Below, piece by piece: positions 1 to 49,535 of a stretch of DNA of 49,535 nucleotides. The stretch covers positions 1-49,535 of the forward strand of contig CAMQXY010000010.1 in the NCBI GenBank assembly GCA_947039005.1, in the 5' to 3' direction. The stretch is from an uncultured Photobacterium sp. GTDB taxonomy: Bacteria > Pseudomonadota > Gammaproteobacteria > Enterobacterales > Vibrionaceae. The notes beneath the pieces are model-generated. The model saw only the letters and a program-made list of their open reading frames with translations. It ran no database searches and had not been told where the DNA came from. Position 1 is the stretch's first letter. Every line of letters begins with the position of its first letter. The position numbers and the translations under genes are program-made.

Positions 1-1022
1 TGGCTAGCATTATGTTTACGCATATGAAAAATAGCTTCATCGACGTTCGCAACCACTTTCACGCCTAAAGTATAACTTAGCCATTCGGTATCAAAATCAC
101 CCGCTTCCGCTTTACGTAATAGGCTTGCTTTACCTTCAAGTAAATTAAACGCGGCATCATCAGCAACTAATGTCACTTGGGCTTTATTCATGCATTCAAC
201 TAAACGTGACAAGAATGTCGCAGCAATTTTCTCGTTAACCAACAAGGTATCCAATGAATTACATGCTGAAGGACGCTGTACTTTTGCATTTTCAACCACA
301 TCTAATGAGCGTGATAAATCCGCGCTGTCATCAACATACATATGGCTAATACCAAAGCCACCAATGATCACTGGAATGGTGCTGTTTTCTTTACACATCT
401 TATGTAAGCCAGCACCACCACGAGGAATGATCATATCAACATATTGATCGAGCTTTAATAACTGCGATACATATTCACGATCAGGTTGTTCAATATATTG
501 CACAGATGCCGCAGGTAAACCCGCTTTAGCCAATGCCGCCTGAATCACTTTAACTAACGCCATATTGGAATGGAAAGTCTCACGACCACCACGTAAAATA
601 CTCGCGTTACCTGTTTTAAGACAGAGTGCTGCAATATCAATGGTTACATTAGGACGCGCTTCATAAATCACACCAACAACACCTAATGGCACTCGACGAC
701 GACTTAAACGCATGCCATTTTCAAGTACACGGCTATCGAGTTCAGCACCAACGGGATCATTTAAATTAATCACGTTGCGCACATCATTGGCAATCGCACT
801 GATGCGATCATCATTGAGTAATAAACGATCAATTAATGCATCAGACATACCGCTTGCTACAGCAGCATCAATATCTTGTTTATTTGCCGCAAGAATCGTC
901 GCTTGATTCGCTTCTAATTCATCCGCAATAATCGCCAATGCGGTATTTTTTACTGCCGTTGCTGTGGTAGCTAATTCAAACGCAGCCTGCTGCGCCGCTT
1001 GTCCCATTATTTCAAGATTCAC
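1..1022 (-). CDS. proA: Gamma-glutamyl phosphate reductase, 3' end cut by window
   Basis: NADPH-dependent cytoplasmic enzyme that reduces gamma-glutamyl phosphate to glutamate semialdehyde, the second step of proline synthesis. About 340 codons are present of a family length near 417; the C-terminus lies outside the window. The N-terminus ([13 protein letters not shown]) and the internal stretches [13 protein letters not shown] and [10 protein letters not shown] are typical. The catalytic cysteine lies in [14 protein letters not shown] chose the GTG at 1022 because it aligns with the E. coli N-terminus and has AAGGA upstream; an in-frame ATG at 1007 is the alternative. It lies 61 bp after proB on the same strand, so the two should form the proBA operon. 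Confidence 0.97.
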
Positions 1023-1083
1023 AATAATTCCTTACTTAAATTCGAATCGACTGATGAGTTAACGATGTGACTTACCACAGCTA

Positions 1084-2238
1084 TTAAATAACAACCATAT
1101 CATCACGATGGATTGCAGCATGACCATATTCATAACCTAAAATATGGTGAATATCATGGCTATGCTTACCCGAAATTTTAACCATATCATCACTTGAATA
1201 ACGGCTAATACCACGTGCTAGTAATACATTTTTGTTATCAAAGATTCGCACAACTTCGCCACGTTCAAACGTGCCTTTAATCTGTATGATACCTTTAGCA
1301 AGCAAACTACTGCCTTTTTGTTGCACCGCAATAGCTGCGCCATTATCGATCACAATATCACCCGCTGGCGGTGGACCAGCAAGGATCCATTGTTTACGAC
1401 TTTCAAGTGGTGATTCTAATGGTAAGAAACGTGTACCAACAGCTTTACCTGCAGCAAGATCAACAATGACATCAACTCGACGTCCAGCCGCAATAATCAC
1501 CTCAATGCCTGCACGACAAGCCACTTCAGCAGCCTGTAGCTTAGTCGCCATACCACCCGTACCTAAACCGCCAACAGTACCGCCAGCTAATTTACGTAAT
1601 TTATCATCAATGGTATGCACTTCATGGATCAATTCTGCATCAGGGTTACTACGTGGATCTGCCGTAAATAAACCCGCCTGATCAGTCATCAATAATAACT
1701 TATCAGCACCGCCTAAAATACCGACCAACGCAGAGAGATTATCGTTATCACCCACTTTAATTTCAGTGGTTGCTACGGCATCGTTTTCATTAACAACCGG
1801 TACAATACCGTTATCTAATAACGCAACTAACATATCGCGGGCATTTAAATAACGCTCACGATCGTTTAAATCGGCGCGGGTTAATAACATTTGACCAATA
1901 TTGATCCCATAAATGCCAAACAAGGTTTCCCACTCTTGGATTAAGCGACCTTGTCCAACAGCAGCAAGTAACTGCTTACTCGCCATCGTTTTGGGTAGTT
2001 CGGGGTAACCTAGATGCTCACGACCAGCAGCTATCGCACCAGACGTAACAATAATAATTTTATGGCCTTGACTACGTAACATAGCGCATTGACGCACTAA
2101 CTCAACCATGTGGGCACGATCAAGTTTTAGTGTGCCACCGGTTAGTACACTAGTACCTAGTTTGACGACGATTGTATGTGTTACCGCATCTGCAATAACA
2201 TCTTGTTGTTGAGCAGTAGATTTTTTTGAATCAGCCAT
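1084..2238 (-). CDS. proB: Glutamate 5-kinase
   Basis: ATP-dependent kinase that makes gamma-glutamyl phosphate, the first and normally proline-inhibited step of proline synthesis. The amino-acid kinase domain opens with [12 protein letters not shown] and includes [14 protein letters not shown] and the [10 protein letters not shown] loop. A C-terminal PUA domain (about residues 290-384) starts near GDIVIDNGA. The frame stays open upstream to a TTG at 2382, but the ATG at 2238 (MADSKK) gives 384 residues, near the usual 367, and the extra stretch has no family similarity. No strong ribosome-binding site precedes 2238, so the start may still move by a few codons. First gene of proBA, downstream of crl. 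Confidence 0.96.
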
Positions 2239-2487
2239 GGGATCAAACAATAGATTGAAATAATAAATGTCCTTTGTTGTATCAATCCCTACCGGAAAGC
2301 ACAAGAAAAAAACAATAACTAAATCAATATTAACGGGCTTTCGTAGGTTGTTTGAACATAAGTAAGCAGAATCAATACCCAAAACACCACATAACGACGA
2401 TATAAACGTTTATTTATTTGAGTTTATAAAATAGTCAGTCAACCTCGTCTGTGGTGATCGGGTTAATTATCGACATAGAATCAAGGA

Positions 2488-2910
2488 TTACTGTATCGAT
2501 AATTCAGCAAGTGGAGTTTGAGTCAAGGTTGCAGCAGGCACTAAGGTTAACTCACATTCATCAACAATAAATACGGTTAATTTAGGATAAAAATCAACTA
2601 ACGTTTTTAACACTGCCTCTCTATGTTTTGCCGGTAACTTACCATTTGCCCACTCACCTGCAGCATTAAAGCGACCAAAATCATACTCATATGCATAACC
2701 CGTATCAGTCGCTGTCATCACTAACCACCAGCCCCAAAACTCACGTAATTCTGGCTCTTTATCGGCATTGATACAACTGGCTAAACAATCAAAAAAGAAC
2801 CGTTGTGGCTGTGATTTTTTTTCACGAAGATAAGGACCAATTGCCGTCAATTTAGACATTAAACGTCCATGAGGAGGAAAGCTTGTTGCTATTGTCATTA
2901 TATTGTCCAT
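2488..2910 (-). CDS. crl: Sigma factor-binding protein Crl
   Basis: Small cytoplasmic protein that, in the known family, binds RpoS and helps it join RNA polymerase, boosting the general stress response. Family hallmarks are YLREKKSQPQRFFFDCLA and the aromatic run REFWGWWL; the C-terminal part is less conserved, as usual. The reading gives 140 residues from the ATG at 2910. The in-frame ATG at 2898 (MTIATS) gives 136 residues, has GGATGGAC upstream at suitable spacing, and may be the true start. It sits between frsA and proB, the order also seen in enterobacteria (gpt-frsA-crl-phoE-proB), but without phoE. Confidence 0.94.
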   Translation of the reverse strand: MDNIMTIATSFPPHGRLMSKLTAIGPYLREKKSQPQRFFFDCLASCINADKEPELREFWGWWLVMTATDTGYAYEYDFGRFNAAGEWANGKLPAKHREAVLKTLVDFYPKLTVFIVDECELTLVPAATLTQTPLAELSIQ

Positions 2911-3040
2911 CCATAGTCAGCGGTATTTGATGCAAGAATAATGCTTGCTACCATTTTTTATAGTATGGATAACATTTAACAAAATAACAAACGATAGGTG
3001 TTATATTTGCTAACAATATCATGACAATATATTTAATTAT

Positions 3041-3076
3041 AAAAAAACGGAATCGCACCATAATGCCATTCCGTTA
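3041..3076 (-). terminator. Terminator after frsA
   Basis: On the minus strand a 7-bp stem ACGGAAT/ATTCCGT, with an inner GCA/TGC pairing, is followed by seven U. It begins 29 bp past the frsA stop and should separate frsA from crl. Confidence 0.8.
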
Positions 3077-3104
3077 TTATAAAGATCATCTTTTAGCATG
3101 ATGA

Positions 3105-4364
3105 TTACTGCATTTTATCATCAAGCCATTTCACCACTTCAGTCATCACCCGATGGTAACCATCATAAATAGGTTTTTCAGGTAATGTTAACGCTTTACC
3201 GCCATAACTTGATAATGCAATAAGTTGATTATCAATCTCAGGACAAATGGGATCATGTTTTAAGCCAATACCCAACATCGGAATATCGACACGACGACGA
3301 CCTAAAATGCCTTGATGCTTTAATGACCATGCTGGTAGATGTGATTTAATACTCGCTTCTGCTTGACCATTTTTACCCATACGAGAGGCAAGAACATCAA
3401 GGTACATCCGCGGCATTTTATCTAACAATTTTGGCTGGGTAAGAAAGCTATTGATGGTTCCACCAATACTGACACAGGTTTTTAAACGTGTTGGCTCCAT
3501 AAACCCAAGACGAATCGCGGCATTACCGCCCATACGTAGCCCCACCATCGCGACATTGCGATTATCAACCCAAGGTACATCACGGATCTGTTGTAATAAC
3601 GCTTGATGTAAACGGCTAGTATCTTCGGTTAAATTCCAGCGGTCACTATGACCAACAGATGGCATGTCGAGCGTTACCATCGCATACCCAGCAGGACCTA
3701 AATAATCTTTATATAATCGCCACAGATCACTTTGTAATGTCGCTAATCCACCACTAACAATTACCGTAGGCAAAAGTTTATCGGTGCGTGGTAAATGGAT
3801 GAATGCCTCAAAGGTCTTATTTTCATATTTAACGTCAATTTTACGCATATCATGCGGTCGAAATTCAATCGCTTCACGGTAACTTTGATTGGCTTGTAAC
3901 TCTGCTTGATCAGCCAGTTGATCGCCTTTTATATAAGGATATGCCGCAATACTGTAATGAGTACTGGCTTTAAATAACAACTCTGATGCCGCTAATTTAT
4001 CACCATTATTTGCTGCTACACGCGCTAATTGCTGATAATTCGAAGCAACTTGTGACCATTCATAGGTCCAATTACCAGAACGGTAACCAATAACCGTATC
4101 TAACAAATGTTCACTCGTACGCGGTGCAGTTGAAGCTGCAATCCGTGCTAACACTGCTTCTTGCTCGATAGGATCGACACCTTGCCATATCCATTGTGGA
4201 CGTCGCAAAACACGATACCATCCCATCTGGCTTTCACCATCAAATGCATTGTTTACATCACCACTACGAACATGCGCAATTTTAACAATATTCGATGTCT
4301 CTTTGCTGGTTTGACGTGGTGCAAATAACTTCTCTGATAAATTTTGTTTTGATGGTTCAGACAC
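3105..4364 (-). CDS. frsA: Esterase FrsA (fermentation-respiration switch protein)
   Basis: Alpha/beta-hydrolase fold protein of the FrsA/YafA family. E. coli FrsA was reported to bind EIIA-Glc and to have esterase activity. Family landmarks are NLSEKLFAPRQ, VIGYRSGNWTYEW, the DMPSVGHSDRWNLT segment, and VGLRMGGNAA at the nucleophile-elbow position. I chose the GTG at 4364, which has GGAGG six bases upstream and aligns with the E. coli N-terminus; an earlier GTG at 4388 lacks this. That gives 419 residues against 414 in E. coli. Note that the elbow reads GLRMGG, without a classical GxSxG serine, as in E. coli. It has its own terminator and lies 184 bp from gpt. Confidence 0.94.
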   Translation of the reverse strand: MSEPSKQNLSEKLFAPRQTSKETSNIVKIAHVRSGDVNNAFDGESQMGWYRVLRRPQWIWQGVDPIEQEAVLARIAASTAPRTSEHLLDTVIGYRSGNWTYEWSQVASNYQQLARVAANNGDKLAASELLFKASTHYSIAAYPYIKGDQLADQAELQANQSYREAIEFRPHDMRKIDVKYENKTFEAFIHLPRTDKLLPTVIVSGGLATLQSDLWRLYKDYLGPAGYAMVTLDMPSVGHSDRWNLTEDTSRLHQALLQQIRDVPWVDNRNVAMVGLRMGGNAAIRLGFMEPTRLKTCVSIGGTINSFLTQPKLLDKMPRMYLDVLASRMGKNGQAEASIKSHLPAWSLKHQGILGRRRVDIPMLGIGLKHDPICPEIDNQLIALSSYGGKALTLPEKPIYDGYHRVMTEVVKWLDDKMQ

Positions 4365-4445
4365 AGCATCCTCCAGCGTATATATCACTTCACTTAATAG
4401 ACTTAGATAATATACCTAAACCGTAGCCAATAAATAAAATCCATT

Positions 4446-4475
4446 AAAAAAGACGCCAACAAAGTGGCGTCTTCG
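4446..4475 (-). terminator. Terminator after gpt
   Basis: On the minus strand GACGCCA and TGGCGTC pair around a six-base loop, followed by a U-rich tract. It lies between the gpt stop and the frsA start. Confidence 0.85.
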
Positions 4476-4548
4476 ATAAAACTTAGTTTCCAACGCCGAT
4501 CATCAACATCAAATTACAACGTTAATTAATTAGCCTCAGACAACATAA

Positions 4549-5007
4549 TTATTTTTTAGCAATCGGATCAACGTAAGTAACCGCCATATCCCAAGGTTGT
4601 TCAATCCAAGTATCTTGAGGAATGCTGACAACAAAATCATCCACTAAATGCTGACCAGCCGGCTTTGCACATACTGTCACAAATTTAGCACGTGGGTACA
4701 TTTCACGAATTTTTTCTGCAGTACCGCCAGTATCAACTAAATCGTCAACAACGATAAAGCCTTCACCATCGCCATCAGCTTGCTTGATCACTTTCATATC
4801 GCGTTGATGATCATGATCGTAGCTTGCGATACATACTGTATCCACATGACGAATACCTAATTCACGCGCTAAAATAGCCGCAGGAACTAAACCGCCACGG
4901 CTAACTGCAATAATACCTGTCCACTGTTCAGCCGGTAGCAATTTCTCTGCTAACTGGCGTGTGTACATCTGCATGTTATCCCAAGTGATGACGAATTTAT
5001 TACTCAT
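4549..5007 (-). CDS. gpt: Xanthine-guanine phosphoribosyltransferase
   Basis: Purine salvage enzyme that transfers ribose phosphate from PRPP to guanine, xanthine and, less well, hypoxanthine. The PRPP-binding signature is [14 protein letters not shown], and the base-binding end carries [13 protein letters not shown]. The ATG at 5007 ([12 protein letters not shown]) gives 152 residues, matching the family; it has GAGG upstream. The frame runs back to 5046 without family similarity. It lies 69 bp after the purine permease gene on the same strand, and no clear terminator lies between, so uptake and phosphoribosylation may be co-transcribed. Confidence 0.97.
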
Positions 5008-5076
5008 AGTAAAACAACCTCTGAAACAGCGATTCGAAAACCGCATAAATTTATGTAAGCGCGAATAATATTACGC

Positions 5077-6366
5077 TTATAAGAAAATAATCTTCGCAAG
5101 AAATAATGCTGAAATAACCCAAACACTGATATTTACTTCACGTCCCTTGCCACTTAATGCTTTAACTACCGCAAAAGTAATGAAACCAAGACCAATACCT
5201 TCTGCAATCGAGTACGTTAAAGGCATCAGCAAACACACAACCACGACAGGCGCTGCTTCTGTTAAATCTCGCCAATCAATAGACACCAAACCTGACATCA
5301 TTAAAATGGCAACATAAAATAACGCACCAGCAGTAGCATATACCGGTACCATGCCAGCCAATGGGGCAAAAAATAACGCTAATAAGAATAACATGCCAAC
5401 CGTAACGGCAGTTAGACCTGTACGACCGCCAACTGCGACACCCGACACACTCTCAACAAAAGATGTGGTATTTGAAGTGCCCAGTAATGCACCAATCGAA
5501 GTGGCTGTACTATCCGCTAATAGTGCGCGGTTTAAACGCGGTAATTTACCGTCTTCACCAATCAAGTTTGCTTTGGTCGCAACACCGACTAATGTGCCCG
5601 CGGTATCAAACAAATCCACAAACAAAAACGCAAACACAATTGAAATTAAGCCAACTTCCATTGCTCCTGAAAAATCAAGCTGCATGAAAGTCGGGGCAAT
5701 GCTTGGTGGCATTGACATAATGCCGTTGTAATCCACTTCGCCAGCAATAATACTGATGACTGTGACCACTAAAATCGCAATCAACACTGCCGCTTTAAAG
5801 CCACGCTGAACTAACGCAATAGTAAGAAAGAAACCTAACGCAGCCATAATTGCAGAGAAACTGGTTAAATCACCCGCCGTCACTAACGTTGCGGGACTCG
5901 CTACGACAATGCCTGATGTTTGCAAAGCGATAAATGCTAGAAATAAACCGATACCGGCTGAAATACCAATACGTAATGAATGCGGAATTGCGTTGATGAT
6001 CCACTCACGCACTCGCATGACACTGAGTGCAATAAAGCATAAGCCAGATAAGAACACCGCTGCTAATGCTACTTGCCATGTATGTCCCATACCCAACACA
6101 ACGGTATAAGTGAAAAATGCGTTAAGTCCCATGCCTGGCGCTTGTGCCACTGGATAATTAGCATAAAAACCCATCACAAAGCAGCCAATCATTGCCGCTA
6201 AACAGGTAGCAACAAACACTGCTCCTTGGTCCATTCCTGTGCTGGCTAGCATAGTGGGGTTTACAAAAATAATATAAGCCATTGTCAGGAAAGTAGTTAC
6301 ACCAGCCATAATTTCAGTGCGTACTGTTGTGCCATGTTCTTTGAGTTTAAATAACTTTTCTAGCAT
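5077..6366 (-). CDS. Purine (adenine-type) permease, AdeP/PurP family
   Basis: Inner-membrane proton-coupled nucleobase transporter of the NCS2/AzgA group. The start (MLEKLFKLKEHGTTVRTE) and motifs VNPTMLAS, APGMGLNAFFTY, DLFDTAGTL and GGRTGLTAVTVG most resemble E. coli AdeP (PurP), so adenine is the likeliest substrate; guanine or hypoxanthine cannot be excluded. There are 12-14 hydrophobic segments over 429 residues. I chose the ATG at 6366, which has AAGGA ten bases upstream; the frame extends to 6474, but that part lies across the promoter. A PurR-like box lies between promoter and gene, and gpt follows. Confidence 0.93.
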   Translation of the reverse strand: MLEKLFKLKEHGTTVRTEIMAGVTTFLTMAYIIFVNPTMLASTGMDQGAVFVATCLAAMIGCFVMGFYANYPVAQAPGMGLNAFFTYTVVLGMGHTWQVALAAVFLSGLCFIALSVMRVREWIINAIPHSLRIGISAGIGLFLAFIALQTSGIVVASPATLVTAGDLTSFSAIMAALGFFLTIALVQRGFKAAVLIAILVVTVISIIAGEVDYNGIMSMPPSIAPTFMQLDFSGAMEVGLISIVFAFLFVDLFDTAGTLVGVATKANLIGEDGKLPRLNRALLADSTATSIGALLGTSNTTSFVESVSGVAVGGRTGLTAVTVGMLFLLALFFAPLAGMVPVYATAGALFYVAILMMSGLVSIDWRDLTEAAPVVVVCLLMPLTYSIAEGIGLGFITFAVVKALSGKGREVNISVWVISALFLAKIIFL

Positions 6367-6418
6367 GTTTCTCGGTTCCTTAGAGAGACGCAATAAAGTA
6401 ACAAACAACGTTAAGAAA

Positions 6419-6434
6419 TAGAAAACGATTGCGC
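6419..6434 (-). promoter_or_regulatory. PurR-like operator before the permease
   Basis: Read on the minus strand the site is GCGCAATCGTTTTCTA, matching 11 of 16 positions of the E. coli PurR consensus, including CGCAA and CGTTT. It lies about 20 bases past a TATAAT box, where a repressor would block transcription. The same 17-base core (GGATTGCGCAATCGTTT) is found before ompK at 23160-23176. Confidence 0.65.
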
Positions 6435-6451
6435 AATCCATTTCGGCGCTG

Positions 6452-6480
6452 ATTATAATCATGCGATCAGGCAATTTCCA
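6452..6480 (-). promoter_or_regulatory. Promoter of the purine permease
   Basis: A perfect TATAAT (6457-6452) is preceded by TGGAAA (6480-6475) with a 17-base spacer. It is upstream of the PurR-like box and the ATG at 6366, and it makes starts upstream of about 6445 unlikely. Confidence 0.6.
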
Positions 6481-6683
6481 GATTTTATCGTTGAAAAGCG
6501 TAAAACAATAACTATCTATCTTTACATAAGCTGAGAAATGTCTATTTAAAGTATATTTATCAGTAGATTAAAAATAAAACTCTCGTGACTATTTTTTGAG
6601 CATTTACTTTTTAAAACACTAAATAAGAGTTAATAAAGACCGATAACTAGAACAAAAATGAGGATATAACATAAAAAATAGCT

Positions 6684-6716
6684 AAAAAAAACGCCACTTC
6701 AAATAAGAAGTGGCGG
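6684..6716 (-). terminator. Strong terminator of the 29-codon unit
   Basis: Nine perfect base pairs, CGCCACTTC with GAAGTGGCG, enclose a six-base loop, and eight U follow on the minus strand. It ends the small transcript about 205 bp before the permease promoter, so the ORF is not a leader peptide of the permease. Confidence 0.92.
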
Positions 6717-6821
6717 CAGAATGTTGCGGATAGCAATATGTGTTATCCAGATATTCTTAATTTAAGGGGGTAAACAAACTTACATTTGTCTTGTTGTAAT
6801 CAACAAAACAATAAAATCTAA

Positions 6822-6911
6822 TTAGTAACGATAAGGCGATGGATAATGGAAGTTGCTAGTATAAACAGCACGATTATTCCAAAAATGTGTTACAGAAGAA
6901 AAAATTTTCAT
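6822..6911 (-). CDS. Small protein of 29 residues, function unknown
   Basis: The ORF reads MKIFSSVTHFWNNRAVYTSN at the start and ends HYPSPYRY; it is rich in aromatic residues and has no signal peptide or membrane segment. AAGGTGA lies five bases before the ATG, a strong ribosome-binding site. Its own promoter, long structured leader and terminator argue that it is translated. It resembles in size and setting VcdP of V. cholerae, a 29-residue protein from a CRP-controlled dual-function RNA reported to bind citrate synthase; I recall the length but cannot compare sequences here. No other family is recognised. Confidence 0.7.
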   Translation of the reverse strand: MKIFSSVTHFWNNRAVYTSNFHYPSPYRY

Positions 6912-7060
6912 TTTAATCACCTTAATCATAAGCACACCAACGTTATACGTGGTGGGTTGCCATCATGGCTCACTTATTCTCAGTTCCGTGGAGGCGATGT
7001 CTCGGGTTCATCCTGAACATATCGTGTTAATTATTATGCCAATCAATCTGGCCTGACTAA

Positions 7061-7089
7061 ACTATAACCAAAACGGAATAAAATTACAA
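7061..7089 (-). promoter_or_regulatory. Promoter of the 29-codon unit
   Basis: TTGTAA (7089-7084) and TATAGT (7066-7061) are separated by exactly 17 bases on the minus strand. The start of transcription would be near 7054. Confidence 0.6.
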
Positions 7090-7096
7090 TCTTTTC

Positions 7097-7112
7097 TTTT
7101 AACTGGATCACA
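7097..7112 (-). promoter_or_regulatory. Possible CRP site before the 29-codon unit
   Basis: TGTGATCCAGTTAAAA on the minus strand matches 12 of 16 positions of the CRP consensus, with a perfect left half. Its centre is about 50 bases before the predicted start of transcription. This is between the usual class I and class II positions, so I hold it as a candidate only. Confidence 0.4.
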
Positions 7113-7444
7113 CTTTTATCATTAACAGCTTGAGATTTTTGTTTTAACTGTAAATTAATTACAATTTTATTTGTCTATATTTCAACCTTTACTATTTGTC
7201 ACTTTTACTACATAGCTCATCAAATAAAAGGGATACCCTCGTTATTGATGCTAATTACGCCATCATCAACGCTAGAACGGCAGAAATTGGTTGTCTAAGA
7301 TTTTATTATTTGCTCTATCTCCCCTAATGACAGAATGATATGCTAAAACCAATGCGATAAAACTCGCTCCTTATTTTGTCATTTTACGGCTAAAACCCTA
7401 CAAAATGACACTAGCCCAATCTCGTATATAAAAGGAAGGCTACT
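7113..7444. other. Intergenic region before pepD
   Basis: About 330 AT-rich bases between the small RNA unit and pepD. The only ordered structure I see is a perfect 9-bp inverted repeat, TGTCATTTT (7377-7385) and AAAATGACA (7402-7410), 16 bases apart and 35 bases before the pepD start. A TATATAA sequence near 7425 and AAGGAAGG just before the GTG complete the pepD start region. Confidence 0.6.
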
Positions 7445-8905
7445 GTGTCTGAAATTACTCAACTATCACCAAAAGCTGTTTGGCATTTCTTTGACCAGAT
7501 TTGTTCAATCCCTCATCCCTCTAAATATGAAGAGCAACTAGCACAATACATTGTGTCGTTTGCACAAGCTGAAGGGCTAGATGTTCGTCGTGATAACACG
7601 GGTAACGTTATTATTAAAAAGCCAGCAACTGCTGGTATGGAAAACCGTAAAGGTGTTGTACTTCAAGCGCACATTGATATGGTGCCACAAAAAAATGAAG
7701 ACACAGTACACGACTTTACGCTAGATCCAATTCTGCCATTTATTGATGGTGAATGGGTAACAGCAACAGGCACTACGCTAGGTGCTGATAACGGCATGGG
7801 CATGGCGACTTGTCTGGCTATTCTAGCGGCTAAAGACATCGAACATGGTCCATTAGAAGTCTTATTGACCATCGATGAAGAAACAGGCATGACAGGTGCT
7901 TTTGGTTTGGAAGCAGGCTGGCTTGAGGGTGATATTCTATTGAATACTGACTCTGAGCAAGAAGGCGAAGTTTACATGGGTTGCGCAGGCGGTGTGGATG
8001 TTGCTTTGACCGTTGATATTCAACGCGAAGCTGTTCCGGCGGAACATCAACCGATTAAATTAGTTGTTAAAGGCCTAAAAGGCGGTCACTCAGGCTGTGA
8101 TATTCATACTGGTCGTGGTAACGCGAATAAAATAATGGCGCGTTTCTTAGTGGGTCATGCTAATGAGCTTGATTTACGTATCAACAATTTCACTGGTGGT
8201 AGCTTACGTAATGCCCTACCACGTGAAGCAAGTGTTGTTGCAACATTACCAGCGGCAAATATCGATAAGCTTAATGCGTTATTTGCTGAATACCAAACAA
8301 TGGTTAAAGCTGAATTAGGCCATGTTGAAACTGACATTACCTTATTTACTGAAGCATGTGCACAGCCTAGCGATGTTATAGTACTGGCTGACCAAACACG
8401 TTTAATGCATACGTTAAATGTTTGTCCTAACGGTGTTATTCGCATGAGCGATGATATTGAAGGCGTAGTAGAAACATCATTAAACATGGGTGTAATCACT
8501 ACTGAAACAAATACAGTAACGATCCTATGTCTGATTCGTTCATTGATCGATTCTGGTCGTAGCTACGTTGAAGGTATGTTGCAATCATTAGCGGCACTTA
8601 CTGGCGCACAGTGTGTTTCATCTGGCGCATACCCAGGTTGGAAACCTGATGCTGATTCTGAAATCATGCAAGTATTCCGTGATACCTACCAGCAGATGTA
8701 TGGTAATAAACCTAACATCATGGTGATCCACGCAGGTCTTGAGTGTGGTCTATTTAAAGAACCGTACCCAGAAATGGACATGTTATCATTTGGTCCTACA
8801 ATCAAATTCCCACATTCTCCAGATGAGAAAGTGAAAATTGATACGGTACAAATGTTCTGGGATCAAATGCTAGCGATTCTAAAAAATATTCCCGTTAAAA
8901 AATAA
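7445..8905 (+). CDS. pepD: Aminoacyl-histidine dipeptidase (peptidase D)
   Basis: Cytoplasmic M20-family zinc dipeptidase that splits Xaa-His dipeptides such as carnosine and other unblocked dipeptides. Metal-binding and catalytic motifs are visible: LQAHIDMVPQ, LGADNGMGMA and TIDEETGMTG, then the dimerisation part GLKGGHSGCDIH and a late HAGLECG and FPHSPDE. The GTG at 7445 has AAGGAAGG upstream, and the resulting 486 residues equal the usual family length. It is a single-gene unit with its own terminator, divergent from the small RNA unit. Confidence 0.97.
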   Translation: MSEITQLSPKAVWHFFDQICSIPHPSKYEEQLAQYIVSFAQAEGLDVRRDNTGNVIIKKPATAGMENRKGVVLQAHIDMVPQKNEDTVHDFTLDPILPFIDGEWVTATGTTLGADNGMGMATCLAILAAKDIEHGPLEVLLTIDEETGMTGAFGLEAGWLEGDILLNTDSEQEGEVYMGCAGGVDVALTVDIQREAVPAEHQPIKLVVKGLKGGHSGCDIHTGRGNANKIMARFLVGHANELDLRINNFTGGSLRNALPREASVVATLPAANIDKLNALFAEYQTMVKAELGHVETDITLFTEACAQPSDVIVLADQTRLMHTLNVCPNGVIRMSDDIEGVVETSLNMGVITTETNTVTILCLIRSLIDSGRSYVEGMLQSLAALTGAQCVSSGAYPGWKPDADSEIMQVFRDTYQQMYGNKPNIMVIHAGLECGLFKEPYPEMDMLSFGPTIKFPHSPDEKVKIDTVQMFWDQMLAILKNIPVKK

Positions 8906-8936
8906 CGCTGAATATTAACGCTAACAACTGATCATA

Positions 8937-8960
8937 AGCGGGCCTAGTGCCCGTTTTTTA
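8937..8960 (+). terminator. Terminator after pepD
   Basis: CGGGC and GCCCG pair around CTAGT and are followed by seven T. It serves pepD only: no T-tract is present on the other strand. Confidence 0.85.
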
Positions 8961-8986
8961 TGGTTTAAAATCCGCTGCATAACAAA

Positions 8987-10060
8987 TTAAAAACCAAACG
9001 ATAATTGCTGCGCTTTTAATCCTTGTTCTAACCCGACACTTAATCCAATCAGGCGAATCTCTCGACCTTGTTGACGCGTCAATGCTTCTTTTAAGAGTGT
9101 CACAAATTGTTGTTTATCCAGTTTAGGGCAACTATGTTCTACTGTCGTTTGCTGAAAATCGGCAAATTTTAATTTCACCCCTTGTTTAGCAATATTCAAT
9201 TGGGGCCGTACTTTGCGCAATCGCTGTTCAAGTTCCAAATGTAAGTGCTCAATCACCTGCCAACACTCATCATAACTACTAATATTTTTATTAAACGTCC
9301 GCTCAACCCCAACCGATTTCCGCTGACGTTCAACAATCACTTCCCGCTCATCGATACCATGAGCACGTAACCATAATGATTGTCCAAACTTGCCAAACTG
9401 CTGTAACAACTGCTGTTGCGCATAATTTTGCACATCTCGACCAACATACAATCCTTGCTGATGCAGTTTTTGAATAGTCACTTTGCCCACTCCTGGAATT
9501 TTCTCCAGTTTAAGCTCAGCAACAAAATCATCCACTTGATCTGGGGTTACCACATATTGACCATTAGGCTTATTTAAATCAGAAGCCACTTTTGCAATAA
9601 ATTTAACCGGAGCAATCCCAGCAGATGCGGTGAGTTGCAACTCTTGTTCAATCGTTTGACGAATATGTTGTGCTATTAATGTCGCAGAGCCATGGAGCAT
9701 CTCACACTCAGTAACATCTAAATAAGCCTCATCTAATGACAGCGGCTCAATTTTATCGGTATAGCGGGCAAAGATAGCGCGTATTTGCTGAGAAACTTGG
9801 CGATAAACCTCCATTCGACCACGAACCAAGGTTAAATGTGGGCACAGTTTCATCGCTTGTGCAGTTGGCATTGCTGAATGAATACCGTATTTGCGGGCTA
9901 AATAATTACAAGTACTGACCACGCCACGCTGTTCAGAGCGACCGCCGATAGCAATTGGAATATCGCGTAAAGTGGGATCATCTCGCATTTCTACGGCGGC
10001 ATAGAAGCAATCCATGTCAACATGAATAATTTTACGTTGGGTCGGCAATGGATTAGTCAC
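8987..10060 (-). CDS. dinB: DNA polymerase IV
   Basis: Y-family translesion polymerase that bypasses lesions at the cost of fidelity. The palm motif HVDMDCFYAAVE (about residues 13-24) and the catalytic SLDEAYLDVT (D110, E111) are intact; two helix-hairpin-helix repeats (around KIPGVGKVT) and a little-finger domain follow. The C-terminus QGLKAQQLSFGF looks like a beta-clamp-binding tail. The start is the GTG at 10060. A LexA box lies 31 bases upstream, so it should be SOS-induced. Length 357, close to the E. coli 351. Confidence 0.97.
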   Translation of the reverse strand: MTNPLPTQRKIIHVDMDCFYAAVEMRDDPTLRDIPIAIGGRSEQRGVVSTCNYLARKYGIHSAMPTAQAMKLCPHLTLVRGRMEVYRQVSQQIRAIFARYTDKIEPLSLDEAYLDVTECEMLHGSATLIAQHIRQTIEQELQLTASAGIAPVKFIAKVASDLNKPNGQYVVTPDQVDDFVAELKLEKIPGVGKVTIQKLHQQGLYVGRDVQNYAQQQLLQQFGKFGQSLWLRAHGIDEREVIVERQRKSVGVERTFNKNISSYDECWQVIEHLHLELEQRLRKVRPQLNIAKQGVKLKFADFQQTTVEHSCPKLDKQQFVTLLKEALTRQQGREIRLIGLSVGLEQGLKAQQLSFGF

Positions 10061-10090
10061 AGTAAATACTCATTAATGAACACAGCAAAC

Positions 10091-10110
10091 AACTGTTTTT
10101 ATACACAGTT
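10091..10110 (-). promoter_or_regulatory. LexA (SOS) box of dinB
   Basis: The site AACTGTTTTTATACACAGTT has the invariant CTGT-N8-ACAG core with an AT-rich centre, and lies directly upstream of dinB. Confidence 0.88.
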
Positions 10111-10245
10111 ATTATAGGTTAATTTACTTAATCCCCGTAAATATCGCAATCATCTATTTCACTTAATGGTAATCACGAATAGTGCTCTTTAAGGTCTATC
10201 AGCTCAAATACTCGTTGCCTTGATCTTAGCTAAAATAACACCCAT

Positions 10246-10286
10246 AAAAAAACCTAAGCACAACAGATCTTCTGTCATACTTAGGC
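10246..10286 (-). terminator. Terminator after nqrM
   Basis: On the minus strand CCTAAG and CTTAGG form an outer stem and ACAGA and TCTGT an inner one; seven U follow. It closes the apbE-nqrM unit 41 bases past the nqrM stop. Confidence 0.88.
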
Positions 10287-10326
10287 TTTAGAGTAAGTAA
10301 TGACTTACCTAGTGTTCATCAAACAC

Positions 10327-10548
10327 CTACATAATTTGATTCTTTTTCCATTCAGCTTGGCGTGCCGCGCGAGCTTCACGCTTTTTACGGGCATCACATG
10401 GTTCAGGGCAATCACATTCTTTCGCGATCCCAATCCCATCTAAGCCACCACAACTGCCACTCACTGATTTACGCTGAAAAATATACCCTACTGCCATTGC
10501 AATAATAACCAGTAGAAAAACAGCAAATGTTACTAAATAAATTGCCAT
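10327..10548 (-). CDS. nqrM: Na+-NQR maturation protein NqrM
   Basis: Small inner-membrane protein (DUF539) needed to mature Na+-NQR, probably by helping to deliver iron to its cysteine-ligated centre. One N-terminal membrane helix (about residues 3-24) is followed by four cysteines, C33, C45, C47 and C51 (GSCGG, ECDCPEPC), and a basic tail. Its 73 residues match the family. It lies 11 bases after apbE and shares its terminator. Confidence 0.95.
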   Translation of the reverse strand: MAIYLVTFAVFLLVIIAMAVGYIFQRKSVSGSCGGLDGIGIAKECDCPEPCDARKKREARAARQAEWKKNQIM

Positions 10549-10559
10549 GGATGCCTCTA

Positions 10560-11585
10560 TTATTTTTTATCTACGTATTGCTCAAAAGTCTTTGATTTGT
10601 ATTCAACAAAACCATCTTTGGTCTTTACAATCAACATGACAGGGATATTTTCTTGGTTTGCTAATGCAATTGATTCATCTTCTCCCATTACAGAGAATGT
10701 GGTCGCGTAAGCATCGGCAGTCATACATGATGGTGCAATAACTGTTACCGACACCACATGATTATCAATAGGACGACCGGTTTTAGGATTAATCAAATGC
10801 GAGTAACGTACACCATTCTCATCAAAGTAATTCCGGTAATCACCTGAGGTTGCAATAGCCATATCACCCGCTTGAAGGATCTCTTGTACTGCACGTTCAT
10901 TTTCTACTGGTTTTTCAACCGCGATCCGCCATAGTACATTAGCTTGATTTTTGCCTTGTAAGCGTAATTCACCACCAACATCAACCATGAAGTTTTTGAC
11001 ATGCAAATCATCTTTTAGATAATCCGCCACCACATCGACACCATAGCCTTTAGCGATTGAAGATAAATCAACATACAGTTTAGCTTCATCTTTGACCAGT
11101 TTATTACCCGCTAACACTTGTAGATGTTGATAACCCACTTCTGAAAGGCGAGTTTTAACATCTTTATCGGTTGGAATCGATTCAGGACGCGCTTCAGGAC
11201 CAAAACTCCATAAGTTAACCACAGGACCAACTGTTACATCATAAGCCCCATTACTGACGTTAGAAATTCGCAGGGCTTCAGTGATCACTTTAGCCGTTGC
11301 CGCTGATACTGGAAAAGGTTGATTCGCAGGAGCTTGGTTAAATAAACTCAATTCTGAATTTGGACGGTAAGTCGACATTTGATCGTTAACCAACTCTAAG
11401 CGACGATCAATCTCTTGTTGGATCACTTTCGCTGTTGGTAAACCGTCTTGATCAATTATTTTAATTGAATAATAGGTTCCCATCGTCGAGCCATTAATAG
11501 TAATTTGCTGACGCTGATCACCACAGCCAGCAAGCGCTAACAATGCAGTAATCACTACTACAGCCCGAATAAAGAACATTTTCAT
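10560..11585 (-). CDS. apbE: FAD:protein FMN transferase (lipoprotein)
   Basis: Periplasmic membrane-anchored enzyme that cleaves FAD and attaches FMN to threonines of NqrB and NqrC. The signal peptide ends in the lipobox LAGC (C21). Family landmarks include STMGTYYSIK, VNLWSFGPE, DLSSIAKGYGVD and the C-terminal TADAYATTFSVMG. The ATG at 11585 has GGAG upstream. It lies just past the nqrF terminator, so apbE-nqrM probably has its own promoter or depends on read-through. Confidence 0.97.
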   Translation of the reverse strand: MKMFFIRAVVVITALLALAGCGDQRQQITINGSTMGTYYSIKIIDQDGLPTAKVIQQEIDRRLELVNDQMSTYRPNSELSLFNQAPANQPFPVSAATAKVITEALRISNVSNGAYDVTVGPVVNLWSFGPEARPESIPTDKDVKTRLSEVGYQHLQVLAGNKLVKDEAKLYVDLSSIAKGYGVDVVADYLKDDLHVKNFMVDVGGELRLQGKNQANVLWRIAVEKPVENERAVQEILQAGDMAIATSGDYRNYFDENGVRYSHLINPKTGRPIDNHVVSVTVIAPSCMTADAYATTFSVMGEDESIALANQENIPVMLIVKTKDGFVEYKSKTFEQYVDKK

Positions 11586-11693
11586 TCAACTACTCCAATG
11601 AAATAAAGGTAATTTTTACTCTAGTGACCATCATTAGCGATGACTTATAGATAATAACCACAATAAAAATAACATTACTATTCATTAATAATG

Positions 11694-11726
11694 AAAAAGG
11701 CTGACCTTAAGAGGCCAGCCTTTTTT
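11694..11726 (-). terminator. Terminator after nqrF
   Basis: GGCTGACC and GGCCAGCC pair with one mismatch; A and T runs on both sides let it work in either direction. It separates nqrABCDEF from apbE-nqrM. Confidence 0.85.
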
Positions 11727-11745
11727 CAAGGCGAAGGGCTAGTAA

Positions 11746-12969
11746 TTAGCCACCGAAATCATCCAATAGAATGTTTTCATCTTCAACACCAAGATCTTTC
11801 AGCATACTGATAACAGCTGCGTTCATCATTGGTGGACCACACATGTAGTACTCACAATCTTCAGGTGCTTCATGATCACGTAAGTAGTTTTCATAAAGAA
11901 CGTTGTGAATAAAGCCAGTGTAGCCATCCCAGTTATCTTCAGGCTGTGGATCAGATAGCGCACAATGCCATACAAAGTTAGGATTTTCGGCTGCTAGTGA
12001 GTCAAAATCTTCTTCATAGAACATTTCACGCTTAGAACGCGCACCGTACCAGTAAGACATCTTGCGCTTAGAGTGCAGACGCTTAAGTTGGTCGAAGATA
12101 TGAGAACGCATTGGCGCCATACCTGCACCACCACCTACGAATACCATTTCATTTTCAGTATCTTTAGCGAAGAACTCACCAAAAGGACCCGAAATAGTAC
12201 ACTTGTCGCCTTCTTTAAGCGACCAGATGAATGATGACATTTGACCAGGCGTTACATCAGGATTATTAGGCGGCGGCGTAGCGATACGCACGTTTAGCAT
12301 AATAATACCGAACTCTTCTGGGTAGTTAGCCATTGAGTAAGCACGGATGATATCTTCATCAACCTTAGACTCGTAGCGGAATAAGTTAAACTTATCCCAG
12401 TCGCCACGGTACTCATCTGGTACATCAAAGTCTGAGTATTTAATGTGGTGAGCAGGTGCTTCAATCTGGATGTAACCACCAGCACGGAAAGGTACTGTTT
12501 CGCCATCTGGAATTTGAAGCTTAAGCTCTTTGATGAAGGTTGCTTTGTTATCGTTAGAGATAACTGAACATTCCCACTTCTTCACACCAAAAATTTCTTC
12601 AGGAAGCTCGATGTCCATGTCAGATTTAACGTTAACCTGACACGCTAGACGTTCGCCTTCACGTGCTTCACCTTTAGAAATGTGATCAAGTTCTGTTGGT
12701 AGAATATCACCACCGCCAGATTTAATTTTTACACGACACTGACCACAAGAACCACCGCCACCACATGCTGAAGATACAAAAATACCGTTAGCAGAAAGTG
12801 CTGTCAGTAATTTACCGCCCGCACCTGTAGTGATCGCTTTTTCTGGATCGCCGTTTACTGAAATAGTAATGTCACCTGATGGTACTAGCTTAGATTTAGC
12901 GAATAAAATCACTAAAACTAGAGCCAGGATAATCAAGGTAAACATGCCTACGCCAAGAATAATATCCAT
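11746..12969 (-). CDS. nqrF: Na+-NQR subunit F
   Basis: NADH-oxidising entry subunit of the Na+-translocating NADH:quinone reductase. An N-terminal membrane helix (about 3-24) is followed by a ferredoxin-like 2Fe-2S domain with C69, C75, C78 and C110, then FAD-binding ([11 protein letters not shown]) and NADH-binding ([24 protein letters not shown]) domains. It ends LLDDFGG as in Vibrio. At 407 residues it matches the V. cholerae protein. Last gene of the nqr operon. Confidence 0.98.
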
Positions 12970-12992
12970 TGACTATTCCTTCCTTATCCTGA

Positions 12993-13589
12993 TTACAGCT
13001 GTACGCCAGAGAACGACATAAAGCCTAGCGCCATAAGACCCACAGTGATAAAGGTAATACCTAAACCACGTAGACCCGCAGGTACATCTGAGTATTTCAT
13101 CTTCTCACGGATACCCGCAAGCGCAACAATTGCCAACATCCAACCAACACCAGAGCCGAAGCCGTAGACGATTGATTCTGTGAAGTTGTAATCGCGCTGC
13201 ACCATGAAAGATACGCCACCGAAAATTGCACAGTTAACTGTGATCAACGGTAAGAAAATACCTAGTGCGTTGTATAGCGGCGGGAAAAAACGGTCAAGAA
13301 CCATTTCAAGGATCTGAACCAATGCCGCGATAACACCGATGAACGTAATAAAGTTCAAGAAGGTAAGGTCTACACCTGGGAAAATCGCACCATCTTTAAG
13401 TACATAGTTGTACACAAGATTGTTTAACGGTACAGATAATGTAAGTACTACGATTACCGCAACACCCAGACCAAAAGAGGTCTTAACTTTCTTAGACACT
13501 GCTAAGAAAGTACACATACCCAAGAAGAAAGATAACGCCATGTTCTCGATAAAAATCGAACGAATCAATAGGCTTAAATAATGTTCCAT
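12993..13589 (-). CDS. nqrE: Na+-NQR subunit E
   Basis: Integral membrane subunit with six hydrophobic helices over 198 residues. Together with NqrD it forms the inverted-repeat pair that holds the cysteine-ligated iron centre; the cysteines lie in [10 protein letters not shown] and TVNCAIFGG. It begins seven bases after nqrD and ends 23 bases before nqrF. Confidence 0.98.
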
Positions 13590-13596
13590 ATTCCTC

Positions 13597-14229
13597 TTAC
13601 TCCTTCGATTCTATTTGTTCTGGACGGAAAGTACGAATAACCCAGATCATGAAACCAATTAGGAAGAATGCAGAAGGAGCTAATAGCATTAGACCGTTCG
13701 GATGATACCAACCGCCATCAGAAGCCAGTGGCAATACCTGCATACCAAATAACTTACCTGAGCCTAAAAGCTCACGGAAGAAAGCGACAGTAATAAGTAC
13801 AAAACCGTAACCTAAACCGTTACCAATACCGTCAATAAATGCCGGAATTGGTGGTGATTTCATTGCGTATGCTTCCGCACGACCCATTACGATACAGTTA
13901 GTAATGATCAAGCCAACAAATACAGATAGCTGCTTTGATACATCGTAAAGGTATGCACGTAATACTTCGTCAACCACGATTACTAATGATGCAATAATCG
14001 CCATTTGCGCAATAATACGCACGCTGTTTGGAATTTGATTACGAACTAATGATACAAAAAAGTTCGAAAATGCAGTTACCAATGTTACTGCAATTGTCAT
14101 TACAAACGCAGTTTCTAACTTAGTAGTTACCGCTAACGCTGAACAAACACCAAGAATTTGTAATGCAATTGGGTTATTGCTGATAAAAGGTCCAAACAGG
14201 ATCTTTTTCATTTCTTTAGTATCAGCCAT
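13597..14229 (-). CDS. nqrD: Na+-NQR subunit D
   Basis: Integral membrane subunit of 210 residues, homologous to NqrE in inverted topology. Cysteines in [10 protein letters not shown] and [12 protein letters not shown] are the expected iron ligands. Its start overlaps the nqrC stop by eight bases, implying translational coupling. Confidence 0.98.
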
Positions 14230-15013
14230 TATTCAGATCTCCTGCACGTAACTTAGCAAGGTAAGGACCAAAGCCCTGTGCACCGAACCAGAAATCGAAG
14301 GTATGCTGTACGCCGTTACTTGTTAGCGTTGCACCAGAAAGACCATCAACTTGGTGATCAGTACCTACAGGTGCACCACCCTTAAGGATTTTAATTGCAG
14401 GCTTGAAGTTCATATCATACAACTTCTTACCAACAAACTGCTCACGCCATGTTGGGTTTTCAACTTCAGCACCCAATCCCGGAGTTTCTGCTTGATCGTA
14501 GTAAGTGATGCCGTCAATAGTATTACCATCGGTTGCAACCGCAACGAATGCATACATCATTGACCATAAACCGTTACCGTGAATAGGTAGGATCACTTTA
14601 GTCAATGTGCCAGCTGCATCTTTAACAAGATATACAGTCGCTACGTTTGCACGACGAATAATCTTCGCGAAATCTTCGTTTGCTGGAAGTTTGATAGATT
14701 CTTTATCATTCTTCGCGGCGTCACGTTGATTATATTTAGCTGCATCTTCGCCAGCAACTTCAGCAACATAGTTACCTGTATCAATGTTTACCAGCTTAGG
14801 CTCGATAAACTGCTTATAGGTTTGCGGAATGTTAGTGTCTTTATTCAGCAGACCTGCAACAGCAAGAATGTTACGTTGTACGTCAAGTACCGCATTCTCT
14901 TGCTGCTTTGGACGTAGAACAACTGCTGCTGTTGATACGATGATTGAACACACTAGGCTCAATACCACAACAAAAATCAGCGTTCTTGAGAAGCTATCCT
15001 TATTACTTGCCAT
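14222..15013 (-). CDS. nqrC: Na+-NQR subunit C
   Basis: One N-terminal membrane helix and a periplasmic domain that carries covalent FMN. The flavinylation motif is SGATLTSNG near the C-terminus, with the target threonine at about residue 229; ApbE is the likely enzyme. I chose the ATG at 15013, which has GGAG upstream and aligns with known NqrC; the frame runs back to 15049 inside nqrB. It overlaps the end of nqrB by 11 bases. Length 263. Confidence 0.97.
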
Positions 15014-16247
15014 GACGAGCCAGTCTCCGTTTGATGTTGCCTTGAACAACTAGATTATCAAATAGAGGTGCAAATAAGTTAGCAAATAGAATTGCTAGCA
15101 TCATACCTTCAGGATATGCAGGGTTAACTACACGTACCATTACAGCCATTGCACCGATCAATGCGCCATACCACCATTTTGCTTTATTGGTGAACGCAGC
15201 TGACACTGGATCTGTCGCCATAAACATCATACCAAATGCAAAACCACCTAGAACTAGGTGCCACTGCCAAGGCATGTTGAACATTGGGTTAGTATCTGAA
15301 CCAATGATATTAAATAGCGTTGCAGCAACGATCATACCGATCATTGTACCGGCGATGATACGCCATGAAGCAATGCCCATAATAACAATAAATGCACCAC
15401 CAATAAGGATAGCAAGTGTTGATACTTCACCAATTGAACCTGGAAGATGACCAACGAAAGCGTCCATCCAAGTGATTGATTGACCAGTAATAGTGTTAAC
15501 TACGTCTGCTTGACCACCTTGAGACCACTGACTTAGCGGTGTCGCGCCAGAGAAACCATCCGCCGCATTCCATACTAGGTCGCCAGAAATCTGACCTGGG
15601 TATGCGAAGAATAGGAAAGCACGACCAGCAAGTGCTGGGTTAAGGAAGTTACGACCGGTACCACCAAAAATTTCTTTTGCGACAACGACACCAAAGGTAA
15701 TACCTAAAGCTGCTTGCCAAAGTGGTAGTGTTGGCGGAACGATCAAAGCAAATAAGATCGAGGTTACGAAGAAACCTTCGTTAACTTCGTGCTTACGCAC
15801 CATACAGAACAACACTTCCCAAAAACCGCCTACTGCAAATACCACTGCGTAGATAGGAAGGAAATATGTTGCACCCAGTAGCATTTTGCTACCCCAGCCA
15901 GCAGACGCTGATAGCGTGCCACCTAACATTTGGGTAAACCAGTAATGCCAGTCAGCAGCAATAACTGCTGTTAGTTTGTCTGCTGTGTATAAGTGGTTAA
16001 GACCAGCAATAGCTTGATCACCTACGTTATACATACCCCAGAACATCGCTGGGAATACCGCAAACCATACCATGATCATGATACGTTTTAGATCGATACT
16101 GTCACGAACATGCGCAGATGAACGCGTCACTTGTCCTGGCGTATACATAAGAGTGGCAAACGCTTCATATAGCGCAAACCAACGCTCATGCTTACCACCT
16201 GGTTCAAAGTGGTGCTCGATATCTTCGAGGAAATTCTTGAAACCCAT
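15003..16247 (-). CDS. nqrB: Na+-NQR subunit B
   Basis: Large integral membrane subunit that carries covalent FMN, binds riboflavin and forms the main Na+ path. The flavinylation motif [10 protein letters not shown] places FMN on T236, the same number as in V. cholerae. About ten membrane helices are visible over 414 residues. AAGGG lies before the ATG, and only three bases separate it from nqrA. Confidence 0.98.
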
Positions 16248-16250
16248 GAA

Positions 16251-17591
16251 TTACCCTTCCTTCTCAATTTTGTCCAGACACTCACGCATCATTGGACCAA
16301 ACTCATATTTACCAGGACACACGAACGTACATAGCGCTAGATCTTCTTCATCCAGTTCTAGTAAGCCCAACTGTTGTGCACTGTCAATATCACCAGCACA
16401 TAAATCGCGCAGTAATAACGTTGGTTCAATATCAAGCGGCATTACTTTTTCGTAATTACCGATTGGCACCATCGCACGTTCACTACCGTTCGTCGTTGTT
16501 GTCATGTTAAACAACTGACCTGGGAAGAACTGGCTCATAAAGGCACGAGTTACAGAAAACTTGTTTTTACCTGGAACGATCCAGCCCAAGAATTCTTTTT
16601 CATAGCCTTCACGTAGTGCAGAAACTTGTAAGTGGTAACGACCAAGGTATCCATGAACACCTTCAGCTTTAACACCGTTAAGTACTGAACCTGATAGTAC
16701 ACGCAATTGACCAGGCATCATTTCTGAGTCAGTTAACTCATTAATAGAAGCACCGATTCGAGTACGTACTAAACGTGGATTAGTCACAACAGGACCTGCA
16801 AGTGCGACAACACGATCAGTGAAAATTTCACCTGTAAGGAATAACTTACCGAAAGCAATTACGTCTTGGTAATTAATATTCCATGCAATATTCTTAGCAT
16901 CAGCACCGAACAACATATGAATATGTGTACCGGCTAGACCAGCTGGGTGTGGACCGTTAAATACATGCTCTTCCACATTCGCTTCCGCTGAACGAGGTAG
17001 GCTTGCACCTGATTTACAAACGTAAACCTTGCCACTAGTCAAACGTGAAAGCACAGTTAAACCAGCAATGAAAGCATCGCTTTGCTCATTGATGATTACT
17101 TCTGGGTTCGCCGCTAATGGATTAGTATCCATCGCAGTAACAAAAATAGCTTTCGACTCAGAACCAACCGCGGGTACTTTACTGAACGGGCGCGTACGAA
17201 GCGCAGTCCACATACCTGATTCAACTAATTGATCAACTACAACAGCACGACTTAATTGCGCTAATTGCGTTGCTTCATACTTGTTAAACGTAATTTGCTC
17301 ATTACCTTCTACATCAATAACCACTGATTGTAGAACGCGCTTAGCACCACGGTTAACTTCTACTACTTTGCCACTAGCTGGAGCAGTGAATTTAACACCA
17401 ACATTCTTTTTATCTTCAAAAAGAATCTGGCCTTTTTTCACTACATCCCCTACGCGAGTATGCATTGTAGGACGCATACCAACATATTCCTCGCCAAGCA
17501 AAGCGACTTTAGTAATGGCATTGCCATCGTGTATCGTCTGGGCCGGAGTCCCTGAGATTGGGATATCCAAACCCTTTTTTATTGTAATCAT
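16251..17591 (-). CDS. nqrA: Na+-NQR subunit A
   Basis: Peripheral cytoplasmic subunit that binds quinone in the Na+-pumping NADH dehydrogenase. The start [16 protein letters not shown] and stretches [14 protein letters not shown] and [20 protein letters not shown] are near-identical to Vibrio NqrA. The ATG at 17591 gives 446 residues, exactly the V. cholerae length; an in-frame ATG at 17630 would add 13 residues without family support or a ribosome-binding site. First gene of the operon, with a leader of about 180 nt. Confidence 0.97.
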
Positions 17592-18155
17592 ACGCACTTG
17601 CACTACATTAAAGGGAAAGAGAATTTTCATATTGCGTAATTAAGACACGACGTTCCTTGGCCTGATATCGATGAACAGGCAGTGGGTAATAACAACAACC
17701 ACTGAACGACTCCGCAGCGCAACATCCAGTTAACTATCTCGTTACAAACACCAGTGAACGAGTAATTTTTCAGCCCGCGATTCTACCACTAATTAACTCA
17801 TTTTTTCTATGGCAATCCACGCTATTCCGAGTGAAAAACAAGTAACAAATAAGACGCAATAGATTTGTTGACTAATAAATATGATCAACTGCACATTTAT
17901 AAGATTTTTTTACATAAATATGAAATTTGAAATTTGATTCTTTTTTTAACAATGATGCAAAAAACATCACTCAATAGCACATCACATCAACATTCCAGCA
18001 AAGTTATTATCAACCATGAGATAGTCAGTATTATTTTGATTATGGTATTAACATTTTGCCAATAATCTTAATAAAATGCGGTCAGCGCTATTCTTAACTC
18101 AAATGACATAAAAAAATCCGAGTTGTTAACGCTTTTTATCAAATTGATATCATCA
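17592..18155. other. Region between nqrA and bolA
   Basis: No credible gene in about 560 bases. The part near nqrA is the probable nqr leader, with short hairpins (CTCGTT/AACGAG and CAGTGG/CCACTG arms). The middle, around 17870-18070, is very AT-rich with many T and A runs. I see no clear G/C-rich terminator for bolA here, only a weak TATCAA/TTGATA palindrome just past its stop. Confidence 0.6.
17780..17788 (-). promoter_or_regulatory. Possible extended -10 promoter of nqr
   Basis: The minus strand reads TGG-TAGAAT, an extended -10 element, with no good -35 box. It would start transcription near 17773, about 180 bases before nqrA. Confidence 0.35.
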
Positions 18156-18467
18156 CTAATCTAATTTTGAACCACCATGGCATTGTGGTGATACAGGCGC
18201 ATTAGTCTGTTGCTGCCACTCTGCTTCTGTATAAGTATGAATCGCAAGTGCATGAATATGATTTGCTAATTCATCCGCTAAACACTGATTTACTGCGCGA
18301 TGACGAGTAATAAGCCGTTGACCTTCAAACTGAGCACTTACTATCACTACTTTAAAATGGCTTTCAGAACCCTCAGGTACATTGTGCATATAACTTTCAT
18401 TAACAACATCAATATATGTAGGATTAAAGGTGTTATTTAACTTTGCTTCGATTTGGGGTTGAATCAT
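18156..18467 (-). CDS. bolA: BolA-family protein
   Basis: Small cytoplasmic protein of the BolA family, which partners with monothiol glutaredoxins in iron-sulphur handling and affects cell shape and stress responses. The fold's core is visible in [19 protein letters not shown] and the invariant [22 protein letters not shown] precedes the ATG at 18467. Length 103. It is divergent from rlmG, with about 95 bases between it and the rlmG promoter. Confidence 0.95.
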
Positions 18468-18562
18468 AATATCCTCAGCTAAAAAAAAAGCGTTTTTTTA
18501 CCACTAACGACACCAATAATGAATTATTATGACGTTAACTTGATAGATTTCCTTTCAAGCTT

Positions 18563-18591
18563 TTCACGGTTCTGCGAAAATGCTTTATTAT
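18563..18591 (+). promoter_or_regulatory. Promoter of rlmG
   Basis: TTCACG (18563-18568) and TATTAT (18586-18591) are 17 bases apart. Transcription would start near 18598, which rules out the earlier ATG at 18580 as a start codon on this transcript. Confidence 0.55.
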
Positions 18592-18621
18592 CTTCGCCAA
18601 CATACTCGAAAGTTATTATTA

Positions 18622-19746
18622 ATGAAACCAGAGCTAACCTTGCACCAACGTACTTTAACGCTAACCCGTTTTCCTGTACGCAAAAATGAAACCCTGCAAG
18701 CATGGGATGCCGCAGATGAATACTTGATCAATCATTGCCATGCAATAGCGCTTGATCCTCAACGCCCAATCTTGATCATCAATGATAATTTTGGTGCATT
18801 GAGTTGTTGGTTTGCCAATCAAGCCCCCGTTACAACCGTGACTGATTCATTTATTACTCAACAATCCATTACTAATAACCTCAATGAAAATAATTTACCG
18901 GCAATTGATATTATCGATTGTTTAGCTGACTTACCGGTCAATCCACAATTAGTTTTGATTAAACAACCTAAAAATAATCGTCTGCTTAGTTGGCAACTAC
19001 AGCAACTGTGTCATTTATTACCACAAGATTGTGTGGTGATTACCGCAGGTAAAGTAAAAGACATTCATTCATCGACTTTAAAATTGTTTGAAAAATATTT
19101 AGGTGAAACTAAAACGTCACTTGCGGTTAAAAAAGCACGATTAATTTTCACTACCGTCAATAAGTCATTAGCTGCTCCAATGCCACAACCAACCAGCTGG
19201 ACGGTCCCTGAGCATGATTTAACCATCACTAACTATGCCAATGTATTTTCAAGTGATAGTTTAGATATCGGTGGTCGATTTTTATTAGATTTCATTCCAT
19301 CAAAACCCCAATATCAAGACATTATTGATCTTGGCTGTGGCAATGGTGTTATCGGTATTAAAGCTGCCCGCTTAAATCCACATGCTAATATTACCTGTGT
19401 TGATGAAAGTTTTATGGCTGCCGCTTCTTGTCGAGAAAATGCACAATTAAATCTTGCTAGCACAGAAAACTTCAATGTTATGGTCGCTAACTGCTTAGAT
19501 AACTTTAACAATCAAAGTGCTGATCTGGTGTTATGTAATCCACCGTTCCATCAAAACAACACCATTACCGATCATATTGCTTGGCAAATGTTCTGTGATG
19601 CCCAGCGAGTATTACGCCCACAAGGTGAGTTAATCATCATTGGTAATCGCCAGTTAAAATACCATGAAAAATTAAATCGTATTTTCGATAAAGTCGATAC
19701 CATTGGTCATAACGATAAATTTGTTGTCTTGCGTGCAATAAAATAA
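18622..19746 (+). CDS. rlmG: 23S rRNA (guanine-N2-)-methyltransferase RlmG
   Basis: SAM-dependent enzyme that methylates G1835 of 23S rRNA. It has the RlmG/RsmC double-domain build: a degenerate N-terminal half and a catalytic C-terminal half with IIDLGCGNGVIGI (SAM binding) and NPPFHQ (N306-F309). LQAWDAADEYL and KARDIHTSTL-like KVKDIHSSTLKLFEKYLG mark RlmG rather than RsmC. I chose the ATG at 18622 (MKPELTL) because of alignment with Vibrio RlmG and because the promoter overlaps the earlier ATG. Length 374. Confidence 0.93.
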   Translation: MKPELTLHQRTLTLTRFPVRKNETLQAWDAADEYLINHCHAIALDPQRPILIINDNFGALSCWFANQAPVTTVTDSFITQQSITNNLNENNLPAIDIIDCLADLPVNPQLVLIKQPKNNRLLSWQLQQLCHLLPQDCVVITAGKVKDIHSSTLKLFEKYLGETKTSLAVKKARLIFTTVNKSLAAPMPQPTSWTVPEHDLTITNYANVFSSDSLDIGGRFLLDFIPSKPQYQDIIDLGCGNGVIGIKAARLNPHANITCVDESFMAAASCRENAQLNLASTENFNVMVANCLDNFNNQSADLVLCNPPFHQNNTITDHIAWQMFCDAQRVLRPQGELIIIGNRQLKYHEKLNRIFDKVDTIGHNDKFVVLRAIK

Positions 19747-19826
19747 ACCAACACTTATTGCCGTCTAAATCGATAATTAAACGGCAATAATTATTTCCTG
19801 TCACAGAAAAGCAAAGGGAATGCTTT

Positions 19827-20402
19827 ATGATGAAAAAATACTTTATTCTTGCATCAACATTAATTTTGAGTGCATGTGCCACAACACAACCAGCCCCACC
19901 ACTGACATTAACACCAACCGCTGTTGTAACCGCACAACCATGGGCAAACGGTAAAGCACTTAACCTTACAAGCGTCGATAATGCGCCCAATAGCTATATT
20001 GCAGCAATCGATAGTGGTACTGAGAATGTGACGGTTATTCAACCACAACATCCCATTTCAGTGACATTACGCCAAGCACTCGTACAGCAACTTACCGATC
20101 AAGGGTTTAGCATAACTAACCATGCTACATCGACCATGGTAATTACTGTCGAAAAAGCCTTAGTCATGGTGAAACAAGGGTTATTAAAATATAACATGCG
20201 CAGTAAGTTACAATTACAGCTCACAGTTAATACCCCTGATGGACAATTTATTAAACACTATACAGGTCGTTCAAGCCGTGAAGATGCATTAACCGTATCG
20301 GATAAAGATATTGCAACAAGCATGAACAAACTTATGAATTCTGTACTCAATGAAATCGCTAATGATAGCGAACTTAATAAATACCTTACGGAGAATATAT
20401 AA
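19827..20402 (+). CDS. yajG: YajG-family lipoprotein
   Basis: Probable lipoprotein: the signal peptide ends in LSAC (C17), so the mature protein should be lipid-anchored. The body resembles E. coli YajG, with the repeated pattern of a long N-terminal linker, LRQALVQQLTDQGFSI, and a C-terminal DKDIATSMNKLMNSVLNEIA. The function of the family is unknown. The bolA/yajG/ampG neighbourhood is the same as in E. coli. AAAGGGA precedes the start; M19830 is an equal alternative. Its stop overlaps the ppiA start by one base (TAATG). Confidence 0.85.
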   Translation: MMKKYFILASTLILSACATTQPAPPLTLTPTAVVTAQPWANGKALNLTSVDNAPNSYIAAIDSGTENVTVIQPQHPISVTLRQALVQQLTDQGFSITNHATSTMVITVEKALVMVKQGLLKYNMRSKLQLQLTVNTPDGQFIKHYTGRSSREDALTVSDKDIATSMNKLMNSVLNEIANDSELNKYLTENI

Positions 20403-20953
20403 TGTCACGTTTTTTATTGGCTCTATGTTTATTGGTAGCACTGCCTGTTAGCGCTGCAACAAAAGTACTTGTCACCACAAATTTAGGTCAATTTACGGTT
20501 GAACTTAATGAAGCTAAAGCCCCTATTAGTACTAAAAACTTTTTACGTTATGTTGATGATGGTAGCTATGTCGGTACTATCTTCCATCGTGTCATTCCTG
20601 GATTTATGGCACAAGGTGGTGGTTTTGATAAAGCATTAAAACAACGCCCTAGTTACCCACCAATCAAAAATGAAGCTGATAATGGCCTTCCTAATAATAT
20701 CGCTACCATTGCAATGGCACGTACCCAAAATCCAGATTCAGCTACGCGTCAGTTTTATATCAATCTCGCAAATAATGATTTCTTAAACACTCAAGGCAGC
20801 CGAACAGGCTATGCTGTATTTGGTAAGGTAATAAAAGGTTTTCCAATTGTTGAAAAAATGGCAACCATACCAACAAGCTCAGATCCACGCACTGGTATGA
20901 GTGATATTCCACAACAACCTATTATTATTGAAGCCATGAAAGTCATTAAATAA
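20402..20953 (+). CDS. ppiA: Periplasmic peptidyl-prolyl cis-trans isomerase (cyclophilin)
   Basis: Cyclophilin-type prolyl isomerase for folding of exported proteins. The signal peptide (about residues 1-18, ending VSAAT) points to the periplasm. The domain has FHRVIPGFMAQGGGF, ARTQNPDSATRQFYINL and GYAVFGKVIKG, covering the active-site arginine and the substrate pocket. Length 183, like E. coli PpiA. It is translationally coupled to yajG by TAATG. A strong hairpin follows the stop. Confidence 0.93.
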   Translation: MSRFLLALCLLVALPVSAATKVLVTTNLGQFTVELNEAKAPISTKNFLRYVDDGSYVGTIFHRVIPGFMAQGGGFDKALKQRPSYPPIKNEADNGLPNNIATIAMARTQNPDSATRQFYINLANNDFLNTQGSRTGYAVFGKVIKGFPIVEKMATIPTSSDPRTGMSDIPQQPIIIEAMKVIK

Positions 20954-20962
20954 TGTGATTAC

Positions 20963-21002
20963 GTCACCTATTACGTGCGTAATTACCTACGTAACAGGTG
21001 AC
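20963..21002 (+). repeat. 14-bp hairpin covering a ribosome-binding site
   Basis: GTCACCTATTACGT (20963-20976) pairs with ACGTAACAGGTGAC (20989-21002), 13 Watson-Crick pairs and one G-U, around a 12-base loop. The AGGTGA used by the gene at 21007 lies inside the 3' arm. It starts ten bases past the ppiA stop and has no T-tract, so it is not a usual terminator. Confidence 0.85.
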
Positions 21003-21006
21003 GTCT

Positions 21007-21375
21007 ATGTTGACACTTGCTTATAATCGTCCAGAAATAGCAGAACAAGAACGGTGGTTGCAACAATTTGTTAGCGATAATGCCCCCGTTCTTGCACTCA
21101 ATGCCATTGCTGCCAGCCACGGTGGTATCACTTATATTCAACTTCAAAACTTGTTTAATCGTCAGCTAGCTCAATGGTGGACATTACCCCATGAGATCCT
21201 ACAACCTGCAAATAAATATGAAGCCAGTTACTGGTCTTTAGTGCAAATATTAAATGGTATTGATGATTACCAATTAATGGGTAATAGCTTTATCCAGCAC
21301 AAAGTTGCCACCCTCAGCTGCTATTTACTCAATATTGGTCCTTGCCCAAAAATTACTACGATAAATCGCCCTTAA
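21007..21375 (+). CDS. Hypothetical protein of 122 residues
   Basis: I do not recognise a family. The protein looks soluble and cytoplasmic: no signal peptide and no membrane helix. It is aromatic-rich in the middle (QLAQWWTLPHEIL, YEASYWSLVQIL) and has two late cysteines (TLSCYLLNIGPCPK). The ATG at 21007 has AGGTGA seven bases upstream; a GTG at 20998 is in frame, but it is part of that site. It lies in the plus-strand run between ppiA and ampG. The ribosome-binding site is buried in a hairpin, so its translation may be switched. Confidence 0.75.
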   Translation: MLTLAYNRPEIAEQERWLQQFVSDNAPVLALNAIAASHGGITYIQLQNLFNRQLAQWWTLPHEILQPANKYEASYWSLVQILNGIDDYQLMGNSFIQHKVATLSCYLLNIGPCPKITTINRP

Positions 21376-21459
21376 TGGTATTTATTTATCTATATCTGCA
21401 CTAAAACAGAATTAAACAGTAAAATATTTGTCTGATAGCCATCAAGTCAATGCGCAAAA

Positions 21460-21504
21460 ATTTGAGAACTGCTAAGCTTTAGTTTTACAGCAAAATTCTC
21501 AAAT
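21460..21504. repeat. Inverted repeat before ampG
   Basis: ATTTGAGAA (21460-21468) and TTCTCAAAT (21496-21504) form a perfect 9-bp inverted repeat around 27 bases, 50 bases before the ampG start. It could be an operator or an mRNA hairpin. Confidence 0.6.
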
Positions 21505-21554
21505 ATTCAGTACGCTAACGACGAGTATTGTTATGTTGGTTTCCAGAGGAAGAT

Positions 21555-22943
21555 ATGGATAAAGCGACACCTCAAGAAAATACCCAAGGCTGGCGTGTAT
21601 ACGCAAACCCCAAAGCCTTAATTATGTTAGCGCTTGGATTTTCATCAGGATTACCGATATTATTAGTATTTGGTACCCTGTCTTTTTGGCTACGTGAAGC
21701 CGACGTAAGTAAAACAAGCATTGGATTTTTTAGTTGGGTAGCCTTAGCTTATGGCTTTAAATGGGCATGGTCACCGTTAGTTGATCGCTTTCCATTACCT
21801 ATTTTTTCACGCTTATTTGGCCGTCGTCGCGGGTGGATGTTATTTTCACAAATTGTGATTATTTTATCGTTATGTGGCATGGCATTAAGTAACCCTCAGA
21901 CCGACCTGTTTCAATTTGCTATTTTTGCCATCATGGTTGCTTTTGCTTCTGCAACCCAAGATATTGTCATTGACGCTTTTCGTATTGAACTTGCTACCGA
22001 ACGTATGCAAGCGGCATTATCTGCGACCTATTTAGCCGGTTACCGCCTAGCGATGATCATGGCGGGTGCGGGTGCATTAGCTTTTGCGGCATGGTTTGGA
22101 TCAGATACTGACTATGATCCTAGTGGCTGGAAAAGTGCTTACTTTATGATGGCTGCAATGATGTTAATTGGTGTGATTACCACTTTTATCGTCAAAGAAC
22201 CGACCATTGATAATAGCGCCATCAACAAAATAGAAATCGATTACAAACAAGAACTTATTAATAGAGGCTACAATAAACATCATGCTAATTTAAGTGCATG
22301 GTTTTATACAGCGGTTATTATGCCGTTTCGAGATTTCTTTCAGCGTTACGGCAAAAATGCGCTTCTTATATTACTGTTGATTAGCTGTTACCGTATTTCA
22401 GACATTGTCATGGGTGTGATGGCTAATGTGTTCTATGTCGATATGGGATTCACGAAAAATGAAGTGGCTTCAATCTCAAAAGTATTCGGGGTTGTAATGA
22501 CCATTGCAGGAGCTGGACTTGGCGGGATCTTAGTCAGTAAATTTGGCACCCTCAAGATATTGGCATTAGGTGCGGTATTATCTGCAATCACTAATCTACT
22601 GTTTATCGTATTTAGCTATATCGGTAATAACCTTGAAATGTTAACCGTGGTGATTTCAGCAGATAACCTCGGTGCTGGCATTGCGACAGCGGCATTTATT
22701 ACTTTTATGTCAAGCCTTACCAATGTTGCCTTCTCAGCCACCCAATATGCGTTATTTAGCTCAATAATGGTATTATTCCCTAAATTCATTGCTGGTTTTT
22801 CAGGGATCTATATCGACCACTTTGGCTACAATGTGTTTTTCCTAACCACCGCATTAATGGGAATTCCAGTATTAATCTTAATTCGTATCTTAGCCAATAA
22901 TTCAGCCCTTAATATTATCGCGACACCAACCCACCAGCCTTAA
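21555..22943 (+). CDS. ampG: Muropeptide permease AmpG
   Basis: Inner-membrane MFS-type transporter that brings anhydro-muropeptides back into the cytoplasm for cell-wall recycling; in many species it feeds the signal for beta-lactamase induction. Family landmarks: LGFSSGLPILLVFGTLSFWLR-type start (residues about 20-40), ATQDIVIDAFRIEL and LAGYRLAMIMAGAGAL. At least 12 hydrophobic helices over 462 residues. I chose the ATG at 21555, which has GAGGA seven bases upstream; the frame opens at 21528. A strong terminator follows. Confidence 0.95.
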   Translation: MDKATPQENTQGWRVYANPKALIMLALGFSSGLPILLVFGTLSFWLREADVSKTSIGFFSWVALAYGFKWAWSPLVDRFPLPIFSRLFGRRRGWMLFSQIVIILSLCGMALSNPQTDLFQFAIFAIMVAFASATQDIVIDAFRIELATERMQAALSATYLAGYRLAMIMAGAGALAFAAWFGSDTDYDPSGWKSAYFMMAAMMLIGVITTFIVKEPTIDNSAINKIEIDYKQELINRGYNKHHANLSAWFYTAVIMPFRDFFQRYGKNALLILLLISCYRISDIVMGVMANVFYVDMGFTKNEVASISKVFGVVMTIAGAGLGGILVSKFGTLKILALGAVLSAITNLLFIVFSYIGNNLEMLTVVISADNLGAGIATAAFITFMSSLTNVAFSATQYALFSSIMVLFPKFIAGFSGIYIDHFGYNVFFLTTALMGIPVLILIRILANNSALNIIATPTHQP

Positions 22944-22970
22944 AAACATTTGATAAAATAATCATACCAA

Positions 22971-23007
22971 AGGACGTTAGCCATAATGACTAACGTCCTC
23001 TTTTTTA
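22971..23007 (+). terminator. Terminator after ampG
   Basis: A perfect 10-bp stem, AGGACGTTAG with CTAACGTCCT, a nine-base loop and a CTTTTTT tract. Confidence 0.93.
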
Positions 23008-23162
23008 TCTGTGCCCTCTTAAAATACACCTGTGATCTCGCGATGTTTTTTAGCCTATTTATGCAATTCAAAGTTCATTTTAATCATCCCATCATAGATC
23101 CACATCACACTTTTTAACTTGTGTAATCGATTAATAGGATCGCCATCACAAATAGCAAAGGA

Positions 23163-23178
23163 TTGCGCAATCGTTTCA
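23163..23178 (+). promoter_or_regulatory. PurR-like operator before ompK
   Basis: The site TGCGCAATCGTTTCAT region matches the PurR consensus at CGCAA and CGTTT. The 17 bases from 23160 (GGATTGCGCAATCGTTT) are identical to those of the purine permease site. It lies about 95 bases before ompK. Confidence 0.5.
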
Positions 23179-23185
23179 TTCCCAA

Positions 23186-23203
23186 GTGTGAAATAAAACA
23201 CTA
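23186..23203 (+). promoter_or_regulatory. Weak CRP-like site before ompK
   Basis: TGTGAAATAAAACACT matches 11 of 16 positions of the CRP consensus. The related E. coli tsx gene is under CRP control, which makes it plausible but not proven. Confidence 0.25.
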
Positions 23204-23272
23204 GAATCAGCGCCAACAAAACGGGGCGGCCAAAATCCCAATTATTTAGACCAACATGAGCGAGATAACAAA

Positions 23273-24025
23273 ATGCGCAAATCACTAGTAGCATTGAGCG
23301 TTGTAGCGGCAGCATCTACTTTCCCAGCCCAAGCTGAATACCTATACGGTTTCGGTGATATGAGCGTGAACTACTTAGATTGGTCTAATGGCACTGAAGA
23401 GCGTGCTGGTCACCAAAAAGATTTTTGGTACCTTGAGCTTGAAGGTGGTGCTGGTTTTACTTGGGGTGAACTATACGGTTTTGCAGATCTTGAAAACGCT
23501 GATCAAGGTTCAGATAAAGCACGTACTTCACTTAAAGGTTCTATCGCATACAAAACGGGTATTGCGGAACTACGTGTCTACGGTCAAGTATACAACACCA
23601 ATAGCGCTGGTTTTACAGCTCAAAACAACGTATTAGGTCTATCTTACGCATTTAACGGTGATGGTTGGTTCTTCAACCCGTTTGTAGGTTTCCATCATAC
23701 AATGACTACTGCTGATTGGAAAAATCCTTCATCTTTCGCAGGTATGAATGGCGGTATGTTTGGTTGGACAGCAGGTTATAACTTCAACGCATTTGGCGAG
23801 AAGTTCATGATCAGCAACTGGCACGAATCTGAGTTTGGTCGTAACGATAAGTACATGATTGTTGCAGGTGAAGGTGATCACGTTAGCGCTAACGGTGCAG
23901 TGGCACTATGGTGGAATGCTACCGATAACATCACTACAGGTATTCAATACCGTTACGCATTCAATAAGCTAGGTACTTCTGGCAACCAAAACGCAATGAT
24001 CTACACAGTTAAATACAATTTCTAA
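23273..24025 (+). CDS. ompK: OmpK, Tsx-family outer-membrane channel
   Basis: Outer-membrane beta-barrel of the nucleoside-specific channel (Tsx/OmpK) family; in Vibrio it is also the receptor of phage KVP40. A signal peptide ends AQA (cleavage after A21). Alternating amphipathic strands follow, with YGFGDMSVNYLDW, NPFVGFHHTMTTADW and a C-terminal YTVKYNF ending in the terminal phenylalanine needed for barrel assembly. Length 250. Codon use is markedly biased (GGT, CGT, AAC), suggesting high expression. A PurR-like box upstream fits nucleoside uptake. Single-gene unit. Confidence 0.95.
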   Translation: MRKSLVALSVVAAASTFPAQAEYLYGFGDMSVNYLDWSNGTEERAGHQKDFWYLELEGGAGFTWGELYGFADLENADQGSDKARTSLKGSIAYKTGIAELRVYGQVYNTNSAGFTAQNNVLGLSYAFNGDGWFFNPFVGFHHTMTTADWKNPSSFAGMNGGMFGWTAGYNFNAFGEKFMISNWHESEFGRNDKYMIVAGEGDHVSANGAVALWWNATDNITTGIQYRYAFNKLGTSGNQNAMIYTVKYNF

Positions 24026-24058
24026 TTATTCCGTATAAATAGAATCAGTATTAAAACT

Positions 24059-24083
24059 AAAAGGCGCTTATGGCGCCTTTTTT
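24059..24083 (+). terminator. Terminator after ompK
   Basis: GGCGC and GCGCC pair around TTATG, extended by AA/TT pairs, and end in a six-T run. Confidence 0.9.
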
Positions 24084-24145
24084 GATCGTCACCATTAGTC
24101 ATAATGTTATCATAATAAAAAATTAGGCTAATAACGGACTATAAA

Positions 24146-25051
24146 GTGAACATAACCCTGTTAGGTGCTGGTGCGATTGGCGCACTATGGGCAATAAAAC
24201 TAACCCAACAGCAACACAATGTGCAGTTATGGACCAGAAATTCTGAGACAGAAACAACACTCCATTTTAATGAGTTAACCTCACCAACCACAACAGATAA
24301 CTATCATTTCAACTGTAATGATCCTCATGCTCTTGCAGCAAGTGAACTACTTATTGTTACCGTAAAAGCGTTTCAAGTCGTCACTGCACTTACCCCACTT
24401 TTGCCTCACCTAAGCAAAAAATGCGTGGTGGTCATTATGCATAATGGCATTGGTAGCCAGCAACACGTTCAACAGTTATTACCCTATAACCCCATTATTT
24501 ATGCCTCCACCTCTCAAGCTGCTTTCAAACTAACACCAACAACAATTCAACACACAGGGTTAGGCCAAACATCACTAGGGGCTATCAACGAACATGCACA
24601 ATCTCAATCCCAGATTGCAGAGCTGTTTAATGCGGCATTATCCCCAAGTCAATGGCAATCTAATATCTATCAACCACTATGGCAAAAACTGGCGATCAAT
24701 TGTGCGATCAATCCACTAACAGCACTTAAGCAATGCTGTAATGGTGACTTAGCACTCACTTACTATCAATCACAACTAGATAGCATTTGTGCCGAAGTCG
24801 CGCAGGTAATGACCGCTGAAGGGGTTATAACGACACCACAACAACTGCGCCAACAAGTCGATACGGTTATTACTGCAACCGCTGCTAATTATTCATCAAT
24901 GAATCGCGATATTTTTCATCATCGCCTTACCGAAATCGACTATATTAACGGTTATTTGGTTCAACAAGCCCAGCGCCACAACATTGATACACCAATGAAT
25001 CAACAATTGTGGCAGGCTATTAAACACATGGAGTCACTAGACCATGCCTGA
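24146..25051 (+). CDS. panE: 2-dehydropantoate 2-reductase
   Basis: NADPH-dependent ketopantoate reductase in pantothenate and coenzyme A synthesis. The N-terminal Rossmann motif is LLGAGAIGALWA, and the catalytic-lysine region is WQKLAINCAINPLTAL, with NRDIFHHRLTEIDYINGY in the C-terminal helical domain. The start is the GTG at 24146, as the motif begins at residue 4. Length 301, close to the E. coli 303. It overlaps yajL by eight bases, the same pair as in E. coli. Confidence 0.95.
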   Translation: MNITLLGAGAIGALWAIKLTQQQHNVQLWTRNSETETTLHFNELTSPTTTDNYHFNCNDPHALAASELLIVTVKAFQVVTALTPLLPHLSKKCVVVIMHNGIGSQQHVQQLLPYNPIIYASTSQAAFKLTPTTIQHTGLGQTSLGAINEHAQSQSQIAELFNAALSPSQWQSNIYQPLWQKLAINCAINPLTALKQCCNGDLALTYYQSQLDSICAEVAQVMTAEGVITTPQQLRQQVDTVITATAANYSSMNRDIFHHRLTEIDYINGYLVQQAQRHNIDTPMNQQLWQAIKHMESLDHA

Positions 25052-25652
25052 ATTATGTCCTCGAATCGTAGTTTGTATTGCCCCCGGCACTGAAGAGATG
25101 GAAGCGATAAACACCATCGCTATTTTAAAACGCGCTGAATTTGAGGTTATTGTTGCTAGTGCCGCCGAAGATGGCGCATTGATTGTCGATGGTTCTCGTG
25201 GCATTAAACTGGTTGCCGATACGGCATTGATCGCCATTGCCGATGAACAATTTGATGCAGTGGTATTGCCGGGTGGCGTCGCAGGTGCAGAACATTTCCG
25301 TGATAGCCCGTTGGTGGTCGAATTTGTAAAACAACACCATTATGATGGCAAATTAATTGCTGCAATTTGTGCCACTCCTGCAATTATGTTTGCCGCTAAT
25401 GACATGTTTACTAAAGCGTTAATGACCTGTCACCCTGCTTTCCATCATCAAATTCCAGTCGCACAATTACGTCCTAAGCGCGTGGTGTATGATAAACATG
25501 CGCAATTACTGACCAGCCAAGGTCCGGGTACAGCACAAGAATTTGCACTTGATATTGTCACTCAGCTAACCAATAAAGCCAAAACAGCCACTATCGCTGA
25601 ATCAATGGTTGTATGGCCGAATATGCATTACGATATTATGCCTGAGCGTTAA
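25044..25652 (+). CDS. yajL: DJ-1/PfpI-family protein YajL
   Basis: Homologue of E. coli YajL and human DJ-1, linked to oxidative-stress protection; chaperone and deglycase activities have been reported, the latter disputed. The nucleophile elbow AAICATPA places the reactive cysteine at C109, and the conserved glutamate lies in APGTEEMEA. Length 202. It is coupled to panE by an eight-base overlap and convergent with thiI across a shared terminator. Confidence 0.94.
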   Translation: MPELCPRIVVCIAPGTEEMEAINTIAILKRAEFEVIVASAAEDGALIVDGSRGIKLVADTALIAIADEQFDAVVLPGGVAGAEHFRDSPLVVEFVKQHHYDGKLIAAICATPAIMFAANDMFTKALMTCHPAFHHQIPVAQLRPKRVVYDKHAQLLTSQGPGTAQEFALDIVTQLTNKAKTATIAESMVVWPNMHYDIMPER

Positions 25653-25670
25653 TACCATACACGCTGCATA

Positions 25671-25709
25671 AAAAAAGCCCTCAATGATCTGATCATTGAG
25701 GGCTTTTTT
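25671..25709. terminator. Bidirectional terminator between yajL and thiI
   Basis: A perfect 12-bp stem (GCCCTCAATGAT with ATCATTGAGGGC) with a three-base loop, flanked by six A on one side and six T on the other, so it can stop transcripts from both sides. Confidence 0.95.
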
Positions 25710-25757
25710 GATGTCATAACAGCAGCGTTACATCTGCCAATATGTCACTATTTTTAA

Positions 25758-27209
25758 TTATAGTGGGCGATAAACTTTTACGTTTTCGAAGCCATTCTCT
25801 TTCAAGTATAAAGCTTGTAAACGACTCATCACGCCATGAGCACAATAAAGTAAGTAAGTCTTATCTTTCGGTAAGTCACCAAACTGAGTTGCTAGCTTGT
25901 AGAATGGAATATGTTTCACTTCCACACCGTCTAATTCTAGCGGACTTTCATCTTCTTCATCTGGGCTACGAATATCAAGTACCACAGCATCTTCTAAGAT
26001 TTGCTCGACGAGTTCAATTTCAGGGGCTTGTTCTTGGCTCTGTTTTTCAATTTCACGAATATCCATCACTCGTGCCTCATCGATAACGCGATCAAGAATA
26101 GTAAAATCAAATTTAGCTTCTTCAATCTCAAGCTTTGATTTTACAGCTTTAACTGTTGGGCTCTTTGAAATCACACCACAAAATTCTGGCATGGTTGCAG
26201 CAAAATCTTCAGTGCCAATCTGACGCGAGACATCGATAATATCTTCTTTATCCCAGTTGATCAGTGGACGAAGAATCAAAGTATCTGTCACGTTATCAAT
26301 ATGACGTAAATTCGTTAAGGTTTGGCTAGATACTTGACCTAACGCTTCACCAGTAACTAATGCTTGAATACCAAACTTCTCAGCAACACGACCCGCAGCA
26401 CGCATAAACATACGCTTGAGGATCACGCCCATTTGACCATCATCGACTTTTTCTAAGATCTCGCCAACAACAGGATCAAAATCAACCGCAATGAATTTAA
26501 CTTTGGCAGATGAACCGTATTTTTTCCATAAGAAGTGGGAAACTTGCTTAACGCCAATCTCATGTACTGGACCACCAAGATTAAAGAAACAGTAATGTAC
26601 TTTACTGCCACGTTTAATATGCAGGTAACTTGAAACGCCCGAATCAAAACCACCAGAAATCAGACTTAATACATCTTCTTGAGTACCAAGAGGAAAACCA
26701 CCTAAACCTTTATGGCGGAATAATACTTGGTTAAGTAAGTTATTCTCAATCTCAATATTAACCGTAATGTCAGGCTTTTTAAGTTTTACTTTTGCTGACT
26801 CAATCGCTTGATTAAGACCACCACCAACATAACGCTCTGCTTCAATCGAGGTAAAGTCATGTTTACCCACACGCTTTGCGCGTACACAGAATGTTTTACC
26901 TTCAAGGCTATCACCAACAAGTTCTAGTGTTTTCTCAAAGATATTATGAAGATCAGTAAATTCCGTCTGTTGAACTTCAAGTGAATGGTGAATACCAGGC
27001 GTTTGCGTTAAGACTGCAAGCACCATGTCGCGTTTAGTTTCATCAGGCTCGTTCACTTCTAACGAAAAACGACGGTTATAAACGCTAACAGACTCAGACT
27101 GACGCTTTAAAATAATGCGCAGGTTAGACTCAAGAATTTTGATAAAACGCTTACGTACTGAATCACTTTTAACAAAAATCTCTGGATGTGGTTTAACTAT
27201 AAATTTCAT
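25758..27209 (-). CDS. thiI: tRNA 4-thiouridine synthase ThiI
   Basis: Makes 4-thiouridine at position 8 of tRNAs and supplies sulphur for the thiamine thiazole. Domains in order: ferredoxin-like and THUMP (about 1-165), PP-loop ATPase ([13 protein letters not shown]), and a C-terminal rhodanese domain with C456 in [13 protein letters not shown]. The second cysteine lies in [12 protein letters not shown]. The ATG at 27209 gives 483 residues against 482 in E. coli; the frame opens earlier, at 27260. Because the rhodanese domain is present, both roles are expected. Confidence 0.97.
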
Positions 27210-27439
27210 AACACACTTCGCTTCACTGGGTCTAAAGTACCAAACAGAATAAAGTACCAAACGGAATTAAAGGCGCAAATTATACAGCAAGGTGTCTGCC
27301 ACTGAAACAAGGATATGCTAACAGCATCACTTATCTTACGCCGTCCTACTATTATTCTTGATGTTTATGCTATTTTTACCTTAGTCACAATCATACCAAC
27401 CAGCAAATATCACCATGAAAAAAGACCCTGCGGTTATTT

Positions 27440-28342
27440 TTATTGAGTACTAACTTCCTCAGAATAATGAGGCTTACCTTGTATGATTGAAATTTCAACC
27501 CGTCGATTACGACTACGCCCTTGGGCTGTTTTATTATCCGCTATCGGTGCAGTGTCAGCCATACCAACAACCCGTATCCGTTGACGATCAAAGCCTTTTA
27601 CTTGCTCCATTGCTTGAGCCACTGATACCGCACGTTGAGATGATATATCCCACTTTGAGCGATAAAGTTCCGAATCTAGCGGTTGATTATCAGTATGACC
27701 ACTAATACGAATAATCCCCGGTACATCTTTTACTAATTCAGTGACTTGCTGAATTAGGGGGATAAATTTAGGTTGTAAAAATGCAGAACCTTCAGGAAAT
27801 GCCCCTTTTTCTTTAATGCGGATCACTAATTGTTGACCCAACGATTCAATTTCTACCGTATTGTCACTGATCTCTCGTACCAATGCTTGAGCTAATACTT
27901 GGGCTATTTGTGCTTGCGATGCCACTTGTGCTTGTTGCTGATGCTGTTCAAGCGCAGTACTGTCACTTTTACCATCCAAGATAACGGCATCTTTACGTGC
28001 TCCACCATCACGCTCCGCCATGCCATCATGAAAATCCAATGACTGTTTAGTGAGATCAATCGTCTGCTGCATAATCACTTCAATCGGGGTTGGCTCTGGG
28101 CGGCCCGGTCGAAATTCTTGGGCGATAACACTAGTTCCTTTGGGAATATCATTAACATTTAATATATTTTGAACCCCAAAAGCATTTTTCATCGAACCCG
28201 CAATTTGTTGGAATTTCAACACATCCATTTCAGAAAATGACAGCAATAACACAAAAAAACACATCAACAACGTCGCTAGATCAGCAAATGTCGCCATCCA
28301 TGCTGGCGCTCCTTTTTTATATTTTGGAGATAAAGAATCCAT
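27440..28342 (-). CDS. pomB: Sodium-driven flagellar stator protein PomB
   Basis: Stator subunit of the Na+-driven polar flagellar motor. A short cytoplasmic start is followed by one membrane helix with the ion-binding aspartate D21 (FADLATLLMCFF). A plug and linker follow, then a peptidoglycan-binding OmpA-like domain (ISGHTDNQPLDSELYRSKWD) near the C-terminus. Length 300, slightly below V. alginolyticus PomB. It starts nine bases after pomA. I see only a weak hairpin after the stop. Confidence 0.96.
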   Translation of the reverse strand: MDSLSPKYKKGAPAWMATFADLATLLMCFFVLLLSFSEMDVLKFQQIAGSMKNAFGVQNILNVNDIPKGTSVIAQEFRPGRPEPTPIEVIMQQTIDLTKQSLDFHDGMAERDGGARKDAVILDGKSDSTALEQHQQQAQVASQAQIAQVLAQALVREISDNTVEIESLGQQLVIRIKEKGAFPEGSAFLQPKFIPLIQQVTELVKDVPGIIRISGHTDNQPLDSELYRSKWDISSQRAVSVAQAMEQVKGFDRQRIRVVGMADTAPIADNKTAQGRSRNRRVEISIIQGKPHYSEEVSTQ

Positions 28343-28351
28343 AACTAGCTC

Positions 28352-29113
28352 TTATTCATCAAAATTCAGACGCCGTTTTTTCTCATGCAGATAATTTTTC
28401 AAATAACTATCTATCACCCGTGGATTTTGTCCTTCTTGAATCGCAAGTACACCATCCAGAATGAGTAATCGATTCAAACGCTCTTCATTTTTACGAAGCA
28501 TCAATTTATCAGCGATAGGCAATGCAACCATATTGGCTAAAATAGAACCATATAATGTGGTTAACAATGCCACCGCCATTGCAGGACCAATCGATTTAGG
28601 ATCGTCCATATTCGACAGCATTGCCACTAAACCAATTAAGGTACCAATCATTCCCATTGCTGGTGCAACATCGCCTAACGACGAAAAGATACTTGCGCCT
28701 TGCTCGTGACGTTCATTGGTTAATGCGATATCTTTTCTCAACATCATTCGTACTGTATCTGCATCATGGCCATCAACTAGTAAATCAATGCCTTTACGTA
28801 AGAAGGGATTGTCCACTTCCATTTCTTCAAGTGCTAAAAATCCCCCTTTACGTGCAGAATCAGCCATCGTGACAATTTGAGCGATAAGATCATCGGGTTT
28901 ATCGGTTTTAAATATAAACGCTTTAGCAGCAATCTTAGCCGCGCCAAAAAACTGATTAACATTGTATTTCATCAGCACCACAAATAAGCTTCCACCAATA
29001 ACAATGAATACTGATGAGGTATCAGCAAACATCACCAAATCTCCTCCCACCAACATTGCCATTACAATAAAAGCGAATGCGCCAAATAATCCGATAAGGG
29101 TAGCCAAATCCAC
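28352..29113 (-). CDS. pomA: Sodium-driven flagellar stator protein PomA
   Basis: Four-helix stator subunit that pairs with PomB to couple Na+ flow to flagellar rotation. Membrane helices lie at about 3-25, 30-50, 150-172 and 183-205, with the cytoplasmic loop contacting FliG between the second and third. Motifs: GDVAPAMGMIGTLIGLVAML and GSILANMVALPIADKL. The start is the GTG at 29113, with AAGGAG seven bases upstream. A FliA-type promoter candidate lies about 190 bases upstream. Length 253, as in Vibrio. Confidence 0.97.
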   Translation of the reverse strand: MDLATLIGLFGAFAFIVMAMLVGGDLVMFADTSSVFIVIGGSLFVVLMKYNVNQFFGAAKIAAKAFIFKTDKPDDLIAQIVTMADSARKGGFLALEEMEVDNPFLRKGIDLLVDGHDADTVRMMLRKDIALTNERHEQGASIFSSLGDVAPAMGMIGTLIGLVAMLSNMDDPKSIGPAMAVALLTTLYGSILANMVALPIADKLMLRKNEERLNRLLILDGVLAIQEGQNPRVIDSYLKNYLHEKKRRLNFDE

Positions 29114-29301
29114 GCAAGATCTCCTTAGCTGCCGTTTTTAATTATTACGTTAACAATCTGACAGCCAATTAACATAGGACAAGAATTTATAAGGATAATA
29201 TTGAGTGTTCATCAAATAGCAGCACTATATCGTCCCAGAAAATAAAACGTTGCGAATATCAGATGAAACGTCAACAACACGATCTATCGCAAGCTAACTC
29301 T

Positions 29302-29328
29302 TTATCGACCATTATCACGTTTCATTTA
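29302..29328 (-). promoter_or_regulatory. Possible sigma-28 (FliA) promoter of pomAB
   Basis: On the minus strand TAAATGAA, 11 bases, GTCGATAA. The -10 element matches 7 of 8 positions of the FliA consensus GCCGATAA with correct spacing; the -35 matches only TAAA. Confidence 0.4.
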
Positions 29329-29412
29329 GGGTTTTATTTCTATCATTGAGTGATATTTATTGATCCCAACGATGAAAATTACTGTCTGCGGCACAGATTA
29401 CTGTGACATAAT

Positions 29413-29441
29413 TTGACCTTAGATAGTCACTACGTTATTTT
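29413..29441 (+). promoter_or_regulatory. Promoter of xseB-ispA-dxs
   Basis: TTGACC (29413-29418) and TATTTT (29436-29441) are 17 bases apart. It would start transcription close to the xseB start. The rest of the pomA-xseB gap (29114-29470) holds only the FliA-like candidate. Confidence 0.5.
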
Positions 29442-29470
29442 TCTTGCACTTAGATAAGAGTGAAAATGAT

Positions 29471-29716
29471 ATGGCAGCAAAAAAACCAGAAAATATGGCA
29501 TTCGAGGCCGCACTTGATGAGCTAGATGCCATTGTCAATGAACTAGAATCGGGTGATATCCCACTGGAAGATGCGCTAAAGAAATTTGAGCGTGGTATTT
29601 CATTGGCTCGAAACAGTCAGTTAAAGTTAACTCAAGCAGAGCAGCGAGTAGAAATTTTATTACGCGCTGATGATAATGCACCACTAACGGACTTTGAGCC
29701 AAGCCATGACGAATAG
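29471..29716 (+). CDS. xseB: Exodeoxyribonuclease VII small subunit
   Basis: Small helical subunit that binds XseA to form exonuclease VII, which degrades single-stranded DNA to oligonucleotides. The family core is FEAALDELDAIVNELESG, IPLEDALKKFERGISLAR and LTQAEQRVEILL. I chose the ATG at 29471 (81 residues, like E. coli); an earlier in-frame ATG at 29444 has no family support. Its end overlaps ispA, the conserved xseB-ispA-dxs order. Confidence 0.95.
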   Translation: MAAKKPENMAFEAALDELDAIVNELESGDIPLEDALKKFERGISLARNSQLKLTQAEQRVEILLRADDNAPLTDFEPSHDE

Positions 29717-30608
29717 TGTACCGCTATCGCAGACGCTTAAAACGCTGCAACAACGTAATAACCAATGTTTAATAGATTGGTTAACAAAACAACCTTTTTC
29801 AGACCAAACCCTGCTAGAAGCAATGAAGCATGGTACTCTACTCGGCGGAAAGCGCGCACGTCCTTACCTGACATATGTGACAGGTGAGATGTTAGGGGTC
29901 GATTATGATGATCTCGATACTGCCGCTGCCGCTGTTGAATGCATTCATGCGTATTCGTTAATTCATGATGATTTACCCGCCATGGATAACGATGCTTTAC
30001 GCCGCGGTCAGCCTACGTGCCACATTGCTTTTAATGAAGCGATCGCTATTTTAGCGGGTGATGCCTTACAGACATTAGCTTTTGAAATTATTGCCCAAGG
30101 CCGATTGAGTCCAGAAGGACATCAACAACGGATTGCTATGGTCAGCGAATTAGCCCAAGCCTCTGGTGCTGCTGGCATGTGTCTTGGACAAGCACTCGAT
30201 TTAGAAGCTGAGGGTCAACATGTTGGACTTGAGCAACTAGAATTAATTCATAAACATAAAACAGGCGCCTTGATCCGTTGTGCGGTTCGCTTAGGTGCAC
30301 TGGCTGCAGGTGAAAAAGGACGAGAAATTCTACCGCAGCTAGACAAGTATGCCGATGCTATAGGCCTTGCTTTTCAAGTTCAAGATGACATTTTAGATGT
30401 AATCAGCGACACTGAAACGCTAGGTAAGCCTCAAGGTTCAGATATTGAACTTGATAAAAGTACCTACCCAGCATTACTTGGGCTAGAAGGTGCGCACCAA
30501 AAAGCGCAACAACTTTATCAAGAAGCGCTACAAGCATTAGCAGCAATACCTTACAATACCTATCAATTGGAAGTTTTTGCCCGATATATTATCGAGCGCA
30601 ACAACTAA
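29706..30608 (+). CDS. ispA: Farnesyl diphosphate synthase
   Basis: Makes geranyl and farnesyl diphosphate from IPP and DMAPP, the precursors of quinone side chains and undecaprenyl phosphate. The first aspartate-rich motif is DDLPAMDND and the second DDILD, with GGKRARPYL and HKTGALI also present. The ATG at 29706 overlaps the xseB stop by 11 bases; an in-frame TTG at 29694 is possible. Length 300. It lies 24 bases before dxs. Confidence 0.97.
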   Translation: MTNSVPLSQTLKTLQQRNNQCLIDWLTKQPFSDQTLLEAMKHGTLLGGKRARPYLTYVTGEMLGVDYDDLDTAAAAVECIHAYSLIHDDLPAMDNDALRRGQPTCHIAFNEAIAILAGDALQTLAFEIIAQGRLSPEGHQQRIAMVSELAQASGAAGMCLGQALDLEAEGQHVGLEQLELIHKHKTGALIRCAVRLGALAAGEKGREILPQLDKYADAIGLAFQVQDDILDVISDTETLGKPQGSDIELDKSTYPALLGLEGAHQKAQQLYQEALQALAAIPYNTYQLEVFARYIIERNN

Positions 30609-30632
30609 AATCAGTAAAAGCGCCGAACTGTT

Positions 30633-32498
30633 ATGACTTTGGATATATCAAAATACCCGCATCTCGCATTAGCTAACACGCCAGATGAATTACGATTATT
30701 GCCCGCTGAAAGTCTGCCTCAAGTCTGTAATGAGTTACGTACTTATTTACTCAAGACGGTTAGCCAAACCAGCGGTCACTTTGCCTCCGGACTCGGTACA
30801 GTCGAACTGACCGTTGCGCTTCACTATGTCTATAATACCCCATTCGATCATGTGATCTGGGATGTTGGTCATCAAGCTTACCCACATAAAATTTTAACTG
30901 GTCGTCGCGATCAGATGTCAACCATTCGCCAAAAAGGCGGGTTGCATCCTTTTCCTTGGCGTGGCGAAAGTGAATACGATGTTCTGTCAGTAGGCCACTC
31001 TTCTACGTCAATCAGTGCTGGTTTAGGCATGGCGATTGCAGCGGAAAAAGAAGGGCTAGGACGTAAAGTTGTCAGCATTATTGGCGATGGTGCTATCACC
31101 GCAGGCATGGCGTTTGAAGCCATGAATCACGCTGGTGATATACACAGTGATATGCTCGTCATCCTTAATGATAATGAGATGTCAATTTCGGAAAATGTTG
31201 GCGGTTTAAGTAATCACTTAGCGCATTTACTGGCGGGGAATTTTTACGCTTCTATCCGTGAAGGCGGGAAAAAAGTACTGTCTAATGCGCCACCAATTAA
31301 AGAAATAGTTAAACGCGCTGAAGAACATATTAAAGGAATGGTTGTTCCAAGTACGATGTTTGAAGAGCTTGGCTTTAATTATATTGGTCCAATTGATGGC
31401 CATGATATTGATGAGTTAGTGAAAACACTCAAGAATATGCGTCACCTTAAAGGGCCGCAATTTCTACATATCATGACTAAAAAAGGTAAAGGCTATGCAC
31501 CAGCAGAAGCCGATCCGATTAATTACCATGCCGTACCAAAATTTGATTTAAGTGAAAAACCACTGCCTAAAGCAAAAAATACTAGCCCCACTTTTTCTAA
31601 AATATTTGGCGACTGGTTATGTGATATGGCGGCGGTTGATGACAAGCTGATGGCTATCACGCCAGCAATGCGTGAAGGCTCTGGCATGGTACGCTTTTCA
31701 AAAGAGTACCCTGAGCAATATTTTGATGTCGCCATTGCAGAACAGCACGCTGTTACGCTAGCAAGCGGTATGGCAATTGGTGGTTATCATCCGATTGTAG
31801 CGATCTACTCAACCTTCTTACAACGTGGCTATGATCAGTTAATTCATGATGTCGCTATTATGAATTTACCGGTAATGTTTGCTATTGATCGTGCTGGATT
31901 AGTGGGTGCTGATGGTCAAACTCACCAAGGTGCGTTTGATATTAGCTTTATGCGCTGTATTCCGAATATGGTGATAATGGCACCAAGCGATGAAAATGAA
32001 TGTCGCCAAATGCTTTATACCGGTCATCAACATCAAGGTCCCACTGCAGTACGCTATCCGCGTGGCTGTGGTCTAGGCACTGAGGTTGAAACCACCATGA
32101 CAGCACTTGAAATTGGTAAAGGCATTATTCGTCGCCAAGGTGAAAAAGTGGCTATTTTAAACTTTGGTGCAATGCTAGGTTATAGCTTAGATGCAGCTGA
32201 AAACTTAAATGCCACTGTCGCTGATATGCGGTTTGTCAAACCACTTGATGAAGCATTAATTCTTGAGCTCGCGGCTAACCACGATGTGTTAGTAACGGTT
32301 GAAGAAAATGCTATTGCTGGCGGTGCGGGTAGCGGTGTGATTGAGTTCCTAATGCAACAAAAATGCATTAAGCCAGTATTGACCATTGGCTTGCCTGATC
32401 GTTTCATCGAACAAGGCACTCAAGCAGAATTACATCAGATGCTAGAACTTGATGGTCCTGGGATTGAAAAACAAATCCTTGCGTATATTGCTAAATAA
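30633..32498 (+). CDS. dxs: 1-deoxy-D-xylulose-5-phosphate synthase
   Basis: Thiamine-diphosphate enzyme that joins pyruvate and glyceraldehyde 3-phosphate, the first step of the MEP isoprenoid pathway and also a feeder of thiamine and pyridoxal synthesis. The active-site histidine region is [18 protein letters not shown]; the cofactor motif runs from [18 protein letters not shown] to NDNEMSIS. The transketolase-like pyrimidine domain and C-terminal domain ([18 protein letters not shown]) follow. Length 621 against 620 in E. coli. Last gene of xseB-ispA-dxs. Confidence 0.98.
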
Positions 32499-32533
32499 TC
32501 GTGCATTAGCATTATTCGCCTAAAAATAGCATC

Positions 32534-32572
32534 AAAAAAAGCCATGAATAATAATTTATTCATGGCTTTTTT
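32534..32572. terminator. Bidirectional terminator between dxs and pgpA
   Basis: An 11-bp stem, GCCATGAATAA with TTATTCATGGC, around TAAT, flanked by seven A and six T. It serves the two convergent units. Confidence 0.94.
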
Positions 32573-32597
32573 ATTATGTGCTAGCGTGAGCTATAGC

Positions 32598-33086
32598 TTA
32601 AAATCCTAACCAATAGCCAATGAACCATAATGATATCATCGCCATAAAGCCCGCAAGAACATCGTCAATCATGATCCCAAAACCACCTTCAACGTGTTTA
32701 TCTAACCAACTGATTGGCCATGGTTTTAACATGTCAAAAAAGCGGAATAAAATAAAACCGGCTAATATCCATTTCCATGACACGGTAGGTGCTACTGCCA
32801 TTGTGATCCAAAAGCCAACAAATTCATCCCACACAATACTGCCATGATCATGCACTTTCATATCATTAGAAGTAATGTGACAAATTCGAATCCCGATCAG
32901 AGCCGCCACCAATACTGCCACTAAATACCAACCAAATGGTAATTGAGCCAGAATAAGGTATAACGGAATTGCAGCCAGCGTTCCCATGGTACCAGGAATA
33001 TATTTCGCTAAACCACTGCCAAACCCTGTGGCTAATAAGTGCCAAGGATTGTTCATTTTTAATAAATCTTTTGGATTTGTGCTCAC
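32598..33086 (-). CDS. pgpA: Phosphatidylglycerophosphatase A
   Basis: Inner-membrane phosphatase that makes phosphatidylglycerol from its phosphate. Family motifs are LATGFGSGLAKYIPGTMGT, HDHGSIVWDEFVGFW and the C-terminal GIMIDDVLAG; three or four membrane helices lie between. The start is the GTG at 33086, with AAGG upstream that overlaps the thiL stop region. Length 162. Last gene of nusB-thiL-pgpA, the usual order. Confidence 0.96.
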   Translation of the reverse strand: MSTNPKDLLKMNNPWHLLATGFGSGLAKYIPGTMGTLAAIPLYLILAQLPFGWYLVAVLVAALIGIRICHITSNDMKVHDHGSIVWDEFVGFWITMAVAPTVSWKWILAGFILFRFFDMLKPWPISWLDKHVEGGFGIMIDDVLAGFMAMISLWFIGYWLGF

Positions 33087-33095
33087 ACGAATACC

Positions 33096-34085
33096 TTAAT
33101 TATTTGTTTCGACAAAATGATCCCAGCCAGATAATTGCCACGTCAGTGGTTCATCTAACTGCAATAACGACAGACCCCGACCCGCCTTCACTTTACCAAT
33201 GCAGCTATATTTAACATTAGTATGCGCTAAAGCTTTCTCTAATGCATCTCGATTGGCAGTGGCTACAGTAAAACAAAGTTCATATTCTTCACCGCTGGTT
33301 AATGCGATCTGTTGTGCTCGTTGTCGATCTTCACCACAAAAAGCCAATAATTCAGCAGATAACGGTAACTGCTCAACATCAATGTCAATCGCGACCTGAG
33401 ATCGTTCAGCAATATGCTTTACATCAGCAATCACACCATCAGAAATATCCAATGCAGCAGAAGCAATCCCGCGTAAAGCCTCACCAACATTCACCCGTGG
33501 TTGTGCTTTAAAATGACGTTCTATCAATATCGCCGCTAAATTATCATCACAATGTTGTTGCTGTGATTGTAATATCAATGCTAATCCAGCAGCACTATCA
33601 CCAAGGTTGCCCGTCACATAAACATCATCACCCACTTGCGCACCACTGCGAGTTAACGCCTGACCGCGAGGCACTAATCCTTGTACGGTTAAGGTGATGC
33701 TCAATGGTCCTTTGGTGGTATCACCACCAATCAATTGAATATTATACTTATTCGCTAACTCAAAAAAACTATGGCAAAAAGGCGCTAACCACGCTTCATC
33801 AATGGTAGGTAATGTTAACGCTAATGACACCCATGCAGGGGTTGCACCCATTGCCGCTAAATCACTTAAATTAGACGCTAATGCTTTATAAGCAATCCAA
33901 GCAGGATCAGCGTCCACTAAAAAATGAGTCCCTGCAACTAATGAATCAGTACTCACTGCCACATGATAATTCGATGGTACATCCACTAATGCACAATCAT
34001 CACCAATCGCTAATGCGACATCATCACGTTGCGGTTGTTGCTGTGTGAAATAATGTTTGATGATATCAAATTCATTTTTTGCCAT
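33096..34085 (-). CDS. thiL: Thiamine-monophosphate kinase
   Basis: Phosphorylates thiamine monophosphate to the active diphosphate, the last step of thiamine cofactor synthesis. Mg-ATP and substrate motifs: IGDDCALVDVP, STDSLVAGTHFL, NLSDLAAMGATP, GGDTTKGP and SDGVIADVKHI. The ATG at 34085 (MAKNEFDIIKHYF) gives 329 residues, close to the E. coli 325; the frame opens earlier, at 34148, across the terminator. It is separated from nusB by that terminator and lies nine bases before pgpA. Confidence 0.97.
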   Translation of the reverse strand: MAKNEFDIIKHYFTQQQPQRDDVALAIGDDCALVDVPSNYHVAVSTDSLVAGTHFLVDADPAWIAYKALASNLSDLAAMGATPAWVSLALTLPTIDEAWLAPFCHSFFELANKYNIQLIGGDTTKGPLSITLTVQGLVPRGQALTRSGAQVGDDVYVTGNLGDSAAGLALILQSQQQHCDDNLAAILIERHFKAQPRVNVGEALRGIASAALDISDGVIADVKHIAERSQVAIDIDVEQLPLSAELLAFCGEDRQRAQQIALTSGEEYELCFTVATANRDALEKALAHTNVKYSCIGKVKAGRGLSLLQLDEPLTWQLSGWDHFVETNN

Positions 34086-34104
34086 CGTTCTCTTTTCCCT
34101 AAAT

Positions 34105-34130
34105 AAAAAAAAGCCAGCTAATAAGCTGAC
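34105..34130 (-). terminator. Terminator between nusB and thiL
   Basis: On the minus strand GTCAGCT and AGCTGGC form seven pairs (one G-U) around TATT, followed by eight U. It probably reduces, rather than ends, transcription into thiL-pgpA. Confidence 0.75.
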
Positions 34131-34160
34131 TTCTTTCATCGTACTCAACGCAATAAAAAA

Positions 34161-34634
34161 TTATTTATCTTTTTTACGTAGAGTTGGTGCAGCTTTATCT
34201 AACACACCATTGACGAATTTGTGGCTATCTTCAGCACCGAAAAGTTTTGCTAATTCGATGGCTTCGTTGATCACAACTTTAAATGGTACGTCTTCACGTT
34301 TAACCATTTCGTACATTGCAAGACGAAGTAGCGCAAGTTCCATCTGGTCTAGATCCTGAAGCGGACGAGACAAGTATGGACGCATTTTGCTATCAAGTTC
34401 TTGATGGCTTAATACGACACCTGCAAATAAATCACGGAAATAAGCAACATCAGTTTCTGGCGCTTTACATGCAGGCGCCTCAGCTTGATGTTCTTCTTCT
34501 TCAAACTTATCGCCTGAAAGGAAATATTGCTCAATATCAGCAACATTACCTTTAGTAAGTTGCCAAGAATAAATTGCTTGTACAGCAAATTGACGTGCAT
34601 TACGACGCGCGGCTGGTTTCACAGTAACCCCCAT
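34161..34634 (-). CDS. nusB: Transcription antitermination factor NusB
   Basis: Helical RNA-binding protein that pairs with NusE (S10) on boxA to prevent early termination in rRNA operons. Landmarks: [18 protein letters not shown] at the start and [29 protein letters not shown] near the end. Its ATG overlaps the ribH stop by one base (TAATG). The acidic loop [13 protein letters not shown] near residues 45-57 looks like a lineage-specific insert. Length 157 against 139 in E. coli. Confidence 0.97.
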
Positions 34635-35104
34635 TAGGATTCGATTTGGGACAGGACATTTACCATTTCGAGCGCGCTTAGTGCAGCCTCTGCCCCTTTA
34701 TTACCAGCCTTGGTACCGGCACGCTCAATGGCTTGTTCTATAGAATCTACAGTCAACACACCGAAAGCAACTGGAGTATTATACTCTAGTGCTACTTGTG
34801 CTAGACCTTTATTACACTCACCGGCAACATAGTCAAAATGAGGTGTTCCACCACGAATAACTGAGCCTAATGCTACGATAGCATCATAGCGATCACTCTT
34901 CGCAACTTGCTGGGCAACAAGCGGTAGTTCATAAGCACCAGGGCAACGAACAACAGTGATATTATCTTCACTAACCTGACCTTGACGTTTCAGCGCATCT
35001 AATGCACCTGAAAGTAAACTTTCGTTAATAAAGCTATTAAAGCGTGCAATTACGATAGCAATTTTTGCGTTTGGTGCCGCGATGGCGCCTTCAATTACCT
35101 TCAT
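34634..35104 (-). CDS. ribH: 6,7-dimethyl-8-ribityllumazine synthase
   Basis: Penultimate riboflavin step: condenses the ribityl-aminouracil with 3,4-dihydroxybutanone phosphate. The core motifs are [27 protein letters not shown] and [12 protein letters not shown], the last holding the catalytic histidine. AGGAAGG precedes the ATG at 35104. Length 156, as in E. coli. It follows ribBX after a 202-bp gap with two hairpins and is coupled to nusB. Confidence 0.98.
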
Positions 35105-35213
35105 GGGCCTTCCTGTGACTATGTCTTTCCAGTTTTAGAAACCGCGGGAGTCTAACACACTTTACGATATATCTGCTACGAACAACCGTCGGTTTCAGAG
35201 GATTTGTTAATAT

Positions 35214-35281
35214 TTATTACTTATTCATTGGTGAACGAACCAATAAGTGAGCATTATCTATAATAATAATGCTCAAGACCT
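35214..35281. repeat. Two tandem hairpins between ribBX and ribH
   Basis: A bulged hairpin (ACTTATT..TTGGT with ACCAATAAGT) is followed by a perfect 9-bp one (GAGCATTAT with ATAATGCTC). Neither has a T-tract, and neither fits the FMN riboswitch. They may process or stabilise the rib mRNA, or mark an internal promoter. Confidence 0.6.
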
Positions 35282-35306
35282 TAATGTTGAACGTTAATAT
35301 AAGTGA

Positions 35307-36410
35307 CTATTCACAAATATATTCAACAACTTCAAGACCAAAACCTGATAGTGAATGGTAACGTTGTGTACTTGATGACAGTAGACGCATTTTTCCAATA
35401 CCAAGATCAGATAAGATTTGCGAACCAATACCCACTTGACGCGATGGGTTATACGGACTCGCTTTCACTTGTGGACGGCCTTCATTTTCAGCCGCAATGT
35501 TCTTCACTTTATTAATGATACTATCAGTAGATTCTTGCTTACTCAAGACTACCAGCACGCCATTTTCCGCACTAATACGTTGCATTGCTGCAGGTAATGT
35601 CCACTGAGTTGCACCTGATTGTAGAATATCTTTAAAGGTATCTTGTAAATGGACGCGGACTAATGTGGCAGTATCCGCCTCAATATCACCTTTACATAAC
35701 GCATAATGAATTTGATCATCAATTTTATCGCGGTAGGTGATCATATCAAAGTCACCAAATTCCGTATTGAGCTTACATTCACCCACACGTTCAATCGTGG
35801 TTTCATGGTGATTACGGTACTCAATAAGATCGGCAATTGTGCCAAGCTTTAAGCCATGTTTCTCAGCAAAAATTTCTAATTGTGGACGACGCGCCATGGT
35901 GCCATCTTCATTTAAAATTTCAACAATCACACTTGATGGTTCAAGACCCGCTAAACGCGCGATATCACAACCCGCTTCAGTATGACCTGCACGAGTAAGC
36001 ACTCCGCCTTCCTGAGCCATTAATGGGAAAATATGACCAGGCATAACAATATTAGCAGCAGTTGCATCAACGGCAACGGCAGCTTGTACTGTACGTGAAC
36101 GATCTGCAGCTGAAATACCCGTCGTTACCCCAGTTGCAGCTTCAATAGAAATGGTAAAAGGCGTACCAAATTGTTCAGTATTATCTTGAACCATCAGTGG
36201 TAGGCTCAATTGCTGACAACGTGCTTTACTTAATGTTAAACAAATTAAACCACGGCCATACATTGCCATAAAATTAATAGCTTCAGGGGTAATTTTCTCT
36301 GATGCAATAATAAGATCACCTTCATTTTCGCGATCTTCATCATCCATCAGAATAACCATTTTGCCTTGGCGAATATCATCAATGATTTCTTTTGCACTAC
36401 TTAAAGCCAT
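35307..36410 (-). CDS. ribBX: Dihydroxybutanone phosphate synthase with degenerate GTP cyclohydrolase domain
   Basis: The N-terminal half (about residues 1-200) is a complete RibB domain: [22 protein letters not shown] and [15 protein letters not shown]. It makes 3,4-dihydroxy-2-butanone 4-phosphate from ribulose 5-phosphate. The C-terminal half resembles GTP cyclohydrolase II but lacks the zinc-binding GSxRCDCG cysteines; the region reads [14 protein letters not shown]. This is the RibBX arrangement described in Proteobacteria, often annotated ribBA, in which the second domain has no cyclohydrolase activity. A true ribA should lie elsewhere. Length 367; 56 bases after ribE. Confidence 0.92.
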
Positions 36411-36466
36411 AATCCTACCCTTATTCTTATGTTGCTTTTGTTGATCTATTGACCATAAAGCAATGC

Positions 36467-37123
36467 TTAACCGAGAAACCCTGTTCTCGCCAATAAATCC
36501 ATTGTTACTTGAGATTGTTTCTCTGCGGCTTTATCACCCAGCATTAACCGTTCAAGGTAACGCGCGATAACATCAACCTCAAGATTAATTTTACGACCGA
36601 CACTAAAATCAGCCATGGTCGTTTCCGCGGCAGTATGTGGCACAATCGTTAATTTGAACTCATCACCACGAACAGCATTCACCGTCAAACTGATACCATC
36701 GACAGCTACTGAACCTTTCTCTGAAATATATTTTGCAAGCTGTGGCGGTACTTTGATCCAAAATTCAATCGCACGACCAACATGTTGACGCTCAATCACT
36801 TCAGCCACAGCATCAATATGTCCAGAAACCATATGCCCGCCAAAACGAGTGGTCGCTAACATGGCTTTTTCTAAATTAACCACTTGGCCGGCTTTATAAT
36901 TCGCAAAAGCTGTTCGGTGTAATGTTTCTAATGAAAGATCAGCAACATAACCTTTACCTGTTAGTTTTACGACGGTGAGACATACGCCGTTAGTCGCGAT
37001 ACTATCGCCTAACTTAACATCCGCTAAATCTAACGAACCTGAATCAACGGTAACAGAAATATCAGCACCTTTCGGTGTTAGTGCAGATATTTTACCGACA
37101 GCTTCTATAATTCCAGTGAACAT
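36467..37123 (-). CDS. ribE: Riboflavin synthase alpha chain
   Basis: Dismutates two molecules of dimethyl-ribityllumazine to riboflavin. Two tandem lumazine-binding barrels are visible: [12 protein letters not shown] with [10 protein letters not shown], and [16 protein letters not shown] with [10 protein letters not shown]. Length 218. This gene is ribE in Vibrio usage and ribC in E. coli. It starts 23 bases after ribD. Confidence 0.97.
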
Positions 37124-37146
37124 GATAAACCCTTAATTTCACTATT

Positions 37147-38271
37147 TTATTTATTATTTTGTACTGTTGCCATAATACGAATATCTTCACCAACCATAGC
37201 CACATCGGTAATGGTTAATAGTGGTGTTTGTGCCATTGTGGTCAAGCCGGTAATATCAATTAAACCGCGACTATCACTACCCATCAATTTTGGTGCTTGA
37301 TATAAAATCAAACTATCAACCAATTGTTGTTGTAATAATGCAGCCGCTAAACTCGCGCCCGCTTCAACCCAAATATGATTAATACCATAGTCAGCCAATT
37401 GCGACAGTAAAGCCACAAGATCAAGTTGTTGACTGTTGGTTTGAGTGGGAATTTGCCATTGTTGTACGGAATCAGGCCATGCTTCTGTGCCTAGCGTAGT
37501 GCGAGCGAGAATAGTATCTCCTGGCAAGTGGAATAGTTGATACTCGGGTGTAAGTCGATTCTGACTATCAATAATAACCCGCGTTGGCTGACGTAATGCA
37601 GATTGAGGATAAGCTTGTTGTACCGACTCTCCCAATTCACTCCAACGCACGTTCAGTGATGGGTCATCAGCAATAACAGTGGCACTGGTGGATAAAATCG
37701 CCCCCGCCTGCGCACGAAAATGTTGAACATCCGAGCGCGCTTTAGGGCCGGTTATCCACTTACTGACTCCATTAGCTAATGCAGTTCGTCCATCTAAGCT
37801 CGCAGCCAATTTAAGTTCAACATACGGCATTTGATACAACATTTGCTTTATAAAACCAGGATTGAGACTTTGCGCTTCTGCCTCTAACACCCCAATCTCA
37901 ACATTTATACCCGCCGCTTGCAGCATCGCAATACCACGTCCTGAAACCACGGGATTTGGATCAATCATCGCGCATACAACTCGTGCAACTTTGGCATTAA
38001 TTAATGCCTCAACACAAGGCGGTGTTCGACCGTAATGAGAACAAGGTTCTAAGGTGACATACACCGTTGCCCCTTGTGCGCGTTGTTGTGCCTGCCGTAA
38101 TGCAAACACTTCAGCATGCGGTTGTCCCGCTTGATAATGATAACCTTCACCAACAATCTCGCCATCATCCACAATCACACACCCAACCTTAGGGTTCGGA
38201 GCCGTGGTATAACGACCACGCAAAGCAAGTGCTATTGCCCGCGACATCATTTGTTGATCAATATCTGTCAT
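37147..38271 (-). CDS. ribD: Bifunctional riboflavin deaminase-reductase
   Basis: Deaminates and then reduces the pyrimidine intermediate of riboflavin synthesis. The N-terminal zinc deaminase has H52 and E54 (HAEVFAL), C77 (PCSHYGRTPPC) and C86; the reductase domain begins near LKLAASLDGRTA and holds the NADPH-binding part GSDSRGLIDI. Length 374, against 367 in E. coli. It lies 11 bases after nrdR, the usual nrdR-rib order. Confidence 0.97.
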   Translation of the reverse strand: MTDIDQQMMSRAIALALRGRYTTAPNPKVGCVIVDDGEIVGEGYHYQAGQPHAEVFALRQAQQRAQGATVYVTLEPCSHYGRTPPCVEALINAKVARVVCAMIDPNPVVSGRGIAMLQAAGINVEIGVLEAEAQSLNPGFIKQMLYQMPYVELKLAASLDGRTALANGVSKWITGPKARSDVQHFRAQAGAILSTSATVIADDPSLNVRWSELGESVQQAYPQSALRQPTRVIIDSQNRLTPEYQLFHLPGDTILARTTLGTEAWPDSVQQWQIPTQTNSQQLDLVALLSQLADYGINHIWVEAGASLAAALLQQQLVDSLILYQAPKLMGSDSRGLIDITGLTTMAQTPLLTITDVAMVGEDIRIMATVQNNK

Positions 38272-38282
38272 TATTATTAGTC

Positions 38283-38732
38283 TTAACGTTCTAGTTTGGC
38301 GATTTCTTCACCAAACTCACGAATATCTTCAAAACTGCGATAAACAGAAGCAAAACGGATATAAGCGACTTTATCCAATTCTTTTAATGCTTCCATTACT
38401 AAATTGCCAATCATCTCCGACGGAACTTCACGTTCACCCGTGGCACGAAGGCAAGATTTAATGCTATTAATCGCACGTTCAATATCATCAGTACTCACAG
38501 GACGTTTTTCTAACGCACGTTGAATACCACCGCGTAATTTTTCTTCATTAAACGGATCACGGTTACCGTTGGTTTTTACTACGCGAGGCATAACAAGCTC
38601 TGCCGTTTCAAACGTAGTATAACGCTCATTACATGCTAGACATTGGCGGCGTCGGCGCACTTGGTGGCCATCTGCAACCAATCGAGAATCGATTACTTTG
38701 GTGTCATTTGCACCGCAAAAAGGACAATGCAT
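38283..38732 (-). CDS. nrdR: Transcriptional repressor NrdR
   Basis: Nucleotide-sensing repressor of ribonucleotide reductase genes. An N-terminal zinc ribbon has C3, C6, C31 and C34 ([16 protein letters not shown]), and an ATP-cone domain covers about residues 45-135. AGGAGG lies just before the ATG at 38732. Length 149, the standard family size. First gene of the nrdR-ribD-ribE-ribBX run. Confidence 0.97.
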
Positions 38733-38870
38733 TTAGCCTCCTACATTCAATCGCCTCAGTGTAACCCATTTCATCACTTTAATAAGAGTATCCCCCCCTT
38801 TTTTCTAATAAATAGCCTTAAAAGTAACAATTATCATTAATAATGGTACATTTTATTTTATTCAGAAAAC

Positions 38871-38904
38871 AAAAAAGGCTGACCTATAATAGGTAAGCCT
38901 TATA
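38871..38904 (-). terminator. Terminator after glyA
   Basis: On the minus strand AGGCTTACCTA and TAGGTCAGCCT pair with one mismatch around a short loop, followed by six U. Confidence 0.88.
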
Positions 38905-38950
38905 TTAATCCACACAATAACGCAGATAGATTTACCGCATCATCATCAAA

Positions 38951-40201
38951 TTATGCGTAAACAGGAAGACGTTTACAGATTTCAAGTACTTTCACTTTTG
39001 TCGCTTCAATAACAGCAGCATCATTGATGTTATCCAACACATCACACATCCAACCAGCCAATTGACGCGCATCATCAGCGTTAAAACCACGGCGTGTAAT
39101 TGACGGTGAACCAACACGAATACCTGAAGTTACAAATGGGCTACGTGGATCATTAGGTACGCTGTTCTTATTGACAGTAATATTTGCCGCACCAAGCGCT
39201 GCATCAGCTTCTTTACCCGTAATGCCTTTATCGATTAAATCAACAAGGAACAGATGGTTTTCAGTGCTACCTGATACGATGTTATAACCACGCTTAATAA
39301 ACTCAGCAACCATCGCTTTTGCATTAACAATTACATTCGCTTGGTAAACTTTAAATTCAGGCTCCATCGCTTCTTTAAATGCTACCGCTTTTGCTGCGAT
39401 AACATGCATTAATGGACCACCTTGACCGCCAGGGAAAACAGCAGAATTAAGCTTTTTGTAAAGCTCTTCACCTTCGTTTGACAGAATCAAACCACCACGT
39501 GGGCCTGCTAATGTTTTATGGGTTGTTGTTGTTACAACGTGCGCATGAGGAACTGGGTTAGGATAAACGCCTGCAGCAATCAGACCTGCAACGTGGGCCA
39601 TATCAACAAACAGGTATGCACCAATTTTATCTGCAATTTCACGCATTCTTTCCCAATCAACAACTTGAGAATAAGCAGAAAAACCACCAATGATCATTTT
39701 TGGTTTATGCTCTAACGCTAACGCTTCCATTTCTTGGTAGTCAATTTGACCATTTTCATCAATGCCATAAGGAATGATGTTGTATAACTTACCTGAGAAA
39801 TTCACCGGTGAACCATGAGTTAAGTGACCACCGTGTGCCAAGCTCATACCAAGAACAGTATCGCCAGTATTCAACAATGCCATGTAAACAGCATTGTTCG
39901 CTTGAGAGCCTGAGTGAGGCTGAACATTGGCATACTCAGCACCAAATAGCTGACAAGCACGATCAATTGCAAGTTGTTCTGCTTTATCAACAAACTCACA
40001 ACCACCGTAATAACGCTTACCAGGATAACCTTCAGCATATTTATTTGTCAGCTGAGAACCTTGTGCTTCCATTACACGTGGACTAGTGTAGTTTTCAGAA
40101 GCAATCAACTCGATGTGTTCTTCCTGACGAGCTGTTTCTTCCTGAATAGCGGCAAATAATTCCGCATCATAATCAGCAATGTTCATATCGCGCTTTAGCA
40201 T
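38951..40201 (-). CDS. glyA: Serine hydroxymethyltransferase
   Basis: PLP enzyme that interconverts serine and glycine and loads tetrahydrofolate with one-carbon units, including those for purine synthesis. The PLP lysine is K229 in [25 protein letters not shown] and LIASENYTS are also typical. Length 416, as in most bacteria. A near-perfect PurR box lies about 80 bases upstream, as in E. coli glyA, and an FNR-like site further up. Codon use suggests high expression. Single-gene unit. Confidence 0.98.
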
Positions 40202-40279
40202 CTGTATCTCCTGACTCAGCTAAGTTTTATACTATTTTTAAGTAAAAAACGAAAAACCACAAACCTAGACGCCACGCGG

Positions 40280-40295
40280 ACGCAAACGTTTTCGT
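40280..40295 (-). promoter_or_regulatory. PurR box before glyA
   Basis: Read on the minus strand, ACGAAAACGTTTGCGT matches 15 of 16 positions of ACGCAAACGTTTGCGT. E. coli glyA is a known PurR target. Confidence 0.88.
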
Positions 40296-40328
40296 TTTAC
40301 TTTTTATCTGCCAACTATCTTACATAAA

Positions 40329-40342
40329 TTGATCTAAATCAG
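40329..40342. promoter_or_regulatory. FNR-like site before glyA
   Basis: TTGATCTAAATCAG matches 9 of 10 defined positions of TTGAT-N4-ATCAA. It lies about 130 bases before glyA; chance occurrence in AT-rich DNA is possible. Confidence 0.35.
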
Positions 40343-40432
40343 AAAGTCCTAAATACGGTTTTCTTTATCATCACAGTAATCTGCACGAATACTCACAGAT
40401 TCATCTCGCTCTATTTACTTACTACTTAGCAT

Positions 40433-40468
40433 AAAAAAAGAGGCTACGCACTCGCAGCCCCTCTTTAT
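40433..40468 (-). terminator. Terminator after glnB
   Basis: On the minus strand AAAGAGG..CT and AGCCTCTTT pair with a two-base bulge, followed by a run of seven U. Confidence 0.75.
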
Positions 40469-40495
40469 GTTTTAATCGTGCTTAGCCATCACAAC

Positions 40496-40879
<384 letters not shown>

Positions 40880-40939
40880 TCACCGACTTGATTAAATTAG
40901 GGTTATTATCACAGATTCAATGCTGTACTTTAACAACAT

Positions 40940-41344
40940 TTAATATTCTTCAATGAAATTACTCTCCATTCGCCGCAAAAGCAGCAATACGGAATACAGT
41001 AATACCAAGCCATTGATCACCATAATAGCAATATCATGATGTTTAGCTGGAAAAACATTCGGTATGAAAGGAATTAAACTAACTTGTAGAAATAATGTTG
41101 CTGCTGGAATATAGAAATAAAGTGGGATAAATCCCCATTTTTTGCCCAGAAATAATCCAACACAGGCAAGTATACCTGAGATCAACACTAGTACAGTGAC
41201 GCCAATTGGCACCATGCCAAGTAAATTAAATCTTAATGCATGAATAATCATCTCAACATGCTGAATGAGACCAATAATGACGACTACCGCGAGCAATTTA
41301 GTCGCACCAATTAAGCGGTAACTGCTGGGAATATCCAATCCCAT
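40940..41344 (-). CDS. Four-helix membrane protein, function unknown
   Basis: I do not recognise a family. Four hydrophobic segments are visible in 134 residues (about 13-34, 43-66, 70-90 and 103-122), joined by short loops, with a basic LLRRMESNF end that should be cytoplasmic. No catalytic motif is visible; GLFLGKKWGFIPLYFYIP between helices 2 and 3 looks conserved in type. AAGGA precedes the ATG at 41344. It lies between purL (after the purL terminator) and glnB on the same strand, so it may have its own promoter and be read into glnB. Confidence 0.75.
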   Translation of the reverse strand: MGLDIPSSYRLIGATKLLAVVVIIGLIQHVEMIIHALRFNLLGMVPIGVTVLVLISGILACVGLFLGKKWGFIPLYFYIPAATLFLQVSLIPFIPNVFPAKHHDIAIMVINGLVLLYSVLLLLRRMESNFIEEY

Positions 41345-41477
41345 TGTTTCATCCTTGTAACGACACCTTGGTCATTTTTACTTATTCGTTGCGTTAATTA
41401 TCCCAATGTTTTTTCAAGGTTAATGTGATCAATTTCATATTTAATTTTTAATTTTATAAACATCACAGTTACAACAC

Positions 41478-41508
41478 AAAAAAGCTGCCACAATTGTTGG
41501 CAGCTTTT
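41478..41508 (-). terminator. Terminator after purL
   Basis: An 8-bp stem, AGCTGCCA with TGGCAGCT, encloses a self-complementary CAATTG loop; a U tract follows on the minus strand. Confidence 0.92.
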
Positions 41509-41530
41509 ATGAGCTTAACTAACTGAAACC

Positions 41531-44500
41531 TTAGCCTAAATTAACCCGCGCATTACGGAACATACGCATCCATGGGCTATTTTCACTCCAATCATCTGGA
41601 TGCCAAGAGTTGGCAACAGTACGGAATACACGCTCAGGGTGTGGCATCATGATGGTGACACGACCATCTTGGGTGGTTAAACCCGTGATCCCGTTTGGTG
41701 AACCATTTGGATTCGCTGGGTAGTTTTGAGTCACATTGCCATAGTTATCAAGGTAACGTAGCGCGATCGTACCAGATTGTTCAATCGCAGCAAGGTGATC
41801 AGCATTACGGACTTCCACTCGACCTTCGCCATGTGAAACCGCAATTGGCATCCGTGAGCCAACCATTTCATTAAAGAATAACGACTCACTCTTTTGTACT
41901 TCAACCAAGCTAAAACGCGCTTCAAAACGCTCTGATTCATTGCGTACAAAACGCGGCCATAAATCAGCACCTGGAATAAGCTCGTGTAAGTTAGACATCA
42001 TCTGACAACCATTACACACACCTAATGCCAACGTATCTGGGCGATTAAAGAATGCTGCAAATTGGTCACGGGCAATATTGTTAAACAACACTGACTTCGC
42101 CCAACCTTCACCAGCGCCTAATACGTCACCGTATGAGAAACCACCACACGCCACTAAACCATTAAAGCCATCAAGCTGTATCTTACCGCTAAGAATATCG
42201 CTCATATGGACATCTCGCGCTTCAAAACCTGCGCGGTCAAACGCAGCAGCCATTTCAACATGAGAGTTAACACCCTGCTCACGTAAAATAGCCATTTGCG
42301 GTTTCGCGCCAAAGTTAATCGCTGGTGCAATAAATGGTGCCGCAACATCGTCATTAATATCAAACGTTAACTTAGTATGTAAACCCGGATCTTGAGTATC
42401 TTTCTTAGCTTCAAATTCTTGTAATGCACCCGCTGGGTTATCACGCATCGCTTGCATTTGGTAAGTTGTTTCCGCCCAAATCGCACGTAATTCAGTGCGG
42501 TTTTGCTCGAGCACTACATCATTACCATTCCAAATACGGATAGTGTCTTCATCAATCACAGTACCAATAATATGGCTGCATGCAGCTAAACCATTAGCAG
42601 CTAACACCGCTTGTACTGCCTCAACATCGTCACTACGTACCTGAATCACAGCGCCAAGTTCTTCACTAAATAACGCGGCTAATACGTCATCACATTCATC
42701 AGTTGCGGTGGTATTAATATCAACTTCAATACCAGTGTGACCTGCAAATGCCATTTCAGCTAAAGTGACATACAAACCACCATCACCACGGTCATGGTAA
42801 GCCAATAGCTTCTCATCACGCACCAAAGTTTGCATCGCATAGAAGAAGCCTTTTAGTAATTCAGGGCTATCAACATCAGCGGCTTTATCACCTAACTGCT
42901 TATAAACTTGTGCTAAGGCAGTAGCGCCAAGGCGGTTTTGACCACAACCAAGATCGACCAATAATAAGCTTGATTCGCCTTTATCAGTGCGTAATTGTGG
43001 CGTGACAGTTTTACGGACATCTTCAACGCGACCAAAGGCGGTGATCACTAATGACAATGGTGATGTGACTTCTTTTTCCTCACCATCTTGTTGCCACTTA
43101 GTTTTCATTGACATTGAATCTTTACCCACAGGGATAGTTAACCCTAATGCTGGGCATAATTCTTCGCCAATGGCTTTTACGGCTTCATACAAGCCTGCAT
43201 CTTCACCTGGATGACCCGCTGGTGACATCCAGTTAGCCGATAAATTAATTCGCTTCATATCACCAATATCAGTACCCGCAATATTAGTAATCGCTTCACC
43301 TACAGCTAAACGCGCAGAGGCTCCAAAATTAAGTAATGCCACGGGTGTACGCTCACCCATCGACATCGCTTCGCCGTGGTAGCTATCATAACTTGCAGCT
43401 GTTACTGCACAGTTAGCCACTGGCACCTGCCAAGGACCGACCATCTGATCACGTGCAACCAATCCGGTCACACTGCGATCACCAATAGTGATCAAGAACG
43501 TTTTTTCGGCAACTGCTGGCAAACGTAGTACCCGTTGCGTTGCATCTTCAATCGTTATTTCACTGCGGTCAAGTGGTTGACCAACGACAGTTAATGTTTG
43601 TGCATCGCGGTGCATTTTCGGCGCTTTACCCAATAGAATATCCATTGGCATATCAATTGGGGTGTTATCGAAATGGCTATCTTCAAGGGTTAAATGACGC
43701 TCAGCCGTTGCTTCACCCACTACCGCATAAGGGGCACGTTCACGCTGACAAATCGCATCAAATGTTGCCATATTTTCAGGGGCAATCGCGAGGACATAAC
43801 GCTCTTGTGACTCATTACACCAAATCTCAAGTGGGCTCATACCTGGTTCATCATTAGGCACGTCACGTAATTGGAACTTACCGCCACGCTCACCGTCATT
43901 GACTAACTCAGGTAAGGCGTTAGAAATACCACCAGCACCTACATCGTGAATAAAAGCAATTGGGTTGTCATCACCCATCTGCCAACAGCCATCGATCACT
44001 TCCTGACAACGACGTTCCATTTCTGGGTTTTCACGCTGCACTGAAGCAAAATCTAAATCTTCTGCTGATTGTCCTGATGCCATTGATGACGCCGCACCAC
44101 CACCAAGACCAATGTTCATTGCCGGACCGCCAAGCACTATTAACTTCGCGCCAACAGGAATTTCTTTCTTCTGCACATGATCAGCACGAATATTACCCAT
44201 GCCACCCGCAATCATGATTGGCTTATGGTAACCACGCACTTCTTCACCCGCATGAGAGGTGACTTTTTCTTCGTAAGTACGGAAATAACCCAATAGATTA
44301 GGACGACCAAATTCGTTATTAAATGCCGCGCCACCCAATGGACCTTCCAGCATAATATCAAGCGCAGTCACGATACGATCAGGCTTACCAAAATCTGTTT
44401 CCCATGGCTGTTCAAAACCAGGCACGCGTAAGTTAGAAACCGTAAAGCCAACTAAACCCGCTTTAGGCTTACCACCAATACCGGTTGCGCCTTCATCACG

Positions 44501-45448
44501 AATTTCACCGCCTGAACCTGTTGCCGCACCCGGCCACGGTGAAATTGCGGTTGGGTGGTTATGGGTTTCAACTTTCATCAAAATATGGGTATCTTCTTGA
44601 TGATAACTATATTGACGTGATTGTGGATCAGGGAAGAAACGACCGACATGAGAACCTTCCATTACCGCAGCATTGTCTTTATAGGCTGACAATACGTGTT
44701 CATGGTTATGCTCATAGGTGTTTTTAATCATTTTAAATAATGATTTTGGCTGATCGATACCATCAATAGTCCAATCAGCATTAAAAATCTTGTGACGACA
44801 ATGTTCTGAGTTCGCTTGAGCAAACATCATTAATTCAATGTCATTCGGATTACGTTCAAGTTTAGTGAAATTTTCAACTAAGTAATCAATTTCATCTTCA
44901 GCTAAAGCCAAACCTAATTCAATATTGGCTTGTACTAATGCCTCACGACCACCTGCTAAAATATCAACACTTTTGACGACCGAGGGTTGAGCTTGCATAA
45001 ATAAAGCAACAGCGGCGTCAGCATTATCAATAATCACTTCCATCATGCGATCATGAATTAATGCTTTAAGATCACTCAACTGTGACACAGTTAGCGCGGA
45101 TGATGATTCAACATAATATGCAGTGCCACGCTCAAGACGTTTAATAGTCGTTAAGCCACAATTGCGGGCAATGTCGGTCGACTTTGAAGACCAAGGAGAA
45201 ATAGTGCCAGGACGAGGAGTAACAAGTAACAATAAACCTTTAGGCTCATGCTCTGCAATCGTTGGACCATATGTGAGTAGACGGGTTAGTTTAGCTTGTT
45301 CATCAGCCGTTAACGTTGCCGTCACATCAGCAAAATGCATAAACTCAGCATAAATACGAGTAATAGGCAGATCTAACTCATGACAACGCTCAAGTAACTT
45401 ATTAACGCGAAACTCAGACAAAGCGGGTGAACCACGCAAAATTTCCAT
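41531..45448 (-). CDS. purL: Phosphoribosylformylglycinamidine synthase
   Basis: Large single-chain enzyme (1305 residues) for the fourth step of purine synthesis: it amidates FGAR using glutamine and ATP. Order of domains: PurS-like N-terminus ([13 protein letters not shown]), linker with [15 protein letters not shown], two AIRS-like ATP domains ([40 protein letters not shown]), and a C-terminal glutaminase with C1145 in [12 protein letters not shown] and HPERVFR. I chose the ATG at 45448, which matches E. coli; a GAGA site lies upstream. A PurR box lies about 170 bases upstream. Confidence 0.98.
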
Positions 45449-45584
45449 GTGCAAAGGTCTCTCGATTAGCAGGTTAAAAAAAGTGATATTGACCTAACCT
45501 CTACTCACATAGAAACTTAGCTCAATAGCACCTAGTCCATGACTAAGCATTACGTTACTGTCACAAAATCATTCACGAGCACCT

Positions 45585-45613
45585 AGTATAAGGGAATTTT
45601 TTTTGTGACGTAA
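45585..45613 (-). promoter_or_regulatory. Possible promoter of purL
   Basis: TATACT (45590-45585) is a good -10 box; TTACGT 17 bases upstream is a poor -35. Its position next to the PurR box supports it. Confidence 0.4.
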
Positions 45614-45619
45614 CACTTG

Positions 45620-45635
45620 ACGCAACCGTTTGCGT
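45620..45635 (-). promoter_or_regulatory. PurR box before purL
   Basis: ACGCAAACGGTTGCGT on the minus strand, an almost perfect PurR operator with both GCAA and TTGC halves intact. purL is a classic PurR target. The rest of the purL-mltF gap (45449-45837) holds only the two promoters. Confidence 0.93.
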
Positions 45636-45777
45636 ATTTTTTTTTCAATCTTTGTGAAAATATCAAAAAAAATCGATCAACCCTCATTTTTGGGTCATTT
45701 TTTAACCATAAAATTGCATGTCGTCAGTTTATCTATTCCAATCTCTAAATTATGTTCATCAACTTCACTGTTCAACT

Positions 45778-45805
45778 TTGCGCAATTAACAGGGTTTGAT
45801 ATAAA
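45778..45805 (+). promoter_or_regulatory. Promoter of mltF
   Basis: TTGCGC (45778-45783) and TATAAA (45800-45805) are 16 bases apart. Transcription would start near 45812, which leaves room for the TTG start at 45838. Confidence 0.55.
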
Positions 45806-45837
45806 TAGCCGTTAATTTTTACTGTGAGTTCGCTTAG

Positions 45838-47337
45838 TTGATAAATATTCTGTTCTTCACTCCACTACGCCGTTTTATGCTCGTCTTGTTATTAGCCATA
45901 ATTACCAGTGGCTGCCAATGGCAAGAAAACAAACCCACCAGTCTTGAAAAAATTCGAGACAGTGGTGTATTACGAGTAGGAACCTTAAATAATCAACTGT
46001 CCTATTATATTGGGGCTGATGGACCCACAGGACTGGACTACGAACTTGCGCAAGCTTTTGCAAAAAAACTGGGGGTTAAACTTGAAATAACCGCCATGTT
46101 TACCTTGTCTGAGTTATTTCCCGCATTAGAGCATGGTGATATTGATATTATTGCGGCAGGACTGGCAGTCACCCCTGATCGCCTCCAAGATTTTCATCCC
46201 GCACCCGCTTATTATTATGCTAGCCAGATTGTAGTGTATAAAAAAGGCCAACGCCGACCACGTGATCTCGCTGAACTGGCTGAAAATAAAAAACGCTTAG
46301 CGGTGGTCAGTGGATCGAGTCACGAGCAAAAATTACAACTTATTCGTGAAAATTATCCCACCCTACAATGGCAATCGATTCCAGAGTCAGACATTAATGA
46401 TCTGTTAATTAAAGTAGCCAAAGGCGAGCTAGATTATACCGTTGCTGATTCTATTGACGTGGCATTACTGCAACGCATCCACCCTGAGATTGCCGTTGCA
46501 CTAGAATTAACTCAAGATGAACCTGTCAGTTGGTTTATTAAACAAAGCAGTAACGATAGTGTATATGCATTAATGATTGAATTTTTTGGGCAGATGAAGC
46601 AAAACGGCACTATGGCACAATTAGAAGAGAAATATTTCGGCCATATTGATCAATTTGATTATGTTGATACCCGCGCTTTTTTACGGGCAGTAAATACTAC
46701 TTTGCCGCAATGGGAAGCATTATTTAAACAACATGCCAACGGCTTTGATTGGCGTTTATTAGCAGCGCTGTCTTATCAAGAATCCCATTGGGATCCACAA
46801 GCGGTATCACCAACAGGTGTCCGTGGAATGATGATGCTCACTTTACCAACAGCAGAATCGGTAGGTGTGACTAACCGTTTAGATCCTGAGCAAAGTATTC
46901 GTGGTGGCAGTGAATATCTACGTAAGATGATCGCCCGCGTGCCTGACAGTGTCGAAGAGCATGAGAAAGTATGGTTTGCGCTTGCTTCTTATAATGTCGG
47001 CTTTGGTCATTTAATGGATGCGCGTCGACTCACTAAAGCCCAAGGGGGTAACCCTAATACTTGGGTGGATGTGAAACAGCGTCTACCGTTATTAGGCCAA
47101 CGAAAATATTATACTCAAGCGCGCTACGGCTATGCCCGTGGCGACGAAGCATTAAACTATGTCGAAGGTATTCGCCGTTATTATCAAAGTATTATCGGTT
47201 ACGAACGTGCTCATAGTCATGAATTTGAAAATGAAAATTTAAAAATCATTGATGGACTACAAACCATTAGTCCACCTCCGATGCCACTAACCCCCGTACC
47301 GATACCACTAGAAACGAATGACTCACCGTCACCGTAA
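45838..47337 (+). CDS. mltF: Membrane-bound lytic murein transglycosylase F
   Basis: Cell-wall enzyme that cleaves glycan strands to 1,6-anhydro-muropeptides. A signal peptide ends TSGC (C26), so it is probably a lipoprotein, unlike the E. coli form. A periplasmic-binding-protein-like domain (about 40-270) precedes the SLT domain, with the catalytic glutamate E315 in SYQESHWDPQA and the support motifs PTGVRGMMML and ASYNVGFGH. The TTG at 45838 has GAG upstream and suits the promoter; the ATG at 45877 is an alternative that would shorten the signal peptide. Its products are imported by AmpG. Confidence 0.93.
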   Translation: MINILFFTPLRRFMLVLLLAIITSGCQWQENKPTSLEKIRDSGVLRVGTLNNQLSYYIGADGPTGLDYELAQAFAKKLGVKLEITAMFTLSELFPALEHGDIDIIAAGLAVTPDRLQDFHPAPAYYYASQIVVYKKGQRRPRDLAELAENKKRLAVVSGSSHEQKLQLIRENYPTLQWQSIPESDINDLLIKVAKGELDYTVADSIDVALLQRIHPEIAVALELTQDEPVSWFIKQSSNDSVYALMIEFFGQMKQNGTMAQLEEKYFGHIDQFDYVDTRAFLRAVNTTLPQWEALFKQHANGFDWRLLAALSYQESHWDPQAVSPTGVRGMMMLTLPTAESVGVTNRLDPEQSIRGGSEYLRKMIARVPDSVEEHEKVWFALASYNVGFGHLMDARRLTKAQGGNPNTWVDVKQRLPLLGQRKYYTQARYGYARGDEALNYVEGIRRYYQSIIGYERAHSHEFENENLKIIDGLQTISPPPMPLTPVPIPLETNDSPSP

Positions 47338-47379
47338 ATAGTTATTAAAGAGATCAGTGAGAAAAACAACCTCATTCTC

Positions 47380-47426
47380 CTCCCACAATACGTAGAATAA
47401 TCATCTGATTTTTTACACTGTGGGAG
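47380..47426. repeat. Inverted repeat after mltF
   Basis: CTCCCACA (47380-47387) and TGTGGGAG (47419-47426) form a perfect 8-bp G/C-rich repeat around 31 bases that include a T-run. It is not a normal terminator, as the T-run is inside the loop. Confidence 0.5.
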
Positions 47427-47492
47427 TTTGATCAACGTTTAATCATTAACAGACAAACAACACTATCAAAAAATGCATTGTTATGCATAATG

Positions 47493-47524
47493 AAATGACA
47501 GCATTAAATAATGCCATTTTTAGC
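47493..47524 (+). terminator. Possible terminator after mltF
   Basis: GCATT and AATGC pair around AAAT, extended by AAATG/CATTT across a three-base bulge, followed by five T. Confidence 0.45.
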
Positions 47525-47589
47525 GGTGACAGCGTGATTTATACGCAGACTTATTATTTCACCGTGATATCGAGACAATGGATGGATCC

Positions 47590-47757
47590 ATGAAATTAAC
47601 GCAATTAAGATCAAAAACTCAACATATCGCGAAACGTCTTACTTCAGCAGCAACACGCCGTAAGCGCCTAAGCAGTAATCTCCGTAAAAAAATTCTCTGG
47701 CGTCAACGTAGCTACATTTTAAGTGCGACCACAGAACACGCTTGTTCAACGCATTAA
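47590..47757 (+). CDS. Small, very basic protein of 55 residues, function unknown
   Basis: The ORF begins MKLTQLRSKTQHIAKR and has many arginines and lysines, densest in ATRRKRLSSNLRKKILWRQR (about residues 21-40); its end carries a single cysteine (HACSTH). The basic stretch could form an amphipathic, nucleic-acid-binding helix. GGATGG lies just before the ATG; an in-frame ATG four codons earlier (47578) is the alternative. It fills the mltF-tadA gap on the plus strand, and a large hairpin follows its stop directly. I recognise no family; a chance ORF cannot be excluded. Confidence 0.55.
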   Translation: MKLTQLRSKTQHIAKRLTSAATRRKRLSSNLRKKILWRQRSYILSATTEHACSTH

Positions 47758-47759
47758 TC

Positions 47760-47808
47760 AATAAGCTCGGAATAATTTATATGCTTATAAATGACCGCCG
47801 AGCTTATT
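47760..47808. terminator. Long hairpin between the 55-codon ORF and tadA
   Basis: Outer arms ATAAGCTCGG and CCGAGCTTAT (10 bp) enclose a second stem, ATTTATA with TATAAAT. It starts three bases past the small ORF's stop and ends 13 bases before the tadA stop, so it can end both convergent transcripts, though the T-tract is short. Confidence 0.65.
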
Positions 47809-47820
47809 TCGTTTCGCATC

Positions 47821-48354
<534 letters not shown>

Positions 48355-48364
48355 TTATAGCTAC

Positions 48365-49261
48365 TTACAAATCATAATGACTAACATGGGGTAATTGCTC
48401 TGCAAGATAATCAACCAGCATTCTCACTTTAGGTGATAAATGACGGTTATGCGGGTAAAGCGCCCAAATGCCCTCATCTGGCTCTTGGTAATTAGTCAAA
48501 ATCGGTACTATATCGCCCGACTCTAAATCTTTATCAATATAATAATCGGGTAACTGCGCTAAACCGATACCTTTAATAACCGCATCTCGTAAACCATAAC
48601 CGCTATTACAATTAAGCGTACCACTCACACGAATACTCTTTTCTTTGCCTGATTCTTGGAAGCGCCAATGATCATAATTACCAATCAAGCAATTATGTTG
48701 ACGTAATTCAGATAAAGAATGTGGAATACCAAATTTCTGTAAATAAGCAGGCGAAGCACAAACATACATAGTACGACTGGTTAAACGCTTAGCCATCATC
48801 GATGAACTGGTTAAACGCCCTAATCGAATCGCTAAATCAAAGCTACCTTCCACTAAGTCAACTTGGCGATTGGTAAAATCAATCGTCACTTCCACTTCTG
48901 GGTACTGCAACATAAAATCATTAACTAACGGCATAATGTACTTTTCACCGTAAGTCACCGGTGCCGTTAATTTGATCAACCCTTGTGGTGTACCACGTAA
49001 ATTACTGATCGCACGCTCTGCATCTTCAAGCCCATCTAACACTTGACGGCAATGTTGATAATAAACATTGCCCTCTTCAGTCAATGAAACCTTACGCGTA
49101 GTACGATAGAATAATTTAGTATTCAGTCGATTTTCTAACGCACTTACCTGTCGACTCACTTGCGCAGTCGAAATACCAAGTCGTTTAGATGCAGCCGTGA
49201 AACTTTCTGTTTCTGCTACAGCAACAAACTCGGTTACTCCTTCCCATAAAAACATTTTCAA
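48365..49261 (-). CDS. LysR-family transcriptional regulator
   Basis: An N-terminal winged helix-turn-helix (about residues 6-65: FVAVAETESFTAASKRLGIS) is followed by a substrate-binding effector domain. It resembles the LysR regulators (AaeR/DmlR-like group, with GLIKLTAPVTYGEKY) whose effector is rarely known. It is divergent from the frmA-type gene, 219 bases away, so it is a candidate regulator of that gene and of itself. Length 298. Confidence 0.93.
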   Translation of the reverse strand: MKMFLWEGVTEFVAVAETESFTAASKRLGISTAQVSRQVSALENRLNTKLFYRTTRKVSLTEEGNVYYQHCRQVLDGLEDAERAISNLRGTPQGLIKLTAPVTYGEKYIMPLVNDFMLQYPEVEVTIDFTNRQVDLVEGSFDLAIRLGRLTSSSMMAKRLTSRTMYVCASPAYLQKFGIPHSLSELRQHNCLIGNYDHWRFQESGKEKSIRVSGTLNCNSGYGLRDAVIKGIGLAQLPDYYIDKDLESGDIVPILTNYQEPDEGIWALYPHNRHLSPKVRMLVDYLAEQLPHVSHYDL

Positions 49262-49480
49262 TACCTATTGATAACATGATCGAACGTCAAAATGACGATT
49301 ACACCATCGATTATTACACATATGTAAAAGTAATTTGCACTTTTAGGTAATTATCATTATTCGAGAAACAAATACAATAGCAACCATCGAAACGGAGCAA
49401 TAAAATAATTATTTTTCCTTTTCACCCAATTTTCATCTACTTTTGACGAAGTAGAAATAAATACAACTAGAGTGAAGATT

Positions 49481-49535
49481 ATGACTGACAAATTTATCAA
49501 ATCAAAAGCGGCTATCGCATGGGGTCCTAAACAAC
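49481..49535 (+). CDS. frmA: S-(hydroxymethyl)glutathione dehydrogenase, 5' end only
   Basis: Only 18 codons lie in the window, reading MTDKFIKSKAAIAWGPKQ, which matches the N-terminus of class III alcohol dehydrogenases that oxidise the glutathione adduct of formaldehyde. AGAGTGAAG lies before the ATG. The rest of the gene is outside the window, so the call rests on this short stretch and on position. Confidence 0.75.
   Translation, partial: MTDKFIKSKAAIAWGPKQ

Follow-up and report, generated by a model that had tools for sequence, protein, structure and literature searches.

VcdRP (Vcr082) of Vibrio cholerae is an Hfq-bound RNA of about 300 nt that is processed by RNase E and encodes a small protein, VcdP, which binds and activates hexameric citrate synthase, GltA (PMC8672173). 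In the published numbering of this 306-nt transcript, the open reading frame (ORF) extends from 104 to 193, and a conserved stretch from 223 to 232 ends in CCCC; four consecutive cytosines are required in the seed, and residues 15 to 18 are mutated in the inactive protein VcdP* (PMC8672173). The gene sits between vc2278 and vc2279, and CRP represses it by way of a site that lies before the -35 element (PMC8672173). The main text of the same paper gives seven species with VcdRP, all of them Vibrio, and reports joint conservation of seed and ORF for every species tested; Photobacterium is absent from that main text (PMC8672173).

The window analyzed here is the whole stretch of 49,535 nucleotides from an uncultured bacterium, a Photobacterium close to P. 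phosphoreum. A first-pass annotation had singled out a compact minus-strand unit between pepD and a purine permease gene, which it read as a possible VcdRP homologue or, failing that, as a new small-protein system. A unit with a promoter-to-terminator layout is indeed present at this place (Table 1), in the gene order pepD, unit, and permease-gpt-frsA, with the unit on the permease strand. We take 5077..6366 to be a purine permease gene from its label in that annotation and from family features, and vc2279 of V. cholerae to be pepD. The same two genes flank the unit in all 28 named loci (27 from Photobacterium and one from a Vibrio sp.), the nearest of which, in P. phosphoreum JCM 21184 (L039), has an ORF 97% identical to that of the window. 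The published coordinates could be matched to another Vibrionaceae locus, L079, whose small protein is MNKGLSSVMFWNQHSVYTGNFAYPRSFGY. When its ATG is placed at 104, the ORF closes with a stop at 193, CCCC occupies 229 to 232, and the T run ends at 306; the ATG and the stop follow from this setting and the 29-codon ORF, while the CCCC and the T-run end are independent agreements. This numbering puts +1 8 nt past the -10 element. The end of L081 was off by one base from the published coordinates, and L080 and L096 fitted more poorly. Since L079 fits the V. cholerae coordinates and is also flanked by pepD and the permease, the window unit and published VcdRP belong to one family. The homology first suggested for the unit is thus borne out by gene order, ORF, promoter with CRP half-site, C-rich seed, terminator and the spacing of L079, and orthology is secure on gene order, layout, and the conservation of protein and leader.

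Table 1. Position of the vcdRP unit, its parts and its neighbors in the window
Feature	Position	Strand	Remarks
vcdRP unit	6684-7112	-	CRP-like site, promoter, leader, 29-codon ORF, C-rich seed, hairpin, terminator
CRP-like site TGTGATCCAGTTAAAA	7097..7112	-	Good left half, degenerate right half
Sigma-70-type promoter	7061..7089	-	-35 TTGTAA 7089-7084, 17-bp spacer, -10 TATAGT 7066-7061
5' leader	6912..7054	-	About 143 nt, from the putative start
H1 GUUC-AGGAU-GAAC	7006..7018	-	GGA in hairpin loop; stem varies among relatives
AUCGCCU	6992..6998	-	Complementary to the vcdP Shine-Dalgarno region AGGUGAU
H2 CUCCACGGAACUGAG	6979..6993	-	Near-invariant; GGA in loop of 3-bp CUC/GAG stem
Shine-Dalgarno region AAGGTGAT	6916..6923	-	
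vcdP ORF MKIFSSVTHFWNNRAVYTSNFHYPSPYRY	6822..6911	-	29 codons plus stop
VcdR seed UGUUUACCCCC	6766..6776	-	Contains CCCCC
Hairpin between seed and terminator (GAAU...AUUC)	6719..6756	-	
Rho-independent terminator	6684..6717	-	9-bp stem plus T8, ends at 6684
Second exact H2 copy CUCUAAGGAACCGAG	6371..6385	-	Overlaps permease Shine-Dalgarno; ends four bases before ATG 6366
Purine permease (presumed)	5077..6366	-	ATG at 6366; downstream neighbor, about 317 nt past terminator
pepD	7445..8905	+	Divergent upstream neighbor; name from first-pass annotation

The signals for transcription are best judged across relatives. The promoter described for the unit, with its 17-bp spacer, is present but by itself not above chance, promoter-like sites between 6300 and 7500 numbering 4 against 5.6 expected from shuffles. 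A loose promoter pattern was dropped as stand-alone evidence, as it fits all 108 distinct related units yet still 42 of the 108 after shuffling. TGTGA precedes a -35-like hexamer in 104 of these 108 units (13 in shuffles), and TGTGA, -35 and -10 follow one another in order in 90 (0.3 in shuffles). Of the proposed CRP-like site, the left half, TGTGA, is conserved at the right distance; the whole site fits 8 of 10 consensus bases, with 3 of 5 in the right half, and is weak alone because the window holds 21 such matches against 28.6 by chance. At least 4 of the 5 right-half bases are found in 37 of the 108 units. Transcription would start near 7054, as judged from the -10 spacing of L079. At the other end, the strong terminator first described was recovered, with 3 terminator-like sites in the tested stretch against 0.7 expected.

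The 29-codon ORF with its ribosome-binding site also held up, and conservation of the ORF is far above chance. It was matched, with no internal stops, in 34 of 35 other genomes of the genus (E values from 4e-15 to 8e-4), the sole miss being a genome that is 74% complete (G012). Neither the protein nor the leader was matched in that genome or in G155, a complete genome of the same genus, for which loss of the unit is possible. When the search with the 29-residue protein was widened to the Vibrionaceae, a 16-row profile found vcdP in 193 of 247 genomes and 9 of 13 genera. The listed matches outside the genus mostly span residues 4-8 to 29, the N-terminus being different, and the C-terminus reads PYRY in the clade of the window versus FGY elsewhere. 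Residues 15 to 18, those altered in VcdP*, are A/S-V-Y-T in 10 of the 16 profile rows, the window's among them. The genome of the window carries one citrate synthase gene, and its VIFAM stretch is kept; by E. coli citrate synthase numbering, this stretch presumably holds F383. Three further vcdP matches were taken as chance: a second one in the same genome (G000:C7; 41% identity, internal stop), one in G048 (internal stop), and one in G025:C12 (E 0.09).

Downstream of the ORF, the window carries a seed with complementarity to two start regions of its own genome, those of nagE and ptsH, and can pair with both. Pairing was computed for 11 start sites in ten PTS-related loci, a set without treB and without a ptsG-like start, whose 5' end is missing from the assembly. 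The strongest duplex, at -19.4 kcal/mol, formed with AGGGGGAAC before the start of nagE (L115, which lies above the NCBIfam cut-off for a nag-type IIBC gene and whose start was taken as GTG), followed by GGGGUGAAAU of ptsH (L123) at -12.6 kcal/mol. The other start sites gave -11.4 (a second nag-type gene, with two start choices), -9.5, -6.8, -5.7, -4.8, -4.2, -3.8 and -3.4. As a background, the starts of 39 ORFs in the window averaged -7.9 (sd 2.5; lowest -14.8), and two of them were below ptsH. CCCC lies within 115 nt past the stop in 89 of the 108 distinct units. It is absent from the remaining 19, which comprise 10 units of a second family, f2; L035, L139, L092, L151 and the first half of L149; and four units with only CCC (L039, L086, L172 and L173). 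The published joint conservation of seed and ORF thus no longer holds with wider sampling, and the VcdR seed is separable because units with leader and ORF occur without it. The seed region of P. phosphoreum JCM 21184 has just CCC, versus CCCCC in the window.

The structured leader of about 140 nt claimed at first was upheld as conserved sequence with local covariation but not as a globally stable fold. Folding of the whole leader was no better than that of shuffles (z -0.5) and was dropped as proof of structure. By conservation, the leader module is nonetheless real: distinct leaders have a block of about 50 nt in common, within which two hairpins, H1 and H2, each present GGA in the loop. All 62 of the distinct cores have an H1 stem of 4 bp or more with GGA in its loop, whereas letter shuffles keeping one GGA gave a mean of 20.1 (sd 3.7; largest 30). 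Its stem takes forms that include GCUC/GAGC, GUUC/GAAC, GUUC/GAGC, GCAC/GUGC and GUUUA/UAAAC, and its second pair is C-G in 80, U-A in 19 and U-G in 4 of the 108 units, the other five being unplaced by the script, although the core count had shown the hairpin in three of them. Mapped onto an 86-row tree of the permease, this pair changes 8 times. A sign test of covariation along the tree had too few events, with one supported pair for the anti-Shine-Dalgarno pairing and three supported independent pairs for H1 (five over all branches); among the three for H1 the partner followed in 2 on average, was unchanged in 1 and went the opposite way in 0. H2 follows CUCCANGGAAC[CU]GAG and is near-invariant over 15 nt in 55 alignment rows, with GGA invariant, and its stem therefore gets no support from covariation. 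A third GGA-loop hairpin occurs in 9 of the 108 units. An upstream ORF in the leader (AUGAGCCCG...) was dropped, as the H1-H2 spacing differs among relatives by one base, no Shine-Dalgarno sequence is properly spaced before its start, and the conserved letters are those of the RNA element.

The leader also contains AUCGCCU, which is complementary to the vcdP Shine-Dalgarno region. In the 97 of 108 units that fit both patterns, the variable position pairs C with G in 92, U with A in 5 (falling in two lineages), and is mismatched in 0; of the 11 units outside the pattern, some pair weakly. The mean duplex was -9.0 versus -8.3 (sd 0.09) when partners were swapped among units, and 0 of 100 swaps were as low, although such swaps ignore kinship. 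Counting against the pairing, it is present in the best single-sequence fold of only 31 of the 108 units.

A sequence-only model of the leader matched 204 of 247 Vibrionaceae genomes and 11 of 13 genera. When the two lists were compared, 11 genomes had the leader but no protein match at these cut-offs, and 10 of these have an ORF of 27 to 32 residues after the leader. At the level of the order, 29 of 197 genomes were matched: 12 Vibrionaceae, 11 of family f2, 2 of family f11, and 4 weakly (G285, G321, G392 and G401; E 0.002-0.007). In all 11 f2 loci (L161-L171), the leader precedes a 27-residue ORF, MKNSVPATPVFGDLYNTKFTYPRHLGY and variants, and neither pepD nor the permease was found within the 5.5 kb examined; the C-rich seed was absent from the 10 distinct units. 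A profile comparison of this ORF with VcdP gave a probability of 75% (E 2.5e-5) over 15 C-terminal columns. In f11, the unit adjoins pepD and gpt-frsA in 2 of 2 loci; as in f2, the small ORF behind the leader is divergent. Among the weak matches, the core pattern was absent at that of G401. At the match of G285 (L174; E 0.0023), a 40-codon ORF and a terminator follow, possibly a remote relative. A third leader match in G171 (L154, E 0.004) was rejected, there being no such unit at the locus.

Copies of the unit also vary in composition. Two Photobacterium genomes carry stand-alone second vcdP copies with a leader (L035 in G029:C12 and L139 in G171:C472); these run into an immediate terminator without a C-rich seed, and their N-terminus is Vibrio-like. 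In L149 (G193:C1, approximately 732.9-733.2 kb), leader and vcdP occur twice in tandem, followed by one C-rich seed and one terminator. In G212:C17 (L150 1505-1800), an early in-frame stop interrupts vcdP and the GGA of H2 is gone, while the C-rich seed and the terminator are still present; in this one case, the leader decays with the ORF and not with the seed.

A further copy of H2 lies at the purine permease. Across the 3.69-Mb genome, the pattern CTCNANGGAAYYGAG is matched exactly at two places, in the vcdRP leader and at the permease, and at a third with one mismatch; reversed as a control, it gave 4 matches at no more than one mismatch. The form CUC-AAGGA-GAG is found at the permease start in 32 of 32 loci of the genus with a parsable permease start (L001-L037), and no H2 copy was found at the permease in the Vibrio-type rows listed. 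Its GGA overlaps the permease Shine-Dalgarno sequence, as would be expected for the site of a translational repressor. Duplication, with a shared origin of the two copies, is an equally possible account of it.

Taken together, the unit is very probably a Photobacterium vcdRP gene with the roles known from V. cholerae, and a gating role for its leader is less sure. As in V. cholerae, cAMP-CRP would repress vcdRP, and the RNA would therefore be made when favored sugars are plentiful. The processed 3' part, VcdR, would act together with Hfq and base-pair through UUUACCCCC with the ribosome-binding sites of PTS messages, lowering sugar uptake, and the 29-residue VcdP would bind and activate citrate synthase. 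We propose in addition a translational gate for VcdP in the leader, with CsrA as a possible mediator: AUCGCCU could mask the ribosome-binding site of vcdP, and the adjacent pair of GGA hairpins looks like the binding site of a regulator. CsrA appears the likeliest partner; its gene is present in the genome of the window, and in the Csr RNAs of V. cholerae, GGA in the loops of stem-loops forms the CsrA sites (PMC7858070). The available text of PMC11633198 has no CsrA binding data for VcdRP RNA, nor did the literature searched, as far as it was accessible, give any for the leader; the sole paper with both VcdRP and CsrA in that literature was a Rickettsia study. A wider picture can be drawn only tentatively, in which VcdRP would be a three-part regulator: the leader, with its two GGA hairpins and anti-Shine-Dalgarno strand, would be its oldest part, found in at least three families and switching the small protein through an RNA-binding protein, most likely CsrA; the seed would be separable, and in Photobacterium, where the same hairpin sits on the permease ribosome-binding site, one factor would co-regulate both genes. 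Such a regulator would tie the carbon circuits of CRP, at transcription, and Csr, at translation, together.

The leader might instead be read without CsrA, by another RNA-binding protein or by the ribosome using AAGGA as a stand-by site. The strictness of H2 speaks for such a reader, as does the restriction of its exact copies to the vcdRP leader and the permease, for CsrA sites are usually looser in sequence. In H1, however, the sequence varies while GGA stays in the hairpin loop, which fits a binder of GGA hairpins, and we consider a reader other than CsrA somewhat unlikely. Less probable still is a leader that does not gate VcdP at all and acts as a CsrA titrant or as a CsrA-stabilized end protected from RNase E, in either case connecting VcdRP to the Csr system. 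The presence of the H1 hairpin in every distinct core, well beyond shuffles, the occasional third GGA hairpin, and the GGA stem-loops described for V. cholerae Csr RNAs (PMC7858070) agree with a sponge, but there are just two or three sites, and the conservation of H2 is much stricter than binding of CsrA requires. In the loci read, moreover, the leader accompanies the ORF and persists in units that have no seed, and L150, with its broken ORF, has lost the GGA of H2 yet keeps seed and terminator. A leader that tracks the ORF and not the seed points to control of VcdP.

The position of the unit, on the permease strand with a terminator in between, and the copy of H2 over the ribosome-binding site of the permease could also suggest that it attenuates transcription of the permease operon or encodes a leader peptide for it. 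This is very improbable: the unit has its own promoter and seed, the Vibrio-type rows listed keep vcdRP without an H2 copy at the permease, and in f2 it is away from pepD and the permease in 11 of 11 loci. The initial statement that it is no leader peptide for a downstream gene stands. That the unit merely resembles VcdRP and represents an unrelated small-protein system, as the match to other genera mainly over residues 4-8 to 29 and the silence of the main text of PMC8672173 on Photobacterium might allow, is scarcely conceivable given the synteny, the conserved leader, the shared order of ORF, seed and terminator, and matches across 9 of the family's 13 genera; this alternative is not needed.

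We retain the Photobacterium vcdRP gene as our reading and set it beside described systems. Its core is the known VcdRP, and the conserved, control-like leader element is so far undiscussed in the published text available: the main text of PMC8672173 contains neither "csra" nor "leader," although its authors speak of conserved elements and their alignment figure may show the block (PMC8672173). A literature search combining VcdRP, Photobacterium and dual-function found no paper. Rfam gave no match between 5500 and 8500 of the window, and in L079, L161 and L173 it gave two sub-threshold matches, both in another stretch of L079.

CsrA-bound leaders and Csr RNAs share with the unit the GGA in hairpin loops, and the H2 copy over the permease Shine-Dalgarno sequence is of the same kind; they differ in that the conservation of H2 spans 15 nt and extends well past GGA. 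The conserved leader raises possible translational control of VcdP by CsrA or another RNA-binding protein. Spot 42 and AzuCR are likewise CRP-repressed RNAs of carbon control (PMC8672173), and the comparison with them, made by Rfam only, gave no match in the window stretch. SgrST of enterobacteria works in a similar way, as the VcdRP authors noted: a single RNA carries a small ORF and, farther downstream, a seed for the repression of PTS messages. The target of SgrT is PtsG, however, and that of VcdP is GltA, and SgrR is an activator whereas CRP represses (PMC8672173). The closest system remains VcdRP of V. cholerae, which the window unit resembles in place, promoter with CRP half-site, leader, 29-residue ORF, C-rich seed and terminator. 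It differs in genus, in its PYRY C-terminus, in the length of the leader (approximately 143 versus 103 nt) and, with its putative start, of the transcript (approximately 371 versus 306 nt), and in the seed, UGUUUACCCCC in the window versus UGUUCACCCC in L079. As the first-pass annotation had anticipated for the case of homology, a dual-function RNA of seven Vibrio species is now extended to Photobacterium and to most Vibrionaceae genomes searched, and its seed and small protein do not always travel together, as seedless units of leader and ORF are found among second copies, in some genera and in f2.
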